Source: Arsukibacterium sp. UBA5043
Lineage (GTDB): Bacteria > Pseudomonadota > Gammaproteobacteria > Enterobacterales > Alteromonadaceae
NCBI GenBank assembly: GCA_002415085.1
Contig: DIBV01000006.1
Span: 378,684-442,683, forward strand
Length of the DNA: 64,000 bases
Direction of reading: 5' to 3'
Shown here piece after piece: positions 1 through 64,000 of this stretch (the stretch's first letter is position 1; every line of letters starts with the position of its first letter). The position numbers were made by a program, and so were the translations under genes. The notes beneath the pieces are model-generated. The model saw only the letters and a program-made list of their open reading frames with translations. It had not been told where the DNA came from and searched no databases.

Positions 1-57
<57 letters not shown>

Positions 58-95
58 AATTTTAGGTTGAACAGTTGTATCGAGATTGTGCCCCC

Positions 96-149
96 GGGCT
101 CCTCTTTATAACCACAGGGCGAAGGTCGCAAAACCGGCTCCCGCAACCA
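96..149 (+). pseudogene. Decayed second copy of the tRNA-fMet 3' part
   Basis: Three blocks of the tRNA recur in order: GGGCTC (96-101), GAAGGTCG (121-128) and a 22-base T-arm/acceptor/CCA block (134-155), which is identical to 42-63 including the trailing AAATTTT. The anticodon loop is disrupted and most of the T loop is missing, so it cannot fold as a tRNA. It looks like a tandem tRNA duplicate in decay or a slippage/recombination product. Confidence 0.75.
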
Positions 150-200
150 AATTTTCAACGATACTTCATTGGCGATATGGGTGTTGTTTGGATGTTACTT

Positions 201-224
201 CGCCCCGCTTGTTCGGGGCGTTTT
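201..224 (+). terminator. Rho-independent terminator after metY
   Basis: Perfect 7-bp stem CGCCCCG/CGGGGCG (201-207 with 214-220), 6-nt loop, then TTTT. It is placed between the tRNA locus and rimP. Confidence 0.8.
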
Positions 225-252
225 CGTATCTGGCGTGTCAGTTTTAAGCAGT

Positions 253-275
253 AATGGGCGCTATGCCCATTTTTT
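253..275 (+). terminator. Second hairpin/terminator in the rimP leader
   Basis: AATGGGC (253-259) pairs with GCCCATT (265-271) over a 5-nt loop and is followed by TTTTA. It sits 13 nt before the rimP Shine-Dalgarno, so it could work as an attenuator. Premature terminators between metY and rimP are known in Gammaproteobacteria. Confidence 0.65.
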
Positions 276-298
276 ATTGGTGTATTCGGAGGTCTTTT

Positions 299-754
299 TT
301 GACTAAACAAGAACAACAACTGGTTGAGTTGTTGAGCCCGACAGTAATCGCTGCCGGTTTTGATTTGTGGGGTATTGAGCTGCTGCGTGCTGGCCGGCAT
401 ACCACATTGCGGCTGTACATTGATCACAGCGACGGTATTACGGTAGAAAATTGTGCTTTGGTAAGTCGTGAAGTCAGCGCTGTACTGGATGTTGAAGATC
501 CAATCCCAGCCGAATACACCCTGGAGGTTTCATCGCCGGGTTTAGCCCGCCCGCTGTTTACCGAAGCACACTTTAAGCAGGTTGTTGGCCAGCAAATTGA
601 AGTGAAACTGACAATTGCGCAAGATAACAGAAGAAAATTCAAAGGCATGTTGCAGGCGCTAGACGCTGACATGCTCGTTATGGAAGTCGATGGCAAACCC
701 TATCGTTTGCTGCTGGATAATATAGACAAAGCAAACGTGGTACCGGTTTTTTAA
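299..754 (+). CDS. rimP: Ribosome maturation factor RimP
   Basis: Needed for 30S subunit maturation in the cytoplasm. About 151 residues, matching the family length. The motifs [26 protein letters not shown] and [13 protein letters not shown] are diagnostic; the C-terminal SH3-like part ends [11 protein letters not shown]. The start is taken as TTG at 299: a GGAGG at 288-292 lies 6 nt upstream, and residues before it do not match the family and lie in a terminator-like hairpin. First gene of the rimP-nusA-infB-rbfA-truB operon. Confidence 0.95.
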
Positions 755-788
755 GGTATTCGGGTCGCGTCAGAACGAGGCAGATACA

Positions 789-2285
789 ATGGCAAAAGAA
801 ATATTATTGGTTGTCGATGCAGTATCAAATGAAAAATCAGTACCACGGGAGAAAATTTTCCAGGCACTGGAGTTTGCATTAGCTGCAGCCACTAAAAAGA
901 AAAACGAAGGCGATATAGAAGTTCGGGTAAATATTGACCGTAAAACCGGGTCATATGAAACCTTCCGGCGGTGGGAAGTGGTCGCAGATGATGCGGTGCA
1001 GGAACATCCTACCCGTGAAATTACGTTGTCAGCTGCGCAATATGATGCACCAGAAGTGCAGATTGGCGATTTTTACGAAGAACAAATCGATTCTATCGAG
1101 TTTGACCGGATTACTACTCAGATGGCTAAACAGGTTATCGTACAAAAAGTACGTGAAGCTGAACGCTCGCAGGTAGTGGAAGCTTATATTGACCAGGTAG
1201 GCGAGTTGGTAACCGGTATCGTTAAAAAAGTCAATCGCGATAGCATTATTGTTGATTTAGGCAATAACGCCGAAGCGATGTTACCGCGCGAAGAAATGCT
1301 GCCGCGGGAAACTTACCGTCCTGGCGACCGGATCCGTACGTTATTATTTGATGTGAAGCCAGAAGCACGTGGCGCTCAGCTTTTTTTAAGCCGGGCTCGT
1401 CCGGAAATGCTGCTTGAGTTGTTCAGGATTGAAGTGCCGGAAATTGGCGAGGAAATGATTGAACTGCGCGGCGCAGCCCGTGATCCTGGGTCACGCGCAA
1501 AAATTGCTGTTAAAAGTAATGACCGGCGCATAGATCCGGTGGGTGCCTGTGTTGGCATGCGTGGTTCACGGGTACAGGGCGTATCAAACGAACTGGCAGG
1601 TGAACGGGTAGATATCGTGTTGTATGATGATAATGACGCCCAGTTTGTTATCAACGCCATGGCGCCTGCCGAAGTTGCCTCGATCATTGTTGATGAAGAT
1701 GCCCATTCGATGGATATCGCCGTTGAGGATTCTAACCTCGCAATGGCTATCGGTCGTAATGGCCAGAACGTGCGCTTAGCCAGCCAGTTAACAGGTTGGG
1801 AGCTGAACGTGATGTCAGTTTCGGATATGAAGAAGAAACATCAGGAAGAGACCGAGAAAGTACGGCAGGCCTTTATGGACGCGCTGGAAATCGATGAAGA
1901 CTTTGCTGACGTGTTGGTTGACGAAGGTTTCTCTACCTTAGAAGAAGTGGCTTACGTGCCAATTAGTGAACTTCTGTCTATCGACGGTTTTGATGAAGAA
2001 ATTGTTGAAGAGTTGCGTGGCAGAGCAAAAGCGGTGTTGACCACCCGTGCCCTGGCCAGCGAAGAATCATTAGAAGATGCCAAACCTACCGAAGCGCTAT
2101 TAGCGTTAGAAGGCTTAGATACCCATACCGCATATGTGATTGCCAGCAAAGGTATAACTACCCTGGACGATCTGGCCGATTTAGGTGTCGACGATTTATT
2201 AGATATAGCAGATATAACTGAACAAAAAGCAGCAGAGCTTATTATGGCTGCCCGCAATATTGTTTGGTTTAGTGAAAGTAACTGA
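789..2285 (+). CDS. nusA: Transcription termination/antitermination factor NusA
   Basis: RNA polymerase-binding factor for pausing, termination and antitermination. 498 residues, the size of E. coli NusA. Order: N-terminal polymerase-binding domain (about 1-130), S1 domain (about 135-200, [18 protein letters not shown]), KH1 ([15 protein letters not shown]), KH2 ([19 protein letters not shown]) and two acidic helix-hairpin-helix repeats from about 360 to the end ([18 protein letters not shown] and [18 protein letters not shown]). Both acidic repeats are kept, as in other gammaproteobacteria. Lies 34 nt after rimP. Confidence 0.98.
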
Positions 2286-2310
2286 GTAGTCAACGGAGGT
2301 AACAACACAA

Positions 2311-4995
2311 ATGGCAGAAGTCACCATAGAGAAGCTGGCCAGTGATGTCGGTACAACTGTTGATCGGTTAGTACAACAATTTGCTGATGCAGGTATTACT
2401 AAAGCTGCAGGGCAGCAGGTATCTGAAGATGAGAAGAAAACCCTGTTGTTGCATTTAAGCAAGCAGCATGGCGGTAAATCCTCAGAACCTTCAAAGCTGA
2501 CCTTGAAGCGCAAAGAAAAATCCACCTTAAGTGTGGCCGGCGGTGCCGGACGCAACCGGGAAATTCAGGTTGAAGTGCGTAAGCAAAAAACCTATATCAA
2601 AAAGCCGGTTGTCGACGAGGCAACGTTAAAAGCGCAGGAAGAAGCCCGTTTGGCTGAAGAACAAGCTAACGCAGAAGCGAATCGCGCCAAGCAGGAAGCT
2701 GAACACAAAGCGCGGGAAATTGCTGCAGCTAAAGCGAAAGAAGAAGCCGAGCGCAAAGCAGTCGAAGCAAAAAAACGTGAAGAGGCTAAGCAGGCTCAGC
2801 TGCTAAAAGATGATCCGGAAGAAGCAGCACGTCGCGCGGCGAAAGAAGAAGCCAAGCGTGAAGCTGAGCATATGCGGCAGCAGCAGGAAGCTGAAGCGTT
2901 GCGTAAGCTGGAAGAAGAAGCCAAAAAGCAGGCTGAAGCTGCCCGTAAACTGGCTGAAGAAAACAGTGAACGTTGGGCTCAGGAAGAAAAAGCCAAGTCA
3001 ACTGAAAAAGATGATTACCACCTGACGAGCAATGAATTTGCCAAACAGGCAGAAGACGAAGTAGACGCGAAAGAAGAGCGCGCCGGTCGTCGTGGTGTGG
3101 GTAAAAAAGCCCCGCCAGCCAAAGGTAAAAAGAAAGATGACGGCAATGATAAAGAAGCCTTTAACCGTGCCAACCGTCATACCAAGAAAAAGAAAACGCC
3201 AACCAGTATGCAGCATGGCTTTAATAAGCCAGCACAGCCGGTAGAGCGGGAAGTGAAAATTGGCGAAACTATTACGGTTGCCGAGCTTGCTTCGAAAATG
3301 GCAGTAAAAGCTTCTGAAGTTATTAAAGCCATGATGAAAATGGGTGCGATGGCGACCATTAATCAGGTGATTGATCAGGAAACGGCAGCCATTGTCTGTG
3401 AAGAAATGGGCCACAAATTTACTCTGACCAAAGAAAATGAGTTAGAAGAAGCAGTAATGTCTGACCGTGAAGGTGAAGGCGAACTGGAGCCGCGGGCACC
3501 GGTTGTTACTGTAATGGGTCACGTTGACCATGGTAAAACGTCGTTACTGGACTACATTCGTAAAGCGAAAGTTGCTGATGGCGAAGCGGGTGGTATTACC
3601 CAGCATATTGGTGCCTATCACGTTGAAACCGAGCGCGGGATGGTAACGTTCCTGGATACACCGGGTCACGCAGCCTTTACCTCAATGCGGGCTCGTGGTG
3701 CCAAAGCAACCGATATCGTGATCCTGGTTGTTGCTGCGGATGATGGTGTAATGCCACAAACCAAAGAAGCTATCCAGCATGCGAAAGCAGCGGGTGTACC
3801 ACTGGTTGTTGCAGTAAACAAAATTGATAAACCAGAAGCTGATCCGGACAGAGTAAGAAATGAGCTATCCCAGTTTGACGTAATCTCGGAAGAGTGGGGC
3901 GGCGATACCCAGTTTGTTCAGGTTTCGGCTAAGTCTGGTATTGGTATAGATGACTTACTGGAAGCGATTCTCAACCAGGCTGAACTGTTGGAATTAAAAG
4001 CAGTTAAAAATGGTCTGGCACGTGGTGCAGTTATCGAATCGCGTTTAGATAAAGGCCGTGGTCCGGTTGCTTCCATTCTGGTGCAGGAAGGTACACTGAA
4101 TCAGGGCGATATCGTATTGTGTGGCTTTGAATATGGCCGCGTTCGTGCGATGCGCGATGAAAATGGTCGCGAAGTTAAAGTCGCAGGGCCATCTATTCCG
4201 GTAGAAATACTGGGGCTGTCAGGTGTGCCACAGGCTGGTGACGAAGTTACCGTGGTTAAAGATGAACGTAAAGCGCGTGAGGTTGCGTTATATCGCCAGG
4301 GTAAATTCCGTGATGTTAAGCTGGCGCGTCAGCAAAAAGCCAAGCTTGAAAACATGTTTGCCAACATGGAAGAAGGCGATGTATCTGAACTTAACCTGGT
4401 ATTAAAAGGTGATGTGCAAGGTTCAGTACAGGCGATTTCTGAATCACTGGCTAAACTGTCTACTGATGAAGTTAAAATTAAAATTATCGGTAGCGGCGTA
4501 GGTGGTATCACCGAAACTGACGTAACGCTTGCAGCTGCATCACAGGCCATCATTATCGGCTTTAACGTTCGTGCTGATGCTTCAGCCCGGAAAATGATTG
4601 AAGACGAAGGTCTCGACTTACGTTATTACAGCATTATTTATGAGCTGTTAGACGAAGTCAGGGCGGCGATGACCGGCATGCTGGCACCAGAGTTTAAACA
4701 GCAAATCATTGGCTTAGCTCAGGTGCGTGATGTGTTCCGCTCACCTAAGTTTGGCGCGATCGCTGGTTGTATGGTTACCGAAGGCCTGATTAAACGTAAT
4801 GCGCCTATTCGGGTACTGCGCGATAACGTGGTTATCTACGAAGGTGAGCTGGAATCACTGCGTCGCTTTAAAGACGATGTAAACGAAGTCAGAAACGGCT
4901 TTGAATGTGGTATCGGTGTGAAAAACTACAACGATGTTCGCGAAGGCGATCAGATCGAAGTATTTGAAACCATTCAGGTTGAACGTACCTTATAA
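2311..4995 (+). CDS. infB: Translation initiation factor IF-2
   Basis: GTPase that delivers fMet-tRNA to the 30S initiation complex. 894 residues. An N-terminal IF2_N domain (1-50) is followed by a long Ala/Glu/Lys-rich charged helix (about 105-240), a second IF2_N segment (about 315-365), the G domain (G1 GHVDHGKTS at about 402, DTPGH, NKID) and the beta-barrel/C-terminal domains. SD GGAGG is 9 nt before the ATG. An internal start giving a shorter IF2 form, as in E. coli, cannot be decided from sequence. Ends just before a terminator. Confidence 0.98.
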
Positions 4996-5017
4996 AGTAC
5001 CGCTGGCAATACATAGT

Positions 5018-5048
5018 ACAGGGGCCTTTAGTGCCCCTGTTGTGTTTT
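5018..5048 (+). terminator. Terminator-like hairpin between infB and rbfA
   Basis: 8-bp perfect stem ACAGGGGC/GCCCCTGT with a 7-nt loop, followed by the interrupted U tract TGTGTTTT. It may reduce transcription of rbfA-truB relative to infB; the tract is not ideal, so read-through is likely. Confidence 0.65.
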
Positions 5049-5076
5049 CCCTGACCTCAAATTTGGAATGCTTAAA

Positions 5077-5493
5077 ATGGCAAAAGAATTCTCCCGCGTT
5101 GACCGGTTGTCTCAACACATTAAGAAAGAGATGGCGGTTATTTTGCAGCGCGAAATTAAAGATCCGCGCTTGCACTCAATGATCACTGTTTCTGACGTCG
5201 AAGTATCACGCGATTTGTCACATGCCAAAGTGTTTGTAACTTTTTTAGGTATGGATGACAGTAAGGTTGAAGACAACCTTAAAATTTTGAATGATGCTGC
5301 TGGCTATGTCCGCAGTTTAATAGGTAAGCGTATTCAAACCCGGATTGTACCGCATATCCGTTTTGCGTTTGACCAGTCGTTAAATGAAGGCATCCGCATG
5401 GCCAGCTTAGTGGCATCAGTGCGTCAGGAAGATGAACGTAAACGTAAAGACGCCGGGCTCGAGCCAACAGATAACGACGGAGCTGATGAGTAA
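5077..5493 (+). CDS. rbfA: Ribosome-binding factor A
   Basis: KH-fold protein that binds free 30S subunits and helps 16S rRNA maturation and cold adaptation. About 138 residues. The N-terminus [15 protein letters not shown] and the core [11 protein letters not shown] are family hallmarks. An in-frame ATG lies 9 nt upstream at 5068, but it is adjacent to the only GGA; the ATG at 5077 has better spacing and matches the family N-terminus. The stop overlaps the truB start by one base (TAATG), so the pair is likely translationally coupled. Confidence 0.95.
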
Positions 5494-6446
5494 TGGCGCG
5501 TAAAAATGCCAGAGCAGTTAATGGCATTCTGTTACTGGATAAGCCGCTTGAAGTAAGCAGTAATGGTATTTTGCAGCGGGTTCGCTGGCTTTATCAGGCA
5601 CAAAAGGCCGGGCATACCGGCGCACTGGATCCGATGGCATCTGGTTTATTGCCTATTTGTTTTGGTGAGGCGACCAAGTTCAGTCAGTTTTTACTGGATA
5701 CCGATAAAACCTATCTGGTGACCGCCAGTTTTGGGGTGCGCACCAGTACCAGTGACTCAGAAGGCGAGGTAATCAGTGAGCGGCCGGTCAGCTTTACTGA
5801 CACCGACCTGGAACAGGCACTGCAAAGTTTTCGCGGTGATATTATGCAAGTGCCCACTATGTTCTCTGCATTAAAGTATCAGGGCCAGCCCTTATATAAA
5901 TATGCCAGGCAGGGCATTACCATTGAACGTGAAGCCCGGCCTATTACCATATTTAAGTTTGAACTGTTGCAGCGCAGGGGCAACCAGGCAGATTTTATTG
6001 TTCATTGCTCCAAAGGCACTTATATCCGCACCCTGATAGACGATTTAGGCGAGCTGTTAGGCTGTGGTGGTCATGTCAGCAAATTGCATCGCACTCAGGT
6101 CGGGCCTTTTACTGCGTCGCAAATGGTAAAGCCAGTTCAGTTAGACGCCATGGCAGAACAATGCCATAGCACTGCTGATTTTGGACCGTTAGATGCCTTG
6201 TTACTGCCTTTAGATGCCGGTATTGTGGCTATGCCAGCAATTGCACTTAGTAAAGATCAGCAACATCAGCTGCAGCATGGCCAAAATTGTAATGTGGTAG
6301 CTGATGATATTGCCGCGATTAAATTGCTCGGCCCAGCTGAGGTATTTATTGGCATTGGCCAGATACAGCAGGGTGTGCTGAGTTCACGTCGCTTACTTAA
6401 CACCAGTGCTGTGCAGCAGCCAGCTACCGTGATAAACGCCTTGTAA
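5493..6446 (+). CDS. truB: tRNA pseudouridine(55) synthase TruB
   Basis: Makes pseudouridine 55 in the T loop of tRNAs. 317 residues. Motif GHTGALDPMASGLLP carries the catalytic Asp at about residue 46; KGTYIRTLIDDLG is the second family motif. A C-terminal PUA-like extension (about 250-310) is present. Overlaps rbfA by one base. Confidence 0.97.
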   Translation: MARKNARAVNGILLLDKPLEVSSNGILQRVRWLYQAQKAGHTGALDPMASGLLPICFGEATKFSQFLLDTDKTYLVTASFGVRTSTSDSEGEVISERPVSFTDTDLEQALQSFRGDIMQVPTMFSALKYQGQPLYKYARQGITIEREARPITIFKFELLQRRGNQADFIVHCSKGTYIRTLIDDLGELLGCGGHVSKLHRTQVGPFTASQMVKPVQLDAMAEQCHSTADFGPLDALLLPLDAGIVAMPAIALSKDQQHQLQHGQNCNVVADDIAAIKLLGPAEVFIGIGQIQQGVLSSRRLLNTSAVQQPATVINAL

Positions 6447-6468
6447 AAAGCAGGCAAAGTGCTATTAT
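6441..6468 (+). promoter_or_regulatory. Likely sigma70 promoter for rpsO
   Basis: TTGTAA (6441-6446), 16-nt spacer and TATTAT (6463-6468) at the truB stop codon. About 70 nt of leader then remains before the rpsO ATG. In E. coli this leader is where S15 represses its own translation; a pseudoknot cannot be confirmed by eye here. Confidence 0.5.
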
Positions 6469-6545
6469 ACGCCGGATTTTCTGGGGTCTGCTGGATGAGT
6501 GATCGGCGATACCCTTATTTTAGTTCACTCACATTGGAGTTAAAT

Positions 6546-6815
6546 ATGTCATTAAACGCTGCTGATAAAGCAAAAATTGTTGCTGACTACGCTGTTAAAG
6601 AAGGCGATACCGGTTCACCAGAAGTACAGGTTGCCCTGTTAACTGCGTCAATCACTCACCTGCAAGGCCACTTTGCTGAACACAAGCACGACTTCCATTC
6701 CCGTCGTGGTTTGTTGCGCATGGTTAGCCAGCGTCGTAAGCTGTTAGATTACTTAAAAGGCAAAGATCAGAGCCGTTACACTACCCTGATTGGTCGTTTA
6801 GGTTTACGTCGTTAA
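6546..6815 (+). CDS. rpsO: 30S ribosomal protein S15
   Basis: Primary 16S rRNA-binding protein of the 30S platform. 89 residues, exactly the family length, starting [12 protein letters not shown]; the motifs [14 protein letters not shown] and [23 protein letters not shown] are diagnostic. GGAG lies 6 nt before the ATG at 6546. An upstream in-frame extension to 6459 is not coding. Followed by a strong terminator, then pnp, as in E. coli. Confidence 0.98.
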
Positions 6816-6840
6816 TCGCTAAGCGATAACGCAGCAGAAA

Positions 6841-6866
6841 AAGAGGCTTTCAAGCCTCTTTTTTTT
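6841..6866 (+). terminator. Rho-independent terminator after rpsO
   Basis: 8-bp stem AAGAGGCT/AGCCTCTT with a TTCA tetraloop and a run of eight T's counting the stem end. The strongest terminator on the plus strand of this window. Confidence 0.9.
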
Positions 6867-6936
6867 ATGGGAATTTTTTTAAACACTATTTTTACTGAGC
6901 TCTTTACTGAACTATCTTTTGTAACAGGTTACAGAG

Positions 6937-6985
6937 TATACTGTACAGGCAGAAAACACAGAGAAAAACATCGCAATTCGGCGAT
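6937..6985 (+). promoter_or_regulatory. pnp promoter -10 and leader stem-loop
   Basis: TATACT at 6937-6942 is a good -10; no convincing -35 is found at 16-18 nt. The leader then carries a small stem ATCGC/GCGAT (6970-6974 with 6981-6985). In E. coli the pnp leader is a stem-loop cleaved by RNase III and controlled by PNPase; equivalence here is an inference. Confidence 0.35.
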
Positions 6986-7006
6986 TAAGATTAAGGAAAT
7001 ACACAC

Positions 7007-9136
7007 GTGACTCCCATCGTAAAATCATTTCAGTTTGGCCAACATACCTTTACTTTAGAAACCGGCGTCATCGCCCGTCAGGCAGATGCCGCAGTGCTGG
7101 CCAGCCTGGGAGATACTTCCGTTTTAGTAACCGTTGTTGGTAAAAAAGAACCTAAACCTGGTCAGGATTTCTTTCCGTTAACCGTCAACTACCAGGAAAA
7201 AATGTATGCAGCTGGCCGGATCCCGGGTGGCTTCTTTAAGCGTGAAGGCCGGCCAAGTGAGGGTGAAACCTTAATTTGCCGGTTAATTGACCGTCCTATC
7301 CGTCCGTTATTCCCGGAAGGCTTTACCAATGAAGTTCAGGTTATAGCTACCGTAGTATCGGTCCAACCTGAAATTCAGCCAGACATCGTAGCGTTGATTG
7401 GTACCTCAGCGGCGTTAGCCTTGTCAGGTATTCCATTCGCCGGCCCTATTGGTGCTGCGCGCGTAGGTTATATCAATAATCAGTATGTGTTGAACCCGTC
7501 AGAAGAAGAGCTGAAAAGCTCAAAACTGGACTTAGTGGTAGCCGGTACCAATAACGCGGTACTGATGGTTGAATCTGAAGCGAATATTCTGTCAGAAGAC
7601 GTCATGTTAGGCGCGGTAATGTATGGCCATGAGCAAATGCAAACTGCCATTACTGCCATTAATGAGCTAGCGGCTGAAGGCGCTAAGCCAGCCTGGAACT
7701 GGCAGGCACCTGCGAAAAACTTACCATTAATTGCTAAAGTGACCGAACTTGCCGCCGCAGACATTGGCGTAGCTTATCAGATTACTGAAAAAGCAAAACG
7801 TTATGAGCGCATCGCAGAAATTAAAACGGCCCTGCACAATAAGTTACTGGCAGAGCTGGCCGAAGATGAAGCGCTGGATAAGAATGAGTTCGGTGATATT
7901 TTCCACGACCTGGAAAGTAAAGTTGTGCGTAGCCGTATTACCAAAGGTGAGCCGCGGATTGACGGTCGTGACCCGGAAATGATCCGTGGTTTAAGTGTAA
8001 TGACAGGTGTGTTACCTCGTACCCATGGTTCATCACTGTTTACCCGTGGTGAAACACAGGCGCTGGTTACCTGTACCTTGGGTACTGCCCGTGACGCCCA
8101 GAATATTGATGACTTGTTAAGTCAGAAAACCGATACCTTTATGCTGCACTATAACTTCCCTCCTTACAGCGTCGGTGAGACGGGTATGGTTGGGTCGCCG
8201 AAGCGTCGCGAAATCGGCCATGGTCGTTTAGCTAAGCGGGGCGTGCTGGCTGTAATGCCTGATTTTGAAGACTTCCCGTACACCGTGCGTATCGTGTCTG
8301 AAATCACCGAATCTAACGGCTCAAGCTCTATGGCATCGGTATGTGGTTCATCATTAGCGCTGATGGATGCCGGTGTACCTATTAAAGCGTCTGTTGCCGG
8401 TATCGCTATGGGCCTGGTTAAAGAAGGTGATGATTACGTTGTACTGTCAGATATCTTAGGTGACGAAGATCACTTAGGTGACATGGACTTTAAAGTGGCC
8501 GGTACTACTGAAGGTATTACGGCGCTGCAAATGGACATTAAGATTGACGGTATTACGCAGGAAATAATGCAAACTGCGTTAAAACAGGCTAAAGCAGCCC
8601 GTTTGCATATCCTGAATGTGATGGATCAGGCAATTAGCGGTCACCGTGAAGAAATGTCTGAATACGCGCCTCGCATCTACACCATGAAGATTAACCCGGA
8701 GAAAATCCGTGAAGTTATCGGTAAAGGTGGTGCAGTTATTCGTCAAATCACTGAAGAGTCTGGTACTACAATCGAGCTGGAAGATGATGGCAGCATAAAA
8801 ATTGCTGCGACCACAGCTAAAGCCGCGCAGATTGCCATTGATAAAATCAATGCCATTACTGCTGACATTGAAGTGGGTGCGATTTACCAGGGTGAAGTGG
8901 TACGGATTGTCGACTTCGGCGCCTTTGTTAACGTATTGCCAGGCAAAGATGGCTTAGTGCATATCTCGCAAATCTCTGATGAGCGGGTAAGCAACGTCTC
9001 TGAGCATTTACAATTGGGTCAGAAAGTGGCCGTTAAGGTGTTGGAAGTAGACAAGCAGGGCCGGGTACGGTTAAGTATTAAAGAAGCCAATACTAAACCT
9101 GCTGAAAATGCCGCTAACGCTGAGCAAGACGCGTAA
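7007..9136 (+). CDS. pnp: Polyribonucleotide nucleotidyltransferase (PNPase)
   Basis: Phosphorolytic 3'-5' exoribonuclease of the RNA degradosome. 709 residues (E. coli 711). Two RNase PH-like domains (about 1-220 and 310-550) flank an all-helical segment; the second carries the active-site region with [17 protein letters not shown]-terminal KH ([18 protein letters not shown], about 565) and S1 ([16 protein letters not shown], about 625) domains are complete. Start is GTG at 7007 with AAGGAA 8 nt upstream. Confidence 0.98.
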
Positions 9137-9137
9137 T

Positions 9138-10034
9138 ATGCGTCGGGCTAAATCCGGTATCGCAGCGCTGTTAACGGCGCTGTTAACCTTAAGCGGTTGT
9201 GCTTTAACACAACCGTCATCGTCTGCGGCCTGGCTTACGCCAGAGCCGCTGGCGGTACCTTACCGTACTGAGCTGGCTATTGCCCGCCTGACCGAAATAT
9301 TACATCGTGCTGAGTTATCAGAAGAGCAGTCGGCACGCTTATATTATGACCGTGGTGTTATGTATGACAGCGCGGGCTTGCGCTCACTGGCCCGGCTTGA
9401 TTTTATGCGCGCGCTACGGCTAAAGCCCGATATGGCCGATGCCTACAATTTTGTCGGTATTCATTATACTCTCAGTGGCAACTTTGATCAGGCGTATGAA
9501 GCTTTTGATTCCGTGCTTGAGCTGGCCCCTGAATACGAATATGCCTACCTGAACCGTGGCATCGCTTTGTATTATGCCGGTCGCGCTGATCTGGCCGTGC
9601 CTGATTTTGTCAAGTTTCTGCAACTGCAGCCGGCAGATCCCTATCGGGTAGTCTGGCTCTATCTGGCTGAGCTTGATTTATCAGGCACTGCAGCAAAGGC
9701 ACGATTAGCGAGTAATACCGCTGTGTTGGCCGCAGATGACTGGGCGACAAAGATCCCACTTTTTTATTTGGGTAAACTTTCTGAGCAACAATTATTAAAC
9801 TCAGTTATTGATGATCTAAGTAGCCCGCGGGTGTTGGCAGAGCGCCTTTGTGAAGTCTATTTTTATCTGGCCAAGTGGCATGAAGCACAGCAACAACCTG
9901 AGCAGGCTATTGAATACTATAAGAAAGTACTTTCAACCAATGTTTATGAGTTTGTTGAGCATCGTTATGCCCGACTGGAGATAGCCAGACTCAGAGGTGA
10001 AACGCTGTCTGGCGAGAGTGATGAGTTTCATTAG
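9138..10034 (+). CDS. nlpI: Lipoprotein NlpI (TPR adaptor)
   Basis: Outer-membrane lipoprotein that in E. coli scaffolds Prc protease and peptidoglycan endopeptidases. About 298 residues. Signal peptide with lipobox LSGC (Cys 21 from the ATG at 9138), then TPR units (ARLYYDRGVMYDSAGLRSLARLDF, YNFVGIHYTLSGNFDQAYEAF, AYLNRGIALYYAGRADLAV). An upstream in-frame start at 9108 inside pnp would only lengthen the signal peptide. The start lies 1 nt after the pnp stop, the same order as in E. coli. Its end overlaps the next gene by 14 nt. Confidence 0.92.
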   Translation: MRRAKSGIAALLTALLTLSGCALTQPSSSAAWLTPEPLAVPYRTELAIARLTEILHRAELSEEQSARLYYDRGVMYDSAGLRSLARLDFMRALRLKPDMADAYNFVGIHYTLSGNFDQAYEAFDSVLELAPEYEYAYLNRGIALYYAGRADLAVPDFVKFLQLQPADPYRVVWLYLAELDLSGTAAKARLASNTAVLAADDWATKIPLFYLGKLSEQQLLNSVIDDLSSPRVLAERLCEVYFYLAKWHEAQQQPEQAIEYYKKVLSTNVYEFVEHRYARLEIARLRGETLSGESDEFH

Positions 10035-11214
10035 TTTTCGCGAAATATTAGTTAAAAGCCAGCTCGCTGGCTTTTTTGCATTATTACTGTGCGGTTGTTC
10101 ACCGGATAACAATTCCGTTACCCAACAACAGTTGATGGATCAGGCAAAAGTCGAACCAGCAGCGGCGATGCAGCTTGCTCGCCAGCGGTTGGCTGATAAC
10201 GAACTGAGTGCTGCTTTGCAATGGTTTCGACAGGCCGCAAAACTCGGTGATACTCAGGGCTTAAATCACGCGATTCAATTACAACAGCGTCTGGAAGGGC
10301 GCTTAGCCACGGCAAAATGGCTGCAACAATCAGTTGATAGTGACCTGTTGCCGGCGTCAGCAATTAGCCGCGCACAACGGGCGACCCTGGGCCTGTGGCA
10401 AGCTGCCCCGATCGCCGTTGCCAATAGTGGTTATCTGGCCGCGAGTGGCTGCCGTCTTACCATCCAGCCCGTGGCGAGCCAGCAGGCAGGTGTTATGCGC
10501 TGGCAGCAGCTGCAAGACGCCTGGGCAAAGGATCCTTTGCTGAGTAGTTTGCCAGTATGTTTCAACGATCTGGTAAAAGTGAATGCGCCAGTGCTCAGTT
10601 GCTCTGAGCAGGCTGCCAGTAGAATTAGCTGCAATTATACTGCGTTAACCGAACAGGTGCTGGCAGGCAACTTCAGCCAGTTACTGGTTATTGCCGGTCA
10701 GGGACTGGCCAGTTATAACAATGGCATCATCCAGTTACCTGATACCGCCACTCTGGCCTTGTTACAACATGAGTTTATGCATGTACTGGGCTTTATAGAT
10801 GAATATCCGTTAAGCCTTGTCGCGGCTGAAACTGTCTGCCACCCAGGCACCTTTGCCACAAATCTGTTATTCGATAACAGTCAGGCTACTGTTGCCGCCT
10901 GGCAACAAAGATGGCAGTCAATTGCAGAGAAGGTAAAGCTGCAGGCTGTTAGCACCTGTGACGCAAGCGGGCAACAAGCTTACCGGGTGGTGGCTACGGT
11001 TAATCCGATGGAATCTTATCAAAGCGCTATGCCGGCGTTTTATCATCAGTTAATGGTCCGGGCATTACAGCAAACCGAGCATATAATGCCGGTGCAGTAT
11101 TATTTCGCTCATCTGGCCCGGCAGCAGCAGGCCTGGCAGCACTGGCATGCGTTAATGCAAGTTGCCGCTAGCCATGGCTATCATGAAGCCGTAGAAGCGC
11201 TACAGTACCTTTAG
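10021..11214 (+). CDS. Putative lipoprotein metallopeptidase with HExxH motif
   Basis: Family not recognised. From the ATG at 10021, a signal peptide ends at lipobox LCGC (Cys 26). Residues about 50-90 look like one or two TPR/Sel1 units (ELSAALQWFRQAAKLGDTQGL). Near residue 250, LLQHEFMHVLGFIDEYP gives an HExxH zinc-protease signature in a helix with a following Glu/Asp; several Cys pairs (ACSL-type spacing at ISCNY, TVCHPG, STCDAS) suggest periplasmic disulfides. It overlaps nlpI by 14 nt, so it is co-translated with an adaptor known for recruiting envelope hydrolases. Peptidase activity is inferred only. An earlier start at 9997 exists but gives a poorer signal peptide. Confidence 0.7.
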   Translation: MSFISFREILVKSQLAGFFALLLCGCSPDNNSVTQQQLMDQAKVEPAAAMQLARQRLADNELSAALQWFRQAAKLGDTQGLNHAIQLQQRLEGRLATAKWLQQSVDSDLLPASAISRAQRATLGLWQAAPIAVANSGYLAASGCRLTIQPVASQQAGVMRWQQLQDAWAKDPLLSSLPVCFNDLVKVNAPVLSCSEQAASRISCNYTALTEQVLAGNFSQLLVIAGQGLASYNNGIIQLPDTATLALLQHEFMHVLGFIDEYPLSLVAAETVCHPGTFATNLLFDNSQATVAAWQQRWQSIAEKVKLQAVSTCDASGQQAYRVVATVNPMESYQSAMPAFYHQLMVRALQQTEHIMPVQYYFAHLARQQQAWQHWHALMQVAASHGYHEAVEALQYL

Positions 11215-11275
11215 GGTTAATACATAAAGGTAATACGTGGCAGAACTATCGAGTGGGAATTAGTAACGGGGCGTT

Positions 11276-11641
11276 TTAAAGCGGCTCTTCAACCGACAAT
11301 TCGGACAATTCGCGGCTTAATATCTGACTATCGCCTAAATTAAGCTCAATCAGCCTTTTTAAATGACCGGCACTTTCCAGATCAATTTTATCGCAGTGCA
11401 CGCCAATCACGTCATTGTGCTGGTGGGCAACACTAACCTGCATACTAAAATCAAGCGGATAGTCACTCAGATGAACCCGCAATATCAGTGGGCCCGCTGC
11501 CTCGGGTCGCCAACCCGGAGGAATGCTGATTAAAGCGCCTTTTAGCGATAAATCGAGCACGTTGGTGGGGTAGCTCTGCTCAGCGGTTTCTAAATGAGCT
11601 TTCCCCTGAAAATTCACCCGGCTAAAACGTCGTTGCTCCAT
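11276..11641 (-). CDS. PilZ domain protein
   Basis: Small (121 aa) cytoplasmic PilZ protein, likely a cyclic-di-GMP receptor. It has the PilZ signature: MEQRRFSRV (RRxxR) at the N-terminus and DLSLKGALI (DxSxxG) about 30 residues on. The start at 11641 is chosen because GGGGGA lies just upstream and the protein begins with the motif; a longer reading to 11734 would run through the lipA terminator. Monocistronic, between converging nlpI-side genes and lipA. Its output target is unknown. Confidence 0.85.
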   Translation of the reverse strand: MEQRRFSRVNFQGKAHLETAEQSYPTNVLDLSLKGALISIPPGWRPEAAGPLILRVHLSDYPLDFSMQVSVAHQHNDVIGVHCDKIDLESAGHLKRLIELNLGDSQILSRELSELSVEEPL

Positions 11642-11720
11642 ATATCCCCCAATGTTATTTGCAATAAGTGTAGCTGTTTTAACTGCGAATAGCACAACTC
11701 TGGATCCAGATGTAACAATT

Positions 11721-11745
11721 AAAAAAGGCTGCAATCTGCAGCCTT
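11721..11745 (-). terminator. Rho-independent terminator after lipA
   Basis: On the minus strand AAGGCTGCA pairs with TGCAGCCTT over a 3-nt loop and is followed by six T's (A run at 11721-11726 on plus). About 43 nt after the lipA stop. Confidence 0.85.
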
Positions 11746-11787
11746 AATAATTACTGATAACTTCTCAGAAACTCTGAGTAGCTGGAG

Positions 11788-12753
11788 TTAACTGACTTCT
11801 TCACCGGCTGCCTGGCGATCGGCATGGTATGACGAGCGGACGAATGGGCCGCAAGCTGCATGTTTGAAACCGATGCTGTTAGCAAAGTGCTTAATTTCAT
11901 CAAATTCAGCTGGTGGCATATAGCGTTTTACCGGCAAATGATGCTTGCTCGGTTGCAGGTATTGGCCTACCGTCAGCATATCCACATCATGATCGCGCAA
12001 GTCCTGCAGTACTTGCAGCAATTCCTCGGTTGTTTCACCGAGGCCCACCATCAGGCCCGATTTGGTAGACACCTGCGGGTGCGCTTGTTTAAAGCGCTTC
12101 AGTAAGGTCAGTGACCATTTATAATCAGCACCCGGCCGGGCCAGTTTATACAGCCGCGGCGCGGTCTCCAGATTATGGTTAAACACATCTGGTGGGCTTT
12201 TGCTTAAAATTTCCAGGGCGACATCCATCCGGCCACGAAAATCCGGTACCAGTACTTCAATCTTTATATCCGGACAGTATTTCCTGATGGCATCAATACA
12301 ATCTGCAAAGTGCTGGGCACCGCCATCACGTAAATCGTCGCGGTCTACCGAGGTAATAACCACGTATTTTAATTTCATATCGCGAATGGTAAGTGCCAGT
12401 TTTTCTGGCTCTTCCGCGCTTGGCGGCAGTGGCCGGCCATGAGCAACATCACAGAACGGGCAGCGTCGGGTACAAATGGCACCCAGGATCATAAAGGTTG
12501 CCGTGCCATGATTAAAACACTCAGGCAGGTTAGGGCAAGCAGCTTCTTCACAGACTGAATGCAAACCATGTTTGCGCATAGCACCTTTAATCTGATCGAT
12601 CCGCTCTGAATTTTTCGGTAACTTAATCTTTAACCAGGCAGGCTTACGTAGCATTTGTTCAGGCTCGGTCGGCAATACCTTAACCGGAATTAACGCCATT
12701 TTATCGGCGTCACGCAATTTAACACCTGGTTCCATTCGCGCTGTCTTAGTCAT
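11788..12753 (-). CDS. lipA: Lipoyl synthase LipA
   Basis: Radical-SAM enzyme that inserts two sulfurs into protein-bound octanoate. 321 residues. Both iron-sulfur sites are visible: the auxiliary cluster [12 protein letters not shown] and the SAM cluster [10 protein letters not shown]; the C-terminal [11 protein letters not shown] motif is present. Start ATG overlaps the lipB end by 8 nt, giving lipB-lipA coupling. Confidence 0.97.
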
Positions 12754-13408
12754 GTTGCCACTCTAACCCTGTTTTAAAACGTAGTTCGGTTACGGCCAGA
12801 AGCCGTTTGAAGATGTTACAGATGTCTGTTTTGGCCTGAGCGATACTCAGCGGACCACCAAAATCTTTACTTTGAATCATTTGCATGCCGGCATAACCGC
12901 AGGGGTTGATTCGGTTGAAGGGGCTCAGGTCCATATCAACATTCAGCGCCAGACCATGGAAAGTGCAGCCTTTGCGCACTCTTAAGCCCAACGACGCCAC
13001 TTTTTTACCATCAATATATACCCCTGGTGCGTCAGGTCGGGCGTTAGCGGCAACACCATATTGGCCCAGCAATTCAATTAATACCTGTTCCAGCATAGTA
13101 ACCAGTTCGCGCACGCCAAGCTTACGACGTTTGATATCTAGCAGCACATAGACCACCAGCTGGCCCGGTCCATGATAGGTAACCTGGCCACCTCGGTCGA
13201 CTTTAACGACCGGTATATCACCTGGCTGTAACAAATGTTCTGCTCTGCCGGCCTGGCCCTGGGTAAAGACTGCCGGATGTTCCAGCAACCAAAGCTCATC
13301 GACGGTGTGCGCATTGCGATGGTCGGTGAATTGCTGCATAGCCTGCCATACTTGCGTATAGTCCTGGCTACCTAAATCACGGATCACAAGTTGCTGGCTG
13401 ATGCTCAA
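12746..13408 (-). CDS. lipB: Octanoyl-ACP:protein octanoyltransferase LipB
   Basis: Transfers octanoate from ACP to lipoyl domains, the step before LipA. 220 residues. Signature [16 protein letters not shown]; catalytic Lys in [18 protein letters not shown] and catalytic Cys in [10 protein letters not shown]. Lies after ybeD and overlaps lipA. Confidence 0.97.
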
Positions 13409-13473
13409 AGGTCACTCCGCTGAAAAACTGGCTGCATTATAGCGATTTATCTGGCCAATGCGAGTTCAGGCTG

Positions 13474-13755
13474 TTAAAGAACGTAACGAACCAATGCTAT
13501 TTTGCCAAGTTCGGTATACAGCAACTCAATATGGGCTTTACTGGTTACGGTTACTTTTACCGATACTGAGTGATAATTTCCTTTGGCACTGGGTTTTACC
13601 GTCGGGCTGTAATCGGTAGCATCAGTATGGCGGCAAATCACTGTCATCACTTCGTCTACCAGTGCTGGCTCAGCTACCCCTAACACTTTAAAGTTGAACT
13701 GGCAGGGAAACTCGAGGTACTGATCAAATTTGGTGTCTTTTACTTCATTTGCCAT
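13474..13755 (-). CDS. ybeD: YbeD/DUF493 family regulatory-type protein
   Basis: Small ACT-like alpha/beta protein, 93 residues. It matches YbeD in motif and context ([39 protein letters not shown]) and sits between dacA and lipB as in E. coli. The exact function is not established; regulation of lipoate metabolism has been suggested from its location. Confidence 0.9.
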
Positions 13756-13890
13756 ATCGTTATTCTCACAGACGCTAATGTACTACTCACAACCTGCTGC
13801 GCGATACTACAGGCACAGGGTGTGGTAAAATTTGTTGTCTCAGGTCGTCGCTATTTGCTTAAACTTGCCTGGAAAAGGGCTTAGTGTAAC

Positions 13891-13914
13891 AAAAAATCCC
13901 GGCAGTTGCCGGGA
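13891..13914 (-). terminator. Rho-independent terminator after dacA
   Basis: On the minus strand a 7-bp stem TCCCGGC/GCCGGGA with a 4-nt loop precedes six T's. 26 nt beyond the dacA stop; it separates the leuS-dacA block from ybeD-lipB-lipA. Confidence 0.88.
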
Positions 13915-13939
13915 CTTGTCACAGCATAAATACCGGTAA

Positions 13940-15103
13940 TTAATTGAATTGCATTTTCACGTAATCGACCATCCGGCTGAAGAAGCCGCCACGGCCGACA
14001 TCCTCCAGCGCCACCAACGGATATTCTGCAATATCCTGGTTTTCCAGTTTTAAATAAATGGTGCCGACTACCTGGCCTTTAGTAATGGGGGCGATGAGTT
14101 GCTCATTCAAGCTAACTTCTGCTTTAAGGTTGCGGCGCTGGCCACGGGCAATAGTAATCGGCGTGCTTTGCAATAAGCCCAGCTGGATTTGTTCTTTGTC
14201 TCCTTGCCATACCCGCTGCTCAGCAAATTGTTCACCACTTTGGTAGGGGGCGAAGGTTTCAAAAAAACGAAACCCGTAACTTAATAGCTTTTTATTTTCA
14301 TTAGCGCGGGCACGTTCGCTTTCAGTGCCCATTACTACCGACACCAGGCGCATGTCGTCGCGGGTGGCTGAGGTTATCAGGCTATAACCTGCTTCACTGG
14401 TATGACCGGTTTTAATACCATCTACGGCCAGACTACGATCCCATAACAATGAGTTGCGGTTGTACTGGCGGATACTGTTATAGGTGAACTCTTTTTCTGC
14501 ATAAATGGCATATTCTTCCGGGACATCGCGGATCAACGCCACCGCCAGTTTGCTCATATCCCGTGGTGTGGTGTATTGCTCTGCCGCCGGTAAACCATGA
14601 CTGGTGCTAAAGGTTGTGTTGTGCATTCCCAGGCGCTTCGCATGGGCATTCATCAAATCAACGAAGGCGCTTTCGCTACCGGCTATGTGTTCGGCCATTG
14701 CGACACAGGCGTCGTTGCCTGACTGAATAATAATTCCCTTGTTAAGATCGGCAACCGAGACCTGAGTGCCTACTTCGATAAACATTAACGATGAGCCCGG
14801 GAAGTTTTTTGCCCAGGCTTTTTCGCTAATAGTAACTTTATCATCCAGGCTGATATTGCCATTTTTTAATTCAGTACCAATTACGTAGCTGGTCATCATT
14901 TTGGTAAGACTAGCAGGGGCTAAAGACATATCGGCGTTTTCTTCTGATAACACCTCACCGGTATCGTAATCGATCAGAATATGGCCTTTAGCTGCAACGG
15001 CAGGGGGCTGCGGAACCACGACCTGCGCCTGAGAACTATTTACAAAACAAAAACTGCTGATGGCAACAATGCCAGAAGTAACGATGCGTCGATAACTATT
15101 CAT
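13940..15103 (-). CDS. dacA: D-alanyl-D-alanine carboxypeptidase (PBP5/6 type)
   Basis: Periplasmic low-molecular-weight penicillin-binding protein that trims pentapeptides. About 387 residues from ATG 15103, which gives a clean signal peptide ending SSQA. Active-site motifs: SLTKM (SxxK), SGNDA (SxN) and KTGHT (KTG). The C-terminus ends in an amphipathic helix (MVDYVKMQFN) for membrane attachment. The longer reading to 15181 overlaps rlpA and lacks a signal peptide. Confidence 0.95.
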   Translation of the reverse strand: MNSYRRIVTSGIVAISSFCFVNSSQAQVVVPQPPAVAAKGHILIDYDTGEVLSEENADMSLAPASLTKMMTSYVIGTELKNGNISLDDKVTISEKAWAKNFPGSSLMFIEVGTQVSVADLNKGIIIQSGNDACVAMAEHIAGSESAFVDLMNAHAKRLGMHNTTFSTSHGLPAAEQYTTPRDMSKLAVALIRDVPEEYAIYAEKEFTYNSIRQYNRNSLLWDRSLAVDGIKTGHTSEAGYSLITSATRDDMRLVSVVMGTESERARANENKKLLSYGFRFFETFAPYQSGEQFAEQRVWQGDKEQIQLGLLQSTPITIARGQRRNLKAEVSLNEQLIAPITKGQVVGTIYLKLENQDIAEYPLVALEDVGRGGFFSRMVDYVKMQFN

Positions 15104-15158
15104 GAGACCCGTTCTTTTATTATTAAAATTACAAAATATATTTAACTGCACATGCTGG

Positions 15159-15968
15159 CTAACTGCATACGGTGCTGTCAAAAAAGTAGGCTCCCGGGTA
15201 CTGGTCGGCTTTTAATTTTGCCAGCCAGCTCCGCGCTTGCCGGTTATCTTTACTCGGACCCACCAGCAGCCGGAAAATTCCATCGCCAGCCTGAATTTGG
15301 GTAGGAACCGCCAATTTCTGTTGCACTTGTGCACTTAACTGATTTAGTTTTACATTGTCGGTACTGGCAAATATCTGGATATAACAGGGTTGATTCGCAC
15401 TGGCTAAATCCTGCGCCAGCATGGCGGGAGATTTTATAAGCTCAAGCTGAACTCTGGCTGTACCTTGCTTTAACATGCCAATTTTACTGGCCGCAGAGTA
15501 GGACAAATCGATTATCCGATCCCGGTGAAAGGGCCCGCGGTCATTCACCCTGACAATAGCACTTTGACCATTGTCCAGATTGGTTACTTTAACATAAGAA
15601 GGCAGCGGCAGGGTTTTGTGTGCTGCGGTCATGGCAAACATATTATAAGTTTCGCCATTAGAGGTAAGATGACCGTGAAACTTGCTGCCGTACCATGACG
15701 CAATGCCGGTTTCCTGAAATACGGTAATATCAGCTATAGGTGAGTAATGCTGGCCGAATACCTGATACGGCCGGTTACCACCGCGGCTTAATGGTTCAGC
15801 AACAGGCGCCGGGTCGGTAGTCTCCAGCAGCGTAGGTAATCGTGCCGGTGTGCTGTCCTGTTGTTGCTGATAGCGGCCGGCATTTGGAGAGGTATACTCT
15901 GGTTGACTACTGCAACCGGCCAGCGTCAGTATCCCCGCCATCATCGTAACCCAATAGAATTTAAACAT
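15159..15968 (-). CDS. rlpA: Septal ring lytic transglycosylase RlpA
   Basis: Lipoprotein with lipobox LAGC (Cys 19). A double-psi beta-barrel domain (GIASWYGSKFHGHLTSNGE to VNDRGPFHRDRIIDLS, about 90-170) is followed by a C-terminal SPOR domain (about 190-265) that binds denuded septal glycan. 269 residues. The start overlaps the rodA end by 8 nt. Confidence 0.93.
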   Translation of the reverse strand: MFKFYWVTMMAGILTLAGCSSQPEYTSPNAGRYQQQQDSTPARLPTLLETTDPAPVAEPLSRGGNRPYQVFGQHYSPIADITVFQETGIASWYGSKFHGHLTSNGETYNMFAMTAAHKTLPLPSYVKVTNLDNGQSAIVRVNDRGPFHRDRIIDLSYSAASKIGMLKQGTARVQLELIKSPAMLAQDLASANQPCYIQIFASTDNVKLNQLSAQVQQKLAVPTQIQAGDGIFRLLVGPSKDNRQARSWLAKLKADQYPGAYFFDSTVCS

Positions 15969-17088
15969 TTGCCAACATCCGCTTATGCGTACTGACCGAC
16001 ATTAAAACACCGAAGGCGGCCATTAAGGTTACCATAGAGGTACCACCATAACTGACCAGGGGCAGCGGCACGCCAACCACCGGTAATAACCCCGAAACCA
16101 TGCCAATATTAACAAAAACATAAACAAAAAAGGTCAGGGTAAAACTGCCAGCGACCAGTTTACTGAAATTATCTTGCGCCTGGCTGGCAATTATCAGGCC
16201 CCTTGCGATGATAAAAAAATAAATAGCCAGCAACAGAATCACGCCGATCAAGCCAAATTCTTCACTCAATACCGCAAAAATAAAGTCGGTATGGCGCTCT
16301 GGCAAAAACTCCAGTTGTGATTGCGTTCCCTGTAACCAGCCTTTGCCATCCACACCACCCGAGCCGATAGCAATTTTAGACTGAATGATATGATAACCCG
16401 AGCCTAAGGGATCTGTCTCCGGATTAAGAAACGTTAATACCCGTTGCCGTTGATAATCATGCATTAAAAAGAACCACATCACGGGCGCAAAAGCAGAAAC
16501 CAGCACGCCAATAACGCTGATCAAACGCCAGCTCATCCCAGCCAGAAATAACACAAACACGCCTGACATCGCGATTAACAGCGACGTACCTAAATCGGGT
16601 TGTTTGGCGATTAACAGGGTTGGTACAGCACACATGATAAAACCAACAACCAGGCGCCAGATACGGGGTGGTAAATTGTCAGCAGCGATAAACCAGGCCA
16701 CCGCCATAGGCACTGCTAACTTCATAATTTCTGAGGGCTGAAATTTCATAAAACCTAAATCAAGCCAACGTTGTGCTCCTTTGCCAACATAGCCAAATAG
16801 CAATACTGCCACCAGCATTAACAACCCGACACCGAAAAGCGCAATCGCCCAGCGCCGGATAGTTTGCGGGCTGACTTGCGCAATACCCACCATAACGGCC
16901 AGGGCAACCCCCAGCCGAATGATCTGCGCTTTCATCATGGCTTCGCTCTGGCCCGTGGCGCTGAATAATATAACCAGGCCAAAGCCAAGCAAGGTTAACA
17001 ACCCGAGTAGCAACGGCAGGTCAATGTGAAACGCTGCCAGCCTGCCGCTGCGCTGCGCCGGATGAACCATGCTGTTATTCATTGGCAT
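15961..17088 (-). CDS. rodA: Peptidoglycan polymerase RodA
   Basis: SEDS-family glycosyltransferase of the elongasome, partner of PBP2. 375 residues, about ten membrane segments. Signature PVVGVPLPLVSYGGTSMV near the C-terminus and the QPDLGTSLL loop are typical. Overlaps mrdA by 14 nt. Confidence 0.96.
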   Translation of the reverse strand: MPMNNSMVHPAQRSGRLAAFHIDLPLLLGLLTLLGFGLVILFSATGQSEAMMKAQIIRLGVALAVMVGIAQVSPQTIRRWAIALFGVGLLMLVAVLLFGYVGKGAQRWLDLGFMKFQPSEIMKLAVPMAVAWFIAADNLPPRIWRLVVGFIMCAVPTLLIAKQPDLGTSLLIAMSGVFVLFLAGMSWRLISVIGVLVSAFAPVMWFFLMHDYQRQRVLTFLNPETDPLGSGYHIIQSKIAIGSGGVDGKGWLQGTQSQLEFLPERHTDFIFAVLSEEFGLIGVILLLAIYFFIIARGLIIASQAQDNFSKLVAGSFTLTFFVYVFVNIGMVSGLLPVVGVPLPLVSYGGTSMVTLMAAFGVLMSVSTHKRMLANV

Positions 17089-18943
17089 TAACTCCGGCAG
17101 AAAAATAATAGTCCAGCAATTGGCGGCCTATGGGCGCGGCGACACTGCTGCCACCTCCGGTGTTTTCAACGGCAACCGCAAATACTACTGTTGGGTTTTC
17201 GGCAGGCGCATAACCAATATACATGGCATTATCCCGGTGTCGTTCATCAAGTGATTTAGCATCGTATTTGGCATCCTGAGCTATTGCGACCACCTGTGCA
17301 GTACCGGTTTTACCACCTGAACTGAAATCAGCTGTTTTAAAAGCGGGATGCGCCGTACCTTTTAATGTTGCCACGGTTTGCACCATGGTATCGGTAATTA
17401 CCCGCCAGTTATCTTCATCAACGACATTAACACTGGGTCTGAGGCCAGGGTCGACTAATTCACTGCTGTTTTCTGAACTTAGCTCAGCGGCCATATGCGG
17501 GGTGGGAAGCAAACCTTTGTTAACCAGCACAGCAGTCGATAACGCCAGCTGAAGCGGTGTGGCGGTCCAGAAACTCTGACCGATGCTAAGCGGTACAGTA
17601 TCGCCGGGATACCATGGTTGATTATAGCGCGCCCGCTTCCAGCCCCTGGATGGCATATTGGCACTGGCCTCTTCATGAATGTCGATGCCGGTGCGTTCAC
17701 CAAAACCAAATTGACGCATATAGTCTGAAATACGGTCAATACCGAGTTTAATCCCCAGATCATAAAAGTAAATATCGCAGCTTTGCGCTACAGCACTGTA
17801 GACATCAACCCAGCCATGACCACCTCGTTTCCAGTCTCGAAAGCGGTGGTCACTATTGGGTAAGGTAAAATAGCCCGGATCCCAAACCCGGGTATCCGGT
17901 TGTACCGTGTTTGTTTCAAGCCCCAGTAGTGCCATTAAGGGTTTAATGGTCGATGCAGGGGGGTAAATGCCCTGGGTCGCGCGGTTTATCAGAGGCCGGT
18001 CCGGTGAATGCAGTAAGGCGTTATAGTTGGTGCTGCTAATGCCGTGGACAAACAGATTAGGGTCATAACTTGGGTTGGAGTAAAAGGCGAGTACGGCGCC
18101 ATCCCGCGGGTCCATTGCCACAATAGCTCCGCGGTGTTGACTAAGTGTTTGCTGGGCAGTGAGTTGTAAGCCGACATCCAGGCTGAGTTTGATATTCTTT
18201 CCGGAACTGGCGGCTACTGAACGTAAAACCCGGATCACCCGGCCGCGGTTATTTACTTCTACTTCCTGAAAACCCATGGTGCCATGCAATTCGGTTTCAT
18301 AATAGCGTTCCAGCCCGAGCTTGCCAATTTCACGACTCGCCGCATAGTTTGCCAACTGTCCCTGCTCATCCAGACGGCGTAAGTCATCGGTATTAATCTT
18401 GCCAATGTAACCCAGCGCATGGGTAAATAAGTCACCGAAAGGATAATGTCGGCTTAATCTCGCCTCTACCGTCACCCCGGGAAAGCGATGCAGATTGACA
18501 GAGATCACCGCCACTTCCTGTTCATCCAGACGTTCTTTTAACGCAATAGAGTTAAAGCGCCGCTGGTGCCTGACTTGTTGCAGAAACTCCTGTTGCTGTT
18601 GATCAGAAATTTCAATTAACTCTGCCAGACTATCCAGGGTAGTTTGAATGTCGTCGATTTGTTCCGGCACCAGTTCGAGCGAAAACACCGGTTTGTTCTC
18701 GGCCAGCAGAATTCCATTGCGGTCGCTTATCAGGCCACGATTGGGCGCCAGCGGTAATACTTTAATGCGGTTGCCCTCGGAACGGATTTGATAATCCTGA
18801 TACGAGCGTACCTGCAAATTGTACATATTAATTAAAATAGTCGTGAACAATAAGCATACTACTAGTATTGCCACCACCGCTCTACTGTTGAACAGACGGG
18901 TTTCGGCGGCGATATCCTGCATAGCAACGCGTTTCTTCAGCAT
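17075..18943 (-). CDS. mrdA: Penicillin-binding protein 2 (transpeptidase)
   Basis: Elongasome transpeptidase anchored by one N-terminal membrane helix (residues about 20-45). About 622 residues from ATG 18943. Catalytic motifs: PASTIKP (SxxK), SCD (SxN) and KTGTA. The start directly follows the rlmH stop; a longer reading to 19057 runs inside rlmH and is not supported. Confidence 0.95.
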   Translation of the reverse strand: MLKKRVAMQDIAAETRLFNSRAVVAILVVCLLFTTILINMYNLQVRSYQDYQIRSEGNRIKVLPLAPNRGLISDRNGILLAENKPVFSLELVPEQIDDIQTTLDSLAELIEISDQQQQEFLQQVRHQRRFNSIALKERLDEQEVAVISVNLHRFPGVTVEARLSRHYPFGDLFTHALGYIGKINTDDLRRLDEQGQLANYAASREIGKLGLERYYETELHGTMGFQEVEVNNRGRVIRVLRSVAASSGKNIKLSLDVGLQLTAQQTLSQHRGAIVAMDPRDGAVLAFYSNPSYDPNLFVHGISSTNYNALLHSPDRPLINRATQGIYPPASTIKPLMALLGLETNTVQPDTRVWDPGYFTLPNSDHRFRDWKRGGHGWVDVYSAVAQSCDIYFYDLGIKLGIDRISDYMRQFGFGERTGIDIHEEASANMPSRGWKRARYNQPWYPGDTVPLSIGQSFWTATPLQLALSTAVLVNKGLLPTPHMAAELSSENSSELVDPGLRPSVNVVDEDNWRVITDTMVQTVATLKGTAHPAFKTADFSSGGKTGTAQVVAIAQDAKYDAKSLDERHRDNAMYIGYAPAENPTVVFAVAVENTGGGSSVAAPIGRQLLDYYFSAGVNANE

Positions 18944-18945
18944 AA

Positions 18946-19416
18946 CTACTCGCGATGATAAGGGTGATTGGTACTGATGCTCCAGGCCCGATACAAAGCC
19001 TCCGCCAACACCACCCGTACCATAGGGTGGGGCAGGGTAAGCGCTGACAATGACCATTTTGCTTCACTGGCTGCAATACATGCCGGCGCCAGCCCTTCCG
19101 GTCCGCCAACCAGCAACGCAACGTCGCGGCCATCCTGCTGCCATAGCTCCAGTCGCTGTGCCAGTTGTGGGCTGCTCCAGTTGTCTCCTGTTACCTCAAG
19201 GGTAATAATACGGCTGCCTTTGCTCACAGCGGCCAGCATTTTCTCACCCTCCAGTTCAAGGATCCGCTTGATATCCGCATTTTTACCGCGTTTACCAGCG
19301 GCAATCTCAATCAGCTCCAGCGGCATGTCGCGGTTAAAGCGTCGGGCATACTCATTAAAGCCGGTTTGCACCCAATCAGGCATTTTGGTGCCAACAGCGA
19401 TCAGACTAAGCTTCAT
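18946..19416 (-). CDS. rlmH: 23S rRNA (pseudouridine1915-N3)-methyltransferase RlmH
   Basis: SPOUT methyltransferase acting on helix 69 of 23S rRNA. 156 residues, the family length. Motifs [25 protein letters not shown] (SAM knot) and the C-terminal [11 protein letters not shown] are diagnostic. Follows rsfS. Confidence 0.97.
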
Positions 19417-19422
19417 ACCGGA

Positions 19423-19743
19423 TCAGGCACTCCAGAGTTTTTCCAACTGATAAAAGTTGCGTGTTTCATCCAGCATAACGTGAACCACTACCGAATCTAA
19501 ATCGAGTAATACCCATTCACCGCTACTTTCACCTTCAATTCCTAATGGCTGAACACCGACCTTTTTGCATTCTGCGGCTAAATATCCGGCAACAGATTTA
19601 GCGTGGCGGGTAGAAGTGCCTGAGCACACCACCATAAATTCAGTTACGCTAGATTTACCCCGGACATCCAGGGTTATGATATCGCGACCTTTCATATCAT
19701 CAATTTTGTCTGTGACAAAGGCGACCAGTTCGTTCGTTTGCAC
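19423..19743 (-). CDS. rsfS: Ribosome silencing factor RsfS
   Basis: Binds L14 and blocks subunit joining in stationary phase. 106 residues; motifs DIITLDVRGKSSVTEFM, GTSTRHAKSVA and WVLLDLDSVVVHVM are characteristic. Between nadD and rlmH in the conserved order. Confidence 0.96.
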   Translation of the reverse strand: MQTNELVAFVTDKIDDMKGRDIITLDVRGKSSVTEFMVVCSGTSTRHAKSVAGYLAAECKKVGVQPLGIEGESSGEWVLLDLDSVVVHVMLDETRNFYQLEKLWSA

Positions 19744-19806
19744 CTATTTTCCTCAATACTGACTAAAAGCGGCTATTTTACCACAGTTTTTCCGCGGTTA
19801 TAGCGC

Positions 19807-20460
19807 TTAGCTCTGATAGAGTCGATGTTGCTGTATATAGTTCAGTACTGATGGCGCAAGTTCGCTGATATTTTGCTGGTTTTGGGCAAGCGCTTCGCGG
19901 ATAGCGGTGGCACTGGGGCTGAAATTGGGATTATTCAGTTCGATTATTTTGCCATGAGTATACTGTCGTAAAGCAGACGGTGCGGCAGCATATTGCTTTA
20001 GCAACGCAGGTGCGTCACCGTCCATACGACTGTACCCCGGGCGCTGGCACACGATCAGATGACTCAGCTCAAGAATACGCTGCCAGTGATACCAGCTGGT
20101 GAAATAGCAAAGCGAGTCCATGCCTATCACAAACGCCAGGGTACTTGCCGGCATGCTTTGTTTCAGTAGTGACAGACTGTCGGCGGTATAGGAGGCACTA
20201 TCGCGGTTTAGCTCCAGCGGTTGCAACAGCATTGCAGGCTCATCTGCTATTGCCAGTTCCACCATTGTCGCACGCTGTTGCGCGCTCACTCCCGGACTGG
20301 CGCGGTGGGGTGGCATATGACATGGCATAAACTGCAGTTGGTCCAGCGCGCAGTGCTCCAGTACATAGCGGGCGCAGGCCAGATGTCCCTGGTGTACCGG
20401 GTCAAAGGTACCGCCAAAAACACCGATTAACGGCCGGGAGCTGGGGTTGCTGCTACTCAT
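19807..20460 (-). CDS. nadD: Nicotinate-nucleotide adenylyltransferase NadD
   Basis: Adenylates nicotinate mononucleotide in NAD synthesis. 217 residues; GVFGGTFDPVHQGHL nucleotide-binding motif at the N-terminus and SPSATAIREAL near the C-terminus. Overlaps holA by 8 nt. Confidence 0.96.
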   Translation of the reverse strand: MSSSNPSSRPLIGVFGGTFDPVHQGHLACARYVLEHCALDQLQFMPCHMPPHRASPGVSAQQRATMVELAIADEPAMLLQPLELNRDSASYTADSLSLLKQSMPASTLAFVIGMDSLCYFTSWYHWQRILELSHLIVCQRPGYSRMDGDAPALLKQYAAAPSALRQYTHGKIIELNNPNFSPSATAIREALAQNQQNISELAPSVLNYIQQHRLYQS

Positions 20461-21496
20461 TATGATGCTGTTGCAAGCTGTAAGTCCGGGGCACGGGTTT
20501 GATAAACAAACACACCAGGTGGCTCAGCGCGGTGGTAATATCAGCCAGCTGACCGCCCTTATACAAGCGGTCAAATGCAGCCAATTCTTGCAATAAGTAA
20601 TCCAGATAATTTAACGACAACCGTTGCAATGCCTGTTGATATAACGGCTGGCGTTTCGGCCAGATAGCCAGTTGTTTAAAACTCTGGGCTGGGGCAATAC
20701 CTTGTTGCTGATGGTGTTGCAATTGCTGCAGTTGTTGCAGGTCTTTTTGCAACTGCCAGATAATAATAGCGGGCTCTATATCTTGCTGCAGTAAGCGATA
20801 TAGCCGGTGCATTGCCTGTTGGCCCTCGCCGGCAAGAATCGCATCGCCCAGTTGAAATACGGTAAAGGTGGAGTGGTCAGCTAAAAAATCTGCCAGCGCA
20901 TCGGCATCAACCATTCGGTTGGGATGGGTTAATGCCAGCTTTTCCAGTTCCTGGCGTGCCGCCAGCAGATTGCCGGCACTGTGGTGTTGCAACAGACTGA
21001 ATGCATCTGCTGTCAATTGCAAACTAAGGGTTCTGGCACGCTGCTGCAGCCATTGTCTGGCCTGGCGGTCGTCCAGCGGATAAATCGCAACTTGTACTCC
21101 AACCTGTTGTAATTGCTTAAACCACGCCAGTTTGCTTACCTCGCCAAACCCGCGCTGGCCATGTAATACCAGAACAATATCCGCCGACAACGAATGCGCC
21201 AACTGTTTTAGCTGGTCGCTGGCGGCAGGCGTGAGTTTCTGAGAAAGTTCCAGTTCAATCAGCCTTTTCGCTGAAAATAGCGACATGGCGCCTAGTTCAT
21301 TATGCAATTGCGCCCAGTCAAACTGGCTATCCAGGGTAAAACTCAGTCGCTCGTCAAAGCCTTGTTCTTTGGCTGCCTGGCGCAGGGCATCAATGGCTTC
21401 GAGCTTTTGTAACGGTTCCTCGCCAAATATCAGATAACATGCCGCTAACCCTTGCGAAAGCTGGGAGGTCAGCTGGTTAGCATACAACTTTTGCAT
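20453..21496 (-). CDS. holA: DNA polymerase III delta subunit HolA
   Basis: Clamp-loader subunit that opens the beta clamp. 347 residues, the family length. Recognised from the N-terminal YLIFGEEPLQKLEAIDALR motif, the LGAMSLFSAKRLIELEL segment, and the position between lptE and nadD. Starts on the last base of lptE and overlaps nadD by 8 nt. Confidence 0.93.
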   Translation of the reverse strand: MQKLYANQLTSQLSQGLAACYLIFGEEPLQKLEAIDALRQAAKEQGFDERLSFTLDSQFDWAQLHNELGAMSLFSAKRLIELELSQKLTPAASDQLKQLAHSLSADIVLVLHGQRGFGEVSKLAWFKQLQQVGVQVAIYPLDDRQARQWLQQRARTLSLQLTADAFSLLQHHSAGNLLAARQELEKLALTHPNRMVDADALADFLADHSTFTVFQLGDAILAGEGQQAMHRLYRLLQQDIEPAIIIWQLQKDLQQLQQLQHHQQQGIAPAQSFKQLAIWPKRQPLYQQALQRLSLNYLDYLLQELAAFDRLYKGGQLADITTALSHLVCLFIKPVPRTYSLQQHHNE

Positions 21497-21969
21497 CAGT
21501 CTAACCGGGCCAGCTGCCGGATAATTCGATTTGCAGCCTGCTGCCGTAGTTCGCTAAGTAATAAATCCAGTTCACGCGCTTTGGCCAGGGCTTGATTCGG
21601 ATCGTCCTGATAATCCCGATACAGTTCAAATTGATTAAACGCCGCCTCGCTGCCGGGCATAATCAAATAGTAGCTCACCTTGTAAATCAGCTCATATTCC
21701 GCGACCTGACCGCTCGGGAACAGCGATAACGTTCGCCGCTCCAGGGTATCACTTACCAGTTGAATGGTTGGGGCGTCAGCTTGCATACTGTCCAGTAACT
21801 GCACGCTGTTCTGACGCAATCGTTGATTTAACAGCTCAGCCAGTTGCGAATGTGCTTCACTTTGCACATAAATAGCCGGAAACTGACTCAGTGGTAAATT
21901 GCCACGTAAATGAAAACCGCAGCTACTGAGCATAAAAGCCAGCGCAATGACGATCGCAGCTCTGGCCAT
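21496..21969 (-). CDS. lptE: LPS-assembly lipoprotein LptE
   Basis: Outer-membrane lipoprotein that plugs LptD. About 157 residues; signal peptide MARAAIVIALAFMLSSC (lipobox LSSC, Cys 17), then GFHLRGNLPLS, the standard LptE mature start. ATG at 21969 is preferred over a TTG at 21978 that overlaps leuS. Confidence 0.92.
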   Translation of the reverse strand: MARAAIVIALAFMLSSCGFHLRGNLPLSQFPAIYVQSEAHSQLAELLNQRLRQNSVQLLDSMQADAPTIQLVSDTLERRTLSLFPSGQVAEYELIYKVSYYLIMPGSEAAFNQFELYRDYQDDPNQALAKARELDLLLSELRQQAANRIIRQLARLD

Positions 21970-21970
21970 A

Positions 21971-24559
21971 TCAGCCAACCACCAGATTCAGCAGTTTGCC
22001 TGGTACGTAGATGACCTTGCGCACAGTAACACCTTCCAGAAAACGCTGAACATTCTCTTCCTGCATCGCAATATCAAGCACCTGTTGCTGCACGGCCGCG
22101 GCCTGTACGGTAACTTTAGCCCTTACTTTACCGTTTATCTGCACCACCACCAGCTTTTCATCTTCTATCATGGCCTGCTCGTCAACCCGTGGCCATGGCG
22201 TTTGTTCTATACCCTGGTTCTGGCCCATCTGAGCCCATAAATACTGGGCAACATGCGGCGTTATCGGATTTAACAATTGCAGCAACGCCAGCACAGCTTC
22301 GTGCATCACTGCTTTATCCTGTAAGGTTTCCAGAGGGGCCCGTTGCAGTTTATTACTGAGTTCCATAATGGCGGCTATTGCCGTATTAAAGGTGTAACGC
22401 CGGCCAATGTCATCACTGACTTTAAAGATGGTTTTGTGTAATTCACGACGCAAGGCTTTTTGCTCGCCGTTCAGCGCGCTGATGTCCAGCACACCTGGTG
22501 CGCCAGCGGCTTTTACGTCATTTACCAGAGTATAAACCCGCTTAATAAAACGGTGCGCGCCTTCTACAGCAGAATCAGACCATTCCAGGGTTTGCTCTGG
22601 CGGGGCGGTAAACATCATAAACAGGCGCACGGTATCGGCGCCATACTGGTTAATGACCTGCTGCGGATCAATACCATTATTTTTCGATTTAGACATTTTG
22701 CTCATGCCTGCCGACAGCACGCTCTGACCATCGCTTTGCAAAATAGCCTGGGTTATCCGGCCTTTATCGTCGCGCTCAACACTGACATCCTGTGGTGATA
22801 ACCACTGCTTGCCACCGTTTTCAGTTTCGCGGTAAAACGTCTCTGCCAGCACCATGCCCTGACATAATAAGCGCTTAAACGGTTCGTCACATTGCACCAG
22901 GCCAACATCACGCAGCAACTTGTGGAAAAACCGGGCGTATAACAGGTGTAAAATAGCGTGCTCAATCCCGCCAATATATTGGTCTACCGGCAGCCAGTAA
23001 TTGGCTTTTGCCGGATCCAGCATCGCTTTATCGTGATCCGGGCTGCAGTAGCGGGCATAGTACCAGCTTGATTCCATAAAGGTGTCAAAGGTATCGGTTT
23101 CATGAAAAGCGGGCGCGCCGTTATATTCGGTTTTTGCCCATTGGGGATCCGCTTTAATCGGCGAGGTGACACCGTCCATGACCACATCTTCGGGCAACCG
23201 TACGGGTAATTGATCTTCTGGCACCGGCACAACCGAGCCATCAGCCAGGTTGAGCATCGGGATGGGAGTACCCCAGTAGCGCTGACGCGATACGCCCCAG
23301 TCCCGCAACCGGTAATTTACTTTAACTTCGCCCTTGTTCAGGCTGGCCAGCCTGTCAGCAATAGCCTTAAAGGCCGCAGCAAAATCCAGGCCGTCAAATT
23401 CAGCCGAATTAATCAGGGTGCCTTTCTCGGTGTAGGCTGCCTGAGTTAAGTCGGCGCCTTCGCCGCTGCTGGCCGCCACAACCTGTTTAATCTTCAGGCC
23501 ATATTTTGAGGCGAATTCATAATCACGCTGATCATGGCCTGGCACTGCCATCACCGCACCTGAGCCATAATCCATTAGCACAAAATTGGCCACCCAGACC
23601 GGCAACTGTTCGCCAGTTAGCGGGTGAATAGCAAATATGCCGGTGGCACAGCCTTTTTTCTCCATAGTGGCCAATTCTGCTTCGGCCAGCTTGCCGCCCT
23701 TGCAGTCTTCGATAAAGGCGGCCAGTTGCGGATTGGTAGCGGCAGCTTGACGTGCCAACGGGTGCTGGGCAGCCACTGCCAGATAGGTTACGCCGTACAG
23801 GGTATCGGGGCGGGTGGTATACACTTCCAGTTCGCTGGTCTCGGCTGCCGCCACATCAAAGCGGATATTGACGCCTTCAGAACGACCAATCCAGTTTTTC
23901 TGCATGGTGCGAACCTGCTCTGGCCATTCGGTAAGCTGCTCTAAGTCTGCCAGCAGTTCTTCGGCATACGCCGTAATTTTAATAAACCACTGAGCCAGTT
24001 CACGTTGCTCTACCACCGCACCTGAACGCCAGCCGCGACCGTCAATAACCTGCTCGTTTGCCAGCACGCACTGGTCAACCGGATCCCAGTTAACGGTAGC
24101 CATTTTCTTATAAACCAGGCCTTTCTCGTACAACTTGGTGAAAAACCATTGCTCCCAGCGATAGTAGTCAGGTTTGCAGGTCGCCACTTCCCGGCTCCAG
24201 TCGTAACCAAAACCGAGCCGTTTCAGCTGATTTTTCATGTAATCAATATTTTCGTATGTCCACTTCGCAGGGGCGGTTTTATGGTTAATGGCCGCATTTT
24301 CAGCTGGCAAACCAAACGCATCCCAGCCCATCGGTTGCATCACGTTTTTGCCCTGCATCCGTTGAAAACGGCTAACCACATCGCCAATAGTGTAATTACG
24401 GACATGACCCATGTGTAAGCGCCCGCTGGGGTAGGGGAACATTGACAGGCAATAAAACTTTTCTTTGCTGGGATCTTCCGTCACTTTAAAGGTGTCATCT
24501 GCTTCCCATTGTTGTTGCAAAGCGGTTTCAATTTGCTGCGGGTCATATTGTTGTTGCAT
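21971..24559 (-). CDS. leuS: Leucyl-tRNA synthetase
   Basis: Class I aminoacyl-tRNA synthetase, 862 residues. HIGH motif as [15 protein letters not shown] (about 42-56), KMSKS at about residue 620 ([12 protein letters not shown]), CP1 editing domain between them ([15 protein letters not shown]). First gene of the minus-strand leuS-lptE-holA-nadD-rsfS-rlmH-mrdA-rodA-rlpA-dacA run. Confidence 0.98.
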
Positions 24560-24692
24560 TTACATCATCCACGAATAAGTTCTGGCAGGGCCGGCAATGC
24601 CGGGAAAAGTGGCTATAGCATACCGCAGCGCGGTTTTGACAACAATAAGCAAGCGCGTTGTCTATACTAGGAAAAAGCAGCAAGGAGTCAAT

Positions 24693-25181
24693 ATGAGTGA
24701 TTTTAATAAGAAATATCAAAAATGGTTAGCTGACTTTAACCAGAATTTGCAGCAAAACCCGAACAATTACGATAATCAGCTGGTTAAGTTTATTGATACC
24801 TTAAAACATTACCTGCAAGCGGGTAAAGATCTCAGCGCTTACGAAACCCGTCTGTTTATTGAAACGCTGAAACGCCAGTGGCATGAACAACAGCAAGGTG
24901 AGGTGAAAAATGCTGAGTCAGCCTCGGAGGCGCCGTCGTTATGGCCAGAGGCATTATGGCAGGAACTAAGCGGTATCACTGATAAAACCCAGCTGGAATG
25001 GCAGGAACTGGCTCAGGACTTTAAACATCAGGGCGTGTATTTCCAAGGCGAAATGGTGGGGATGGGCCGCTATCGCTGCAGCAACTGTTATCAGCATATA
25101 GATTACACCCATCCTGGTGAATTGCTACCCTGTAGCCATTGTGGCGCAGTGCAGTTTTACCGGGAAGGTTTGCCGGTTTAA
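24693..25181 (+). CDS. Zinc-ribbon protein, YbeL/DUF1451 family
   Basis: About 162 residues from ATG 24693 with AAGGAG 5 nt upstream. The N-terminal two thirds is helical and charged; the C-terminus is a CxxC...CxxC zinc ribbon (CSNCYQHIDY, PCSHCGAVQFYREGLPV). YbeL lies next to leuS in E. coli as here. Function unknown. Upstream, TTGACA (24636) and TATACT (24663) are present but 21 nt apart. Confidence 0.88.
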   Translation: MSDFNKKYQKWLADFNQNLQQNPNNYDNQLVKFIDTLKHYLQAGKDLSAYETRLFIETLKRQWHEQQQGEVKNAESASEAPSLWPEALWQELSGITDKTQLEWQELAQDFKHQGVYFQGEMVGMGRYRCSNCYQHIDYTHPGELLPCSHCGAVQFYREGLPV

Positions 25182-25492
25182 TCGACAGCATGCAGGAAGA
25201 GCCGCAGCAGAGCAAAATTGTTAAAACCTAGATTTTATTGGCTTGCAAGCCAGCTAAACGTTGTTTTAGCTGGTTTTGTCGCGTTAGAAACCTTATAATG
25301 CTCGCTGTTTTTTCAGGCTTGTATAAAAAACAATCAATGAGGTAAGGCTGTTGTAACTCCCGGAACCACAAATAGATTGCAAATAAAGTTCGGGGCGCAT
25401 AGCGAAAGATGCTGCCTGGGTAAATCACTTTAAACGCAGTTTATACATTGCGTCTGTGCTGAATGTCGTAAAATAATTTGTTGGACATCTAA
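25182..25492 (+). other. Intergenic region before the SulP gene
   Basis: 311 bp. It holds a terminator at 25250-25277 and then about 210 bp of AT-rich sequence with no clear promoter hexamers. A 66-codon minus-strand reading frame here (25228-25428) covers the terminator and shows no family character. Confidence 0.5.
25250..25277 (+). terminator. Rho-independent terminator after the zinc-ribbon gene
   Basis: 9-bp stem CCAGCTAAA/TTTAGCTGG, 6-nt loop, then TTTT. 69 nt after the stop codon. Confidence 0.8.
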
Positions 25493-26977
25493 ATGATTAA
25501 TAACGTGAAACAGAACTGGTTCTCTAATATCAGAGGAGACGTTCTGTCTGCTATTGTGGTAGCACTTGCCCTAATTCCTGAAGCCATAGCGTTCTCTATT
25601 ATTGCCGGGGTTGACCCTAAAGTCGGCTTGTATGCTTCTTTTGCTATTTGTTTGATCATCGCCTTCGTTGGCGCCCGGCCGGCGATGATTTCAGCCGCTA
25701 CCGGCGCAATGGCGCTGTTAATGATAACCCTGGTGAAAAACCAAGGCCTGGAATATCTGCTGGCGGCAACCCTATTGTGTGGTGTTATTCAGATTGTTTT
25801 TGGCTTATTTAAGCTAGGCGACTTAATGCGCTTTGTCTCGCGCTCTGTGGTTACCGGCTTTGTCAATGCGCTGGCTATTCTGATTTTTATGGCTCAGCTA
25901 CCTGAATTAAGTGGCAGCTATGGCACGGCAACCGTATATGGTATGACGGCATTGGGGTTAGCCATAATCTATTTATTTCCCTATATCACTAAAGCAGTGC
26001 CATCACCGCTGGTGTGCATCATAGTGCTTACGGCATTGGCCTTATATTTTGGCATGGATATCCGCACCGTGGCCGATATGGGCGAGTTGCCAGACAGCCT
26101 GCCGATTTTTCTGTGGCCAGACGTACCGCTGAATTTTACCACCCTGCAAATCATCTTCCCTTATTCTTTAGCGTTGGCAGTGGTGGGGTTACTAGAATCA
26201 CTAATGACCGCCACTATTGTAGATGATTTAACCGACACCAGTAGCGATAAAAACCGCGAATGTGTCGGCCAGGGTGTCGCCAACATTGGCTCAGGTTTAA
26301 TTGGAGGTATGGCCGGTTGTGCGATGATTGGTCAGTCGATTATCAATGTCAAATCAGGCGGCCGCACCCGTTTATCGACCTTGCTTGCCGGGGTGTTTTT
26401 ACTGATGTTGATCGTTTTTGTCAGTGATTACGTCGGTCTGATCCCAATGGCTGCGCTGGTCGCCATTATGATTATGGTATCGATTGGTACCTTTAGCTGG
26501 TCTTCCGTTAAAGACTTACGCAAAAACCCGAAAAGCTCGTCAGTAGTGATGATCATGACCGTTATCGTGGTAGTGGCGACCCACAATCTGGCTTATGGTG
26601 TACTGGTCGGGGTGTTATTAAGTGCGCTGTTCTTTGCCAATAAAGTGGGCCAGATTTTGTATATTGGTTCTACCCTGTCGGCCAATGGTCATCAACGTGA
26701 ATACACGGTTGTCGGCCAGGTATTTTTCACCTCGGCAGAGCAGTTTATTGGCGCCTTTGATTTTAAGGAAGCGGTTGAGAAAGTGAAAATTGATTTAAAC
26801 CGGGCGCACTTCTGGGATATCACCGCCATTAGTTCTCTGGATAAAGTGGTGTTGAAATTCCGCCGCGAAGGCACTGAAGTGGAATTAACGGGTCTGAATG
26901 AAGCCAGCGCCACTCTGGTCGATAAGTTTGCGGTGCACAATCAACCCGATGCAGTAGAAAAGTTGATGGGACATTGA
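25493..26977 (+). CDS. SulP family anion transporter with STAS domain
   Basis: Inner-membrane anion carrier, 494 residues. About 11-12 membrane segments; family motifs [26 protein letters not shown] and [12 protein letters not shown] at the N-terminal core and a C-terminal STAS domain (about 400-490; [17 protein letters not shown]). The substrate could be sulfate or bicarbonate; the sequence alone does not decide. Followed 64 nt later by a universal stress protein gene, probably one transcript. Confidence 0.92.
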
Positions 26978-27041
26978 TCTCAGGTAAGGTTATTAACATT
27001 AGTGCGGGCTAAATTGCTGCAGGCAACAGGAGATAAAAACA

Positions 27042-27896
27042 ATGACTAAAAAAGTAATGGCGTGTATTGATGCCTCACCTTATGCCGAAGCTGTATGTGA
27101 TTATGCCGTCTGGGCCGCTAACCGTTTGTCGGTGCCGATGGCCGTTATTCATGTGCTAGACAAAGCACAGCATACCCATACTCCGGATTTAAGTGGCAGT
27201 ATTGGCCTTGGCTCGCAGGAGGTATTGTTACAACAGTTAGCCGAACTGGATGAAAAACATGGCAAGCTGGCGCTGGAGCGTGGCCGCCTGATGCTGGATG
27301 CAGCGAAAAGCCGGGCCGAGCAGGCCGGGGTAGATGCTGTTGATGAACGGCTGCGCCACGGCACTCTGGTCGAAACCCTGGTTGAACTGGAAGAGGAAAC
27401 CCGGCTTCTGATATTGGGCAAGCGCGGCTTTAGTAGTGCCGACGCCCATGGTCACCTGGGGTTGCATGTTGAGCGGGTTATTCGCAGCGTACATAAACCC
27501 ATTCTGTTAACCCAGCAAAGTTACAAAGCACCGCAACGCATTATGCTGGCCTATGATGGCAGCGCCACGGCGCTGAAAGGTTTGGAGATGCTGGCTGCCA
27601 GTCCGTTGGGTAAGGGGTTACCTGTGCATCTGGTGATGGCAGGCGCCAATATTGAGGCCGCGCAGCAGCAGATGGAAACCGCAGCACAAATTCTGCGTAA
27701 TGCCGGTTTTGATACCAGGGTTGCTATAGTGGGAGGCGAACCAGAAGAGGTATTAAACCAATACCAGCAAGAGCATCATATTGACCTGATGGTGATGGGC
27801 GCTTACGGCCATTCCCGTATTCGTCAGTTCATTGTGGGCAGTACCACTACTGCTATGATTAGCAAGGCAAAGTGTTCCCTACTGATCCTTCGCTGA
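27042..27896 (+). CDS. Tandem universal stress protein
   Basis: 284 residues with two Usp domains (about 1-150 and 160-284). The second keeps the ATP-loop G-x2-G-x9-G-S (GAYGHSRIRQFIVGS); the first is altered (LGKRGFSSADAHGHLGLHVERV), as often seen in UspE-type fusions. It probably senses energy or ion stress with the upstream SulP carrier, but no direct role can be read from the sequence. SD AGGAG lies upstream; a terminator follows 11 nt after the stop. Confidence 0.9.
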   Translation: MTKKVMACIDASPYAEAVCDYAVWAANRLSVPMAVIHVLDKAQHTHTPDLSGSIGLGSQEVLLQQLAELDEKHGKLALERGRLMLDAAKSRAEQAGVDAVDERLRHGTLVETLVELEEETRLLILGKRGFSSADAHGHLGLHVERVIRSVHKPILLTQQSYKAPQRIMLAYDGSATALKGLEMLAASPLGKGLPVHLVMAGANIEAAQQQMETAAQILRNAGFDTRVAIVGGEPEEVLNQYQQEHHIDLMVMGAYGHSRIRQFIVGSTTTAMISKAKCSLLILR

Positions 27897-27907
27897 CAGA
27901 CAACATG

Positions 27908-27932
27908 CCCGGCTAATCCCCGGGTTTTTTTT
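27908..27932 (+). terminator. Rho-independent terminator after the usp gene
   Basis: 5-bp GC stem CCCGG/CCGGG, 7-nt loop, followed by eight T's. Confidence 0.8.
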
Positions 27933-28041
27933 CGAATGCGCAACGTGATGCCTGGTGCTTTAACGTTTTTAAAAATCAATATTCAAAAAGTGGTGTGGTG
28001 TCTGCCACATCTTATGCTGTTACGTAACTGAGGATAGAAGT

Positions 28042-29469
28042 GTGAGACAGTGGCTGCTGTGTCTGATAGTTTGTGCTGTGTTTTCTCCGGCGGCGCTTGC
28101 CGTCACCGGCGATCTTAATTTAACCCTGTCTCCGGTGGGTATTATTTCGCTGGTCGTGTTTGTACTGGCCTATGTGCTGGTAATGGCAGAGGAAAAACTC
28201 CACCTGCGTAAATCCAAACCGGTGCTGGTTGCCGCCGGGATTATCTGGGCCCTGGTCGCCTGGCGTTATATGCAGGACGATCTTAGCGGCGTTACCGCCG
28301 ATGCGTTTCGCCATACTCTGCTTGAATTTGCCGAACTGATGTTATTCTTACTGGTGGCAATGACCTATATCAATGCCCTGGAAGAGCGGCGTTTGTTTGA
28401 TTCCTTGCGTGCCTGGTTAATCCGCAAAGGTTTCAGCTATCGCAGCTTGTTCTGGATCAGTGGTGTGCTGGCGTTTGTGATTTCATCTTTTGCAAATAAT
28501 ATGACCACGGCCATGTTGATGTGTGCGGTGGTGATGAAAGTGGCCGAAGGTGACAAGCGCTTTATAAATCTTACCTGCGTCAATATCGTTATCGCTGCTA
28601 ATGCCGGCGGCGCTTTTATTCCGTTTGGCGATATTACCACCCTGATGGTATGGCAAGCCGGTATTATCACCTTTAACGAGTTTTTTACCTTGTTTATTCC
28701 GGCAGTCGTCAATTACCTGCTACCGGCAATTATTATGAGCTTTTTTGTCGAGCGCCGTTATCCGGCAGCACTGCAGGAAGATGTTGAACTAAAGCGCGGT
28801 GCCCTTCGAATTTTAACCTTGTTCCTGGCTACGATTGCATTGGCCGTGCTGTACCATTCCTGGCTGGATTTACCGCCGGTGCTTGGCATGATGACCGGTT
28901 TAGGCTTATTGCAGTTTTTTGGCTATTTTCTGCGCAAAACCTTACCGGGTTCGCTGGCGCGTAAGCGGGCAATGGCAGAACGGGAGGGCGATCAGGAGCG
29001 AATTCGCTCACTGGGCCAGATAGTTCCTTTTGATGTCTTTAACCGGATTGCCCGCGCCGAGTGGGATACCTTACTGTTTTTTTATGGCGTAGTGATGTGT
29101 GTGGGTGGGTTAGGGTATATCGGTTATCTGGAAATGTTATCGACCAGTTTATACGCCAATGGTAACCCGACGATTGCTAACGTGGTGCTGGGTTTAATGT
29201 CCTCGGTTATCGACAATATTCCGGTAATGTTTGCGGTATTGACCATGCAGCCGGATATGTCACATGGCCAGTGGCTGTTAATAACGCTGACTGCCGGGGT
29301 TGGCGGTAGTTTATTATCAATCGGTTCTGCTGCCGGGGTGGCACTGATGGGACAAGCCCGCGGTTACTACACCTTTATGGGGCACCTGAAATGGGCCCCG
29401 GTTATTTTGCTCGGTTACGTTGCCAGCGTCGCAACGCATTTATGGTTAAATGCGGCCAGCTTTACCTAG
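28042..29469 (+). CDS. nhaD: Sodium:proton antiporter NhaD
   Basis: Ion-transporter superfamily antiporter of the NhaD type, which extrudes sodium at alkaline pH in halophilic and marine gammaproteobacteria. 475 residues with an N-terminal signal-like helix and about 12 further membrane segments. Motifs SSFANNMTTAMLMCAVVMKVAEGD, NAGGAFIPFGDITTLMVW and SSVIDNIPVMFAVLTM are typical. Start is GTG at 28042 with GAGGA upstream. Confidence 0.92.
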   Translation: MRQWLLCLIVCAVFSPAALAVTGDLNLTLSPVGIISLVVFVLAYVLVMAEEKLHLRKSKPVLVAAGIIWALVAWRYMQDDLSGVTADAFRHTLLEFAELMLFLLVAMTYINALEERRLFDSLRAWLIRKGFSYRSLFWISGVLAFVISSFANNMTTAMLMCAVVMKVAEGDKRFINLTCVNIVIAANAGGAFIPFGDITTLMVWQAGIITFNEFFTLFIPAVVNYLLPAIIMSFFVERRYPAALQEDVELKRGALRILTLFLATIALAVLYHSWLDLPPVLGMMTGLGLLQFFGYFLRKTLPGSLARKRAMAEREGDQERIRSLGQIVPFDVFNRIARAEWDTLLFFYGVVMCVGGLGYIGYLEMLSTSLYANGNPTIANVVLGLMSSVIDNIPVMFAVLTMQPDMSHGQWLLITLTAGVGGSLLSIGSAAGVALMGQARGYYTFMGHLKWAPVILLGYVASVATHLWLNAASFT

Positions 29470-29644
29470 TTATCACTTTCTGACGTCTGATCTGCTGCGG
29501 TAGCATCAGGCGTCAGCCTTCCTGTTTATATTGAATACCTTAAGAGCTGCTACACTGTAATACACAGACTGACTGAACCTCTGTGGCTGTTAAGGTGTCT
29601 GCTGGTTAAGTTTAAGGTATCAGCTATTCGAATAAGGAGGTGTT

Positions 29645-31102
29645 ATGACCAAATTACACGATCAGGGTTTGCTGAAAGTTTCATCCTACTGGCAAGGTGA
29701 ATGGCATAAGGCCGATAACGAGTTTACTGTTACCAACCCGGCCAATGGTGAGGTCATTGGTAAAGTAGCCGATGCCACGGCTGCCGACGCCGAGAACGCG
29801 GTGGCGTCTGCCGATGCGGCTCTGGCTGACTGGGCAGCACGGCCTGCAGCCGGGCGCGCAACGTTACTGATGCGCTGGCAGCAATTAATGTTAGAGCATC
29901 AGGACGATTTAGGCCTGCTGTTAACCCTGGAGCAAGGTAAACCCTTAGCAGAAGCCAAGGGCGAAATTGCGTATGGTGCATCTTATCTGGAATGGTTTGC
30001 TGAAGAGGCCAAACGAGTGTACGGCGATACTATTCCCGCTAAAAGCAGTGACCAACGGATTATTGTGATAAAACAGCCGGTAGGCGTGGTTGCGGCGATT
30101 ACCCCCTGGAATTTCCCGAACGCGATGATCGCCCGTAAAGCCGCCGCGGCGCTGGCCGCAGGCTGTACCTTTGTGGTTAAACCTGCCCAACTTACTCCTT
30201 TATCGGCACTTGCCATGGCGGAACTGGCTGAACGAGCCGGGATCCCGGCCGGGGTATTTAATGTGGTGGTCAGTACCGATGCAAAAGCGATTGGTAAGGT
30301 ACTCACTGAAGATCCAAGAGTTGCTAAGTTTAGTTTTACCGGTTCCACCAAAATCGGTAAGCAACTGGCAAAACAGTGTGCCGGCACGGTCAAGCGGGTA
30401 TCACTGGAGCTGGGTGGCAATGCCCCGTTTCTCGTATTCGCCGACGCTGATCTGGATGCAGCAGTTGATGGCCTGATGGCGTCTAAGTTTCGCAATGCCG
30501 GCCAAACCTGTGTCTGCACTAACCGGGTGTTAGTCGCAGAGAATGTGCTGGACGAGTTTACGGCAAAGTTGCAGCAAGCCATCAGTAAGCTAAAAATAGG
30601 CGACGGTACGCACGACGAAGTAGACATAGGCCCGCTGATTAACACAGAGGCTTGTACCAAAGTCGATGAACTGATTAGTACTGCCGTAGCGCAAGGGGCA
30701 CAGCTAAAGTGCGGGGGTAAGCGGCAATCTGATAACAGCTTGTTTTATTTGCCGACAGTGCTGAGCAAAGTAACTAACCAGATGGATATTGCGCAGCAGG
30801 AGATATTTGGCCCGGTGGTTGCATTGCAAAGCTTTACTGATGAAACACAAGCAATACAACTGGCTAATGCTACCGAGTTTGGTTTAGCGGCCTATTTTTA
30901 CAGCCGTGATATTGGCCGGATCTGGCGGGTAGCCGAGGCATTACAATATGGCATGGTTGGCATCAATGAAGGCATGGTCTCTAACCCTACTGCACCCTTT
31001 GGCGGGGTTAAGCAATCTGGCTATGGCCGCGAAGGGTCTAAGTACGGCCTGGATGATTATATGGACATTAAATACCTGTGCCTGGGTGGTTTAGATAAGT
31101 GA
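29645..31102 (+). CDS. gabD: NAD(P)-dependent succinate-semialdehyde dehydrogenase
   Basis: Aldehyde dehydrogenase, 485 residues. [22 protein letters not shown] cofactor-binding motif, catalytic Glu in [14 protein letters not shown] and catalytic Cys in [13 protein letters not shown]. The double Cys and overall sequence match GabD-type enzymes (4-aminobutyrate breakdown). AAGGAGG is 5 nt before the ATG. No gabT or gabP is nearby, so a role as a general semialdehyde dehydrogenase is possible. Confidence 0.88.
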
Positions 31103-31141
31103 GCTGCCGCCCAACACTAAAATGGATTGCTAGTAAATGTC

Positions 31142-31747
31142 ATGGCGCGCGCTGACATGACGCTAAGTAGTATTAATCTTCATTATCTGGAATATGCCGC
31201 CAATGGCTTTTATCTTTTGGCGGTGTTTCTGGCTGCACGTAACAGCATTCACACCTGGTGGCTGGGTATTATTGGTTGTGCCTTGTTTGCAGTGTTGTTT
31301 TTTCAGGTGCAGCTGTATGCCGAGAGCATGCTAATGCTGTTTTTTATTATTACCAATGTGGTCGGTTGGTATCAGTGGGGCCGGGCACGGGGTATTAAGC
31401 ACGTCACCACCACCAGCCAGAAAAAATTACTGCGCTTTACCGGCCTGGCGCTGTTTGTTACCGCTGCGCATGGTTTTATGTTGCACAGCCTGACCAATGG
31501 CTATGCACCCTATGTTGACTCTGCCATTCTGATGTTCAGCCTGATCGCTCAGTTTTTGCTGATGAACCGAAAACTGGAAACCTGGTGGTTCTGGTTGCTG
31601 GTCAATACCATCGCCATCCCGCTGTATATTTCCCGCGAGTTGTATGTCACCGCTATTGTCTATTGCGGCTTCTGGTTTAATGCCTGGTATGGTTTATATC
31701 TGTGGCGTAAGTTAAGCCGCGCAACTACCCGCTTGGTGCGAGAGTAA
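31142..31747 (+). CDS. PnuC-type vitamin transporter
   Basis: About 201 residues, seven membrane segments. PnuC features: YLEYAANGFYLLAVFLAARN, TNVVGWYQWGRA and the C-terminal WFWLLVNTIAIPLYIS plus FWFNAWYGLYLWRKL. Carries nicotinamide riboside or, in some members, thiamine; no TPP or NAD riboswitch is apparent upstream. The start is uncertain: TTG 31127, ATG 31142 and ATG 31157 are in frame and none has a good ribosome site. Confidence 0.85.
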   Translation: MARADMTLSSINLHYLEYAANGFYLLAVFLAARNSIHTWWLGIIGCALFAVLFFQVQLYAESMLMLFFIITNVVGWYQWGRARGIKHVTTTSQKKLLRFTGLALFVTAAHGFMLHSLTNGYAPYVDSAILMFSLIAQFLLMNRKLETWWFWLLVNTIAIPLYISRELYVTAIVYCGFWFNAWYGLYLWRKLSRATTRLVRE

Positions 31748-32104
31748 CGAAGGCCTGAGCACTTAGGTAGCATCTAACAGAGTCCTTTCTATTGGTACGC
31801 AATTTTAAACTGCACAACATCCTTACTATTGCGCGACTGAGTTGCATGCCCGCTCTTTGTATGTTTGTATTATGGATGCCAATGGTGACTGTATCTTACC
31901 CTGCGAAATCAACGTATTGCCAGAACCTTTACCCAAATTATTAACACTTGGCATCGGAAGTGTTGTTGCAGGCTATTGCCTGGCAACCATGATGACAGAT
32001 GAAACAGTTTGTCGTGCTGATGGGCAAGGGCCTTGCCGCTGGGGCGACCAGAGAAGCGGTGTTACTTTTTGACTCCGGGAGGATTAATTTGTGTTATGTG
32101 AACT
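31748..32104. other. Gene-free junction before the accessory island
   Basis: 357 bp with no intact gene. It contains the IS110-like scar (31836-31947) and a GTTATGT heptamer at 32093-32099, close after the stop of the neighbouring minus-strand gene. No terminator or promoter is clear. Confidence 0.5.
31836..31947 (+). mobile_element. Remnant of an IS110-family transposase N-terminus
   Basis: The translation from 31836 reads TELHARSLYVCIMDANGDC followed by PEPLPKLL. It matches from memory the RNase H-like start of IS110 transposases ('DLHARSLYVCI.D..G'), including the length of the beta-hairpin. The catalytic part downstream is absent and the upstream GVD is lost. It is a decayed scar, not an active element. 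Confidence 0.45.
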
Positions 32105-32563
32105 TTACTCGTGATATTTACGAATTACCGCAACTTTGCCATTTTCAATTTCCAAAACTTCCATCATTACCTGATTATAAGCAATAGGTTGCTTACTCTC
32201 AGGGTGAATACCTTTTGCGCTGTTGCTGTACCGAATAGCGATAGCTGAGTTATTAAAAGTAAATACATCAAGCAGCTCAGCACTATATTCAGTATGCGCC
32301 CCCAAATAAAAAGACATTCCTTTACGCATGGCTTCTTTGCCATCGGGTGATCTGGAATCATCAGTTACCCACGGTAAATGTGAGTGTCCTACGTCATCAG
32401 TGAGTAAAGCAAAGTAATTTTCTAAATCGCTCTTTGTTGCGCCTGGCGCTTGAGTTGCAACCATGGTATCAAAATAAATTTGAGCGAATTTTTTAAGATC
32501 AAGTTCATCTGCTGCAACTTGTCTAGCAAATAAAATGATAAATATTAAAACCAGACTTCTCAT
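32105..32563 (-). CDS. Secreted SnoaL/NTF2-like protein
   Basis: 152 residues from ATG 32563, which has GGAG 8 nt upstream. Signal peptide MRSLVLIFIILFARQVAA, then a cone-shaped NTF2-like fold suggested by FAQIYFDTMVATQ, LLTDDVGHSHLPW and the ending MMEVLEIENGKVAVIRKYHE typical of SnoaL domains. Ligand unknown. A longer reading to 32752 overlaps the upstream gene and is rejected. Base use is AT-richer than that of the housekeeping neighbours. Confidence 0.75.
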   Translation of the reverse strand: MRSLVLIFIILFARQVAADELDLKKFAQIYFDTMVATQAPGATKSDLENYFALLTDDVGHSHLPWVTDDSRSPDGKEAMRKGMSFYLGAHTEYSAELLDVFTFNNSAIAIRYSNSAKGIHPESKQPIAYNQVMMEVLEIENGKVAVIRKYHE

Positions 32564-32612
32564 AAGTAACTCCAAGTTGGATGATCCGCCAGCCCAAAGG
32601 ACGCGTCTCTGC

Positions 32613-33281
32613 TTAGTTGCAAGGTATTTCAAAATCCACGTGGTAATGCTCATCATGCCTAACCCAGGAACGCTTTTTGGAAAACTGTATATTCTGAGCC
32701 AAGTACTCACCATACTTCGATTTGAGCAAATTAGGCTGTAACTCAGAATCAAATATTACACGCCATAGGTCATGACCTTGCCGCTTTGCCGCGCGATGAA
32801 GCGCAATTATGTGTGCTGCCATCGCCTCATAGTCTATGGTGTAGTTCTTGTACTCGCCATTGCTGCTGAACTCAATGTTATAGCCGAATTTGTTCAATGG
32901 ACTGGTTGGCAAATGAACCGATTGTCCGGTTTCATCAATCACCGGGACCATGAAGTCGACCGACAGCCCATTTCTATGAGTTTTATGAGGCTTAAACCGT
33001 CCGCCTTCTTTATAGCCAGTTTCTGCATATTTAAAAACTTTTCCGGGCTGACTTGTTTCGAGATCTTTATAGGCTGCGACTATGATTTTGTCTACCTGGG
33101 AGTGAACATAAGTTCGTCCTGCTAACCTGGCGACGGTGCTATACCCAACGAAATTGGGACCTGCATAAGAGAGCTTAACGCCATTTGCTAACCTTCCATC
33201 TGAAGTAGTGCCATAGCAAGTACTCTCTTGTGCCGTTACCGAGAATGCCACGACGACCAATATTAGAAATAGATACTTCAT
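32613..33281 (-). CDS. Secreted M74/LAS-type peptidoglycan peptidase-like protein
   Basis: 222 residues; signal peptide MKYLFLILVVVAFSVTA. Zinc-ligand pattern of the penicillin-insensitive murein endopeptidase (MepA)/LAS group: HKTHRNGLSVDFMVP (H...D) and, near the C-terminus, RHDEHYHVDF (H.H). Likely cleaves peptide cross-links in periplasmic peptidoglycan. Starts 10 nt after the attC-like site, a spacing typical of an integron cassette. Confidence 0.75.
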   Translation of the reverse strand: MKYLFLILVVVAFSVTAQESTCYGTTSDGRLANGVKLSYAGPNFVGYSTVARLAGRTYVHSQVDKIIVAAYKDLETSQPGKVFKYAETGYKEGGRFKPHKTHRNGLSVDFMVPVIDETGQSVHLPTSPLNKFGYNIEFSSNGEYKNYTIDYEAMAAHIIALHRAAKRQGHDLWRVIFDSELQPNLLKSKYGEYLAQNIQFSKKRSWVRHDEHYHVDFEIPCN

Positions 33282-33291
33282 TTATTCGTAC

Positions 33292-33339
33292 CGCTAACGC
33301 TGCATTCAGCTGCTTGCCTGCTGCAATGTTTTGTTATGC
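33292..33339 (-). other. attC-like integron recombination site
   Basis: Read on the minus strand: GCATAAC ... GTTAGCG, whose cores pair as GC(A)TAAC/GTTAGC. Inside, CATTgCAGC pairs with GCTGAATG with one extra unpaired G, like the extrahelical bases of attC sites. The site overlaps the last codons of the SDR gene and ends 10 nt before the next start. At 48 bp it is short for an attC and the GTTAGCG core departs from GTTRRRY at the last base. Confidence 0.55.
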
Positions 33340-34082
33340 ATTTCGTTTCTAGGATTTCGTTCAAAATAACCCTGTCCGTAAAAGGTAGGGCTATGATTGA
33401 TTAACCTAACGATATTGCCTGTGGCAATCCTTGGTTGTGCTAAAACATTCTCCAATATGAACTTCGATAGCTCACTTGGCTCAATATAATTTTGATGATC
33501 GCCGCCAGGCTTCTCTTCGAGAATTTCCGCAGTTTTCATAGTAGGAAGAGCAATAGCTGTAGCCGATATCCCATATGGAGCCTTTTCATTTGCATAGCAC
33601 TTAATAAATGCCTCTACAGCGGCCTTGGAAGAAGTAAAAGGAGACATATCTGGGTAGTTAAACCCTACTGAATTACAGCTAAAAGCAACCAACCGCCCAG
33701 ACTTGAATTTCATCATCGAAGGTGTAACTGCTTTAGCTACTCCACAAAGGGAAACGAAATGGCTATTTATCATACTAGTAATTTCTTCGAAATCAGTACA
33801 AACGAGAGGTTTGTGCCTCCAAAAATCCCCTGCAAAATGAACAACATTAAAGCCGTCATTAAAAAACTCCGAAACATGCCTTTCAAGTTTTAATAAATCT
33901 GATTTATCAGTGAGATCAATTCCTGAAATATATTGGAAGTCTTTGAAACCATCTAACTCTGGGAGCTTTCTCTTTCCACGAGAAACGGCTAAAACCTTGT
34001 ATCCTTTTTTCAATGATATGCTCTCTATCAGTGAACAAGCCAAAGCTGAAGTAGCGCCAGTAACCAATAAATTATTTAACAT
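33306..34082 (-). CDS. Atypical short-chain dehydrogenase/reductase
   Basis: 258 residues with an SDR Rossmann fold: N-terminal LLVTGATSALACSLIE (normally TGxxxGxG; the last Gly is Ala), HFAGDF in the NAG position and AFSCNS with the catalytic Ser region. The active-site YxxxK reads FTSSK, so the catalytic Tyr is Phe. It may bind a nucleotide without normal reductase chemistry. 17 nt downstream of the 2TM-beta gene, so probably co-expressed; its 3' end lies in the attC-like site. Confidence 0.82.
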   Translation of the reverse strand: MLNNLLVTGATSALACSLIESISLKKGYKVLAVSRGKRKLPELDGFKDFQYISGIDLTDKSDLLKLERHVSEFFNDGFNVVHFAGDFWRHKPLVCTDFEEITSMINSHFVSLCGVAKAVTPSMMKFKSGRLVAFSCNSVGFNYPDMSPFTSSKAAVEAFIKCYANEKAPYGISATAIALPTMKTAEILEEKPGGDHQNYIEPSELSKFILENVLAQPRIATGNIVRLINHSPTFYGQGYFERNPRNEMHNKTLQQASS

Positions 34083-34099
34083 TATTGCTCTCTTTTATA

Positions 34100-34840
34100 T
34101 CACTCTGCAGGGGGCTTGAGCCAGAATTTAACAAGTATATACAAAAAACAACTCAATACATTTTTTTTAGTTTCATCAAGATTTCTGCTGAACGATACGG
34201 TCCCACTGTACATTGGTCTAGGACCATCACAAGAGTGAGAAAAAGTACCTGTTACCTTTGAGGGTCTTTTCCCTTCTTCAGACCCAACAACTAGAATTTC
34301 CTCGAACCCTTTTGACGATTTAGGTAGTTTCTCGTCCTTATCAATGCCCTGTTTATACTGTACCTCATATGCGTATCTAAGGCCGGGTATCCCCTTGTCA
34401 TAGGAGATAGTAGCGACCGTTGAATTCCAGCCATGAAATGCATCTGTTTCAGCATAATCTATCCTAATTGATAGACAATCTTGCTTGAAACTTATGTCAT
34501 GAAGTTTTTTGAAAGGGGAGAATTTTGACTCAGTGCCATTTTGGCTGTCTAAGTACTGACAACAATATTCAGTATGTCCTTGCCAAGTACCTTGAAAATC
34601 GAGTTCTGGATAGGCAATTCGCCATAATGATTGCCTTACAAGCTTTTCAGAGAATAAGAATATTCCACCAATTACCGCTGCAGAAGTTAACGGTGCAAGT
34701 ATTCCTTTAAGAAAATTGTCGGGTGCTAGTGACCATAAATAAGCTAGCAATAACCCAATTAATATGGATAGAGTCCATACTAGTCTACTTAATGCATACC
34801 TATGAAACTTATGTAATTTATCCTGCATAAAAATTTCCAT
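34100..34840 (-). CDS. Cap15-like 2TM/beta-barrel protein
   Basis: 246 residues. Two N-terminal membrane helices (about 18-40 and 45-68), then LWRIAYPELDFQGTWQG and a beta-rich soluble domain up to about 225. This order, with the 'P.L.G.W.G' entry into the barrel, resembles the SMODS-associated 2TM-beta effector (Cap15) of CBASS antiphage systems, whose barrel binds a cyclic dinucleotide. No CD-NTase gene is nearby, so it would be an orphan receptor or a relative with another job. The assignment rests on pattern, not on a search. Confidence 0.55.
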   Translation of the reverse strand: MEIFMQDKLHKFHRYALSRLVWTLSILIGLLLAYLWSLAPDNFLKGILAPLTSAAVIGGIFLFSEKLVRQSLWRIAYPELDFQGTWQGHTEYCCQYLDSQNGTESKFSPFKKLHDISFKQDCLSIRIDYAETDAFHGWNSTVATISYDKGIPGLRYAYEVQYKQGIDKDEKLPKSSKGFEEILVVGSEEGKRPSKVTGTFSHSCDGPRPMYSGTVSFSRNLDETKKNVLSCFLYILVKFWLKPPAE

Positions 34841-34878
34841 GTACTGATATGTGTAACGTCGCCATGCCTAGCCTTGAA

Positions 34879-34992
34879 GAAAAAGGGGTCGGAGAAAAAG
34901 GGGTCGGGGCTAATTAAAATCGCGCCAGGTTAACCCTATGCAATTCAGTGCCTTGCAAAGGTATTGTAATTATTAGCTCCGACCCCTTTTTC
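34879..34992. repeat. MITE-like palindromic element
   Basis: About 114 bp bounded by inverted ends GAAAAAGGGGTCGGGGCTAAT (34894 on) and its near-perfect complement ending at 34992. The left end is tandemly doubled: a 15-base copy sits at 34879-34893. The core (about 60 bp) has no reading frame. Such GGGGTCGG palindromes resemble non-autonomous elements mobilised in trans, possibly by IS200-like transposases; that link is an inference. Sits directly behind a gene's stop codon. Confidence 0.65.
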
Positions 34993-34998
34993 ACTTTT

Positions 34999-35268
34999 TC
35001 ACGCATCACTCACTTTGATTGAAGGAAATGAGCCACTAAGAAGCTCAATAAACATTCCAAACACTTCAAGGTAATCTCCTGAGCGGTGGCAGAGTATGCT
35101 TGAGCCATCAATCTTCATCGCAAAACTCATTTTATGTGAATTATGCTCAGTTATGACCCAAGTATCATTTTTCTTATGGCTCTTAAAATCAGTGCAAAAA
35201 TCTACAATAAATGCTTCTAACTGGGCCTCGGAGGCTGACTCAACGGTAATTTCTTGGGCTAAACCCAT
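34999..35268 (-). CDS. Small protein of unknown function in the island
   Basis: 89 residues, acidic, no signal peptide or membrane helix; predicted alpha-beta content (EAQLEAFIVDFCTDFK, MSFAMKIDGSSILCHRS). Not recognised. CGGAGAG is well placed upstream, and a GTTAAAT heptamer (integron core GTTRRRY) lies 18 nt before the start, as in a gene cassette. The MITE-like element begins right after the stop codon. Confidence 0.65.
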   Translation of the reverse strand: MGLAQEITVESASEAQLEAFIVDFCTDFKSHKKNDTWVITEHNSHKMSFAMKIDGSSILCHRSGDYLEVFGMFIELLSGSFPSIKVSDA

Positions 35269-35280
35269 GTTCTCTCCGAA

Positions 35281-35310
35281 ATTTAACGCTTATTGGGCGG
35301 GTCGACCCGC
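35281..35310 (-). other. Cassette-core heptamer and 14-bp palindrome
   Basis: On the minus strand GTTAAAT (35287-35281) fits the integron core GTTRRRY. Adjacent is the perfect palindrome GCGGGTCGACCCGC (35297-35310). The matching second half of an attC was not found in the next 100 bp, so this may be a truncated site at the island edge. Confidence 0.35.
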
Positions 35311-35406
35311 ACTTAAATACGGACTAAGCTGCCTTTGTGCATTTAATGTACAGAACACTACACCGCTAATGCAAAAATTTCAATAACTTATGGGTACACG
35401 GGGCAC

Positions 35407-35484
35407 AGAGGACTGAACCTCTTTTGAAGGAGCCGGGGAGTGTCTGAACACCTGCCGTAAGGCATCAGGGAGCATTGCCCGGGC
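35407..35484. other. Unexplained structured segment
   Basis: A cluster of stems: AGAGG/CCTCT (35407-35422, followed by TTTT), then an outer CCGGG/CCCGG stem (35433-35437 with 35478-35482) enclosing GTGT-CTGA-ACAC (35440-35451) and TGCC-GTAA-GGCA (35453-35464), the latter with a GNRA-type loop on the plus strand. It forms a three-way junction in a gene-free segment between the island and the RiPP operon. No known RNA family is recognised. Confidence 0.35.
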
Positions 35485-35502
35485 GAGTGAGGAAAGGCGT
35501 AG

Positions 35503-35904
35503 CTACAACCAAAGCCGTAACAGGCTGGCCGTTATGAGCGCCAGATAGGTAACGGCGACGGTGGGTTTGGCGGCTTGCTTGGCATAGCCGAGGATTAGCT
35601 GTAGCGGGTTTTGGCGTTGATATTGCCACTGGCTGTGCCACTGACAACCAATATCCTGTGCCTGTAGTATTGCTTGCTCCAGTTGCAGCAAACGGTTGGC
35701 AGCGCGTTGCTGCCAGGTTTTAAGAATGGCCTCATGCAGCCAGAACAAGCCGATAACACCGAGTTGCAGTTCAATTGCGGCGCCACTTTTTAATAGCCAC
35801 AGCCATACCAGAATGGTGACGACTTTAAGCCATAATGCCTGCTGCTCTTGCTTGTCATAGCTTTGCTGAACTAACAGCCACTCTGCCTGATTCTTGTCGG
35901 TCAT
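35503..35904 (-). CDS. Small membrane protein at the end of the RiPP operon
   Basis: 133 residues with hydrophobic helices at about 26-46, 48-62 and 115-133, separated by a Gln-rich cytoplasmic-type stretch (WQQRAANRLLQLEQAILQAQ). Not recognised. 26 nt after the anti-sigma gene and the last gene in its run, so possibly part of sigma-factor control or of copper handling. Confidence 0.65.
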   Translation of the reverse strand: MTDKNQAEWLLVQQSYDKQEQQALWLKVVTILVWLWLLKSGAAIELQLGVIGLFWLHEAILKTWQQRAANRLLQLEQAILQAQDIGCQWHSQWQYQRQNPLQLILGYAKQAAKPTVAVTYLALITASLLRLWL

Positions 35905-35930
35905 ATTGCTTCCTTGCCCGGATATTGCGG

Positions 35931-36638
35931 TTAAATAAACTTAAGTTGTTGCTGAAGTTTAGCCGGTAATTGCTGTAAATCCTGCTCATTTTCACTTATC
36001 ACCACTAAATCGGCGGTTTTTAGGGCCAAACTGCGACCACGGTATGTGCCATCAGAGAAATGATGCTCAAATTTCAGCTGATTATCCGCCGGCACCACAA
36101 ATACCGTCGCCAAACCTTGTTCGGTTTGCAGCACCAAATGTAAAGAACGGGTACCGCGAAAATCACAAAAATTGGCATAAACAATAGATTGCGGCCAGTC
36201 GCTAAGTTCAGCGCCAAAGCTGGCCAGTTTTGCGTTAACCTGAGTCAGCGGTTGCGGTGCCAGCATTTGGTCCATATAGGGGGCTTCGTGATAAACATGC
36301 GCCAGGGCATGCTGGCCTAAGGTCATATCAGGAAAACCATAGTTAAACCAGTTCAGGGTAAGGCCGGCAACAAAGGCAATAGACGCCGCCAGGGCAATGG
36401 CGCCGCTGAAACGTTTGGTCTGAGTACGCTGACTCAACTGCATTTGCTGACGCAACAGCTTTATCGGTAACGTATCGGGTACCTCAAGGCTAAGTGCTTG
36501 CTTGATACGAGCCTGGTCCAGTAGTAACTGGCGTTGCAGTTGTTGCAACTGAGGATCGGCGGCAACGGCAGCAGCGAGCTCACCGGAGCGGGCCAGCGGA
36601 TCAGCAATCAGTGCCTGTCGTATTGATAAATCAGCCAT
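35931..36638 (-). CDS. DUF3379-type anti-sigma factor
   Basis: 235 residues: an N-terminal cytoplasmic helical part (1-78), one membrane helix (about 80-98; IALAASIAFVAGLTLNWF) and a periplasmic domain ending in DLVVISENEQDL. This matches DUF3379 proteins encoded next to ECF sigma factors. Starts 4 nt after the sigma gene stop. It is expected to hold the sigma factor until a periplasmic signal, probably copper-related, releases it. Confidence 0.8.
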   Translation of the reverse strand: MADLSIRQALIADPLARSGELAAAVAADPQLQQLQRQLLLDQARIKQALSLEVPDTLPIKLLRQQMQLSQRTQTKRFSGAIALAASIAFVAGLTLNWFNYGFPDMTLGQHALAHVYHEAPYMDQMLAPQPLTQVNAKLASFGAELSDWPQSIVYANFCDFRGTRSLHLVLQTEQGLATVFVVPADNQLKFEHHFSDGTYRGRSLALKTADLVVISENEQDLQQLPAKLQQQLKFI

Positions 36639-36642
36639 CGCA

Positions 36643-37197
36643 TTACCCCTTTTCTTGCGCGGTCAAACGCTGTTTCAGTAAGTGCCGGGCCCGAAATAAG
36701 CGGGTATTCACGGTATTGACGTTTAAACTTAGTAACTGGCCAATTTCGTCGCTGCTAAAACCTGCCAGGGCCTGCAATAGCAAAGGCTCGCCATATTCTG
36801 GTGGTAACAACATTAACTGTTGTTGCAGCAAGGCGTTATCGTATTGCTGTTCTAATGCCGGATTTAAGTCGTCGGCTAAGGTATCTTGTTCAACATCACT
36901 GTAATCCAGCTGTTTTCGCTCAAAACGCCGGGCGTTTTCCCGCCGTAAAATTGTAATAAGCCAGCTCTTGGCCGCGTTATCGTCCAGTAAGGTATCCAGC
37001 GCTTTCCAGGCCCGTAAAAATGCATCCTGTACAATGTCTTCAGCAATATGCTGATCCCGGCACAGCCAGAAGGCATAGCGATATAAGTCAGCATGGTATA
37101 GCCGCACCAGCTGCTCATAGCGCTGGCTGTTGCTTTGGGCCTTGCGCTTAAATAAAGAGACCGGCAAAGTAAACAGCGTCTTTCGTGATGTAGACAT
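36643..37197 (-). CDS. ECF-type RNA polymerase sigma factor
   Basis: About 184 residues from ATG 37197. Region 2 (LYRYAFWLCRDQHIAEDIVQDAFLRAW) and region 4 (LSSDEIGQLLSLNVNTVNTRLFRARHLL) are clear; region 3 is missing, as in ECF factors. Starts at 37245 and 37269 are also in frame; none has a good ribosome site. Sits between doxX and its anti-sigma gene in the RiPP operon, so it probably drives that operon. Confidence 0.85.
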   Translation of the reverse strand: MSTSRKTLFTLPVSLFKRKAQSNSQRYEQLVRLYHADLYRYAFWLCRDQHIAEDIVQDAFLRAWKALDTLLDDNAAKSWLITILRRENARRFERKQLDYSDVEQDTLADDLNPALEQQYDNALLQQQLMLLPPEYGEPLLLQALAGFSSDEIGQLLSLNVNTVNTRLFRARHLLKQRLTAQEKG

Positions 37198-37299
37198 TAA
37201 TCGGGACTTTTGCTTGGTTGCATGGGTCGTAAGCGTAATTGACATAAGCTGAGCCTGTAAAGCAATCATTTAATCTATAAGCGATGGTGGCCGAAAGCT

Positions 37300-37938
37300 T
37301 CAGTGCCTGGCAGCTATGGAATAACGCTGCTGGCAGTAATGATTTAGCCAGTAGTCGGCGCTGACGTAACGGCCACCACCACTAAAAAACAGGCTTAACA
37401 ACATGGCAAAATAAATTGCCGCAAACTCGATGCCGTTGTTCAGAATAACCAGTTTGCCACTTGAGGTTAGCCAGTCGTAATTACCATGCTGCTGCAGTAA
37501 ATTACGGGCAGCTGCTATTTTTTCGCCGCTTGCCATCACCCGCTCGTTAAGCATAACGGTACCATCGGTCAGCCAGCTGCTGGTATCGGCTATGGCAGGC
37601 CAGCCATAGGGCAGGTGAACGGTAAAAATCGCGACCAGCATTGTTACCATCAGGGGTAGAGCAATCAGCCTGGTTAATAACCCCAGTAGCAGCAAAACAC
37701 CGCCTACTAATTCAGCCGCAATGGCCAGCGCAACCAGCAAGGCAGGAAAAGGCAAGCCAAGGCCCCAGTCACTGTTGCCAAACCAAGAAACTGTACTGTC
37801 AAAACTGCTGAACTTATTCCAGCCGGCCTGGATCAGTACCGGGGCCAGAATAAGTCGGAACAGCAAGAGAGCCAAACCACTTACCTGCGCCAGATGGCGG
37901 GTGGTTTGCAGATACAACGAATAACTTTGTTTAAACAT
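37300..37938 (-). CDS. DoxX-family membrane protein (HvfX type)
   Basis: 212 residues, four or more membrane helices (LALLLFRLILAPVLIQAGWNKF, LLVALAIAAELVGGVLLLLGLLTRLIALPLMV and the C-terminal IEFAAIYFAMLLSLFF). DoxX proteins commonly accompany DUF692/DUF2063 RiPP operons. A periplasmic segment of about 60 residues is inserted before the last helix. Function in the pathway is unknown. 105 nt after hvfC. Confidence 0.82.
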   Translation of the reverse strand: MFKQSYSLYLQTTRHLAQVSGLALLLFRLILAPVLIQAGWNKFSSFDSTVSWFGNSDWGLGLPFPALLVALAIAAELVGGVLLLLGLLTRLIALPLMVTMLVAIFTVHLPYGWPAIADTSSWLTDGTVMLNERVMASGEKIAAARNLLQQHGNYDWLTSSGKLVILNNGIEFAAIYFAMLLSLFFSGGGRYVSADYWLNHYCQQRYSIAARH

Positions 37939-38043
37939 AAACCTTGCCCATTAACCTGTCTCAAATGCTGATACTGAACCAGACCGTGGCCTGACGAATG
38001 TTATTTCAATATTTTGCGTCAGCATGTGGTTTATTTTAAAAAG

Positions 38044-38847
38044 TTAATCCTGAAAACCGCAGATTGCGCCTTTGCCAGCCAGATCCTGCAACAAGGGCAG
38101 GGCGCCCTGCTGTAATTGCTGCTCAGTTAAGCCGGGCAATTGGGCACTGATGGCGGTGATCAGCGCGGGGAATGTCAGGCCGGGTTGCTCAGCTAAATGA
38201 TTTAGCAGTAATAGCGTTGCCTGATTAAGTTGCACAAATTTCACCTGATGATCTGCGTTACGGTACAGCAGAAAAAATACCGGCTGCCCCGGCACAGTTG
38301 GCTGAAAATCAACGCATATTTGTTGTACCGGCCACTGATACGCGCAGAGCATGGCCAGTTCAGACAGCCGTAACCGGATACTTTCGAGCTGTGCGCCAGT
38401 TAATTGCCCGGCTTCAAGTAAAGGCTGGGGCTGGCTGGGGACCAGGGTCGCGATATACAACTCGGCCCATTCGTAATGTGCCAGCTCAGTTAAAAAAGCC
38501 GGGTCGGTGTCAGTAGGCGGGTAGTCTTGCAAAAAGGCCACGAACTGCTCGGCAATATGCAAAAAGTAAGGGCTGTGACAGGCATATTGACGAAAAAACT
38601 GTCGGGCCAGTGCCGTCCAGTTGCTGTCGCTATACAGGGTTTTTAACACCGGAAAAGCAGTGTCTAAAAAGCCTTTAACATTATTAAAAAACAATTCGCG
38701 GTATATCTTTAACCGGCGTGCTTCCAGCCCGGCCGGGGGCGGTGTGCTGCCAGGATCACGAATGTAAGCCGCAAACTGCAGCTGCACCTGTTTGAAATCG
38801 TCGCTGTTGCTATTGTCGTTGTCAGAGTGGCTGGGTTTAGTACTCAT
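38044..38847 (-). CDS. hvfC: DUF2063 RiPP partner protein HvfC
   Basis: 267 residues. The N-terminal DUF2063 part has RRLKIYRELFFNNVKGFLDTAFPVLKTLYSD and FLTELAHYEWAELYI. In Haemophilus, HvfC works with HvfB to modify cysteines of the HvfA precursor, probably by binding the leader. Start overlaps the hvfB stop by 4 nt (ATGA), so the pair is translationally coupled. Confidence 0.88.
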   Translation of the reverse strand: MSTKPSHSDNDNSNSDDFKQVQLQFAAYIRDPGSTPPPAGLEARRLKIYRELFFNNVKGFLDTAFPVLKTLYSDSNWTALARQFFRQYACHSPYFLHIAEQFVAFLQDYPPTDTDPAFLTELAHYEWAELYIATLVPSQPQPLLEAGQLTGAQLESIRLRLSELAMLCAYQWPVQQICVDFQPTVPGQPVFFLLYRNADHQVKFVQLNQATLLLLNHLAEQPGLTFPALITAISAQLPGLTEQQLQQGALPLLQDLAGKGAICGFQD

Positions 38848-39698
38848 ATTGCGAGGTTCTGTTGCATATTTGCGCTGGGCACTTGGTGTTGTAGGGCTCT
38901 GATCATGTCCAGCTCGTGCTGCAGGCTGCTCAGCGCCGGAATATTAAAATCGCGCTCGTATAAGGTCGGTTTTACGCCGTGCTGCAGGTAAGCCTGTTGC
39001 AGTAATTGCCACACTGGGTCCGGAATATCGGCACCGTGGGTGTCGACCAGTAAATCCGGGGCTTCCTGATAATGGCCTGCTACATGATAATAGGCGATAC
39101 GCTCCGAGGGAAGCGCCCGCAAAAACGTGTTGGCATCATAGCCATGGTTCACCGAATTTACATAAATGTTATTTACATCAAGTAATAACTGACAATCGGC
39201 CTGCGTTAGAACTTCATGGATAAAGTCCAGCTCGCTCATTTGCTGGCCAGGGGCGGCATAGTAAGACACATTTTCCAGGATCAGTGGTTGCTCCAGAATA
39301 TCCTGCACCGTGCGTACCCGGGCGGCAACATATTTGGCTGCTTCTTCGGTAAAGGGTATAGGCATTAAGTCGTATAAATGTCCGCCAGCAGAGCAATAAC
39401 TTAAGTGTTCGCTGTACAGCTTTATATTGTGTTGCCGAAAAAAAACCTTTAATTGTTTAATAAAAGCAATATCGAGGGGGTCGGGGCTGCCAATTGACAA
39501 TGATAAACCATGGCAAGCAAAAGCATGGCGCTCAGTCAGCGCTTTAAACTGACTGGCCAGTCTGCCACCGTAAGGCAACCAGTTTTCGGGAGCAACTTCA
39601 AAAAAATCAGCCACCGGGTTGTCGGCAGAGAGCACTTCACTTAGCATTTCCCGGCGCAGGCCAAGGCCTGCTCCGGTTAATGTTGTTGTTACAGTCAC
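38844..39698 (-). CDS. hvfB: DUF692 multinuclear iron oxygenase (MNIO) HvfB
   Basis: 284 residues, TIM-barrel enzyme that uses an iron cluster and oxygen to convert precursor cysteines (oxazolone/thioamide or thiooxazole products in characterised members). Expected metal-ligand motifs in order: EVAPENWL, CHGLSLSIGS, SEHLSY, ENVSYY, LDVNNIYVNS, HVAGHY, DTHG and ERDFNIP. 3 nt after the precursor gene. No missing ligand region is seen. Confidence 0.93.
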   Translation of the reverse strand: MTVTTTLTGAGLGLRREMLSEVLSADNPVADFFEVAPENWLPYGGRLASQFKALTERHAFACHGLSLSIGSPDPLDIAFIKQLKVFFRQHNIKLYSEHLSYCSAGGHLYDLMPIPFTEEAAKYVAARVRTVQDILEQPLILENVSYYAAPGQQMSELDFIHEVLTQADCQLLLDVNNIYVNSVNHGYDANTFLRALPSERIAYYHVAGHYQEAPDLLVDTHGADIPDPVWQLLQQAYLQHGVKPTLYERDFNIPALSSLQHELDMIRALQHQVPSANMQQNLAI

Positions 39699-39701
39699 AG
39701 C

Positions 39702-40124
39702 TTAAGCCGCACCGCACTTGCCTTCGCCACACTTCATTTCTTTACTTTTTTCGGCAGCTTTATCTTCGGCTTTTGCTTTGGCTTTATCAGCACCACATTT
39801 GCCTTCGCCACACTTCATTTCTTTACTTTTTTCGGCAGCTTTATCTTCGGCTTTTGCTTTGGCTTTATCAGCGCCACATTTACCTTCGCCGCATTTCATT
39901 TCTTTACTTTTTTCGGCAGCTTTGTCTTTAGCTTTGTCTTTGGCTTTATCCGCACCACATTTACCTTCGCCACATTTACCTTCGGTTGCGGCAAGCTGAT
40001 ACGCCATACTCAGCTCAGCAGCAGCAAAAGGATTGGTATCGGCATGGGCAGCACCGGCGGCAACAGAGCCTAACGCCATGGCGCCAAGTGCAAGAGATAG
40101 TTGGGTTTTATTAAGTGATTTCAT
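39702..40124 (-). CDS. hvfA: Cysteine-repeat copper RiPP precursor HvfA/bufferin
   Basis: 140 residues. Signal peptide ending AAHA, then a mature part with eight Cys, all in KCG: five EGKCG motifs and three MKCG, arranged as KCGEGKCG pairs separated by Lys/Ala/Asp/Glu spacers (ADKAKAKAEDKAAEKSKE). EGKCG is the motif modified by HvfBC in Haemophilus. The product is expected to be a periplasmic copper-binding peptide. Three near-identical 27-residue units suggest recent repeat expansion. AAGG lies about 10 nt before the ATG. Confidence 0.92.
   Translation of the reverse strand: MKSLNKTQLSLALGAMALGSVAAGAAHADTNPFAAAELSMAYQLAATEGKCGEGKCGADKAKDKAKDKAAEKSKEMKCGEGKCGADKAKAKAEDKAAEKSKEMKCGEGKCGADKAKAKAEDKAAEKSKEMKCGEGKCGAA
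39716..39962 (-). repeat. 81-bp tandem repeat in the RiPP precursor
   Basis: Three units with period 81 bp (unit starts near 39722, 39803 and 39884), differing at only a few bases, mostly third codon positions. Each encodes two Cys in a KCGEGKCG pair. The period is a multiple of 3, so copy changes keep the frame. Confidence 0.9.
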
Positions 40125-40154
40125 CAGATTTTACCTTTTGGTTGTCATAGTCAG

Positions 40155-40205
40155 TTATAAGACCCGACCAATAACAAAGGTATTTCAAAAATTTGAATAT
40201 TTCAA
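40155..40205 (-). promoter_or_regulatory. Probable hvfA promoter region
   Basis: On the minus strand TTGAAATA occurs twice, at 40205-40198 and 40188-40181, exactly 17 bp apart. The second copy is followed after 17 nt by GTC and then TTATAA (40160-40155), compatible either with an ECF -35/-10 pair or with a sigma70 -10. Leader to the hvfA ATG about 25 nt. Not decisive. Confidence 0.4.
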
Positions 40206-40477
40206 TGAACCCGGTAAAAACGACAGAAAAAGTCAATGATGCTGTCCGGGTCAAGCCGGCTGAAATGAACTTTTCTGTTGGCGACGATAATCTCTCCCAG
40301 CGCACGCAACGTATGATCCAGTGGGATCCCGGCAGGGCGCGTTGCACCATGGTCGGCGAATAAAAAGTTCAGCGCCGTAGCGGTGTAAGATTTGCCCGGC
40401 TCTAATTGCACTAATTCCAGTTCCTGCAAACGAACACCAAGATTGCGGATTTTTTGCAGACAATTTTGCTCGTTCAT
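40202..40477 (-). CDS. Small protein of unknown function upstream of hvfA
   Basis: 91 residues, no signal peptide. A CCGGGGG tract 5-9 nt before the ATG could serve as ribosome site. The sequence (LQELELVQLEPGKSYTATALNFLF, GIPLDHTLRALGEIIV) has the composition of a real protein but no family is recognised. Its stop codon falls within the TTGAAATA repeats of the presumed hvfA promoter. Confidence 0.5.
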   Translation of the reverse strand: MNEQNCLQKIRNLGVRLQELELVQLEPGKSYTATALNFLFADHGATRPAGIPLDHTLRALGEIIVANRKVHFSRLDPDSIIDFFCRFYRVH

Positions 40478-40647
40478 AATGCCCCCGGCGAAGGTTAATT
40501 TCTGTTGCTAAGCTTATATCGGCCTGATGGCCGGATTCTTTAACCGGGTAACTGAAAAAATAAAATAGCCAGCACAGCACAGCAGGTTTTTTGGTAGTAT
40601 GTCGGCAATTGCGTTTGCATTAAATTTTGTTCTTAATAAGGGATGAC

Positions 40648-43038
40648 ATGACCCATAGCCGTTTGCCTTTAGCGCTCGACCCTGCCCAGCTAGGCCCGAT
40701 TTTACAAGATGACCAAATTGAACAAGCACTGGCAACTGCTGAGCTTATACCTGGCTTTATTGGTCAGGACCGGGCGAAATCAGCACTGGCATTTGCCATT
40801 GGTATGGATATGCCGGGTTATAATTTGTATGTAATGGGTGAACCGGCACTGGGTCGTTTTACCCTGGTGCAGGACATTTTGCAGCATGCTGCAGCTGAAA
40901 AGGCAACGGCCAGTGAGTGGTGCTACCTTAATAACTTCGATGATGAACGGGTACCTAATACCTTGCGACTGCTGCCCGGTGATGGCCGTATTCTGGTAAA
41001 AAAACTGGAGGCATTAATTGATGAGTTGCTGGATACATTCCCGGCGGCTTTTGATAATCCGGGGTATCAACGCAAGAAAAAATCTATAGCCCGACAGTTC
41101 GACGATCGCTACGACCAGGCAATTGAGCGGGTAGAAAAAACAGCATTGGAAAAAAAAGTGGTGCTGTTCGAAGACAATGGTGCAGTCAGCTTCTCGCCTA
41201 TTATTGATGGCAAACCGCTGGAAGATAGTGAATTCAGCACAATGACTGATGAGCAACGACAGTACTTTTACTCGGTGGTCTCTGAGCTGGAAACGGTGCT
41301 AAATGATGCGTTGCTGGAATTACCCCGCTGGAAACGCGAGCTGTCAGAAAACCTGAGAACCTTACGCAAAGACACCATCGAACAGGCTATTAAGCCGATG
41401 CTTAAACATATGGAACATGATTACAGCACCGAGCTGGGTGTTCTGAAGTACTTAAAAGAAATGCGGCCGCATCTGGTAAAAGCGGTACTGGAACTGCTGC
41501 CTGATGAATCAGATGCGGAAAAACAGGAAGAAATCGACAGCCGGGAAATTTTTGTCGAAGAGTTTGTACCTAATGTATTGGTGCATCATGAAACGATGTC
41601 CGGCGCACCGATTATTTTTGAGCCTAACCCCAGTTATGGCAATTTGTTTGGCCGGGTGGAATATAACTCGTCCAGCGGTGCACTTTACACCAATTACCGG
41701 ATGATCCGTCCTGGTGCGCTGCATAAAGCGAACGGCGGTTATTTAATTCTGGATGCCGACCGTTTGCTCTCTCAGGCATCGGTATGGGATGCGCTTAAGC
41801 TGGCCCTGAAAAGTGGCGAAGTGGTGATTGATACCTTAAGCGAACATGCGGTAACCAACTCAACCATTATTACCCCACGGGCCATTCCGCTTAATGTCAA
41901 AGTGGTGCTGTTAGGTTCGCGTGATCTGTACTATCTGGTGCAGGAAGTCGACGAAGAATTTAACGAGCTGTTCAGAGTTCTGGCTGATTTCGAGCACTAC
42001 TTACCGTATAACGAACAAACGCTTAGCTACATGTCGCGGCAAATTCAGCTGCAAATGCAGCAGCTTAATATTAACAAGCTCACCCAGTGTGGTCTGCGGC
42101 AGCTATTGCAATTCAGTTTTCGACAGGCAGAGCACCAGCGTAAATTGTCTGCCCGCTTTGCCGATGTACTGGAGCTGGTGCGCGAATCCTGTTATTACGC
42201 GGCACAAGCCGATAGCGACATCCTGAATGAAAATCACGTACAGCAAGCGTTGCAGGGCAAGCAGCACCGTACTGGCCGGATAAGTGAGGGGTTTCTTGAA
42301 GATATCCAGGAAGGCCAGATATTAATTGATACCGAGGGCATGGCGGTCGGCAAAATTAATGGTCTGACGGTGCTGGAGATTGGTGATACCGCCTTTGGTA
42401 CCCCTGCCAGGGTTAGTGCGACGGTATTTGCCGGCTCCAGTGGGGTGATTGATATTGAACGGGAAGTGGAGCTGGGCAAAGCGATTCACTCAAAAGGCGT
42501 GTTGTTGCTGACCGGATATCTTGGAGCCAAATATGCCCGTAATTTCCCTCTGACATTGTGCGCCAATATTGCGATGGAACAGTCTTATGGCCATATTGAT
42601 GGCGACAGCGCATCGCTGGCCGAAGTGTGTGCCCTTATTTCTGCCATTACCGATATACCTATTGAGCAAAGCCTGGCGGTAACAGGCTCCATTAACCAGC
42701 ATGGCCAGGTGCAGGCTATTGGTGGGGTTAACGAAAAAATTGAAGGCTTTTTCCGGTTGTGTCAGTCGCGCGGACTGACCGGCGAGCAAGGGGTTATTAT
42801 ACCAGCCAGTAATCAGCTTAATCTGGTCTTGCGCGATGAAGTGATTGCCGCAGTGGCAGAGCAAAAGTTTCATATTTATGTGGTAAAAACCGTGGACGAA
42901 GCACTTGCGTTGTTAACCGGCGAAGAGGCCGGCGAGCTGAATCGACGCGGTCAGTATCCGAAAAAGTCGGTTAATGGCCGGGCAATGCAGCGCTTGGCTG
43001 AGATTGCCGAGCTGGTTAATGGCGCTCTGGATGAATAG
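40648..43038 (+). CDS. Lon-like ATP-dependent protease (YcbZ/LonC type)
   Basis: About 796 residues from ATG 40648 (AAGGGA just upstream). N-terminal AAA-type part with MGEPALGRFTLV in place of a standard Walker A (Arg for Lys), helical insert, second AAA part (ANGGYLILDADRLL) and C-terminal Lon protease domain with the Ser-Lys dyad region DGDSASLAEVCAL and GGVNEKIEGFF. Family members lack the Lon N-domain, as here. Overlaps the next gene by 8 nt. Confidence 0.9.
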   Translation: MTHSRLPLALDPAQLGPILQDDQIEQALATAELIPGFIGQDRAKSALAFAIGMDMPGYNLYVMGEPALGRFTLVQDILQHAAAEKATASEWCYLNNFDDERVPNTLRLLPGDGRILVKKLEALIDELLDTFPAAFDNPGYQRKKKSIARQFDDRYDQAIERVEKTALEKKVVLFEDNGAVSFSPIIDGKPLEDSEFSTMTDEQRQYFYSVVSELETVLNDALLELPRWKRELSENLRTLRKDTIEQAIKPMLKHMEHDYSTELGVLKYLKEMRPHLVKAVLELLPDESDAEKQEEIDSREIFVEEFVPNVLVHHETMSGAPIIFEPNPSYGNLFGRVEYNSSSGALYTNYRMIRPGALHKANGGYLILDADRLLSQASVWDALKLALKSGEVVIDTLSEHAVTNSTIITPRAIPLNVKVVLLGSRDLYYLVQEVDEEFNELFRVLADFEHYLPYNEQTLSYMSRQIQLQMQQLNINKLTQCGLRQLLQFSFRQAEHQRKLSARFADVLELVRESCYYAAQADSDILNENHVQQALQGKQHRTGRISEGFLEDIQEGQILIDTEGMAVGKINGLTVLEIGDTAFGTPARVSATVFAGSSGVIDIEREVELGKAIHSKGVLLLTGYLGAKYARNFPLTLCANIAMEQSYGHIDGDSASLAEVCALISAITDIPIEQSLAVTGSINQHGQVQAIGGVNEKIEGFFRLCQSRGLTGEQGVIIPASNQLNLVLRDEVIAAVAEQKFHIYVVKTVDEALALLTGEEAGELNRRGQYPKKSVNGRAMQRLAEIAELVNGALDE

Positions 43039-44944
43039 CAATATCGTGCTAAATGAACCGATTGTCGTGCTGTATGCCGATTTGGATGAACAGCGGGTGC
43101 AGCAGCAATTGTTGCCGCTATTACGGGCCCGGATGGGGCAGGATTTTGCTTCACTGAAAATTCAGGTTTTTAACCCTGAACAGCCTGCCGGGTTTATCGC
43201 CGGCAGCCGTTTGCTATGTTACCTGAGCGATGAGCTACTGCGCGAGTTAGTGCTGCAAATTCAGCGTCAGCCTTTAACGCTGGCGCTATTACCTCACCCG
43301 GAAATGAAACATGCCCGCTATGGGTTTGGCATTGCCGGCAAAATGGAAGACGCGCTGACCGACGCGCTAAATAATAAAGCTACCGAGGCGGACTTACTGC
43401 TTTGCAATGACGTGCCGGTGTTTAACTCGGTGGTGATCGGAGATGCATTAACATTAACTCCGGGCGAGGCGCTCTCCGAGCCGCTGGCGAAGCGGCTGAA
43501 ACGGTTTGTCCGGCTGGTAAAAGGGATTGGTCAGGTTACTTTTAATGCCTTTAAAATTACCACTCATAAAGAAAAAATAGTTGATACCGCCGCACTGGGT
43601 ATAGTGGTGGTTGAGCATGGTCGCAGCTCTGTATTGTCCAGGCGGTTGGTGGCGGACTCCAGCGTTAATGACGGTATGCTGCATGCGCTGGTATTGGCGC
43701 CACGCAGTGTATTTGAAATGCTGCGGTTTTTATTTGCCTCGCTGTTTCTGCGCGACTACTGGAATAATCACAGCCCGTCATTTGTCGGCCATATCAAAAG
43801 CCGCAGCCTGAGTATCAGCAGCCCGAAACTGATAAGTTACACCCATGACGGATTGATTGAAAAAAACAGTGTATTGCAGCTGCGAGTTGAACCTCAGGTG
43901 TTGCTGCTGGCACCGGGGCGTTATCTGGCACTTGAGGACGCAGAAGTCGAAAGCAAAGAAGCGGTTAGAACCAAAGCGTTGCCTGCTGGTAAAGCCAAGA
44001 CCGAATTGGTGACGTATCCGCTGCCCTGGATCCATCATGCGGCAACTGATGAGTTTAAAGAGTTATTTATGGCCATGCGCGAGAGCGCAAAGGCCTCGCC
44101 GTCTTATCTGACCCTGATGGTGCTCGCTACCTTACTGGCAGTATTTGGCTTATTTGCCAACTCGACGCCGGTCATCATCGGCGCCATGATCTTAGCTCCG
44201 TTAATGGGGCCTATTATATCAATGGCCCTGGGTACGCTGCGCCAGGACGAAAGTTTAATGCTGGTCAGCAGCCGTAGTATTGCCGTAGGTACCGGTTTAG
44301 CCATGGGCTGCGCGATGGTAGCGACCTGGTTTATTCCGTTGACAACGATTAACAGCGAAATTGCTGCGAGGATCAGCCCAACCTTGCTGGATTTAGGTGT
44401 AGCGGTAATTTCCGGTATCGCCGGTGCTTATGCTCATGCCAGGGCAGAGGTGGCAAAAAGCTTAGCAGGCGTTGCGATAGCGGTTGCTCTGGTGCCACCA
44501 TTAGCTGTTGCCGGTATTGGCTTGGGGTGGCTGGATTTCACCGTATTCTGGGGCGCGTTCTTACTGTTTCTGACTAATCTGGTAGGGATTATTCTGGCGG
44601 CGGTAGTTACCTTTATGTTTCTGGGATACAGCCCGTTTCACCGCGCTAAGCGAGGTTTAGCGCTAACCCTGATCCTGGCCGCTATTTTATGTATTCCACT
44701 GGCGATTGGTTTTGGTCATATGGTAGCAGAGCACCAGATAGTGCAGCAGCTGGATGGCATAGAACTGGACGAAGTTAAACTGCGGGATGTCAGTGTGCGG
44801 CCTGGCACACCGCTTCGGATCAGCCTGACCCTGGTATCTGGCAGCGCCGTTGACGATGCAACGATGGACAGGGTAAAACAGCGTATTGAGCAGAAACTGC
44901 AGCAGAGCGTTGAGCTGGAAATAGGCGTTAAGGTGATCCGCTAA
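43031..44944 (+). CDS. Lipid-kinase-like domain fused to DUF389 membrane domain
   Basis: About 637 residues. The start is ATG 43031, within ATGAATAG, overlapping the protease stop. Residues 1-310 look like a divergent diacylglycerol-kinase fold (GIGQVTFNAFKITT, and HDGLIEKNSVLQLRVEPQVLLLAPG near its end). The usual GGDGT loop is not found, so activity is doubtful. Residues about 340-560 form the DUF389 multi-helix membrane domain (NSTPVIIGAMILAPLMGPIISMALG, VALVPPLAVAGIGLG). Function unknown; TIGR00341-like. Confidence 0.78.
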   Translation: MNSNIVLNEPIVVLYADLDEQRVQQQLLPLLRARMGQDFASLKIQVFNPEQPAGFIAGSRLLCYLSDELLRELVLQIQRQPLTLALLPHPEMKHARYGFGIAGKMEDALTDALNNKATEADLLLCNDVPVFNSVVIGDALTLTPGEALSEPLAKRLKRFVRLVKGIGQVTFNAFKITTHKEKIVDTAALGIVVVEHGRSSVLSRRLVADSSVNDGMLHALVLAPRSVFEMLRFLFASLFLRDYWNNHSPSFVGHIKSRSLSISSPKLISYTHDGLIEKNSVLQLRVEPQVLLLAPGRYLALEDAEVESKEAVRTKALPAGKAKTELVTYPLPWIHHAATDEFKELFMAMRESAKASPSYLTLMVLATLLAVFGLFANSTPVIIGAMILAPLMGPIISMALGTLRQDESLMLVSSRSIAVGTGLAMGCAMVATWFIPLTTINSEIAARISPTLLDLGVAVISGIAGAYAHARAEVAKSLAGVAIAVALVPPLAVAGIGLGWLDFTVFWGAFLLFLTNLVGIILAAVVTFMFLGYSPFHRAKRGLALTLILAAILCIPLAIGFGHMVAEHQIVQQLDGIELDEVKLRDVSVRPGTPLRISLTLVSGSAVDDATMDRVKQRIEQKLQQSVELEIGVKVIR

Positions 44945-44953
44945 ACGTGATGT

Positions 44954-46561
44954 TTATAACATTACGGTACAGTTTCTGCCCTGACTTTTTGCCTGATACA
45001 GCGCTTTGTCAGCCTGATTCAGCAATACTTTGTCACTAATATCCTGGCCGGTTTTCAGGCAGGCAATACCCAGGCTAATGGTCACAAAGCCGGCGGTTGG
45101 GCTGGCCTGGTGGGGGAGCATTAAGGCTAATACTTCCAGGCGCAATTGTTCCGCCATAATAAGTGCTTGCTCCGGGCTGGTATTAGGCAGGATACAGGCA
45201 AATTCTTCGCCACCATAACGGGCAACCAGATCGACCTGACGCTGTAACGTCGTTGCCATGGTATTTGCTATCGCCTTTAAGGTGTCGTCACCGGCAAGAT
45301 GGCCGTAGCTGTCGTTGTAAGCCTTGAAATGATCAACATCCAACAGGATAATCGCCAACGGCTGCTTAATCCTTTTGGCCATCGCCACGGTACTTTGCAA
45401 GTGGGTGTCAAAGTGCCGGCGATTGGCGATACCGGTCAGACCATCGGTTAATGACTGGCGTTCCAGTGCAGTTTGCTGAGCCCGCACCGTATCTCGGTAC
45501 TGGGTAAAAGAGCGGGCAATTTCGGCAATTTCATCATTGCTGCTGAATAAAAGGTCGTCTTCAACAAAATCACTGCCAGCCAGTACTTTCATATTAAGCA
45601 ATTTCAAACGCTTAATTACGCGTTTTTGGGTATGAAACATAATCAGCAGCAGCAACAATATTGCGGTGAGTGCCAGAGCTGCACTTAGTTGGTTTTGTCG
45701 GGCGAGAGAATCCGAAGACTGCTGACTCAACTTCATCAGTGACGCGGCGGATTGATAAGCATTGAGCTCGGTTTCGCTGGCATAATCCGTAACCAGACTG
45801 CGTAAGAAGTTTGCTTTGCCGGTGGCTCTGGCGATGTTGGTTAATTCTGCGTCCAGCAACGCCAGGATCCCTCGCTCAGCGAATAAAGCATCCAGTAGTT
45901 GCTGGTAGAGGACGTCTGCTGCAGGTTGTTCGGTGCTGCGCAACTGCTTGAGTATTTCTTTGTTGCTTGCCAGAGCCTTATTCAGTTCAGTGCGACTCTG
46001 ACGCAGGTTATAGAGGCGGTCAATGCTATAAAGGGCCGTAATATCGCGCAATAACCCTGAATAATGCAGCAGCCAGGGTTGGCTGGCGTTTAATTGCAGG
46101 CTTTGCTGTTGCAGCTGGCTCAGTGTGTCCAGCCACCTGCGGCTTTGCTGTTGTAACACCAGGCGTTCGGCAATCAGCATGTCCAGGCTGCGAGCCTCAT
46201 CGGCAATCAGTTGCAGCCGTTGTTGCTGATATTGATGTTGCACGTATTGCTGATGGTCAAGGCTGCTAATCTGGACAATAATCTGACGTATTTGCTGTGA
46301 AGCTCTGGCGCGGGCTGCCTGACTGACAGCATTGCGCAATAGCTCTGACTGCAGATTAAGTTCCTTAACTTTATCATGTACCTGACTGGCTTCCAGCACT
46401 GCCGGAACAGCTCGCTCTGCCACATCGCTGACAATTTGCTGCGCCTGGTGCAGGCGATGATAAAACAATAAACTTAGTAAAATAAACAACAGCAGGATCA
46501 GCAGTAAAGATCCAAATAACAATCTGGCGCTGGAGTAGTAACGTTTAGAGACTGAACTCAT
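44954..46561 (-). CDS. Membrane diguanylate cyclase (GGDEF)
   Basis: 535 residues. Membrane helix about 12-35, large periplasmic helical sensor (about 36-285), second helix (about 288-308), HAMP-like linker, and a GGDEF domain with active site GGEEF at 450-454. RQVD five residues before it is an RxxD inhibitory site, so product inhibition is likely. LTDGLTGIANRRHF marks the domain start. Start overlaps the upstream gene's stop by 4 nt (ATGA), suggesting a two-protein signalling unit. Confidence 0.93.
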   Translation of the reverse strand: MSSVSKRYYSSARLLFGSLLLILLLFILLSLLFYHRLHQAQQIVSDVAERAVPAVLEASQVHDKVKELNLQSELLRNAVSQAARARASQQIRQIIVQISSLDHQQYVQHQYQQQRLQLIADEARSLDMLIAERLVLQQQSRRWLDTLSQLQQQSLQLNASQPWLLHYSGLLRDITALYSIDRLYNLRQSRTELNKALASNKEILKQLRSTEQPAADVLYQQLLDALFAERGILALLDAELTNIARATGKANFLRSLVTDYASETELNAYQSAASLMKLSQQSSDSLARQNQLSAALALTAILLLLLIMFHTQKRVIKRLKLLNMKVLAGSDFVEDDLLFSSNDEIAEIARSFTQYRDTVRAQQTALERQSLTDGLTGIANRRHFDTHLQSTVAMAKRIKQPLAIILLDVDHFKAYNDSYGHLAGDDTLKAIANTMATTLQRQVDLVARYGGEEFACILPNTSPEQALIMAEQLRLEVLALMLPHQASPTAGFVTISLGIACLKTGQDISDKVLLNQADKALYQAKSQGRNCTVML

Positions 46562-48048
46562 GGCTGTCCCTGTTTGCTGATGTCTTGCAGCCGACCATCT
46601 TTTATCAGCTTAATGGTCTGCTGTTTTTTAATCGCTGCGGCAACAATATCTGCAATGTTGCGATCGCTGGGGTTAAAGTAGTTCAGCTTGCTGCGTTTCT
46701 CGAGGATCTCAAAACCGTCGCCACCCTCGGCCAGATACTCTAGTGTGGCGACGTTATACATTTTGCTGTTGATAACAGGATCACCATTGACCAGCAGCTT
46801 TATAACCCGACTACCTATCGGCGCGGTACTGTCAAAAAGCAGAGTAAAACCGGAGACTTGCAAAAAGAAACCGCGTTGGTTATCTAAGCCACTAAGCCCA
46901 TGTTCAAAAATACTGAGCAAATCCAGGCCACTAAGCTGCAGCAGTACCGGCGTATTGCGAAAGGGTAGCTCGGCCAGAATATCGCCCCGGGTAAGCATGC
47001 TTCCCGCCGGGTAATCTTGCACGCCACGGATAGTGCCACTGTTGAAAAAGGCCAATTGGGCGCCGGTATAATTTTTCAGGGTATCGGCAACAAAATTAGC
47101 AAACGCATTTTCCGTGTTGCGTACTTCCTGGCGCAGGGTGGTAAAACTCACTGCAGTGCGCCCCAGCGGTTCTTGCAATAACAGTTGCAAACGCTGAGTA
47201 TGATCGACAATTTTTCTGGCAATATCCGGGTCTGCTGGCAATGTTGCCAGATCAATATATGTTGTTGTTAGCTTGTCCAGCTGATAATCAAGGTCTACTT
47301 CAGCTGTAACTACTACGGCCTGATTAAGTTGTTGTTGCAGAACAAGACGTGGATGGTCTCGCAACAATTGCTGGCCATCATAATTATTGCGAAATGCCAG
47401 ATCAAGGGTGCCGTTTGTCAGTAACTCGGGTAAAAAATCCAGTTCGATAGTATGCATTAATACCACCAGGTGAGCGCCCTGAGCTTTTAGCCTGGCTGCT
47501 TGCCGGCTAATGGCCTGCTCGGCCGGTGTTACGTGTAATCTGTTCAGGGCATACTGCTGAACAACGTACGGCGCAACCAGCGCAATCACACCCAGTTTAA
47601 TGTCGGCCTGCTGCACCAGAATACTGTCCACCAGACCATCAAGATTATCCTCTGTCATTGGATCATACAGGTTGCTTAACACCAGTGGAAAGGCGGCCTC
47701 ATAGGCCCGCTGTGACAGTTCCTCTGACAAATAAGCAAAATCGCGGTGCGATACCGCCATCGCATCTGGTTCTAAACTGTTGAGAATGTCTATTATGTGA
47801 GCGCCGCGGTCAAAAAAACCGAGTGGGCTGGGGCCAATACTGCCGCCGCCAAACAGAAAAAAAGTGGGGCTACTGTTGCTACGGGATTGTTTTAATAAGG
47901 TAGCCAAGTGCGAAAAGTTGGCTTCAGGATGATTGGCTTCTGCCATTTCGGCAGCGTATATTATCGTGAACTCAGACTCTGCGCGACTGAATAACAGTGG
48001 ATTGCTAAACAACAATGCGAGCAGCGTTAACCTGAAGAAAACTGTCAT
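46558..48048 (-). CDS. 5'-nucleotidase-like periplasmic protein with degraded metal site
   Basis: 496 residues; signal peptide ending SRAES. Overall UshA-type: metallophosphatase part (about 25-250) and nucleotide-binding C-terminal part (about 290-480, with FFNSGTIRG and YLAEGGDGFEIL). The metal ligands of the first part are mostly replaced: YAAEMAEAN where DxH is expected, GGGSIG for GGD, VSHRDF for GNHE, FRNNYDG for GHSH; only isolated His remain. Probably a binding protein rather than an enzyme. Coupled to the diguanylate cyclase gene. Confidence 0.85.
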   Translation of the reverse strand: MTVFFRLTLLALLFSNPLLFSRAESEFTIIYAAEMAEANHPEANFSHLATLLKQSRSNSSPTFFLFGGGSIGPSPLGFFDRGAHIIDILNSLEPDAMAVSHRDFAYLSEELSQRAYEAAFPLVLSNLYDPMTEDNLDGLVDSILVQQADIKLGVIALVAPYVVQQYALNRLHVTPAEQAISRQAARLKAQGAHLVVLMHTIELDFLPELLTNGTLDLAFRNNYDGQQLLRDHPRLVLQQQLNQAVVVTAEVDLDYQLDKLTTTYIDLATLPADPDIARKIVDHTQRLQLLLQEPLGRTAVSFTTLRQEVRNTENAFANFVADTLKNYTGAQLAFFNSGTIRGVQDYPAGSMLTRGDILAELPFRNTPVLLQLSGLDLLSIFEHGLSGLDNQRGFFLQVSGFTLLFDSTAPIGSRVIKLLVNGDPVINSKMYNVATLEYLAEGGDGFEILEKRSKLNYFNPSDRNIADIVAAAIKKQQTIKLIKDGRLQDISKQGQP

Positions 48049-48160
48049 AAGTGGTTAATTTTCACCTGAAACTCAGCATTGGCAATTAGTCTAATGGATC
48101 TGCAGGCGATCAGCAAAATAAAGTCATAGCGAAAGTGTGCGTACGTAATAATGTGTTGCA

Positions 48161-48189
48161 AATAATAAAAGCCGGCAATGAGCCGGCTT
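48161..48189 (-). terminator. Rho-independent terminator after the subtilase gene
   Basis: On the minus strand an 8-bp stem AAGCCGGC/GCCGGCTT with a 5-nt loop is followed by TTATTATT. About 19 nt after the protease stop. Confidence 0.8.
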
Positions 48190-48207
48190 GGTGTTTACAT
48201 TAATACC

Positions 48208-49878
48208 TTAACCACATTTTTTCGGGCCGCCTTTACATGGCGTAGGTTCCGGATCAGTACCACCGTCGCCGCCATCACCACCACCGGTATCGCCACCGGC
48301 ACAACCGTTGGCCGTCAGGTAGTCATATGCCGCTTTCGCTTTAACAATACCATAGCCAAAGTAGTCATCTTTACCCGCCGCACCCGCATCCTGCGCTGTT
48401 GCTTTTAAGGCATTTCGAATTTCAGTACCGCTGCAGCTGGGGAAGTTTGACCAGACCAGCGCCGCTATACCTGAAACAGCAGGCGTAGCCATCGAAGTAC
48501 CGCTCATGAAGCCGTAATCGCTGGCTGAAGATGAAATAGTAATGTTCGCAGCGCCAATAATATCGCTACGAGCCTCTAAAGCTGCACCGTATGAGGGGAT
48601 ATTAGCTGAACCCGTAACGTCCATATAAACCGGACCTTCGCCAGCAACGTTATTAATTACAATCGCGCCGATACCACCAGAGTTAGCACAATTATTAATT
48701 TTGTCAGCGAAAGAGACATTACCACGGTCAATAGTACAAATTTTACCGTTTGCAGCTGCATCAGTCACTTCAGCTGTACCCATGTGGTACGTTGCACCGT
48801 TCAGATTACCCGTGTTATCGGAAGGCGCTGAACTAAAACCAATTCCGTCAGCAGTTGCTGTAACGAGTGACGTACCGCCTGCTGGGTAGGTTGACAAGGT
48901 ATCAACACCGCCTGCCGTAACTTCAACACAAATGGTTTCGTCGTTAGTCACATTTTTACCGCGGCCACTGCTGCAGCTAGGAAATTGTGAAAAACTGGCA
49001 ATCGCATTATTGCCGTCGTTGGCACCAATCATCATTACTGATGAATAGCCTGCAGGGTACGAGCGGGTGGTGTTACCGTCATTGCCTGCCGCAGCAAGAA
49101 CCAGACCGCCATTAGCCGTGAAGGTGTTAAAAGCGTTTTCTTCAGTACTGTTGGCTCCGCCCCCTCCTAAACTCATACTGATAATCTTAGCGCCATTCTG
49201 AGCACATAAGTTGGCAGCATGTGCTAAGTCTGACGAGTAAGCCCAGCCAGCAGCGTTAAATACTTTAATAATGTGCATCGGGTTGCCTGGTGCCATGCCG
49301 ACTACACCGATACCGTTATCGGCAGCAGCAATTGTGCCGGCAACGTGGGTACCGTGCGGGCCACCGTCGCGGAACCAGTCGCCAGAGACCGAATCACTGG
49401 TACCGGTAATGTTTGACCAGTCGAAATCGTTATTGCCACCACCGGTTTCTCCGGTATCGCGGGCAAGGCCTGAGTCGATAACACAAACCCGTTTCGCATT
49501 GCCTAAGTTCAGGCTAACCTGATTGGCTTGTGACTGATACACCGCGTACGGAGTTAACTGCTGGGTTGCCGGATTGCCAGCGTCATCATTGAACAGCGCC
49601 ATCGAATAACGCTTAACATCAGCTTCAACCAACTTTATATGTGGATTATTTAATAAACCTTTAATTTCACTTAATGTTTTGCCGCTAAATTGCGCTGCGA
49701 TAAAACCATCAGCATCAACTTTCACTTCGCCGCCAAGCTGTTTAGCCAGCGCTTTAACGACGCCTTTTTTGCTGTTATCAACCTGGATTATAACTCTGTC
49801 GGAGGCTACGGCAGTGGCAGTTAGGCCCATGGCGAGTAAGGTAGCGGTAGCTACAGTGGATAATCTATTTAGTTTCAT
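48208..49878 (-). CDS. Secreted S8 (subtilisin-like) serine protease
   Basis: 556 residues: signal peptide (MKLNRLSTVATATLLAMG...AVA), inhibitor-I9-like propeptide (about 27-90), catalytic domain with Asp in VCVIDSG, His in HGTHVAGT and Ser in SGTSMATP, and a PA-like insert (about 330-440) before the Ser. After the domain a Gly/Asp linker (GGDTGGGDGGDGG) leads to a short Cys-bounded tail CKGGPKKCG. Many Cys suggest disulfides. AGGAAG lies 7 nt before the start. Monocistronic. Confidence 0.95.
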   Translation of the reverse strand: MKLNRLSTVATATLLAMGLTATAVASDRVIIQVDNSKKGVVKALAKQLGGEVKVDADGFIAAQFSGKTLSEIKGLLNNPHIKLVEADVKRYSMALFNDDAGNPATQQLTPYAVYQSQANQVSLNLGNAKRVCVIDSGLARDTGETGGGNNDFDWSNITGTSDSVSGDWFRDGGPHGTHVAGTIAAADNGIGVVGMAPGNPMHIIKVFNAAGWAYSSDLAHAANLCAQNGAKIISMSLGGGGANSTEENAFNTFTANGGLVLAAAGNDGNTTRSYPAGYSSVMMIGANDGNNAIASFSQFPSCSSGRGKNVTNDETICVEVTAGGVDTLSTYPAGGTSLVTATADGIGFSSAPSDNTGNLNGATYHMGTAEVTDAAANGKICTIDRGNVSFADKINNCANSGGIGAIVINNVAGEGPVYMDVTGSANIPSYGAALEARSDIIGAANITISSSASDYGFMSGTSMATPAVSGIAALVWSNFPSCSGTEIRNALKATAQDAGAAGKDDYFGYGIVKAKAAYDYLTANGCAGGDTGGGDGGDGGTDPEPTPCKGGPKKCG

Positions 49879-50190
49879 TCAAATACTTCCTATGGATTTA
49901 TCAGTTATTGCAGCTGATTTTTGTAGACTGTCGCGCTCTTTTGGCGCTTTAGCTCGTTGCTATTTCTATTTCAACACAAATTAGTTTTGCCATAGAAAAA
50001 CAGGCAAAGCAAACAGTAAATGTCAGCTTCCCGAAAACGGCTGTTAATTGTAATTTTGGTGAAAGTAGTTAACGGCATAAATGTAACTAAATGTAATAAG
50101 CCTGCATCTTAGTTTCATTTAACGGTATAACTAAGACTGATTCTTTGCAGCGGGTCAGTGCCAAGGGGCATGAAGGGGTCTGGCTGGTAT
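49879..50190. other. Intergenic region upstream of the protease gene
   Basis: 312 bp, AT-rich. Contains TTAACGGYATAA twice in the same direction (50069-50080 and 50119-50130), exactly 50 bp apart, and a small inverted repeat TTTGCC/GGCAAA (49986-50008). No clear promoter hexamers or terminator were found. The repeats are possible operator sites for the protease gene. Confidence 0.4.
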
Positions 50191-51717
50191 TTAGTGTAAA
50201 CGGCCTTTTTTTAAAGCGCCAATCAGCAGCAATATAACAATAAAGGTCAGTGGCCAGTCACCATAAATACTGTAAAACGTCCGGCCAGTGCTCAGCACTA
50301 CGGTATCTGCCAAGATAGCCTCTTCAAACTGTGGCAGCTGCCGGGCTATGCTACCGTCGGGGCTTATAGAAGCTGTGATGCCATTGTTTGTCGCGCGCAG
50401 TACTGGTCTGCCAAACTCGCGGGCTCGCATCTGCGCAATCTGCAAATGTTGATGTGGCCCGATACTGTCACCAAACCAGGCATCATTGCTAACGGTCAGA
50501 ATAAAATCGGTAGCGGCGGTAAAGTTGGCACGTATTTGCCGGGGAAAAGCAATTTCAAAGCAAATGGCACTTAACAGCTGATAATCGTTGGCCCGTAAAT
50601 TAGGCTGAATATAACTGCCGCGGGTAAAAGAGCTCATCGGTAAATCAAAGATCGGCGCCAGCTTCCGCAACCAGTTTTCAAAGGGCACAAATTCGCCAAT
50701 TGGCAATAAATGGTGTTTGCTGAAACGGTTACTATGACCATAGAAATACTGGCCCTCGGTGGCGGTAGCGCTGTCTTTGCCCAGCACAATTAAGTTGTTC
50801 CAGGCTTGGCTCGTTGCCAGATTGTAGTCCAGTATCCCGGTTATCAGTGCGGCATCATTGTAAAATGCGGCTTTGTTCAGGTTGTCCAGAAAGGCTTCGG
50901 CCATCGGTTCCAGTTGGGGAATTGCCGCCTCAGGCCAGATCACGATATCAGCATTGGAAAAATGCGGCCGGGTCAGGTCCAGATACTTGAGCATTGTTGG
51001 CCACTCCTGCTCAGGTTGCCAACGTAAATCCTGCTTAATATTGCCTTGCACCATCACGATATTGGCACTGTTAGTCTGATAATCCCATCCTCTTAGCTGT
51101 TGCAGCAAGGGGGCACTGATCACTATGACACCTGCTAATACTGCCGGGCCAACGCGTTGTAATACCGGGCCACCCTGATACAGCCGCGCCAATGCAGCTG
51201 CACTGGCCGCCAGAATAAAGGTGATGCCGGTTTCGCCGATTAACGGCGCGAAGTCGGCTAAGCCTGCACTAGTCTGGCTATAGCCCAGAGACAACCATGG
51301 AAAACCGGTCAGCAGGAAGCTACGCAACCACTCAACACCAACCCAGACCCCGGCAAAGATTAATGCCGCAAGCCGGCTGCAATTGTGCTGGCCTGTAAAC
51401 CGGTAAGTCAGCAGCGCCGCGAGTGCCGGAAACAATGCCAGATAGCTGACTAATAGTGCCATTAACCCCAGACTGGCAATCAGGGGTAGGCCGCCAAATT
51501 GATCAATGCTGACATGCACCCAGCTGATACCGACACCAAACCAGCCCAGGCCATAGCAAAAACCTGCCAGCAGTGCCTGGCGCCAATGGCTAACCCGACT
51601 GATCACCATGACTAACAGTGCCAGGGTGAAAAAGGGCAGCCACCAAAGGGTGAATGGGGCAAACGCCAGTGTATTCAGCGCACCGGCAGCTACCAGCAGT
51701 AGCCCGGTGCAAGCCAT
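50191..51717 (-). CDS. lnt: Apolipoprotein N-acyltransferase
   Basis: Inner-membrane enzyme completing lipoprotein acylation. 508 residues; N-terminal membrane helices (about 1-200) and a periplasmic nitrilase-like domain with catalytic Glu in IWPEAAIP, Lys in the MVQGNIKQDLRW region or the later loop, and Cys in SAICFEIAFP. Last gene of miaB-ybeZ-ybeY-corC-lnt. Confidence 0.96.
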   Translation of the reverse strand: MACTGLLLVAAGALNTLAFAPFTLWWLPFFTLALLVMVISRVSHWRQALLAGFCYGLGWFGVGISWVHVSIDQFGGLPLIASLGLMALLVSYLALFPALAALLTYRFTGQHNCSRLAALIFAGVWVGVEWLRSFLLTGFPWLSLGYSQTSAGLADFAPLIGETGITFILAASAAALARLYQGGPVLQRVGPAVLAGVIVISAPLLQQLRGWDYQTNSANIVMVQGNIKQDLRWQPEQEWPTMLKYLDLTRPHFSNADIVIWPEAAIPQLEPMAEAFLDNLNKAAFYNDAALITGILDYNLATSQAWNNLIVLGKDSATATEGQYFYGHSNRFSKHHLLPIGEFVPFENWLRKLAPIFDLPMSSFTRGSYIQPNLRANDYQLLSAICFEIAFPRQIRANFTAATDFILTVSNDAWFGDSIGPHQHLQIAQMRAREFGRPVLRATNNGITASISPDGSIARQLPQFEEAILADTVVLSTGRTFYSIYGDWPLTFIVILLLIGALKKGRLH

Positions 51718-51749
51718 TTTAACCGTAGTAGACGTGATGATGACGGTAT

Positions 51750-52628
51750 TTATGATCCGTTGTCCTCAGCAGCAACATTTTGCTTGGCTTTAATTACCTG
51801 CAACTGCAGCAGGCGCCGGCTATTCGCTTTACTGACTTTAAAGGTAAGATCACCCAGTTGGATGCTTTCACCACGCTCAGGCATATGGCCAAACGCATGC
51901 AGTACAATACCGCCAATGGTATCAGCATCTTCTTCGTCAAAGCCGGTACCAAAGCTTTCGTTGAATTCATCCAGCGGGGTCAGCGCACTAACCTGAAATA
52001 CTCTGGACGCCATTTTTTTTATATCATTATCTTCTTCATCGTCGTGTTCATCTTCAATTTCGCCGACGATTTGCTCCAGAATATCTTCAATGGTGACCAG
52101 GCCAGACACGCCGCCGTATTCGTCAACCACAATGGCCATATGGTAGCGTTTTTGGCGGAACTCTTTTAACAAGGCATCCACCCGTTTACTTTCCGGTATT
52201 ATCACTGCCGGGCGCAAAAACTCGCCGATATGCCAGTCTGTCTGATTCGGATCCAGGGCATATTGCAACAAATCTTTAACCAGTAAAATACCTTCAACGT
52301 GATCTTTATCTTCGTTGACGACCGGATAACGGCTATGGTTATTTTCGAGTAAAATGGGTAAGAACGCGCTGACCGGCTGTTCAATATCGATGGTAGCCAT
52401 TTGCGAGCGTGGCACCATGATGTCGCGGGCCCGCATTTTCGATACATCCAGCACGCCCTGCAGCATGCTTTTGGTATCACTATCGATAAGTTCGCGGCTG
52501 GCCGCTTCACTTATGATATCTTCCAGGTCTGATATGTCCTGTGGCTCTGCACTAAAAATACTGGCGATACGCTCTAACCAGGTTTTGCCGGCAGAACCGC
52601 GGCTAGAGTGGGGGTTGTCGTCACTCAT
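51750..52628 (-). CDS. corC: CorC/HlyC-type CBS-domain protein
   Basis: 292 residues, cytosolic member of the CNNM/CorC group linked to magnesium/cobalt efflux (YbeX). Two CBS domains (about 65-190; [42 protein letters not shown]) and a C-terminal CorC_HlyC domain (about 205-280; [16 protein letters not shown]). Conserved position between ybeY and lnt. Confidence 0.95.
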
Positions 52629-52661
52629 TAGTGAACTTATGCTCCATTAGTAATAAGAAAC

Positions 52662-53123
52662 CTAGTTATCATCCAATAAATAGGGATTATTGATGCCAAG
52701 AGCCGCCAGAATTTGAATTTCTTCTGCCTCCATCTCTGCCGCATCGTCGTCATTTATATGGTCAAATCCCAACAAATGCAAGCAACCGTGGACAACCATA
52801 TGGGCCCAGTGGTCGTTAAGTGTTTTATGTTGTTCTAATGCTTCGGCCTGTACCACCGGAGCGCAGATAACCAGATCGCCAAGTAGCGGTAGCTCAAGAC
52901 CTGCCGGGGCCTGAAAAGGAAAGCTCAGCACATTGGTCGGTTTATCTTTGCTACGGTACTGCAGATTAAGTTGCTGGCTTTCAGGATTATCAACAACGCG
53001 AACCGTGACTTCGGCTTTCGCCTGGAAGGGTTGCACCGCAGCATTAAGCCAGCACTGGAAGTCGGCTTCAGTTGGAATACCGCCAGCATCACTGGCTAAC
53101 TGCAGATCCAGAGTGGTGCTCAT
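52662..53123 (-). CDS. ybeY: Endoribonuclease YbeY
   Basis: Single-strand RNase for 16S rRNA 3' maturation and ribosome quality control. 153 residues; zinc motif [11 protein letters not shown] near residue 115 and [14 protein letters not shown]. Its start shares a base with the ybeZ stop. Confidence 0.97.
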
Positions 53124-54175
53124 TATTCAGCTATACTCCTGAGCTTTTCTGCTTCATGAGCTTCATATGCCTGCACAATACGCTGGACAATAGGGTGGCG
53201 CACCACATCTTTGGCATTAAAAAAGTTAAAGCTGATTTCAGCCACATCGCTTAGCACATCAATGGCATGTTTCAGACCGGAATACTGGCCGCGGGGTAAG
53301 TCTACCTGAGTAATGTCACCCGTTATCACTGCTTTAGCACTGAAGCCAATCCGGGTTAAAAACATTTTCATCTGCTCAGTTGTGGTGTTCTGGCTTTCAT
53401 CGAGGATGATAAAGGCATCGTTCAGGGTGCGGCCGCGCATATAAGCTAGCGGGGCAATCTCAATGACGCCACGTTCCAGATACTTTTCAACTTTTTCAAA
53501 GCCGAGCATTTCAAACAGCGCATCGTACAAGGGACGCAGGTAAGGGTCGACCTTCTGCGCTAAATCGCCCGGTAAAAAACCGAGTTTTTCACCGGCCTCG
53601 ACGGCAGGGCGGGTTAACACAATGCGCTTTACCAAACCGCTTTCCAGCGCGTCAACGGCACAGGCTACTGCCAGGTAGGTTTTACCAGTGCCAGCCGGGC
53701 CAATGCCAAAACACACGTCATGCCGGAGCACATTAGCCACATAACTGGCCTGATTCGGGTTGCGGGCTTTAACTAAGCCTTTTTTGGTTTTCAGGCTGAA
53801 GTCACCGGTACTACCATGATCATGCTGATACTGAATATCAAAGTTCTCACTGATGGTCAGATGCACCTGTTCCGGCGTAATGGCTTCCGCCTGTTGCTTT
53901 TTGCCCTGGGTCAGTTGAAACAACTGGCGCAGAATATCAGCGGCGGCGGCAACATTTACATCCGGACCTGCAACTTTGAACAGGTTATCCCGATAGCTGA
54001 TATCAACCAGCAAACGCCGTTCAATATGTTTTAAGTTATCGTCGTAAGGGCCGCACAGCAGGCTTAATCTGTTATTGTCGGCCGGTTCCAGTACCAGTTC
54101 AGTTACATTCAGGTTGTCTGTGTTCAATAGTGCGCTCGCGGTTAAGGCCGGTTCAGGGCGTAAAAGTGGTAACAC
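53123..54175 (-). CDS. ybeZ: PhoH-like ATPase YbeZ
   Basis: 350 residues. Walker [17 protein letters not shown] (about 150), Walker [12 protein letters not shown] and the N-terminal KH-like part ([27 protein letters not shown]). Works with YbeY in RNA metabolism. Start used is GTG 54175, overlapping miaB by 23 nt; a TTG about 17 codons later is an alternative closer to E. coli's N-terminus. Confidence 0.93.
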
Positions 54176-55577
54176 CTAAAGGATCTGCTTTAGGTTGTCT
54201 GGCTAATATCTGGGCCGGCGCAATTTCCCGACGCAAGCCCATTTCGGTTTCTGTGCGCAGTAAATCACCCCGCAATGAATTACTAAACACGTCAGTAATT
54301 TTAACGTCTACAAACTGGCCAATCATCTCAGGCGACCCTTCAAAATTGACGACCCGGTTGTTTTCGGTACGGCCGGTCAGTTCCATAATATTCTTTTTCG
54401 ACGGGCCTTCAACCAGAATGCGTTGTTCAGTGCCCAGCATATTACGGGCAATTTTCAACGCCTGCTGATTAATTCTGTCCTGCAGAATATACAAGCGTTG
54501 TTTTTTGGTGTCGTCGCTGACATCATCTGGCAAGTCTGCCGCTGGGGTGCCGGGACGTGCGCTGTAAATAAAACTGAAGCTCATATCAAAATCTATGGCC
54601 TGGATCAGGTCCATGGTTGCCTGGAAGTCAGTGTCGTCTTCCCCGGGGAAGCCGATAATAAAATCGGATGACATGCTTAAATTTGGCCGGATTTTCTTCA
54701 GTTTACGAATTTGCGCCTTGTATTCCAACGCGGTGTGGCCACGCTTCATCAGGTTTAAAATGCGGTCAGAGCCTGATTGCACCGGCAAATGTAAATGGTC
54801 TACCAGCTCTGGTACGTCCCGGTACACTTCAATAATATCGTCGCTAAATTCAATCGGATGCGAGGTGGTGTAGCGAATACGGTCGATACCATCAATCGCC
54901 GCCACTAAGCGCAATAACTCTGAAAAGTGGCAAATATTGCCATCATGGGTGTCGCCGCGATAACCATTAACGTTCTGGCCCAGCAGGTTAACTTCCCGCA
55001 CGCCTTGTGCGGCCAATTGGGCCACTTCAAATAATACGTCGTCTAACGGCCGGCTGACTTCCTCACCGCGGGTATAGGGGACAACACAAAAGGTACAATA
55101 TTTTGAACAACCTTCCATAATAGACACGAAGGCAGTCGGGCCTTCTGCTTTAGGATCAGGCAGACGGTCAAATTTTTCTATTTCCGGAAAGGATACATCA
55201 ACCACTGGTGAATGAGAGCCACGAACGGCATTGATCATTTCTGGCAGTCGGTGCAAAGTTTGCGGGCCAAATACAATGTCGACAAAGGGAGCACGCTCAC
55301 GAATGGCTTTGCCTTCCTGCGACGCAACGCAGCCGCCAACCCCAATAATTAAATCCGGATTTTTTTCTTTCAATGGACGCCAGCGACCCAGTTGATGAAA
55401 CACTTTTTCCTGTGCTTTCTCCCGGATTGAACAGGTATTGAGCAGAATAACATCTGCATCTTCTGCCTCGTCGGTCAGGGTATAGCCATGTGTTGCATCC
55501 AGCAGGTCTGCCATTTTTGAAGAGTCATACTCGTTCATCTGGCAGCCCCAGGTTTTAATGTGCAGTTTTTTGCCCAT
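54153..55577 (-). CDS. miaB: tRNA methylthiotransferase MiaB
   Basis: Radical-SAM enzyme forming ms2i6A37 in tRNA. 474 residues. N-terminal UPF0004 domain with auxiliary cluster Cys ([30 protein letters not shown]), radical-SAM [12 protein letters not shown] (about 155) and C-terminal TRAM domain ([24 protein letters not shown]). First gene of the minus-strand block. Confidence 0.97.
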
Positions 55578-55721
55578 TGGTGGTCGTTACCTGTGTTGTC
55601 GCGTCTGAAAAAGGGAGCGTATTTTAGCCTGTTCGGCGCCACAGTGCCAGCGTCGATGGCAAAAGCTTTATACTAAGCTTTTTTACTCGCCATACCTGTT
55701 GCCAAATCTTGCTAAATCTTG

Positions 55722-56570
55722 CTAAAACAGGCGCTGGCGGGTGGTAACATACCCGGCGTAAAAAATCACCATTACGCCGGCCAACCAACTCCAGGTTACC
55801 GGCTCGTGCCAGAATAAGTAACCAAAAGCACCGGCAAACAGCACGCTGCTGTAGGTCCACATGCCTATATCGCTGGCAGGGGCAACGGCAAAAGCACTGG
55901 TCATGGCCAGCTGACCAATAGCGGCCAGCACGCCCATTGCCGCAAATGCCAGCCATACTTCGCTGCCAAGGGGTTGCCAGTAAAAGGGCACCGGTATGGC
56001 CGAAAGCATGGCCGTTAGCAGCGAAAAATAAAAGACGATGCGCACGGCGGATTCGGTAGTGGCCATGGCCCTGATGGTGGTTTTAGTAATCGCGACTAAA
56101 AATGCGGCAAAAAGCGCCAGCAGTAATACCATATTTAAACTGGGATCCGGGCTGGGCAGGGCAAGAATGACCCCGATAAAGCCAAGCGCGATGCCAAAAC
56201 GGGTAATGCGGCTCGGCCGTTCATTCAACCAGAAACGCGCCAGGATTGGCACAATAAAGGGTGAAAGCATTATTACCATCATCGCCTGCGCCAGCGGCAA
56301 CTGTGATAACACGTAAAAAAAACAGTACATCGAAATCAGACCTGTCAGCGCCCGGCTTAAATGCAGGTACCAACGGTGGGTTTTCAGCATTGCAAAGCCA
56401 TGGCGGTACAAGAAAGGCAACATCAGAACCAGCGCAAACAGATTCCGAAAAAAAACGATTTGTACTTCGCTGGCCAGGTCGCTACTGTATTTCACAACAG
56501 CACCAATACCGGCAAAGCAGGCTTCAGCCAGCAGTAACAGCAGGGCGCCTTTGAGCAGGTGAGGTTGCAT
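55722..56570 (-). CDS. EamA/DMT-family transporter
   Basis: 282 residues, ten membrane helices in two EamA repeats (about 1-135 and 150-280); the second-repeat ending AGAFGYLFWHEPVTWSWLAGVMVIFYAGY is typical. Substrate unknown. Just after its stop a 10-base unit AAGATTTAGC is doubled (minus strand, about 55704-55726). Confidence 0.88.
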   Translation of the reverse strand: MQPHLLKGALLLLLAEACFAGIGAVVKYSSDLASEVQIVFFRNLFALVLMLPFLYRHGFAMLKTHRWYLHLSRALTGLISMYCFFYVLSQLPLAQAMMVIMLSPFIVPILARFWLNERPSRITRFGIALGFIGVILALPSPDPSLNMVLLLALFAAFLVAITKTTIRAMATTESAVRIVFYFSLLTAMLSAIPVPFYWQPLGSEVWLAFAAMGVLAAIGQLAMTSAFAVAPASDIGMWTYSSVLFAGAFGYLFWHEPVTWSWLAGVMVIFYAGYVTTRQRLF

Positions 56571-56697
56571 AACAATCCTGGCAGCGAGGTAGTTTGGCAG
56601 CGCAGTATAACAGGCCTGCGCTGTGTCAAACGAGTGAGCGGCAAATTTTGGTCGCAGCGAGCTGCCAGCTTATCTTATCAGGGTGCAACGCAGCGGG

Positions 56698-59600
56698 TTA
56701 TTTCTGATGCCAAAATGGCGGGATCTGTTCGGCCGTCAGGGGTTTGGAATAAAAGTAACCCTGAATGAAGTAACAGTGTCGCTCAGTGAAAAAAGCCAGT
56801 TGTTCATTGGTCTCAACCCCCTCCGCAACACAGTACATGCCCAGGCTGCTGGCCATACTTAGCATCGCGTCGATAATGGTTTCGTCACTTTTATCAATGC
56901 CAATGTCACTGACAAAACTGCGATCAATTTTTATAGCATCTATCGGAAGTTGCTTTAAGTATTTTAACGACGAGTAACCCGTACCAAAATCATCCAGTGC
57001 CAACTGAATACCCAGTGTGCTTAACGCCAGCATGGTTTCGATAGCACTTTGCTGATCGTTCATCAGGGCACTTTCTGTTACCTCAAAACGCAGACAGCTG
57101 GCTGGGAGTTTATATTTATTCAGTAATGCCAAGGTGTGGCTGGCCAGGTTGCTTTGCTCCAGATGCTGAGTTGATAAATTAACCGACAAATAAATGTCGA
57201 TGCCATCCTGGCGCCACTTGCTTAAATCGGCCAGCGCCCGCTCCAGCAATTGCTGCGTCATGCTGACGATCAGCCTTAACTCTTCTGCCAGTGGAATAAA
57301 GTCGACCGGGGAGACAATCCCATCTGAGCTTTGCCAGCGCATCAGTACTTCAACCCCTACCATTTGCTGTTTACTGCTATCGACAATGGGCTGATATACG
57401 TTGAAAAACTCATTATTCTGGTGCGCTTTACGCAGTCGGGTTTCCCTCGCCAGTTGCATATGCGCTTTTTCATTCATTTCAGTGGTAAAAAACTGGAAGT
57501 TATTGCGTCCTGCTTCTTTGGCATGGTACATCGCTACGTCCGCATGTTTCAGCAGTTCCTGCGCTGTCAGCGCATCATCCGGATACAAGGCAATACCGAT
57601 ACTGGGTGACACCCCAACTGTATGCGGGCCCAGCTGCATTGGCTCACTGACCACAGATAACATTTTCCGTGCCACCATGCTGACATTCTCACCGCGACGA
57701 TAGCCTTCGAGCAACACGACAAACTCGTCGCCGCCAAGCCTTGCCACCGTGTCACGCTCGCGCAATGATAAACCAAGCCGACGAGCCACTTCTTTTAATA
57801 ATAAATCGCCAACATCATGGCCGAGGGAGTCGTTTACCTGTTTAAACTTGTCTAAATCGATAAAGCACAATGCCAGTGACTTTTTCTCGCGCCGGGAATA
57901 TTCCATGGCATGCAGAATGCGGTCCATAAGCAATGCCCGGTTTGGCAACCCCGTTAACACGTCGTAATTAGCCAGGTAGCGTAACTCTTCTTCTGCCATT
58001 TTTTGGGCAGTAATATCGGTAAACACCAGCACATAAAACGCGACATGTTGCTGCTCACCAATGGCACTAATATTAATCAGAGCAGGGCGCTCACGACCAT
58101 CTGGCGTAATAACCTGTTCCTCTCCCTGCCAGTGAGCGCCGGCTTTTAGCTCTTGCAGCAACTTAGTGTAGAAGCGCCGGCGTACCAGGCTGATTCCCAG
58201 ATGGTGGGTTCGCGGGTTCTCCAGGTATTGCTCCACACTGCCAAATGCAACTGAAAATGAATGGTTGGCGGCAATGACCCGTTGCTTGCTATCTAATATC
58301 ACGACCCAGTCCCGGGTTTGCTGGAATGCTTCGCCGAACAGTTTAGCTTTTTCCATATTGGCGCGGGTTTCGGTGATATTGCTATAGGTTCCGGTAACTT
58401 TGAGCACCTGTTCATTACCATCTAACGCAGTCGCTCTGCCCTGATCGCGAAACCATAACCACTGGCCATCTTTGTGCTTTAAACGGTACGTAATATCAAA
58501 ACTACCATCCGGGTGTTGCAAAAAACGCTGCCATTGTTGCTTATAATTTTCACGATCTTCCGGATGAATAAGCGACTGATGCTGCTGCAGGGTAATCGTG
58601 GTCATTTGCTCGCCATAACCCAGCATCAATTGCATTCTGGAACCATAAAGGCTGTTTTTATCAGCACGCCATTCAAAAGCACCGCTGTCGACCGAGGCCA
58701 GGGCCTGCTTTAAGCGTTGCTCACTGGTGGCGACTTCCTGATGCGCTTCGCCAATAACACGTTGCTGTTCGCGGCGTAACCGATATAGATGGTAAAACAA
58801 TGCCAGGCTAATTAAGATATAAAACGCCATGGCCCAGGGCGAGCGCCATGGCGCAGGGGCAACGGATAAGGTAACTGAACTGACATCACTTTCCCGACCG
58901 GTATGAGGTGCGATAGCGACCACATTAAACCGATAATTGCCACTGCGTAGCCTCGGAAACACCACGCTATTGGATTGCTGCTCTGGAAAACGCAGGGTTT
59001 CACGTCCTTCCAGCCAGTACCGGTAACGCATTTTATGATTGTCCCGAAAATGCATGGCACTAAATTGCAACTCAATACCCAAATCATCATGATCCATTTG
59101 AAAATCCTGATTATTCAGTATGCCACTGCGCCCGCTGAACGTTCCCGCCAATACGCCGATATCGGTGATATTCACCGTAGGTTTGGGTTCTGAACTACTC
59201 AATTTTACCGGATCTATCAAGGTGATGCCGCGCATACTACCAAAAACAAGCTGGCCATCGGCTAACAGCGCTGATGCGCCCGCATTGTATTCATGTACCC
59301 GTAACCCATCAGCCTTGCTGAAGTGTTCAATTTGCAAGGTATCTGGTTGCATTTTGCTCAAACCGCTGTGCGATGAAAACCAGATATCTCCGGCATTATC
59401 TTTTTGCAAGCCGTAAACCTGGTTGGTGATGAGCTTATTGGTCATGGAAAAATGATGCTTGAGTTCCAGCGTTTCATTATTAAAGCCCAGCAAGCCAACA
59501 CCATTGATTCCCAGCCACAAAATGCCATAGTCATCCAGAACCATATTATCAACATAGCGCTGCAGTTCAGGTTGGTAAGGGGTGGTCTGATACAGCAGCG

Positions 59601-61254
59601 TTATTTTATTCAGCTGGCTGTGATACACCCATATTTGATCTGATGCGCTAACCAGTAATTGCTCAGGCTTACCGGGCAGTGCACCGATAATAGCACCGTA
59701 ATATCGCATCGGCAGCTGCTGAAAAACTTCCAGTTCAGTTACGGACCCGTTTGCCGGGGTGTAGCGGTAAATCTTGCCTTCCTGGTAAAAATATAATTGA
59801 GTTTGGCCCTGCTCATTATGAACGTCATAATAGCTGTACGTTAATATTTTACGCTCCTCTGCACTGGCTGCCGGCAGGGGCAATAATTTTTTGCTGGCAG
59901 TATCGAACAGATTTAAACCGGTTTCTGAAACAAACCATAACCACTGAGGGTTATTTGGATCGAAGAAAAGCTGTTCAACAGTGCCGGCATGCCAGTATGC
60001 TTTGGGATCATCTGACACGAAATAACTGGCCGTCGTCCCTGTCGCAAGGTCCAGTTTGTTCAGACCATTGCTGGTGCCTATCCATAAATTGTTTTTATTG
60101 TCAGTAACCAGCTGGAAAATTTTGTCATTACTAAGCTGTTTACCAATAGTGGTTTGACGGCTGATATGGGTAAAAGCCAGCGAGCGGGGGTGCCAGTAAA
60201 AGGCGCCATCATCACGGGAGGCCAGCCAAAATCCACCAAAATCATCGGCTACAATATCAATAATGTTGTCATCGTACAGCCCCAATTCGCTGTTACTAAA
60301 GCGGGATAAAAACGCCAGGGTGTTATCATCGCCGGAAAACTTAAACAGCCCTTGCTCGGTCGCAACCACTGCTTCGCTACCCTGCCACAACACCTGCCAG
60401 ATATTATAATCAGCAATATGTAGCTGGGGTTGCAATGGTGTAGTGCTAAGTTCCGGGTCTGAATTTATCAGAGCAAGTTCAGCCAGATTCAGGCTGTATA
60501 ACCCCTCGACAGTACCAATAAATAAGCGACCTGCGGCCATGCTCAGGTGCTTAACATTTCGTTGGTCTGCACTGGCAGTTGCGTCATTAAGATAAGGCAG
60601 AAAGTGATGCTGACTGGTTTGCAGATTATATTGAATCAAACCATTGGCAGCTGCGCCAATATAAAGAAAGTTGTCGTGTAATAACAGAGTTCGAAGTGAG
60701 TCGTCGGTAATGTTGTACTCTTGCAGGCTGAACAGCCGACTGCTCTGGCCAGTGCTTTTATTTAACCGGTATACTTCGTCGTCCAGAGCAAATAACAGAT
60801 GATTGGCATCCTGCTCAATGACATCAACGATATGCGGATAATTTGCTGATTCAGCGGCAACCGGAATGGCCCAGAATAAATTAAAGACACTTTTATTTTT
60901 GTCGTACAGATACACACCAATTTCAGCAGCCGCGGCCCAGATGCGGCCTTGCTGATCTTCAATCACCTTGCTGAAGAACACATCATCAAAACTATGCCCG
61001 GCGGCAGTCATTTTAGAGACTTTGTTAGCATCAAACCGGTTAAGGCCGCCGGCAGTCGCAATCCACAAAAAGCCGTTACTATCGATCATCAGGTCAGAAA
61101 CGGTGCCCTGGGACAAGCCCTGGTCGGGGGTTAAAGGGGTTAACAGTGGAATTTGGGCCAGGCTGCGGCCAGATAAGATCAACAGCAAGCCGAACATTAA
61201 GATCCTGGCAAATAATCTGGTATGTTCAGGCAACAGATCAACTCTGAAATTCAC
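56698..61254 (-). CDS. Giant propeller-sensor with PAS, GGDEF and EAL domains
   Basis: 1518 residues. Signal/anchor helix (ILMFGLLLILSGRSLA), about 700 residues of beta-propeller repeats (TPDQGLSQGTVSDLMIDSNGFLWIAT; IFQLVTDNKNNLWIGTSNGLN), a Y_Y_Y domain, one membrane helix (PWAMAFYILISLALFYHLY), two PAS modules (PEDRENYKQQW; ITPDGRERPALINISA), GGDEF with RERD inhibitory site and GGDEF intact, and EAL with EVLMRW, DDFGTGYSS and AEGVET. Both active sites look usable although EAL reads EVL. Start is GTG 61254, with AGGAG 5 nt upstream. Confidence 0.92.
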   Translation of the reverse strand: MNFRVDLLPEHTRLFARILMFGLLLILSGRSLAQIPLLTPLTPDQGLSQGTVSDLMIDSNGFLWIATAGGLNRFDANKVSKMTAAGHSFDDVFFSKVIEDQQGRIWAAAAEIGVYLYDKNKSVFNLFWAIPVAAESANYPHIVDVIEQDANHLLFALDDEVYRLNKSTGQSSRLFSLQEYNITDDSLRTLLLHDNFLYIGAAANGLIQYNLQTSQHHFLPYLNDATASADQRNVKHLSMAAGRLFIGTVEGLYSLNLAELALINSDPELSTTPLQPQLHIADYNIWQVLWQGSEAVVATEQGLFKFSGDDNTLAFLSRFSNSELGLYDDNIIDIVADDFGGFWLASRDDGAFYWHPRSLAFTHISRQTTIGKQLSNDKIFQLVTDNKNNLWIGTSNGLNKLDLATGTTASYFVSDDPKAYWHAGTVEQLFFDPNNPQWLWFVSETGLNLFDTASKKLLPLPAASAEERKILTYSYYDVHNEQGQTQLYFYQEGKIYRYTPANGSVTELEVFQQLPMRYYGAIIGALPGKPEQLLVSASDQIWVYHSQLNKITLLYQTTPYQPELQRYVDNMVLDDYGILWLGINGVGLLGFNNETLELKHHFSMTNKLITNQVYGLQKDNAGDIWFSSHSGLSKMQPDTLQIEHFSKADGLRVHEYNAGASALLADGQLVFGSMRGITLIDPVKLSSSEPKPTVNITDIGVLAGTFSGRSGILNNQDFQMDHDDLGIELQFSAMHFRDNHKMRYRYWLEGRETLRFPEQQSNSVVFPRLRSGNYRFNVVAIAPHTGRESDVSSVTLSVAPAPWRSPWAMAFYILISLALFYHLYRLRREQQRVIGEAHQEVATSEQRLKQALASVDSGAFEWRADKNSLYGSRMQLMLGYGEQMTTITLQQHQSLIHPEDRENYKQQWQRFLQHPDGSFDITYRLKHKDGQWLWFRDQGRATALDGNEQVLKVTGTYSNITETRANMEKAKLFGEAFQQTRDWVVILDSKQRVIAANHSFSVAFGSVEQYLENPRTHHLGISLVRRRFYTKLLQELKAGAHWQGEEQVITPDGRERPALINISAIGEQQHVAFYVLVFTDITAQKMAEEELRYLANYDVLTGLPNRALLMDRILHAMEYSRREKKSLALCFIDLDKFKQVNDSLGHDVGDLLLKEVARRLGLSLRERDTVARLGGDEFVVLLEGYRRGENVSMVARKMLSVVSEPMQLGPHTVGVSPSIGIALYPDDALTAQELLKHADVAMYHAKEAGRNNFQFFTTEMNEKAHMQLARETRLRKAHQNNEFFNVYQPIVDSSKQQMVGVEVLMRWQSSDGIVSPVDFIPLAEELRLIVSMTQQLLERALADLSKWRQDGIDIYLSVNLSTQHLEQSNLASHTLALLNKYKLPASCLRFEVTESALMNDQQSAIETMLALSTLGIQLALDDFGTGYSSLKYLKQLPIDAIKIDRSFVSDIGIDKSDETIIDAMLSMASSLGMYCVAEGVETNEQLAFFTERHCYFIQGYFYSKPLTAEQIPPFWHQK

Positions 61255-61389
61255 GTAATCTCCTCTACCTGGCAGCATTGTATTATTATTATTAGTGCTG
61301 CAGCCATTTTGCTGTGACAGACCATATACCGACAACACCCGCATTGTCTAGTGCTCAATGCCCGGTGCAGAGTATATAACCTATCCTGT

Positions 61390-62355
61390 TCATGTCAGCA
61401 ATAAAATGCTGGCAATATATAAAGCTAACATACTGCTAAACAAGATAATTAACGCAGTTTGCTGAGCGTTGATCAGCATGATTGCCCGCAAGATGTCTCG
61501 GTCTGACGGTTCTAAGCCTGCGCCAAGCCGCTGGCGCAAAATTTTATTGGCGGCGTAATAAGCCGGGCCACCGAGCTTAACGCCAAGGCCACTGGCTCCT
61601 GCAGCCAGCAACAAACGTGCAGGACGGTGTAAATAACCCGGGCCTGCAAGGCGAAAGTAGCGCCATGCGCCAATGATACCGGTTTGAATGGCCAGCAATA
61701 GAGCCGAAATAATCAGGCCGGGGGCTAACGCCAGCTGATAGCAGTACGCTGCGGTGCGCCCAAAGTAACGGTAGTGGGGCAGTTTGCTGTTCCACTGGCG
61801 GGCGGCCGTTTGTAACAAAGTATACGCCAATACCAGTAAGCCACCACCGGCTAAAAACCAGCATAAGGAGGCAACCTGGTTGGCAGCTTGCTGCTGCAAC
61901 AGGCTTTCAATACAGGCTTTACTTAAGCCCATTGCCGATAAATTCGCCCGGTCACGCAGCAGTAACGTGGCCGCTTGCTCTTTGGCCAGGGTAAGCTGAT
62001 GGCGTTGCAAACTAACCGCCACGGTGGCCCCCTGTTGCAGGCAACGCCGGCTACCTAAACAGAAATACAACATTATGGCATCTAATACCAGTGGCAGTTC
62101 TGATACCAGATAAACCCCATATACGATAGCGAGGGGAACCAGCACCACCAGCAGCAGTGCCAGGGTGCCGGACAATTGCTGCTGAAAATTGCTGCGCTTG
62201 ATATCCGGATGCACTTTTTTAGCCAGACGTTGCAGGATTACGGCAAAGGCGCTAAACGGTGCCCTGGCACCAGGCAAAACCAGCAGCCTGCTGAGCAGCA
62301 GCGCCAGTAACGCCATTGCTGGCCAGGCAGGAACCGCTGCCAGCCATGACATCAT
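61390..62355 (-). CDS. CobD/CbiB-type membrane protein
   Basis: 321 residues, several membrane helices; family features ARAPFSAFAVILQRLAKKVH, GPAYYAANKIL and the C-terminal LRAIMLINAQQTALII. CbiB/CobD members attach the aminopropanol side chain in cobalamin synthesis, but no other cob genes are near, so this is probably the short paralogue seen in many gammaproteobacteria, perhaps for corrinoid salvage. Overlaps mtnN by 4 nt. Confidence 0.75.
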   Translation of the reverse strand: MMSWLAAVPAWPAMALLALLLSRLLVLPGARAPFSAFAVILQRLAKKVHPDIKRSNFQQQLSGTLALLLVVLVPLAIVYGVYLVSELPLVLDAIMLYFCLGSRRCLQQGATVAVSLQRHQLTLAKEQAATLLLRDRANLSAMGLSKACIESLLQQQAANQVASLCWFLAGGGLLVLAYTLLQTAARQWNSKLPHYRYFGRTAAYCYQLALAPGLIISALLLAIQTGIIGAWRYFRLAGPGYLHRPARLLLAAGASGLGVKLGGPAYYAANKILRQRLGAGLEPSDRDILRAIMLINAQQTALIILFSSMLALYIASILLLT

Positions 62356-63065
62356 GTTAAACTTACGTTGCTCAGTTGATTTAGCAGGGCAACCACCATT
62401 GCCGAACTGTTTTTAGAGGCCACTTCCAGATAGGCATCAAACGAGACGGGGGATTCTTTACCGGCAATATCACTAAGGCTTCTGATCACCACAAAAGGGG
62501 TGTTAAGCATATGGCAAACCTGAGCAATGGCCGCCCCTTCCATTTCGACCGCCAGCATAGTGGGGAAGCGCTCACGGGTTTGCGCTATGCGCTCTGGATC
62601 ACACATAAAACTGTCGCCAGTGGTGATGAGGCCACTTTTGGTGTTACAAAAGCCCAGACTGCTAATCGTCTGCTCAGCGGCACTGACCAGCTGTGGGTGG
62701 GCAAGATAAGCCGCCGGCATTTGTGGTACCTGACCATACTCGTAACCAAACGCCGTAACATCAACATCATGATGGCGTACTTCAGTACCAATGGCGATAT
62801 CACCAACACTCAGCGCTGGATCAAATCCCCCTGCCGAGCCAGTATTGATAATGCAATCCGGTTTAAAATGATCGATCAGTAAAGTCGTCGCCACGGCTGC
62901 GGCCACTTTACCAATACCCGATTGCACAATGACTGCGTCGTTGCCTGAGAGCTTACCGCGATAAAACAGGTAGTTGCCAATCTGTTCGGTTGTCACCTCA
63001 CTAAGTTGCTGTTTTAGTAACGCAACTTCCGGTTCCATTGCACCGATAATACCAAATAGTTTCAT
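62352..63065 (-). CDS. mtnN: 5'-methylthioadenosine/S-adenosylhomocysteine nucleosidase
   Basis: Hydrolyses MTA and SAH in the methionine cycle and in autoinducer-2 precursor supply. 237 residues. Motifs QSGIGKVAAAVATT, NTGSAGGFDP, LAVEMEGAAIAQVCH and the catalytic Asp in VIRSLSDIAG. Coupled to the following CobD-like gene by a 4-nt overlap. Confidence 0.96.
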   Translation of the reverse strand: MKLFGIIGAMEPEVALLKQQLSEVTTEQIGNYLFYRGKLSGNDAVIVQSGIGKVAAAVATTLLIDHFKPDCIINTGSAGGFDPALSVGDIAIGTEVRHHDVDVTAFGYEYGQVPQMPAAYLAHPQLVSAAEQTISSLGFCNTKSGLITTGDSFMCDPERIAQTRERFPTMLAVEMEGAAIAQVCHMLNTPFVVIRSLSDIAGKESPVSFDAYLEVASKNSSAMVVALLNQLSNVSLT

Positions 63066-63125
63066 AACAGGGCCTCTGCAGTAAAAAGCGCTAGTATAAA
63101 GGCCTTGGGTCAGAAAATCCTCTGT

Positions 63126-64000
63126 TTATGCTGGTGTGTTGAGCGTAATTTGGCCGGCAGGGCCTGCCGCGGTAAGTTTTCCCTGTTGATAATCGCGGAT
63201 AGCCTGCTCAATTTCTGCCGGGGTATTCATGACAAAGGGACCATATTGCGCTATCGGTTCGTTAATTGGCTTACCTGCCAGCAAAATAACACTGACATCA
63301 GCATTGGCAAACAGGGTGACACTGTTGCCCTGGCTTAATAAGCCTGCATGGTGCTCTTTTAATTGCTGCAGGGTATCCGCGTTTTTTACCGCAACTGCGC
63401 CTTCAAAAGGATACAACAGCGCATGATGGTCTTGCGGCAGTGTTAGCTTCAGCTCGGTACCCGCCTGCAGCCGGATATCATAAAACTGGGGTTCAGTGCT
63501 TAACCCCAGAATGGGCCCCTGCACTTCGTTGCCGTCATATTGGAAACTTCCAGCGATAACTTTAACACTGACGCCGTTGGCGGGCCGGCACAGCGGGATT
63601 TTCTGCGGCGGAATATCAGCATAAGTCGCTGGTTTCATTTTCTCACTGGCCGGTAAGTTCAACCAAAGCTGAAGGCCGCGCATTAACCCCTGTTCCTGCT
63701 GCGGCATTTCAGAGTGAATAATACCGCGACCTGCGGTCATCCATTGGACGCCGCCACTTTTTAAATGCCCTTTGTTGCCTAAATGGTCTTCGTGCAGCAT
63801 ATGGCCATCGAGCATGTAGGTAACTGTTTCAAAACCGCGATGCGGGTGGGGTGGAAAGCCCTTAATATAATCGCCGGCTTGTTCCGAACCAAAACAGTCA
63901 AGCATTAAAAACGGATCAAACCGTAATTGGGCATTTAAGCCAAGACTACGTTTAATTTTCACACCGGCACCATCTGATACCGATGTGGCGGGAATTATTT
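63126..64000 (-). CDS. Pirin family protein, 5' end outside the window
   Basis: Bicupin; 291 codons are visible. A GTG at 63962 could be read as a start, but the frame stays open to the window edge with IIPATSVSDGAGVKIKRSLG, which matches the usual pirin N-terminus, so the gene begins upstream. Metal motif HPHRGFETVTYML and MTAGRGIIHSEMP in the N-terminal cupin. Some pirins are quercetinases; role here unknown. Confidence 0.92.
   Translation of the reverse strand, partial: IIPATSVSDGAGVKIKRSLGLNAQLRFDPFLMLDCFGSEQAGDYIKGFPPHPHRGFETVTYMLDGHMLHEDHLGNKGHLKSGGVQWMTAGRGIIHSEMPQQEQGLMRGLQLWLNLPASEKMKPATYADIPPQKIPLCRPANGVSVKVIAGSFQYDGNEVQGPILGLSTEPQFYDIRLQAGTELKLTLPQDHHALLYPFEGAVAVKNADTLQQLKEHHAGLLSQGNSVTLFANADVSVILLAGKPINEPIAQYGPFVMNTPAEIEQAIRDYQQGKLTAAGPAGQITLNTPA

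Follow-up and report, generated by a model that had tools for sequence, protein, structure and literature searches.

Our analysis indicates that an ECF sigma factor and the DUF3379 membrane protein encoded beside it quite probably govern a dispersed regulon that serves copper sequestration and oxidised-methionine repair, a reading in which promoter function, anti-sigma function, membrane topology and inducing signal are all deduced. The genes, the sigma–DUF3379 pair, the motif and the places where the motif lies are established by the sequence itself. A promoter-like motif, TGAAATA-N17-GTCTTAT, is found upstream of hvfA and hvfX, at the start of the sigma gene itself and before methionine-sulfoxide reductase genes, and it is present at these genes even where they are far apart. 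Judged from this shared motif, the hvf genes appear to be targets of the sigma factor, and the predicted link between them is one of promoter motif, not of position.

The seven-gene cluster and its candidate promoters

Coordinates are positions in the window, i.e. the whole 64,000-nt stretch of DNA that was analysed, and every feature described here lies on its minus strand. Seven open reading frames, hvfA-hvfB-hvfC-hvfX-ECF sigma-DUF3379-133 aa, occupy positions 35503-40124, in the gene order and direction given by the initial annotation (hvfA-hvfB-hvfC-doxX, ECF sigma, DUF3379, small membrane protein). HvfA (39702..40124) is a precursor that contains KCGEGKCG repeats and is hydrophobic near its N-terminus (residues 8-27 by hydropathy); it matches NF050137 with 56.8 bits (cut-off 19.5) and reaches 51.9 bits with the stricter equivalog NF050188, below the cut-off of 95. 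It is followed by the MNIO maturase gene hvfB (38844..39698; PF05114, 348 bits; NF003818, 435 bits, cut-off 360), by hvfC for the partner protein of the maturase (38044..38847; NF050145, 282 bits; PF09836 and PF22106) and by hvfX for a DoxX-family membrane protein (37300..37938; NF050144, 230 bits). The ECF sigma factor is of the PRK12517 type (36643..37269; PF04542, PF08281, NF009170/PRK12517, 256 bits), DUF3379 is a putative membrane anti-sigma (35931..36638; PF11859, 206 bits), and the last gene (35503..35904) encodes a 133-aa membrane protein with two to three hydrophobic segments according to hydropathy.

A precursor with repeated EGKCG motifs and an N-terminal export signal, together with an HvfB-type MNIO (NF003818), HvfC (NF050145) and HvfX (NF050144), all above cut-off, places the cluster among the oxazolin (HvfA) clusters, whose HvfA-HvfB-HvfC-HvfX core, as given in the available part of PMC12452194, it shares. 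Modification of the HvfA cysteines and Cu(I) binding are predicted from this membership. The features of a Buf1 bufferin cluster were not found, the BufB model giving 267.6 bits (cut-off 310) and the precursor having no DUF2282 match.

The intergenic gap between hvfC and hvfX measures 105 nt, the remaining gaps being at most about 30 nt. One exact match to the motif, P1 (TGAAATA-N17-GTCTTA, 40158..40187), lies upstream of hvfA as a candidate promoter of hvfABC and recurs in all 8 genomes with the linked cluster; no sigma-70-like site was found at P1. A second copy, P2 (TGAAATAACATTCGTCAGGCCACGGTCTGGT, 37978..38008), lies in the hvfC-hvfX gap as a candidate promoter of hvfX-sigma-DUF3379-133aa. 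Copies before hvfX are found in all 7 linked genomes that have this gene (in one, a C replaces the first T) and in all 8 unlinked hvfX-sigma loci of the genus that were fetched, the same 8 having trained the weight matrix. The same-strand run of seven genes thus stands as first described, but in place of the single operon assigned to it there are probably two units of transcription, hvfABC and hvfX-sigma-DUF3379-133aa, with a copy of the motif at the head of each.

The motif across genomes and the sigma–DUF3379 pair

The strict motif occurs at hvfA in 45 of 57 genomes with DUF3379 versus 0 of 24 without it (Fisher 5e-12); the opposite strand gave no match in either group, and dinucleotide shuffles led to an expectation of 0.31 of 57. 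Among the 12 DUF3379 genomes without the strict form at hvfA, seven have one-letter variants, L205 has a weak site, L149, L202 and L207 have none, and the upstream sequence of L206 is missing. At msrP, the strict motif was detected in 13 of 28 genomes with DUF3379 (15 of these regions thus being without it) and in 0 of 12 without DUF3379 (Fisher 0.0035). Stand-alone hvfX genes of other loci carry a slightly looser form, for which there is no control, in 11 of 17 cases. Since the presence of DUF3379 follows phylogeny, few contrasts on the hvfB tree are independent: four are well supported, and these divide on average into 1.8 in agreement, 0 in disagreement and 2.2 in which the two sides do not differ (p 0.5).

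The exact pattern has 26 matches over the 31 genomes of the genus, and 23 of them fall at one of three genes: hvfA, hvfX or sigma. An exact match on contig 18 of genome G000 was ruled out as a target, as it lies inside a peptidase S46 gene. The total number of matches is close to that of a reversed-pattern control (26 versus 23 in the genus, 10 versus 9 in the window's genome and, by our own count of the table, 71 versus about 71 over 394 genomes); the real motif would be set apart by placement and not by number, placement against genes having been read for the real matches alone. The 10 matches in the window's genome, obtained with a looser pattern, comprise 5 inside genes and 5 intergenic ones, which precede hvfA, hvfX, an MsrA-thioredoxin-MsrB fusion gene, dsbD and a CIA30-type gene; the msrAB and dsbD matches are post hoc observations. 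With these further targets included, oxidised methionine is indicated as the putative signal no less than metal is. A plasmid search with the DNA upstream of msrAB returned no match.

All 80 named loci examined, the best 80 of 519, have DUF3379 adjoining the sigma gene, so that the pairing proposed at the outset is conserved. The sigma factor contains regions 2 and 4, and the gene after it, kept with it as a pair, codes for a membrane protein, which is the organisation of a sigma/anti-sigma couple. DUF3379 counts 235 aa, with one hydrophobic span at about residues 76-99 by hydropathy and, beyond it, invariant H114, C158 and H167 in alignments; among the 394 genomes of the order, 188 have it. 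A profile search matched the protein to PF11859 only, a search of solved structures revealed no relative of known structure, and no paper on DUF3379 or PF11859 was found within the literature collection searched. DUF3379 is proposed to be a single-span membrane anti-sigma that would bind and inhibit the sigma factor.

The N-terminal ~43 residues of the sigma factor are poorly conserved in alignment, and its true start is uncertain. In 82 distinct sigma genes with an N-terminal extension, all of which were taken into the test whether or not they bear the motif, the latter lies inside the open reading frame in 66 (1.4 expected from synonymous shuffling), across the start in 2 and is absent in 14, whereas it lies upstream in 14 of 14 genes without the extension. 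Both groups together make 96 sigma genes in which a core could be recognised, and 82 of them have the motif, a further 9 having been left out because no core was found. One genome (G339) has a second PRK12517-type sigma gene beside hvfX, with no adjoining DUF3379. For V. parahaemolyticus Vp2210, a sigma factor with published work (PMC7666205), no tie to the present family could be made.

Linkage of the genes and alternative explanations

The genes stand together as one cluster in 8 of 31 genomes of the genus, gap-free in 5; in G410, G413 and G399, hvfC is separated from hvfX or the sigma gene by other genes. In 40 DUF3379 loci from other genera, read over 19 kb each, no hvf genes were present, which rules out the sigma factor as a fixed part of the hvf operon. 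A genome survey for hvf and DUF3379 side by side had been set beforehand as the test of a self-contained module; this co-occurrence being largely absent, the notion is not supported, and the cluster is a local assembly within the genus. The same lack of linkage, and the interrupted clusters, would suit a chance neighbourhood in which hvf landed beside an unrelated sigma operon with its own transcription. We regard this as very improbable, since the motif is shared independently of linkage, unlinked genomes of the genus carrying it at both sites, and since hvfX is already the immediate neighbour of the pair in 13 of the 17 genus genomes where hvfABC lies elsewhere. It is also rather improbable that all seven proteins form one dedicated stress-sensing and metal-sequestering unit including the 133-aa protein, which belongs to no Pfam family and has no NCBIfam match above cut-off. 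Its gene does follow DUF3379 in 8 of 8 linked genomes, and in 5 of the 7 other genomes of the genus whose 133-aa locus was read, it comes directly after a cation-efflux (CDF) gene. However, it joins the cluster in those 8 genomes only, is absent from the pair's locus in 12 unlinked genus loci and 40 loci of other genera, and across the order is found in 26 of 394 genomes, its neighbours differing among those that were looked at. These observations rule it out as a core part, contrary to the membership first attributed to it, and suggest that the gene is a lineage-specific addition.

Alternatively, the motif might serve a different ECF sigma factor or be the binding site of an activator, the sigma–DUF3379 pair being just another member of the regulon. 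The sigma factor is tied to the motif by sequence evidence alone, and the second PRK12517-type sigma of G339 offers a conceivable candidate. This explanation seems unlikely to us: ECF factors usually read the promoter of their own gene, and the motif is kept at the start of 82 of the 96 sigma genes; the strict form is missing at hvfA from all 24, and at msrP from all 12, of the genomes without DUF3379; and two boxes at a fixed spacing of 17-18 nt fit an ECF promoter.

Proposed mechanism and relation to known systems

In the favoured model of a dispersed regulon under sigma–DUF3379 control, DUF3379 would span the inner membrane once, its inner part holding the sigma factor while its outer domain, with His114, Cys158 and His167, senses envelope stress, the likeliest causes of which are excess copper and/or oxidants, hypochlorite for example. 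Once released, the sigma factor would read TGAAATA-N17-(G/T)TCTTAT and switch on hvfABC, for the predicted copper-binding oxazolin peptide, hvfX and its own gene pair, as well as msrP or msrAB for extracytoplasmic repair of oxidised methionine. DsbD, a further putative target in the window's genome, would supply reducing power for the methionine-sulfoxide reductases. The regulon genes would be scattered in most of the order; in one lineage, presumably Arsukibacterium, hvfABC would have come to lie directly before hvfX-sigma-DUF3379, turning the dispersed regulon into one cluster, at the end of which the 133-aa gene joined. A broader reading, which we hold as tentative, is that sigma–DUF3379 constitutes a further, hitherto undescribed way of controlling the regulon for copper and oxidised methionine in Rheinheimera, Shewanella, Pseudoalteromonas, Photobacterium and their kin, that DUF3379 is redox- or Cu(I)-gated through His-Cys-His, and that the embedded promoter acts as a two-isoform feedback switch. 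Read-through transcripts would yield a long sigma factor, and the stress transcript, starting beside an internal ATG, a short one. Motif copies that lie in frame have another base for the first T of TGAAA, as TGA would end translation of the long form.

A related logic is documented in Haemophilus influenzae, where the ECF sigma factor RpoE2 controls periplasmic MsrAB, the methionine-sulfoxide reductase MtsZ and a doxX/UPF0276/DUF2063 cluster with induction by hypochlorite, RpoE2-HrsE having been compared with the Neisseria SigE regulon (available part of PMC7907618). As that cluster corresponds to hvf, the RpoE2 targets match the hvf genes, and the targets predicted here by motif only include hvfA, hvfX, msrP and msrAB (hvfA, hvfX, msrAB and dsbD in the window's genome). 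In contrast, HrsE is described in the same source as a 67-aa cytoplasmic anti-sigma, whereas the candidate here, DUF3379, is a 235-aa membrane protein of another family with one hydrophobic span. At an hvf locus taken as Pasteurellaceae (L188), the sigma factor is 24% identical to that of the window, and its neighbour is a 70-aa protein whose zf-HC2 match stays below threshold; the motif was not found there.

ECF16 sigma factors paired with NrsF are known from Azospira and from Caulobacter (SigF). A further example is BcrS-AbcS of Brucella, in which a sigma factor with its membrane anti-sigma controls an MsrP/MsrQ-type operon under hypochlorite (available part of PMC8315932), an arrangement similar to a sigma factor with DUF3379 over MsrP-type genes. 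Nevertheless, NrsF has six membrane helices, and the single span and sole PF11859 match of DUF3379 set it apart. In the part of PMC12452194 at hand, sigma factors and NrsF are tied to Buf1 bufferin clusters, and neither DUF3379 nor a dispersed regulon is named; the same source reports that some oxazolin clusters include genes for a molybdo-oxidoreductase and a ferric reductase, in keeping with MsrPQ.

To conclude, this work proposes a function for DUF3379, a protein family of unknown function, together with a predicted set of controlled genes, and makes the family testable as a sensor. Besides, it would tie copper-binding RiPP peptides to oxidised-methionine repair, as is the case in Haemophilus, but with a sensor from a different family, so that the shared signal (copper, hypochlorite or oxidised methionine) becomes directly testable. 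A promoter embedded in the coding sequence of the sigma gene would, if true, be unusual by itself. Finally, the lineage of the window seems to show a once dispersed regulon after its genes had come together in a single locus.

The hvf cluster and the DUF3379 protein

In the window, hvfA, hvfB, hvfC, hvfX, an ECF sigma gene, a DUF3379 gene and a gene for a 133-aa protein follow one another in this order on the minus strand (35503-40124). The initial annotation is borne out for all seven genes, their order and their strand, and family searches gave matches above cut-off for six of the seven, the exception being the 133-aa protein, for which nothing exceeded the cut-off. HvfA matched the repeat model of its family without reaching the stricter equivalog cut-off. 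hvfA is separated from the Lon-type protease gene by a 91-aa ORF (40202-40477, minus strand), which is kept in most of the genus loci read; neither this ORF nor two others downstream of the cluster (34100-34840 and 35002-35268, minus strand) matched a Pfam or NCBIfam family.

Alignments of 34 and 54 DUF3379 members revealed that H114, C158 and H167 are invariant and E118 nearly so (numbering of the window's protein). Since the invariant histidines and cysteine all lie past the hydrophobic span (residues 76-99), as does E118, and the part ahead of it contains no invariant cysteine or histidine in either alignment, the layout fits an anti-sigma factor that binds sigma through its inner part and senses through its outer domain. 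A search of solved structures returned no relative of DUF3379, and no paper on DUF3379/PF11859 was found within a limited paper collection.

A lineage-specific assembly

DUF3379 is present in 188 of the 394 genomes of the order and in 25 of the 31 of the genus, and HvfB in 218 (103 over cut-off) and 30, respectively. By coordinates, the two adjoin in eight genomes of the genus, hereafter linked; these eight loci were all read, as were 12 of the 17 unlinked loci with DUF3379. The seven-gene run is gap-free in five of the eight. In genomes G410 and G413, the latter without hvfX, thioredoxin-like, DsbD-like and TetR genes separate hvfC from the rest of the cluster, and in G399 about 20 kb does so. 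In three loci of linked genomes, L050 (9.1-10.9 kb), L057 and L054, the stretch from hvfC to hvfX or sigma contains thioredoxin-like and DsbD-like genes, with a TetR gene also in L050 and L057; this fits the thiol-redox theme of the motif targets described below.

Outside the genus, 40 DUF3379 loci were examined over 19 kb each, 20 from the same family and 20 from others. None carried hvf genes, and in 35 the upstream genes shown include one of BatD type belonging to a MoxR/VWA run. Conversely, an apt- or dnaX-type gene lies downstream of hvf in 19 of 20 loci read outside the genus. The self-contained stress-sensing and metal-sequestering operon first proposed, with the 133-aa membrane protein as a member, is therefore not upheld, the seven-gene arrangement being a special case of one lineage.

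In the genus, the sigma-DUF3379 pair sits at the window's Lon-type protease locus in all 12 unlinked loci read, and hvfX directly adjoins it in 13 of 17 unlinked genomes (by coordinates). A quick hvfB tree placed the eight linked genes in one clade (support 100), grouping (92) with six genes from genomes without DUF3379; the three of these sister loci that were read also carry hvf at the Lon-type locus. The ten apt-type genes of the genus formed a separate clade (94). On account of these clades and of the shared Lon-type locus, hvfABC probably moved once to this position, ahead of hvfX-sigma-DUF3379, with a later loss of the pair in the sister group.

The 133-aa gene occurs in 17 of the 31 genomes of the genus and in 26 of the 394 of the order. 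It follows DUF3379 in the eight linked genomes and right after a CDF efflux gene in five of seven other genus loci read. In one locus (L083, 8679-14545), an arsRC-gapdh-arsJ run ends with a CDF cation-efflux gene, immediately followed by a member of this family.

A promoter-like motif at hvf and sigma genes

The motif TGAAATA-N17-GTCTTA lies 5' of hvfA in all eight linked genomes, and similar copies precede unlinked hvfA genes and hvfX of hvfX-sigma-DUF3379 loci; none was seen at hvfA in the first three genomes read without the pair. An exact scan of the 31 genus genomes with TGAAATA-N17-KTCTTA gave 26 matches, 23 of them at hvfA, hvfX or the sigma gene, and none in the six genomes without DUF3379; the reversed pattern gave 23 matches, whose positions relative to genes were not assigned. 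As hvfX retains its own copy in all seven linked genomes having this gene, two promoters can be proposed for the cluster, P1 upstream of hvfA and P2 in the hvfC-hvfX gap.

Across the order, 81 hvf loci were compared, including one without upstream sequence (L206) and one with only 307 nt (L180). Of the 57 loci from genomes with DUF3379 (G017, G039 and G273 counted as positive on weak matches), 45 had TGAAA(T/G)-N17/18-GTCT in the hvfA region, versus none of the 24 from genomes without it (Fisher 5e-12). The opposite strand gave 0/57 and 0/24, and dinucleotide shuffles predicted 0.31 of 57. A weight matrix trained on the genus recovered the same sites elsewhere, and seven of the 12 misses contained one-letter variants. 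Kinship left four well-supported independent contrasts, of which on average 1.8 agreed, 0 disagreed and 2.2 showed no difference (p 0.5); with so few, the count of 45/57 versus 0/24 alone cannot prove dependence on DUF3379.

For stand-alone hvfX (16 loci from other genera and one from genome G339), the looser form TGAAA(T/G)-N17/18-(G/T)TC(T/C) lies 5' of the gene in 11 of 17, a count without control; the site at one hvfX locus, L154, has a matrix score equal to those of hvfA sites. G339 has a further PRK12517-type sigma gene with hvfX but no DUF3379 beside it (L155, 7507-8788), apart from that genome's sigma-DUF3379 pair.

In most loci, the motif also falls within the first codons of the annotated sigma gene, about 8 nt 5' of an internal ATG at which the conserved portion begins. 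In some others, for example those of Pseudoalteromonas rubra and luteoviolacea, this ATG is itself the first codon of the ORF, which leaves the motif in upstream, non-coding DNA. We examined 106 loci from outside the window's genus (sets of 40 and 66; one duplicate, nine without recognisable core), an extension being defined as at least 14 residues. The 82 genes with an extension had the motif inside the ORF (66), across the start (2) or not at all (14), and the 14 without extension all had it upstream. Because synonymous shuffling expects 1.4 genes with an internal motif instead of 66, these promoter-like letters are conserved as DNA, beyond protein conservation alone. In the window, the sigma gene seems to be served by the candidate promoters P1 and P2.

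Methionine-sulfoxide repair genes and related systems

The exact motif had 71 matches in the 394 genomes, as against about 71 for the reversed control. At least 25 of the 71 stand at genes of these kinds: six at hvfA, two at hvfX, 15 at MsrP-type genes (one broken by stops) and two at MsrA-MsrB fusions. Fourteen of the MsrP-type sites come from one genus and are closely alike; for six of them MsrP identity was confirmed, by a family match (2), similar N-terminal sequence (3) or coordinates (1). MsrP was found in 51 of 80 genomes queried. In 40 of these 51, picked down the list and so as to include genomes without DUF3379, the motif preceded msrP in 13 of 28 with DUF3379 versus 0 of 12 without (Fisher 0.0035; opposite strand 0/40). 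An exact copy also precedes a 221-aa gene with no family assigned in genome G366 (L356, 1041-1777).

None of the 15 genomes queried from the window's genus has MsrP. In the window's genome, the looser TGAAAK-N18-KTCTNNT has 10 matches, five of them within genes, and the reversed control nine, with positions relative to genes not assigned. The remaining five, identified post hoc, precede hvfA, hvfX, a MsrA-thioredoxin-MsrB fusion (by 76 nt), dsbD (by 135 nt) and a CIA30-type gene. The copy at the CIA30-type gene lies 45 nt upstream (L326, contig 3, 55524-55554). In Neisseria, electrons for MsrAB of this type come from DsbD. Given the absence of MsrP from the genus genomes queried and the motif copies before msrAB and dsbD, the genus seems to use these two genes in place of msrP.

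According to the available part of PMC7907618, the hypochlorite-responsive RpoE2 of H. influenzae controls msrAB, mtsZ and a doxX/UPF0276/DUF2063 cluster, and its anti-sigma factor is a cytoplasmic protein of 67 aa; the portion of PMC8315932 at hand describes Brucella ECF16-NrsF as controlling a MsrP-type operon under hypochlorite. A locus perhaps from Pasteurellaceae (L188, 2662-6092) carries hvfX-A-B-C beside a different ECF sigma gene (product 24% identical to the window's) and a gene whose 70-aa product matches a zinc-finger family below threshold; this arrangement resembles RpoE2-HrsE, and the motif is absent from its hvf locus. These comparisons indicate, as far as the accessible text of both papers goes, similar targets but another anti-sigma factor, here putatively DUF3379. 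The parts available of PMC12452194 and PMC13097082 make no mention of oxazolin clusters with a sigma-DUF3379 pair.

To conclude, the sequence comparisons support a conserved sigma-DUF3379 pair, whose putative promoter motif is found across the order at hvf genes and at genes for methionine-sulfoxide repair, and this reading is broader than that of a self-contained operon.
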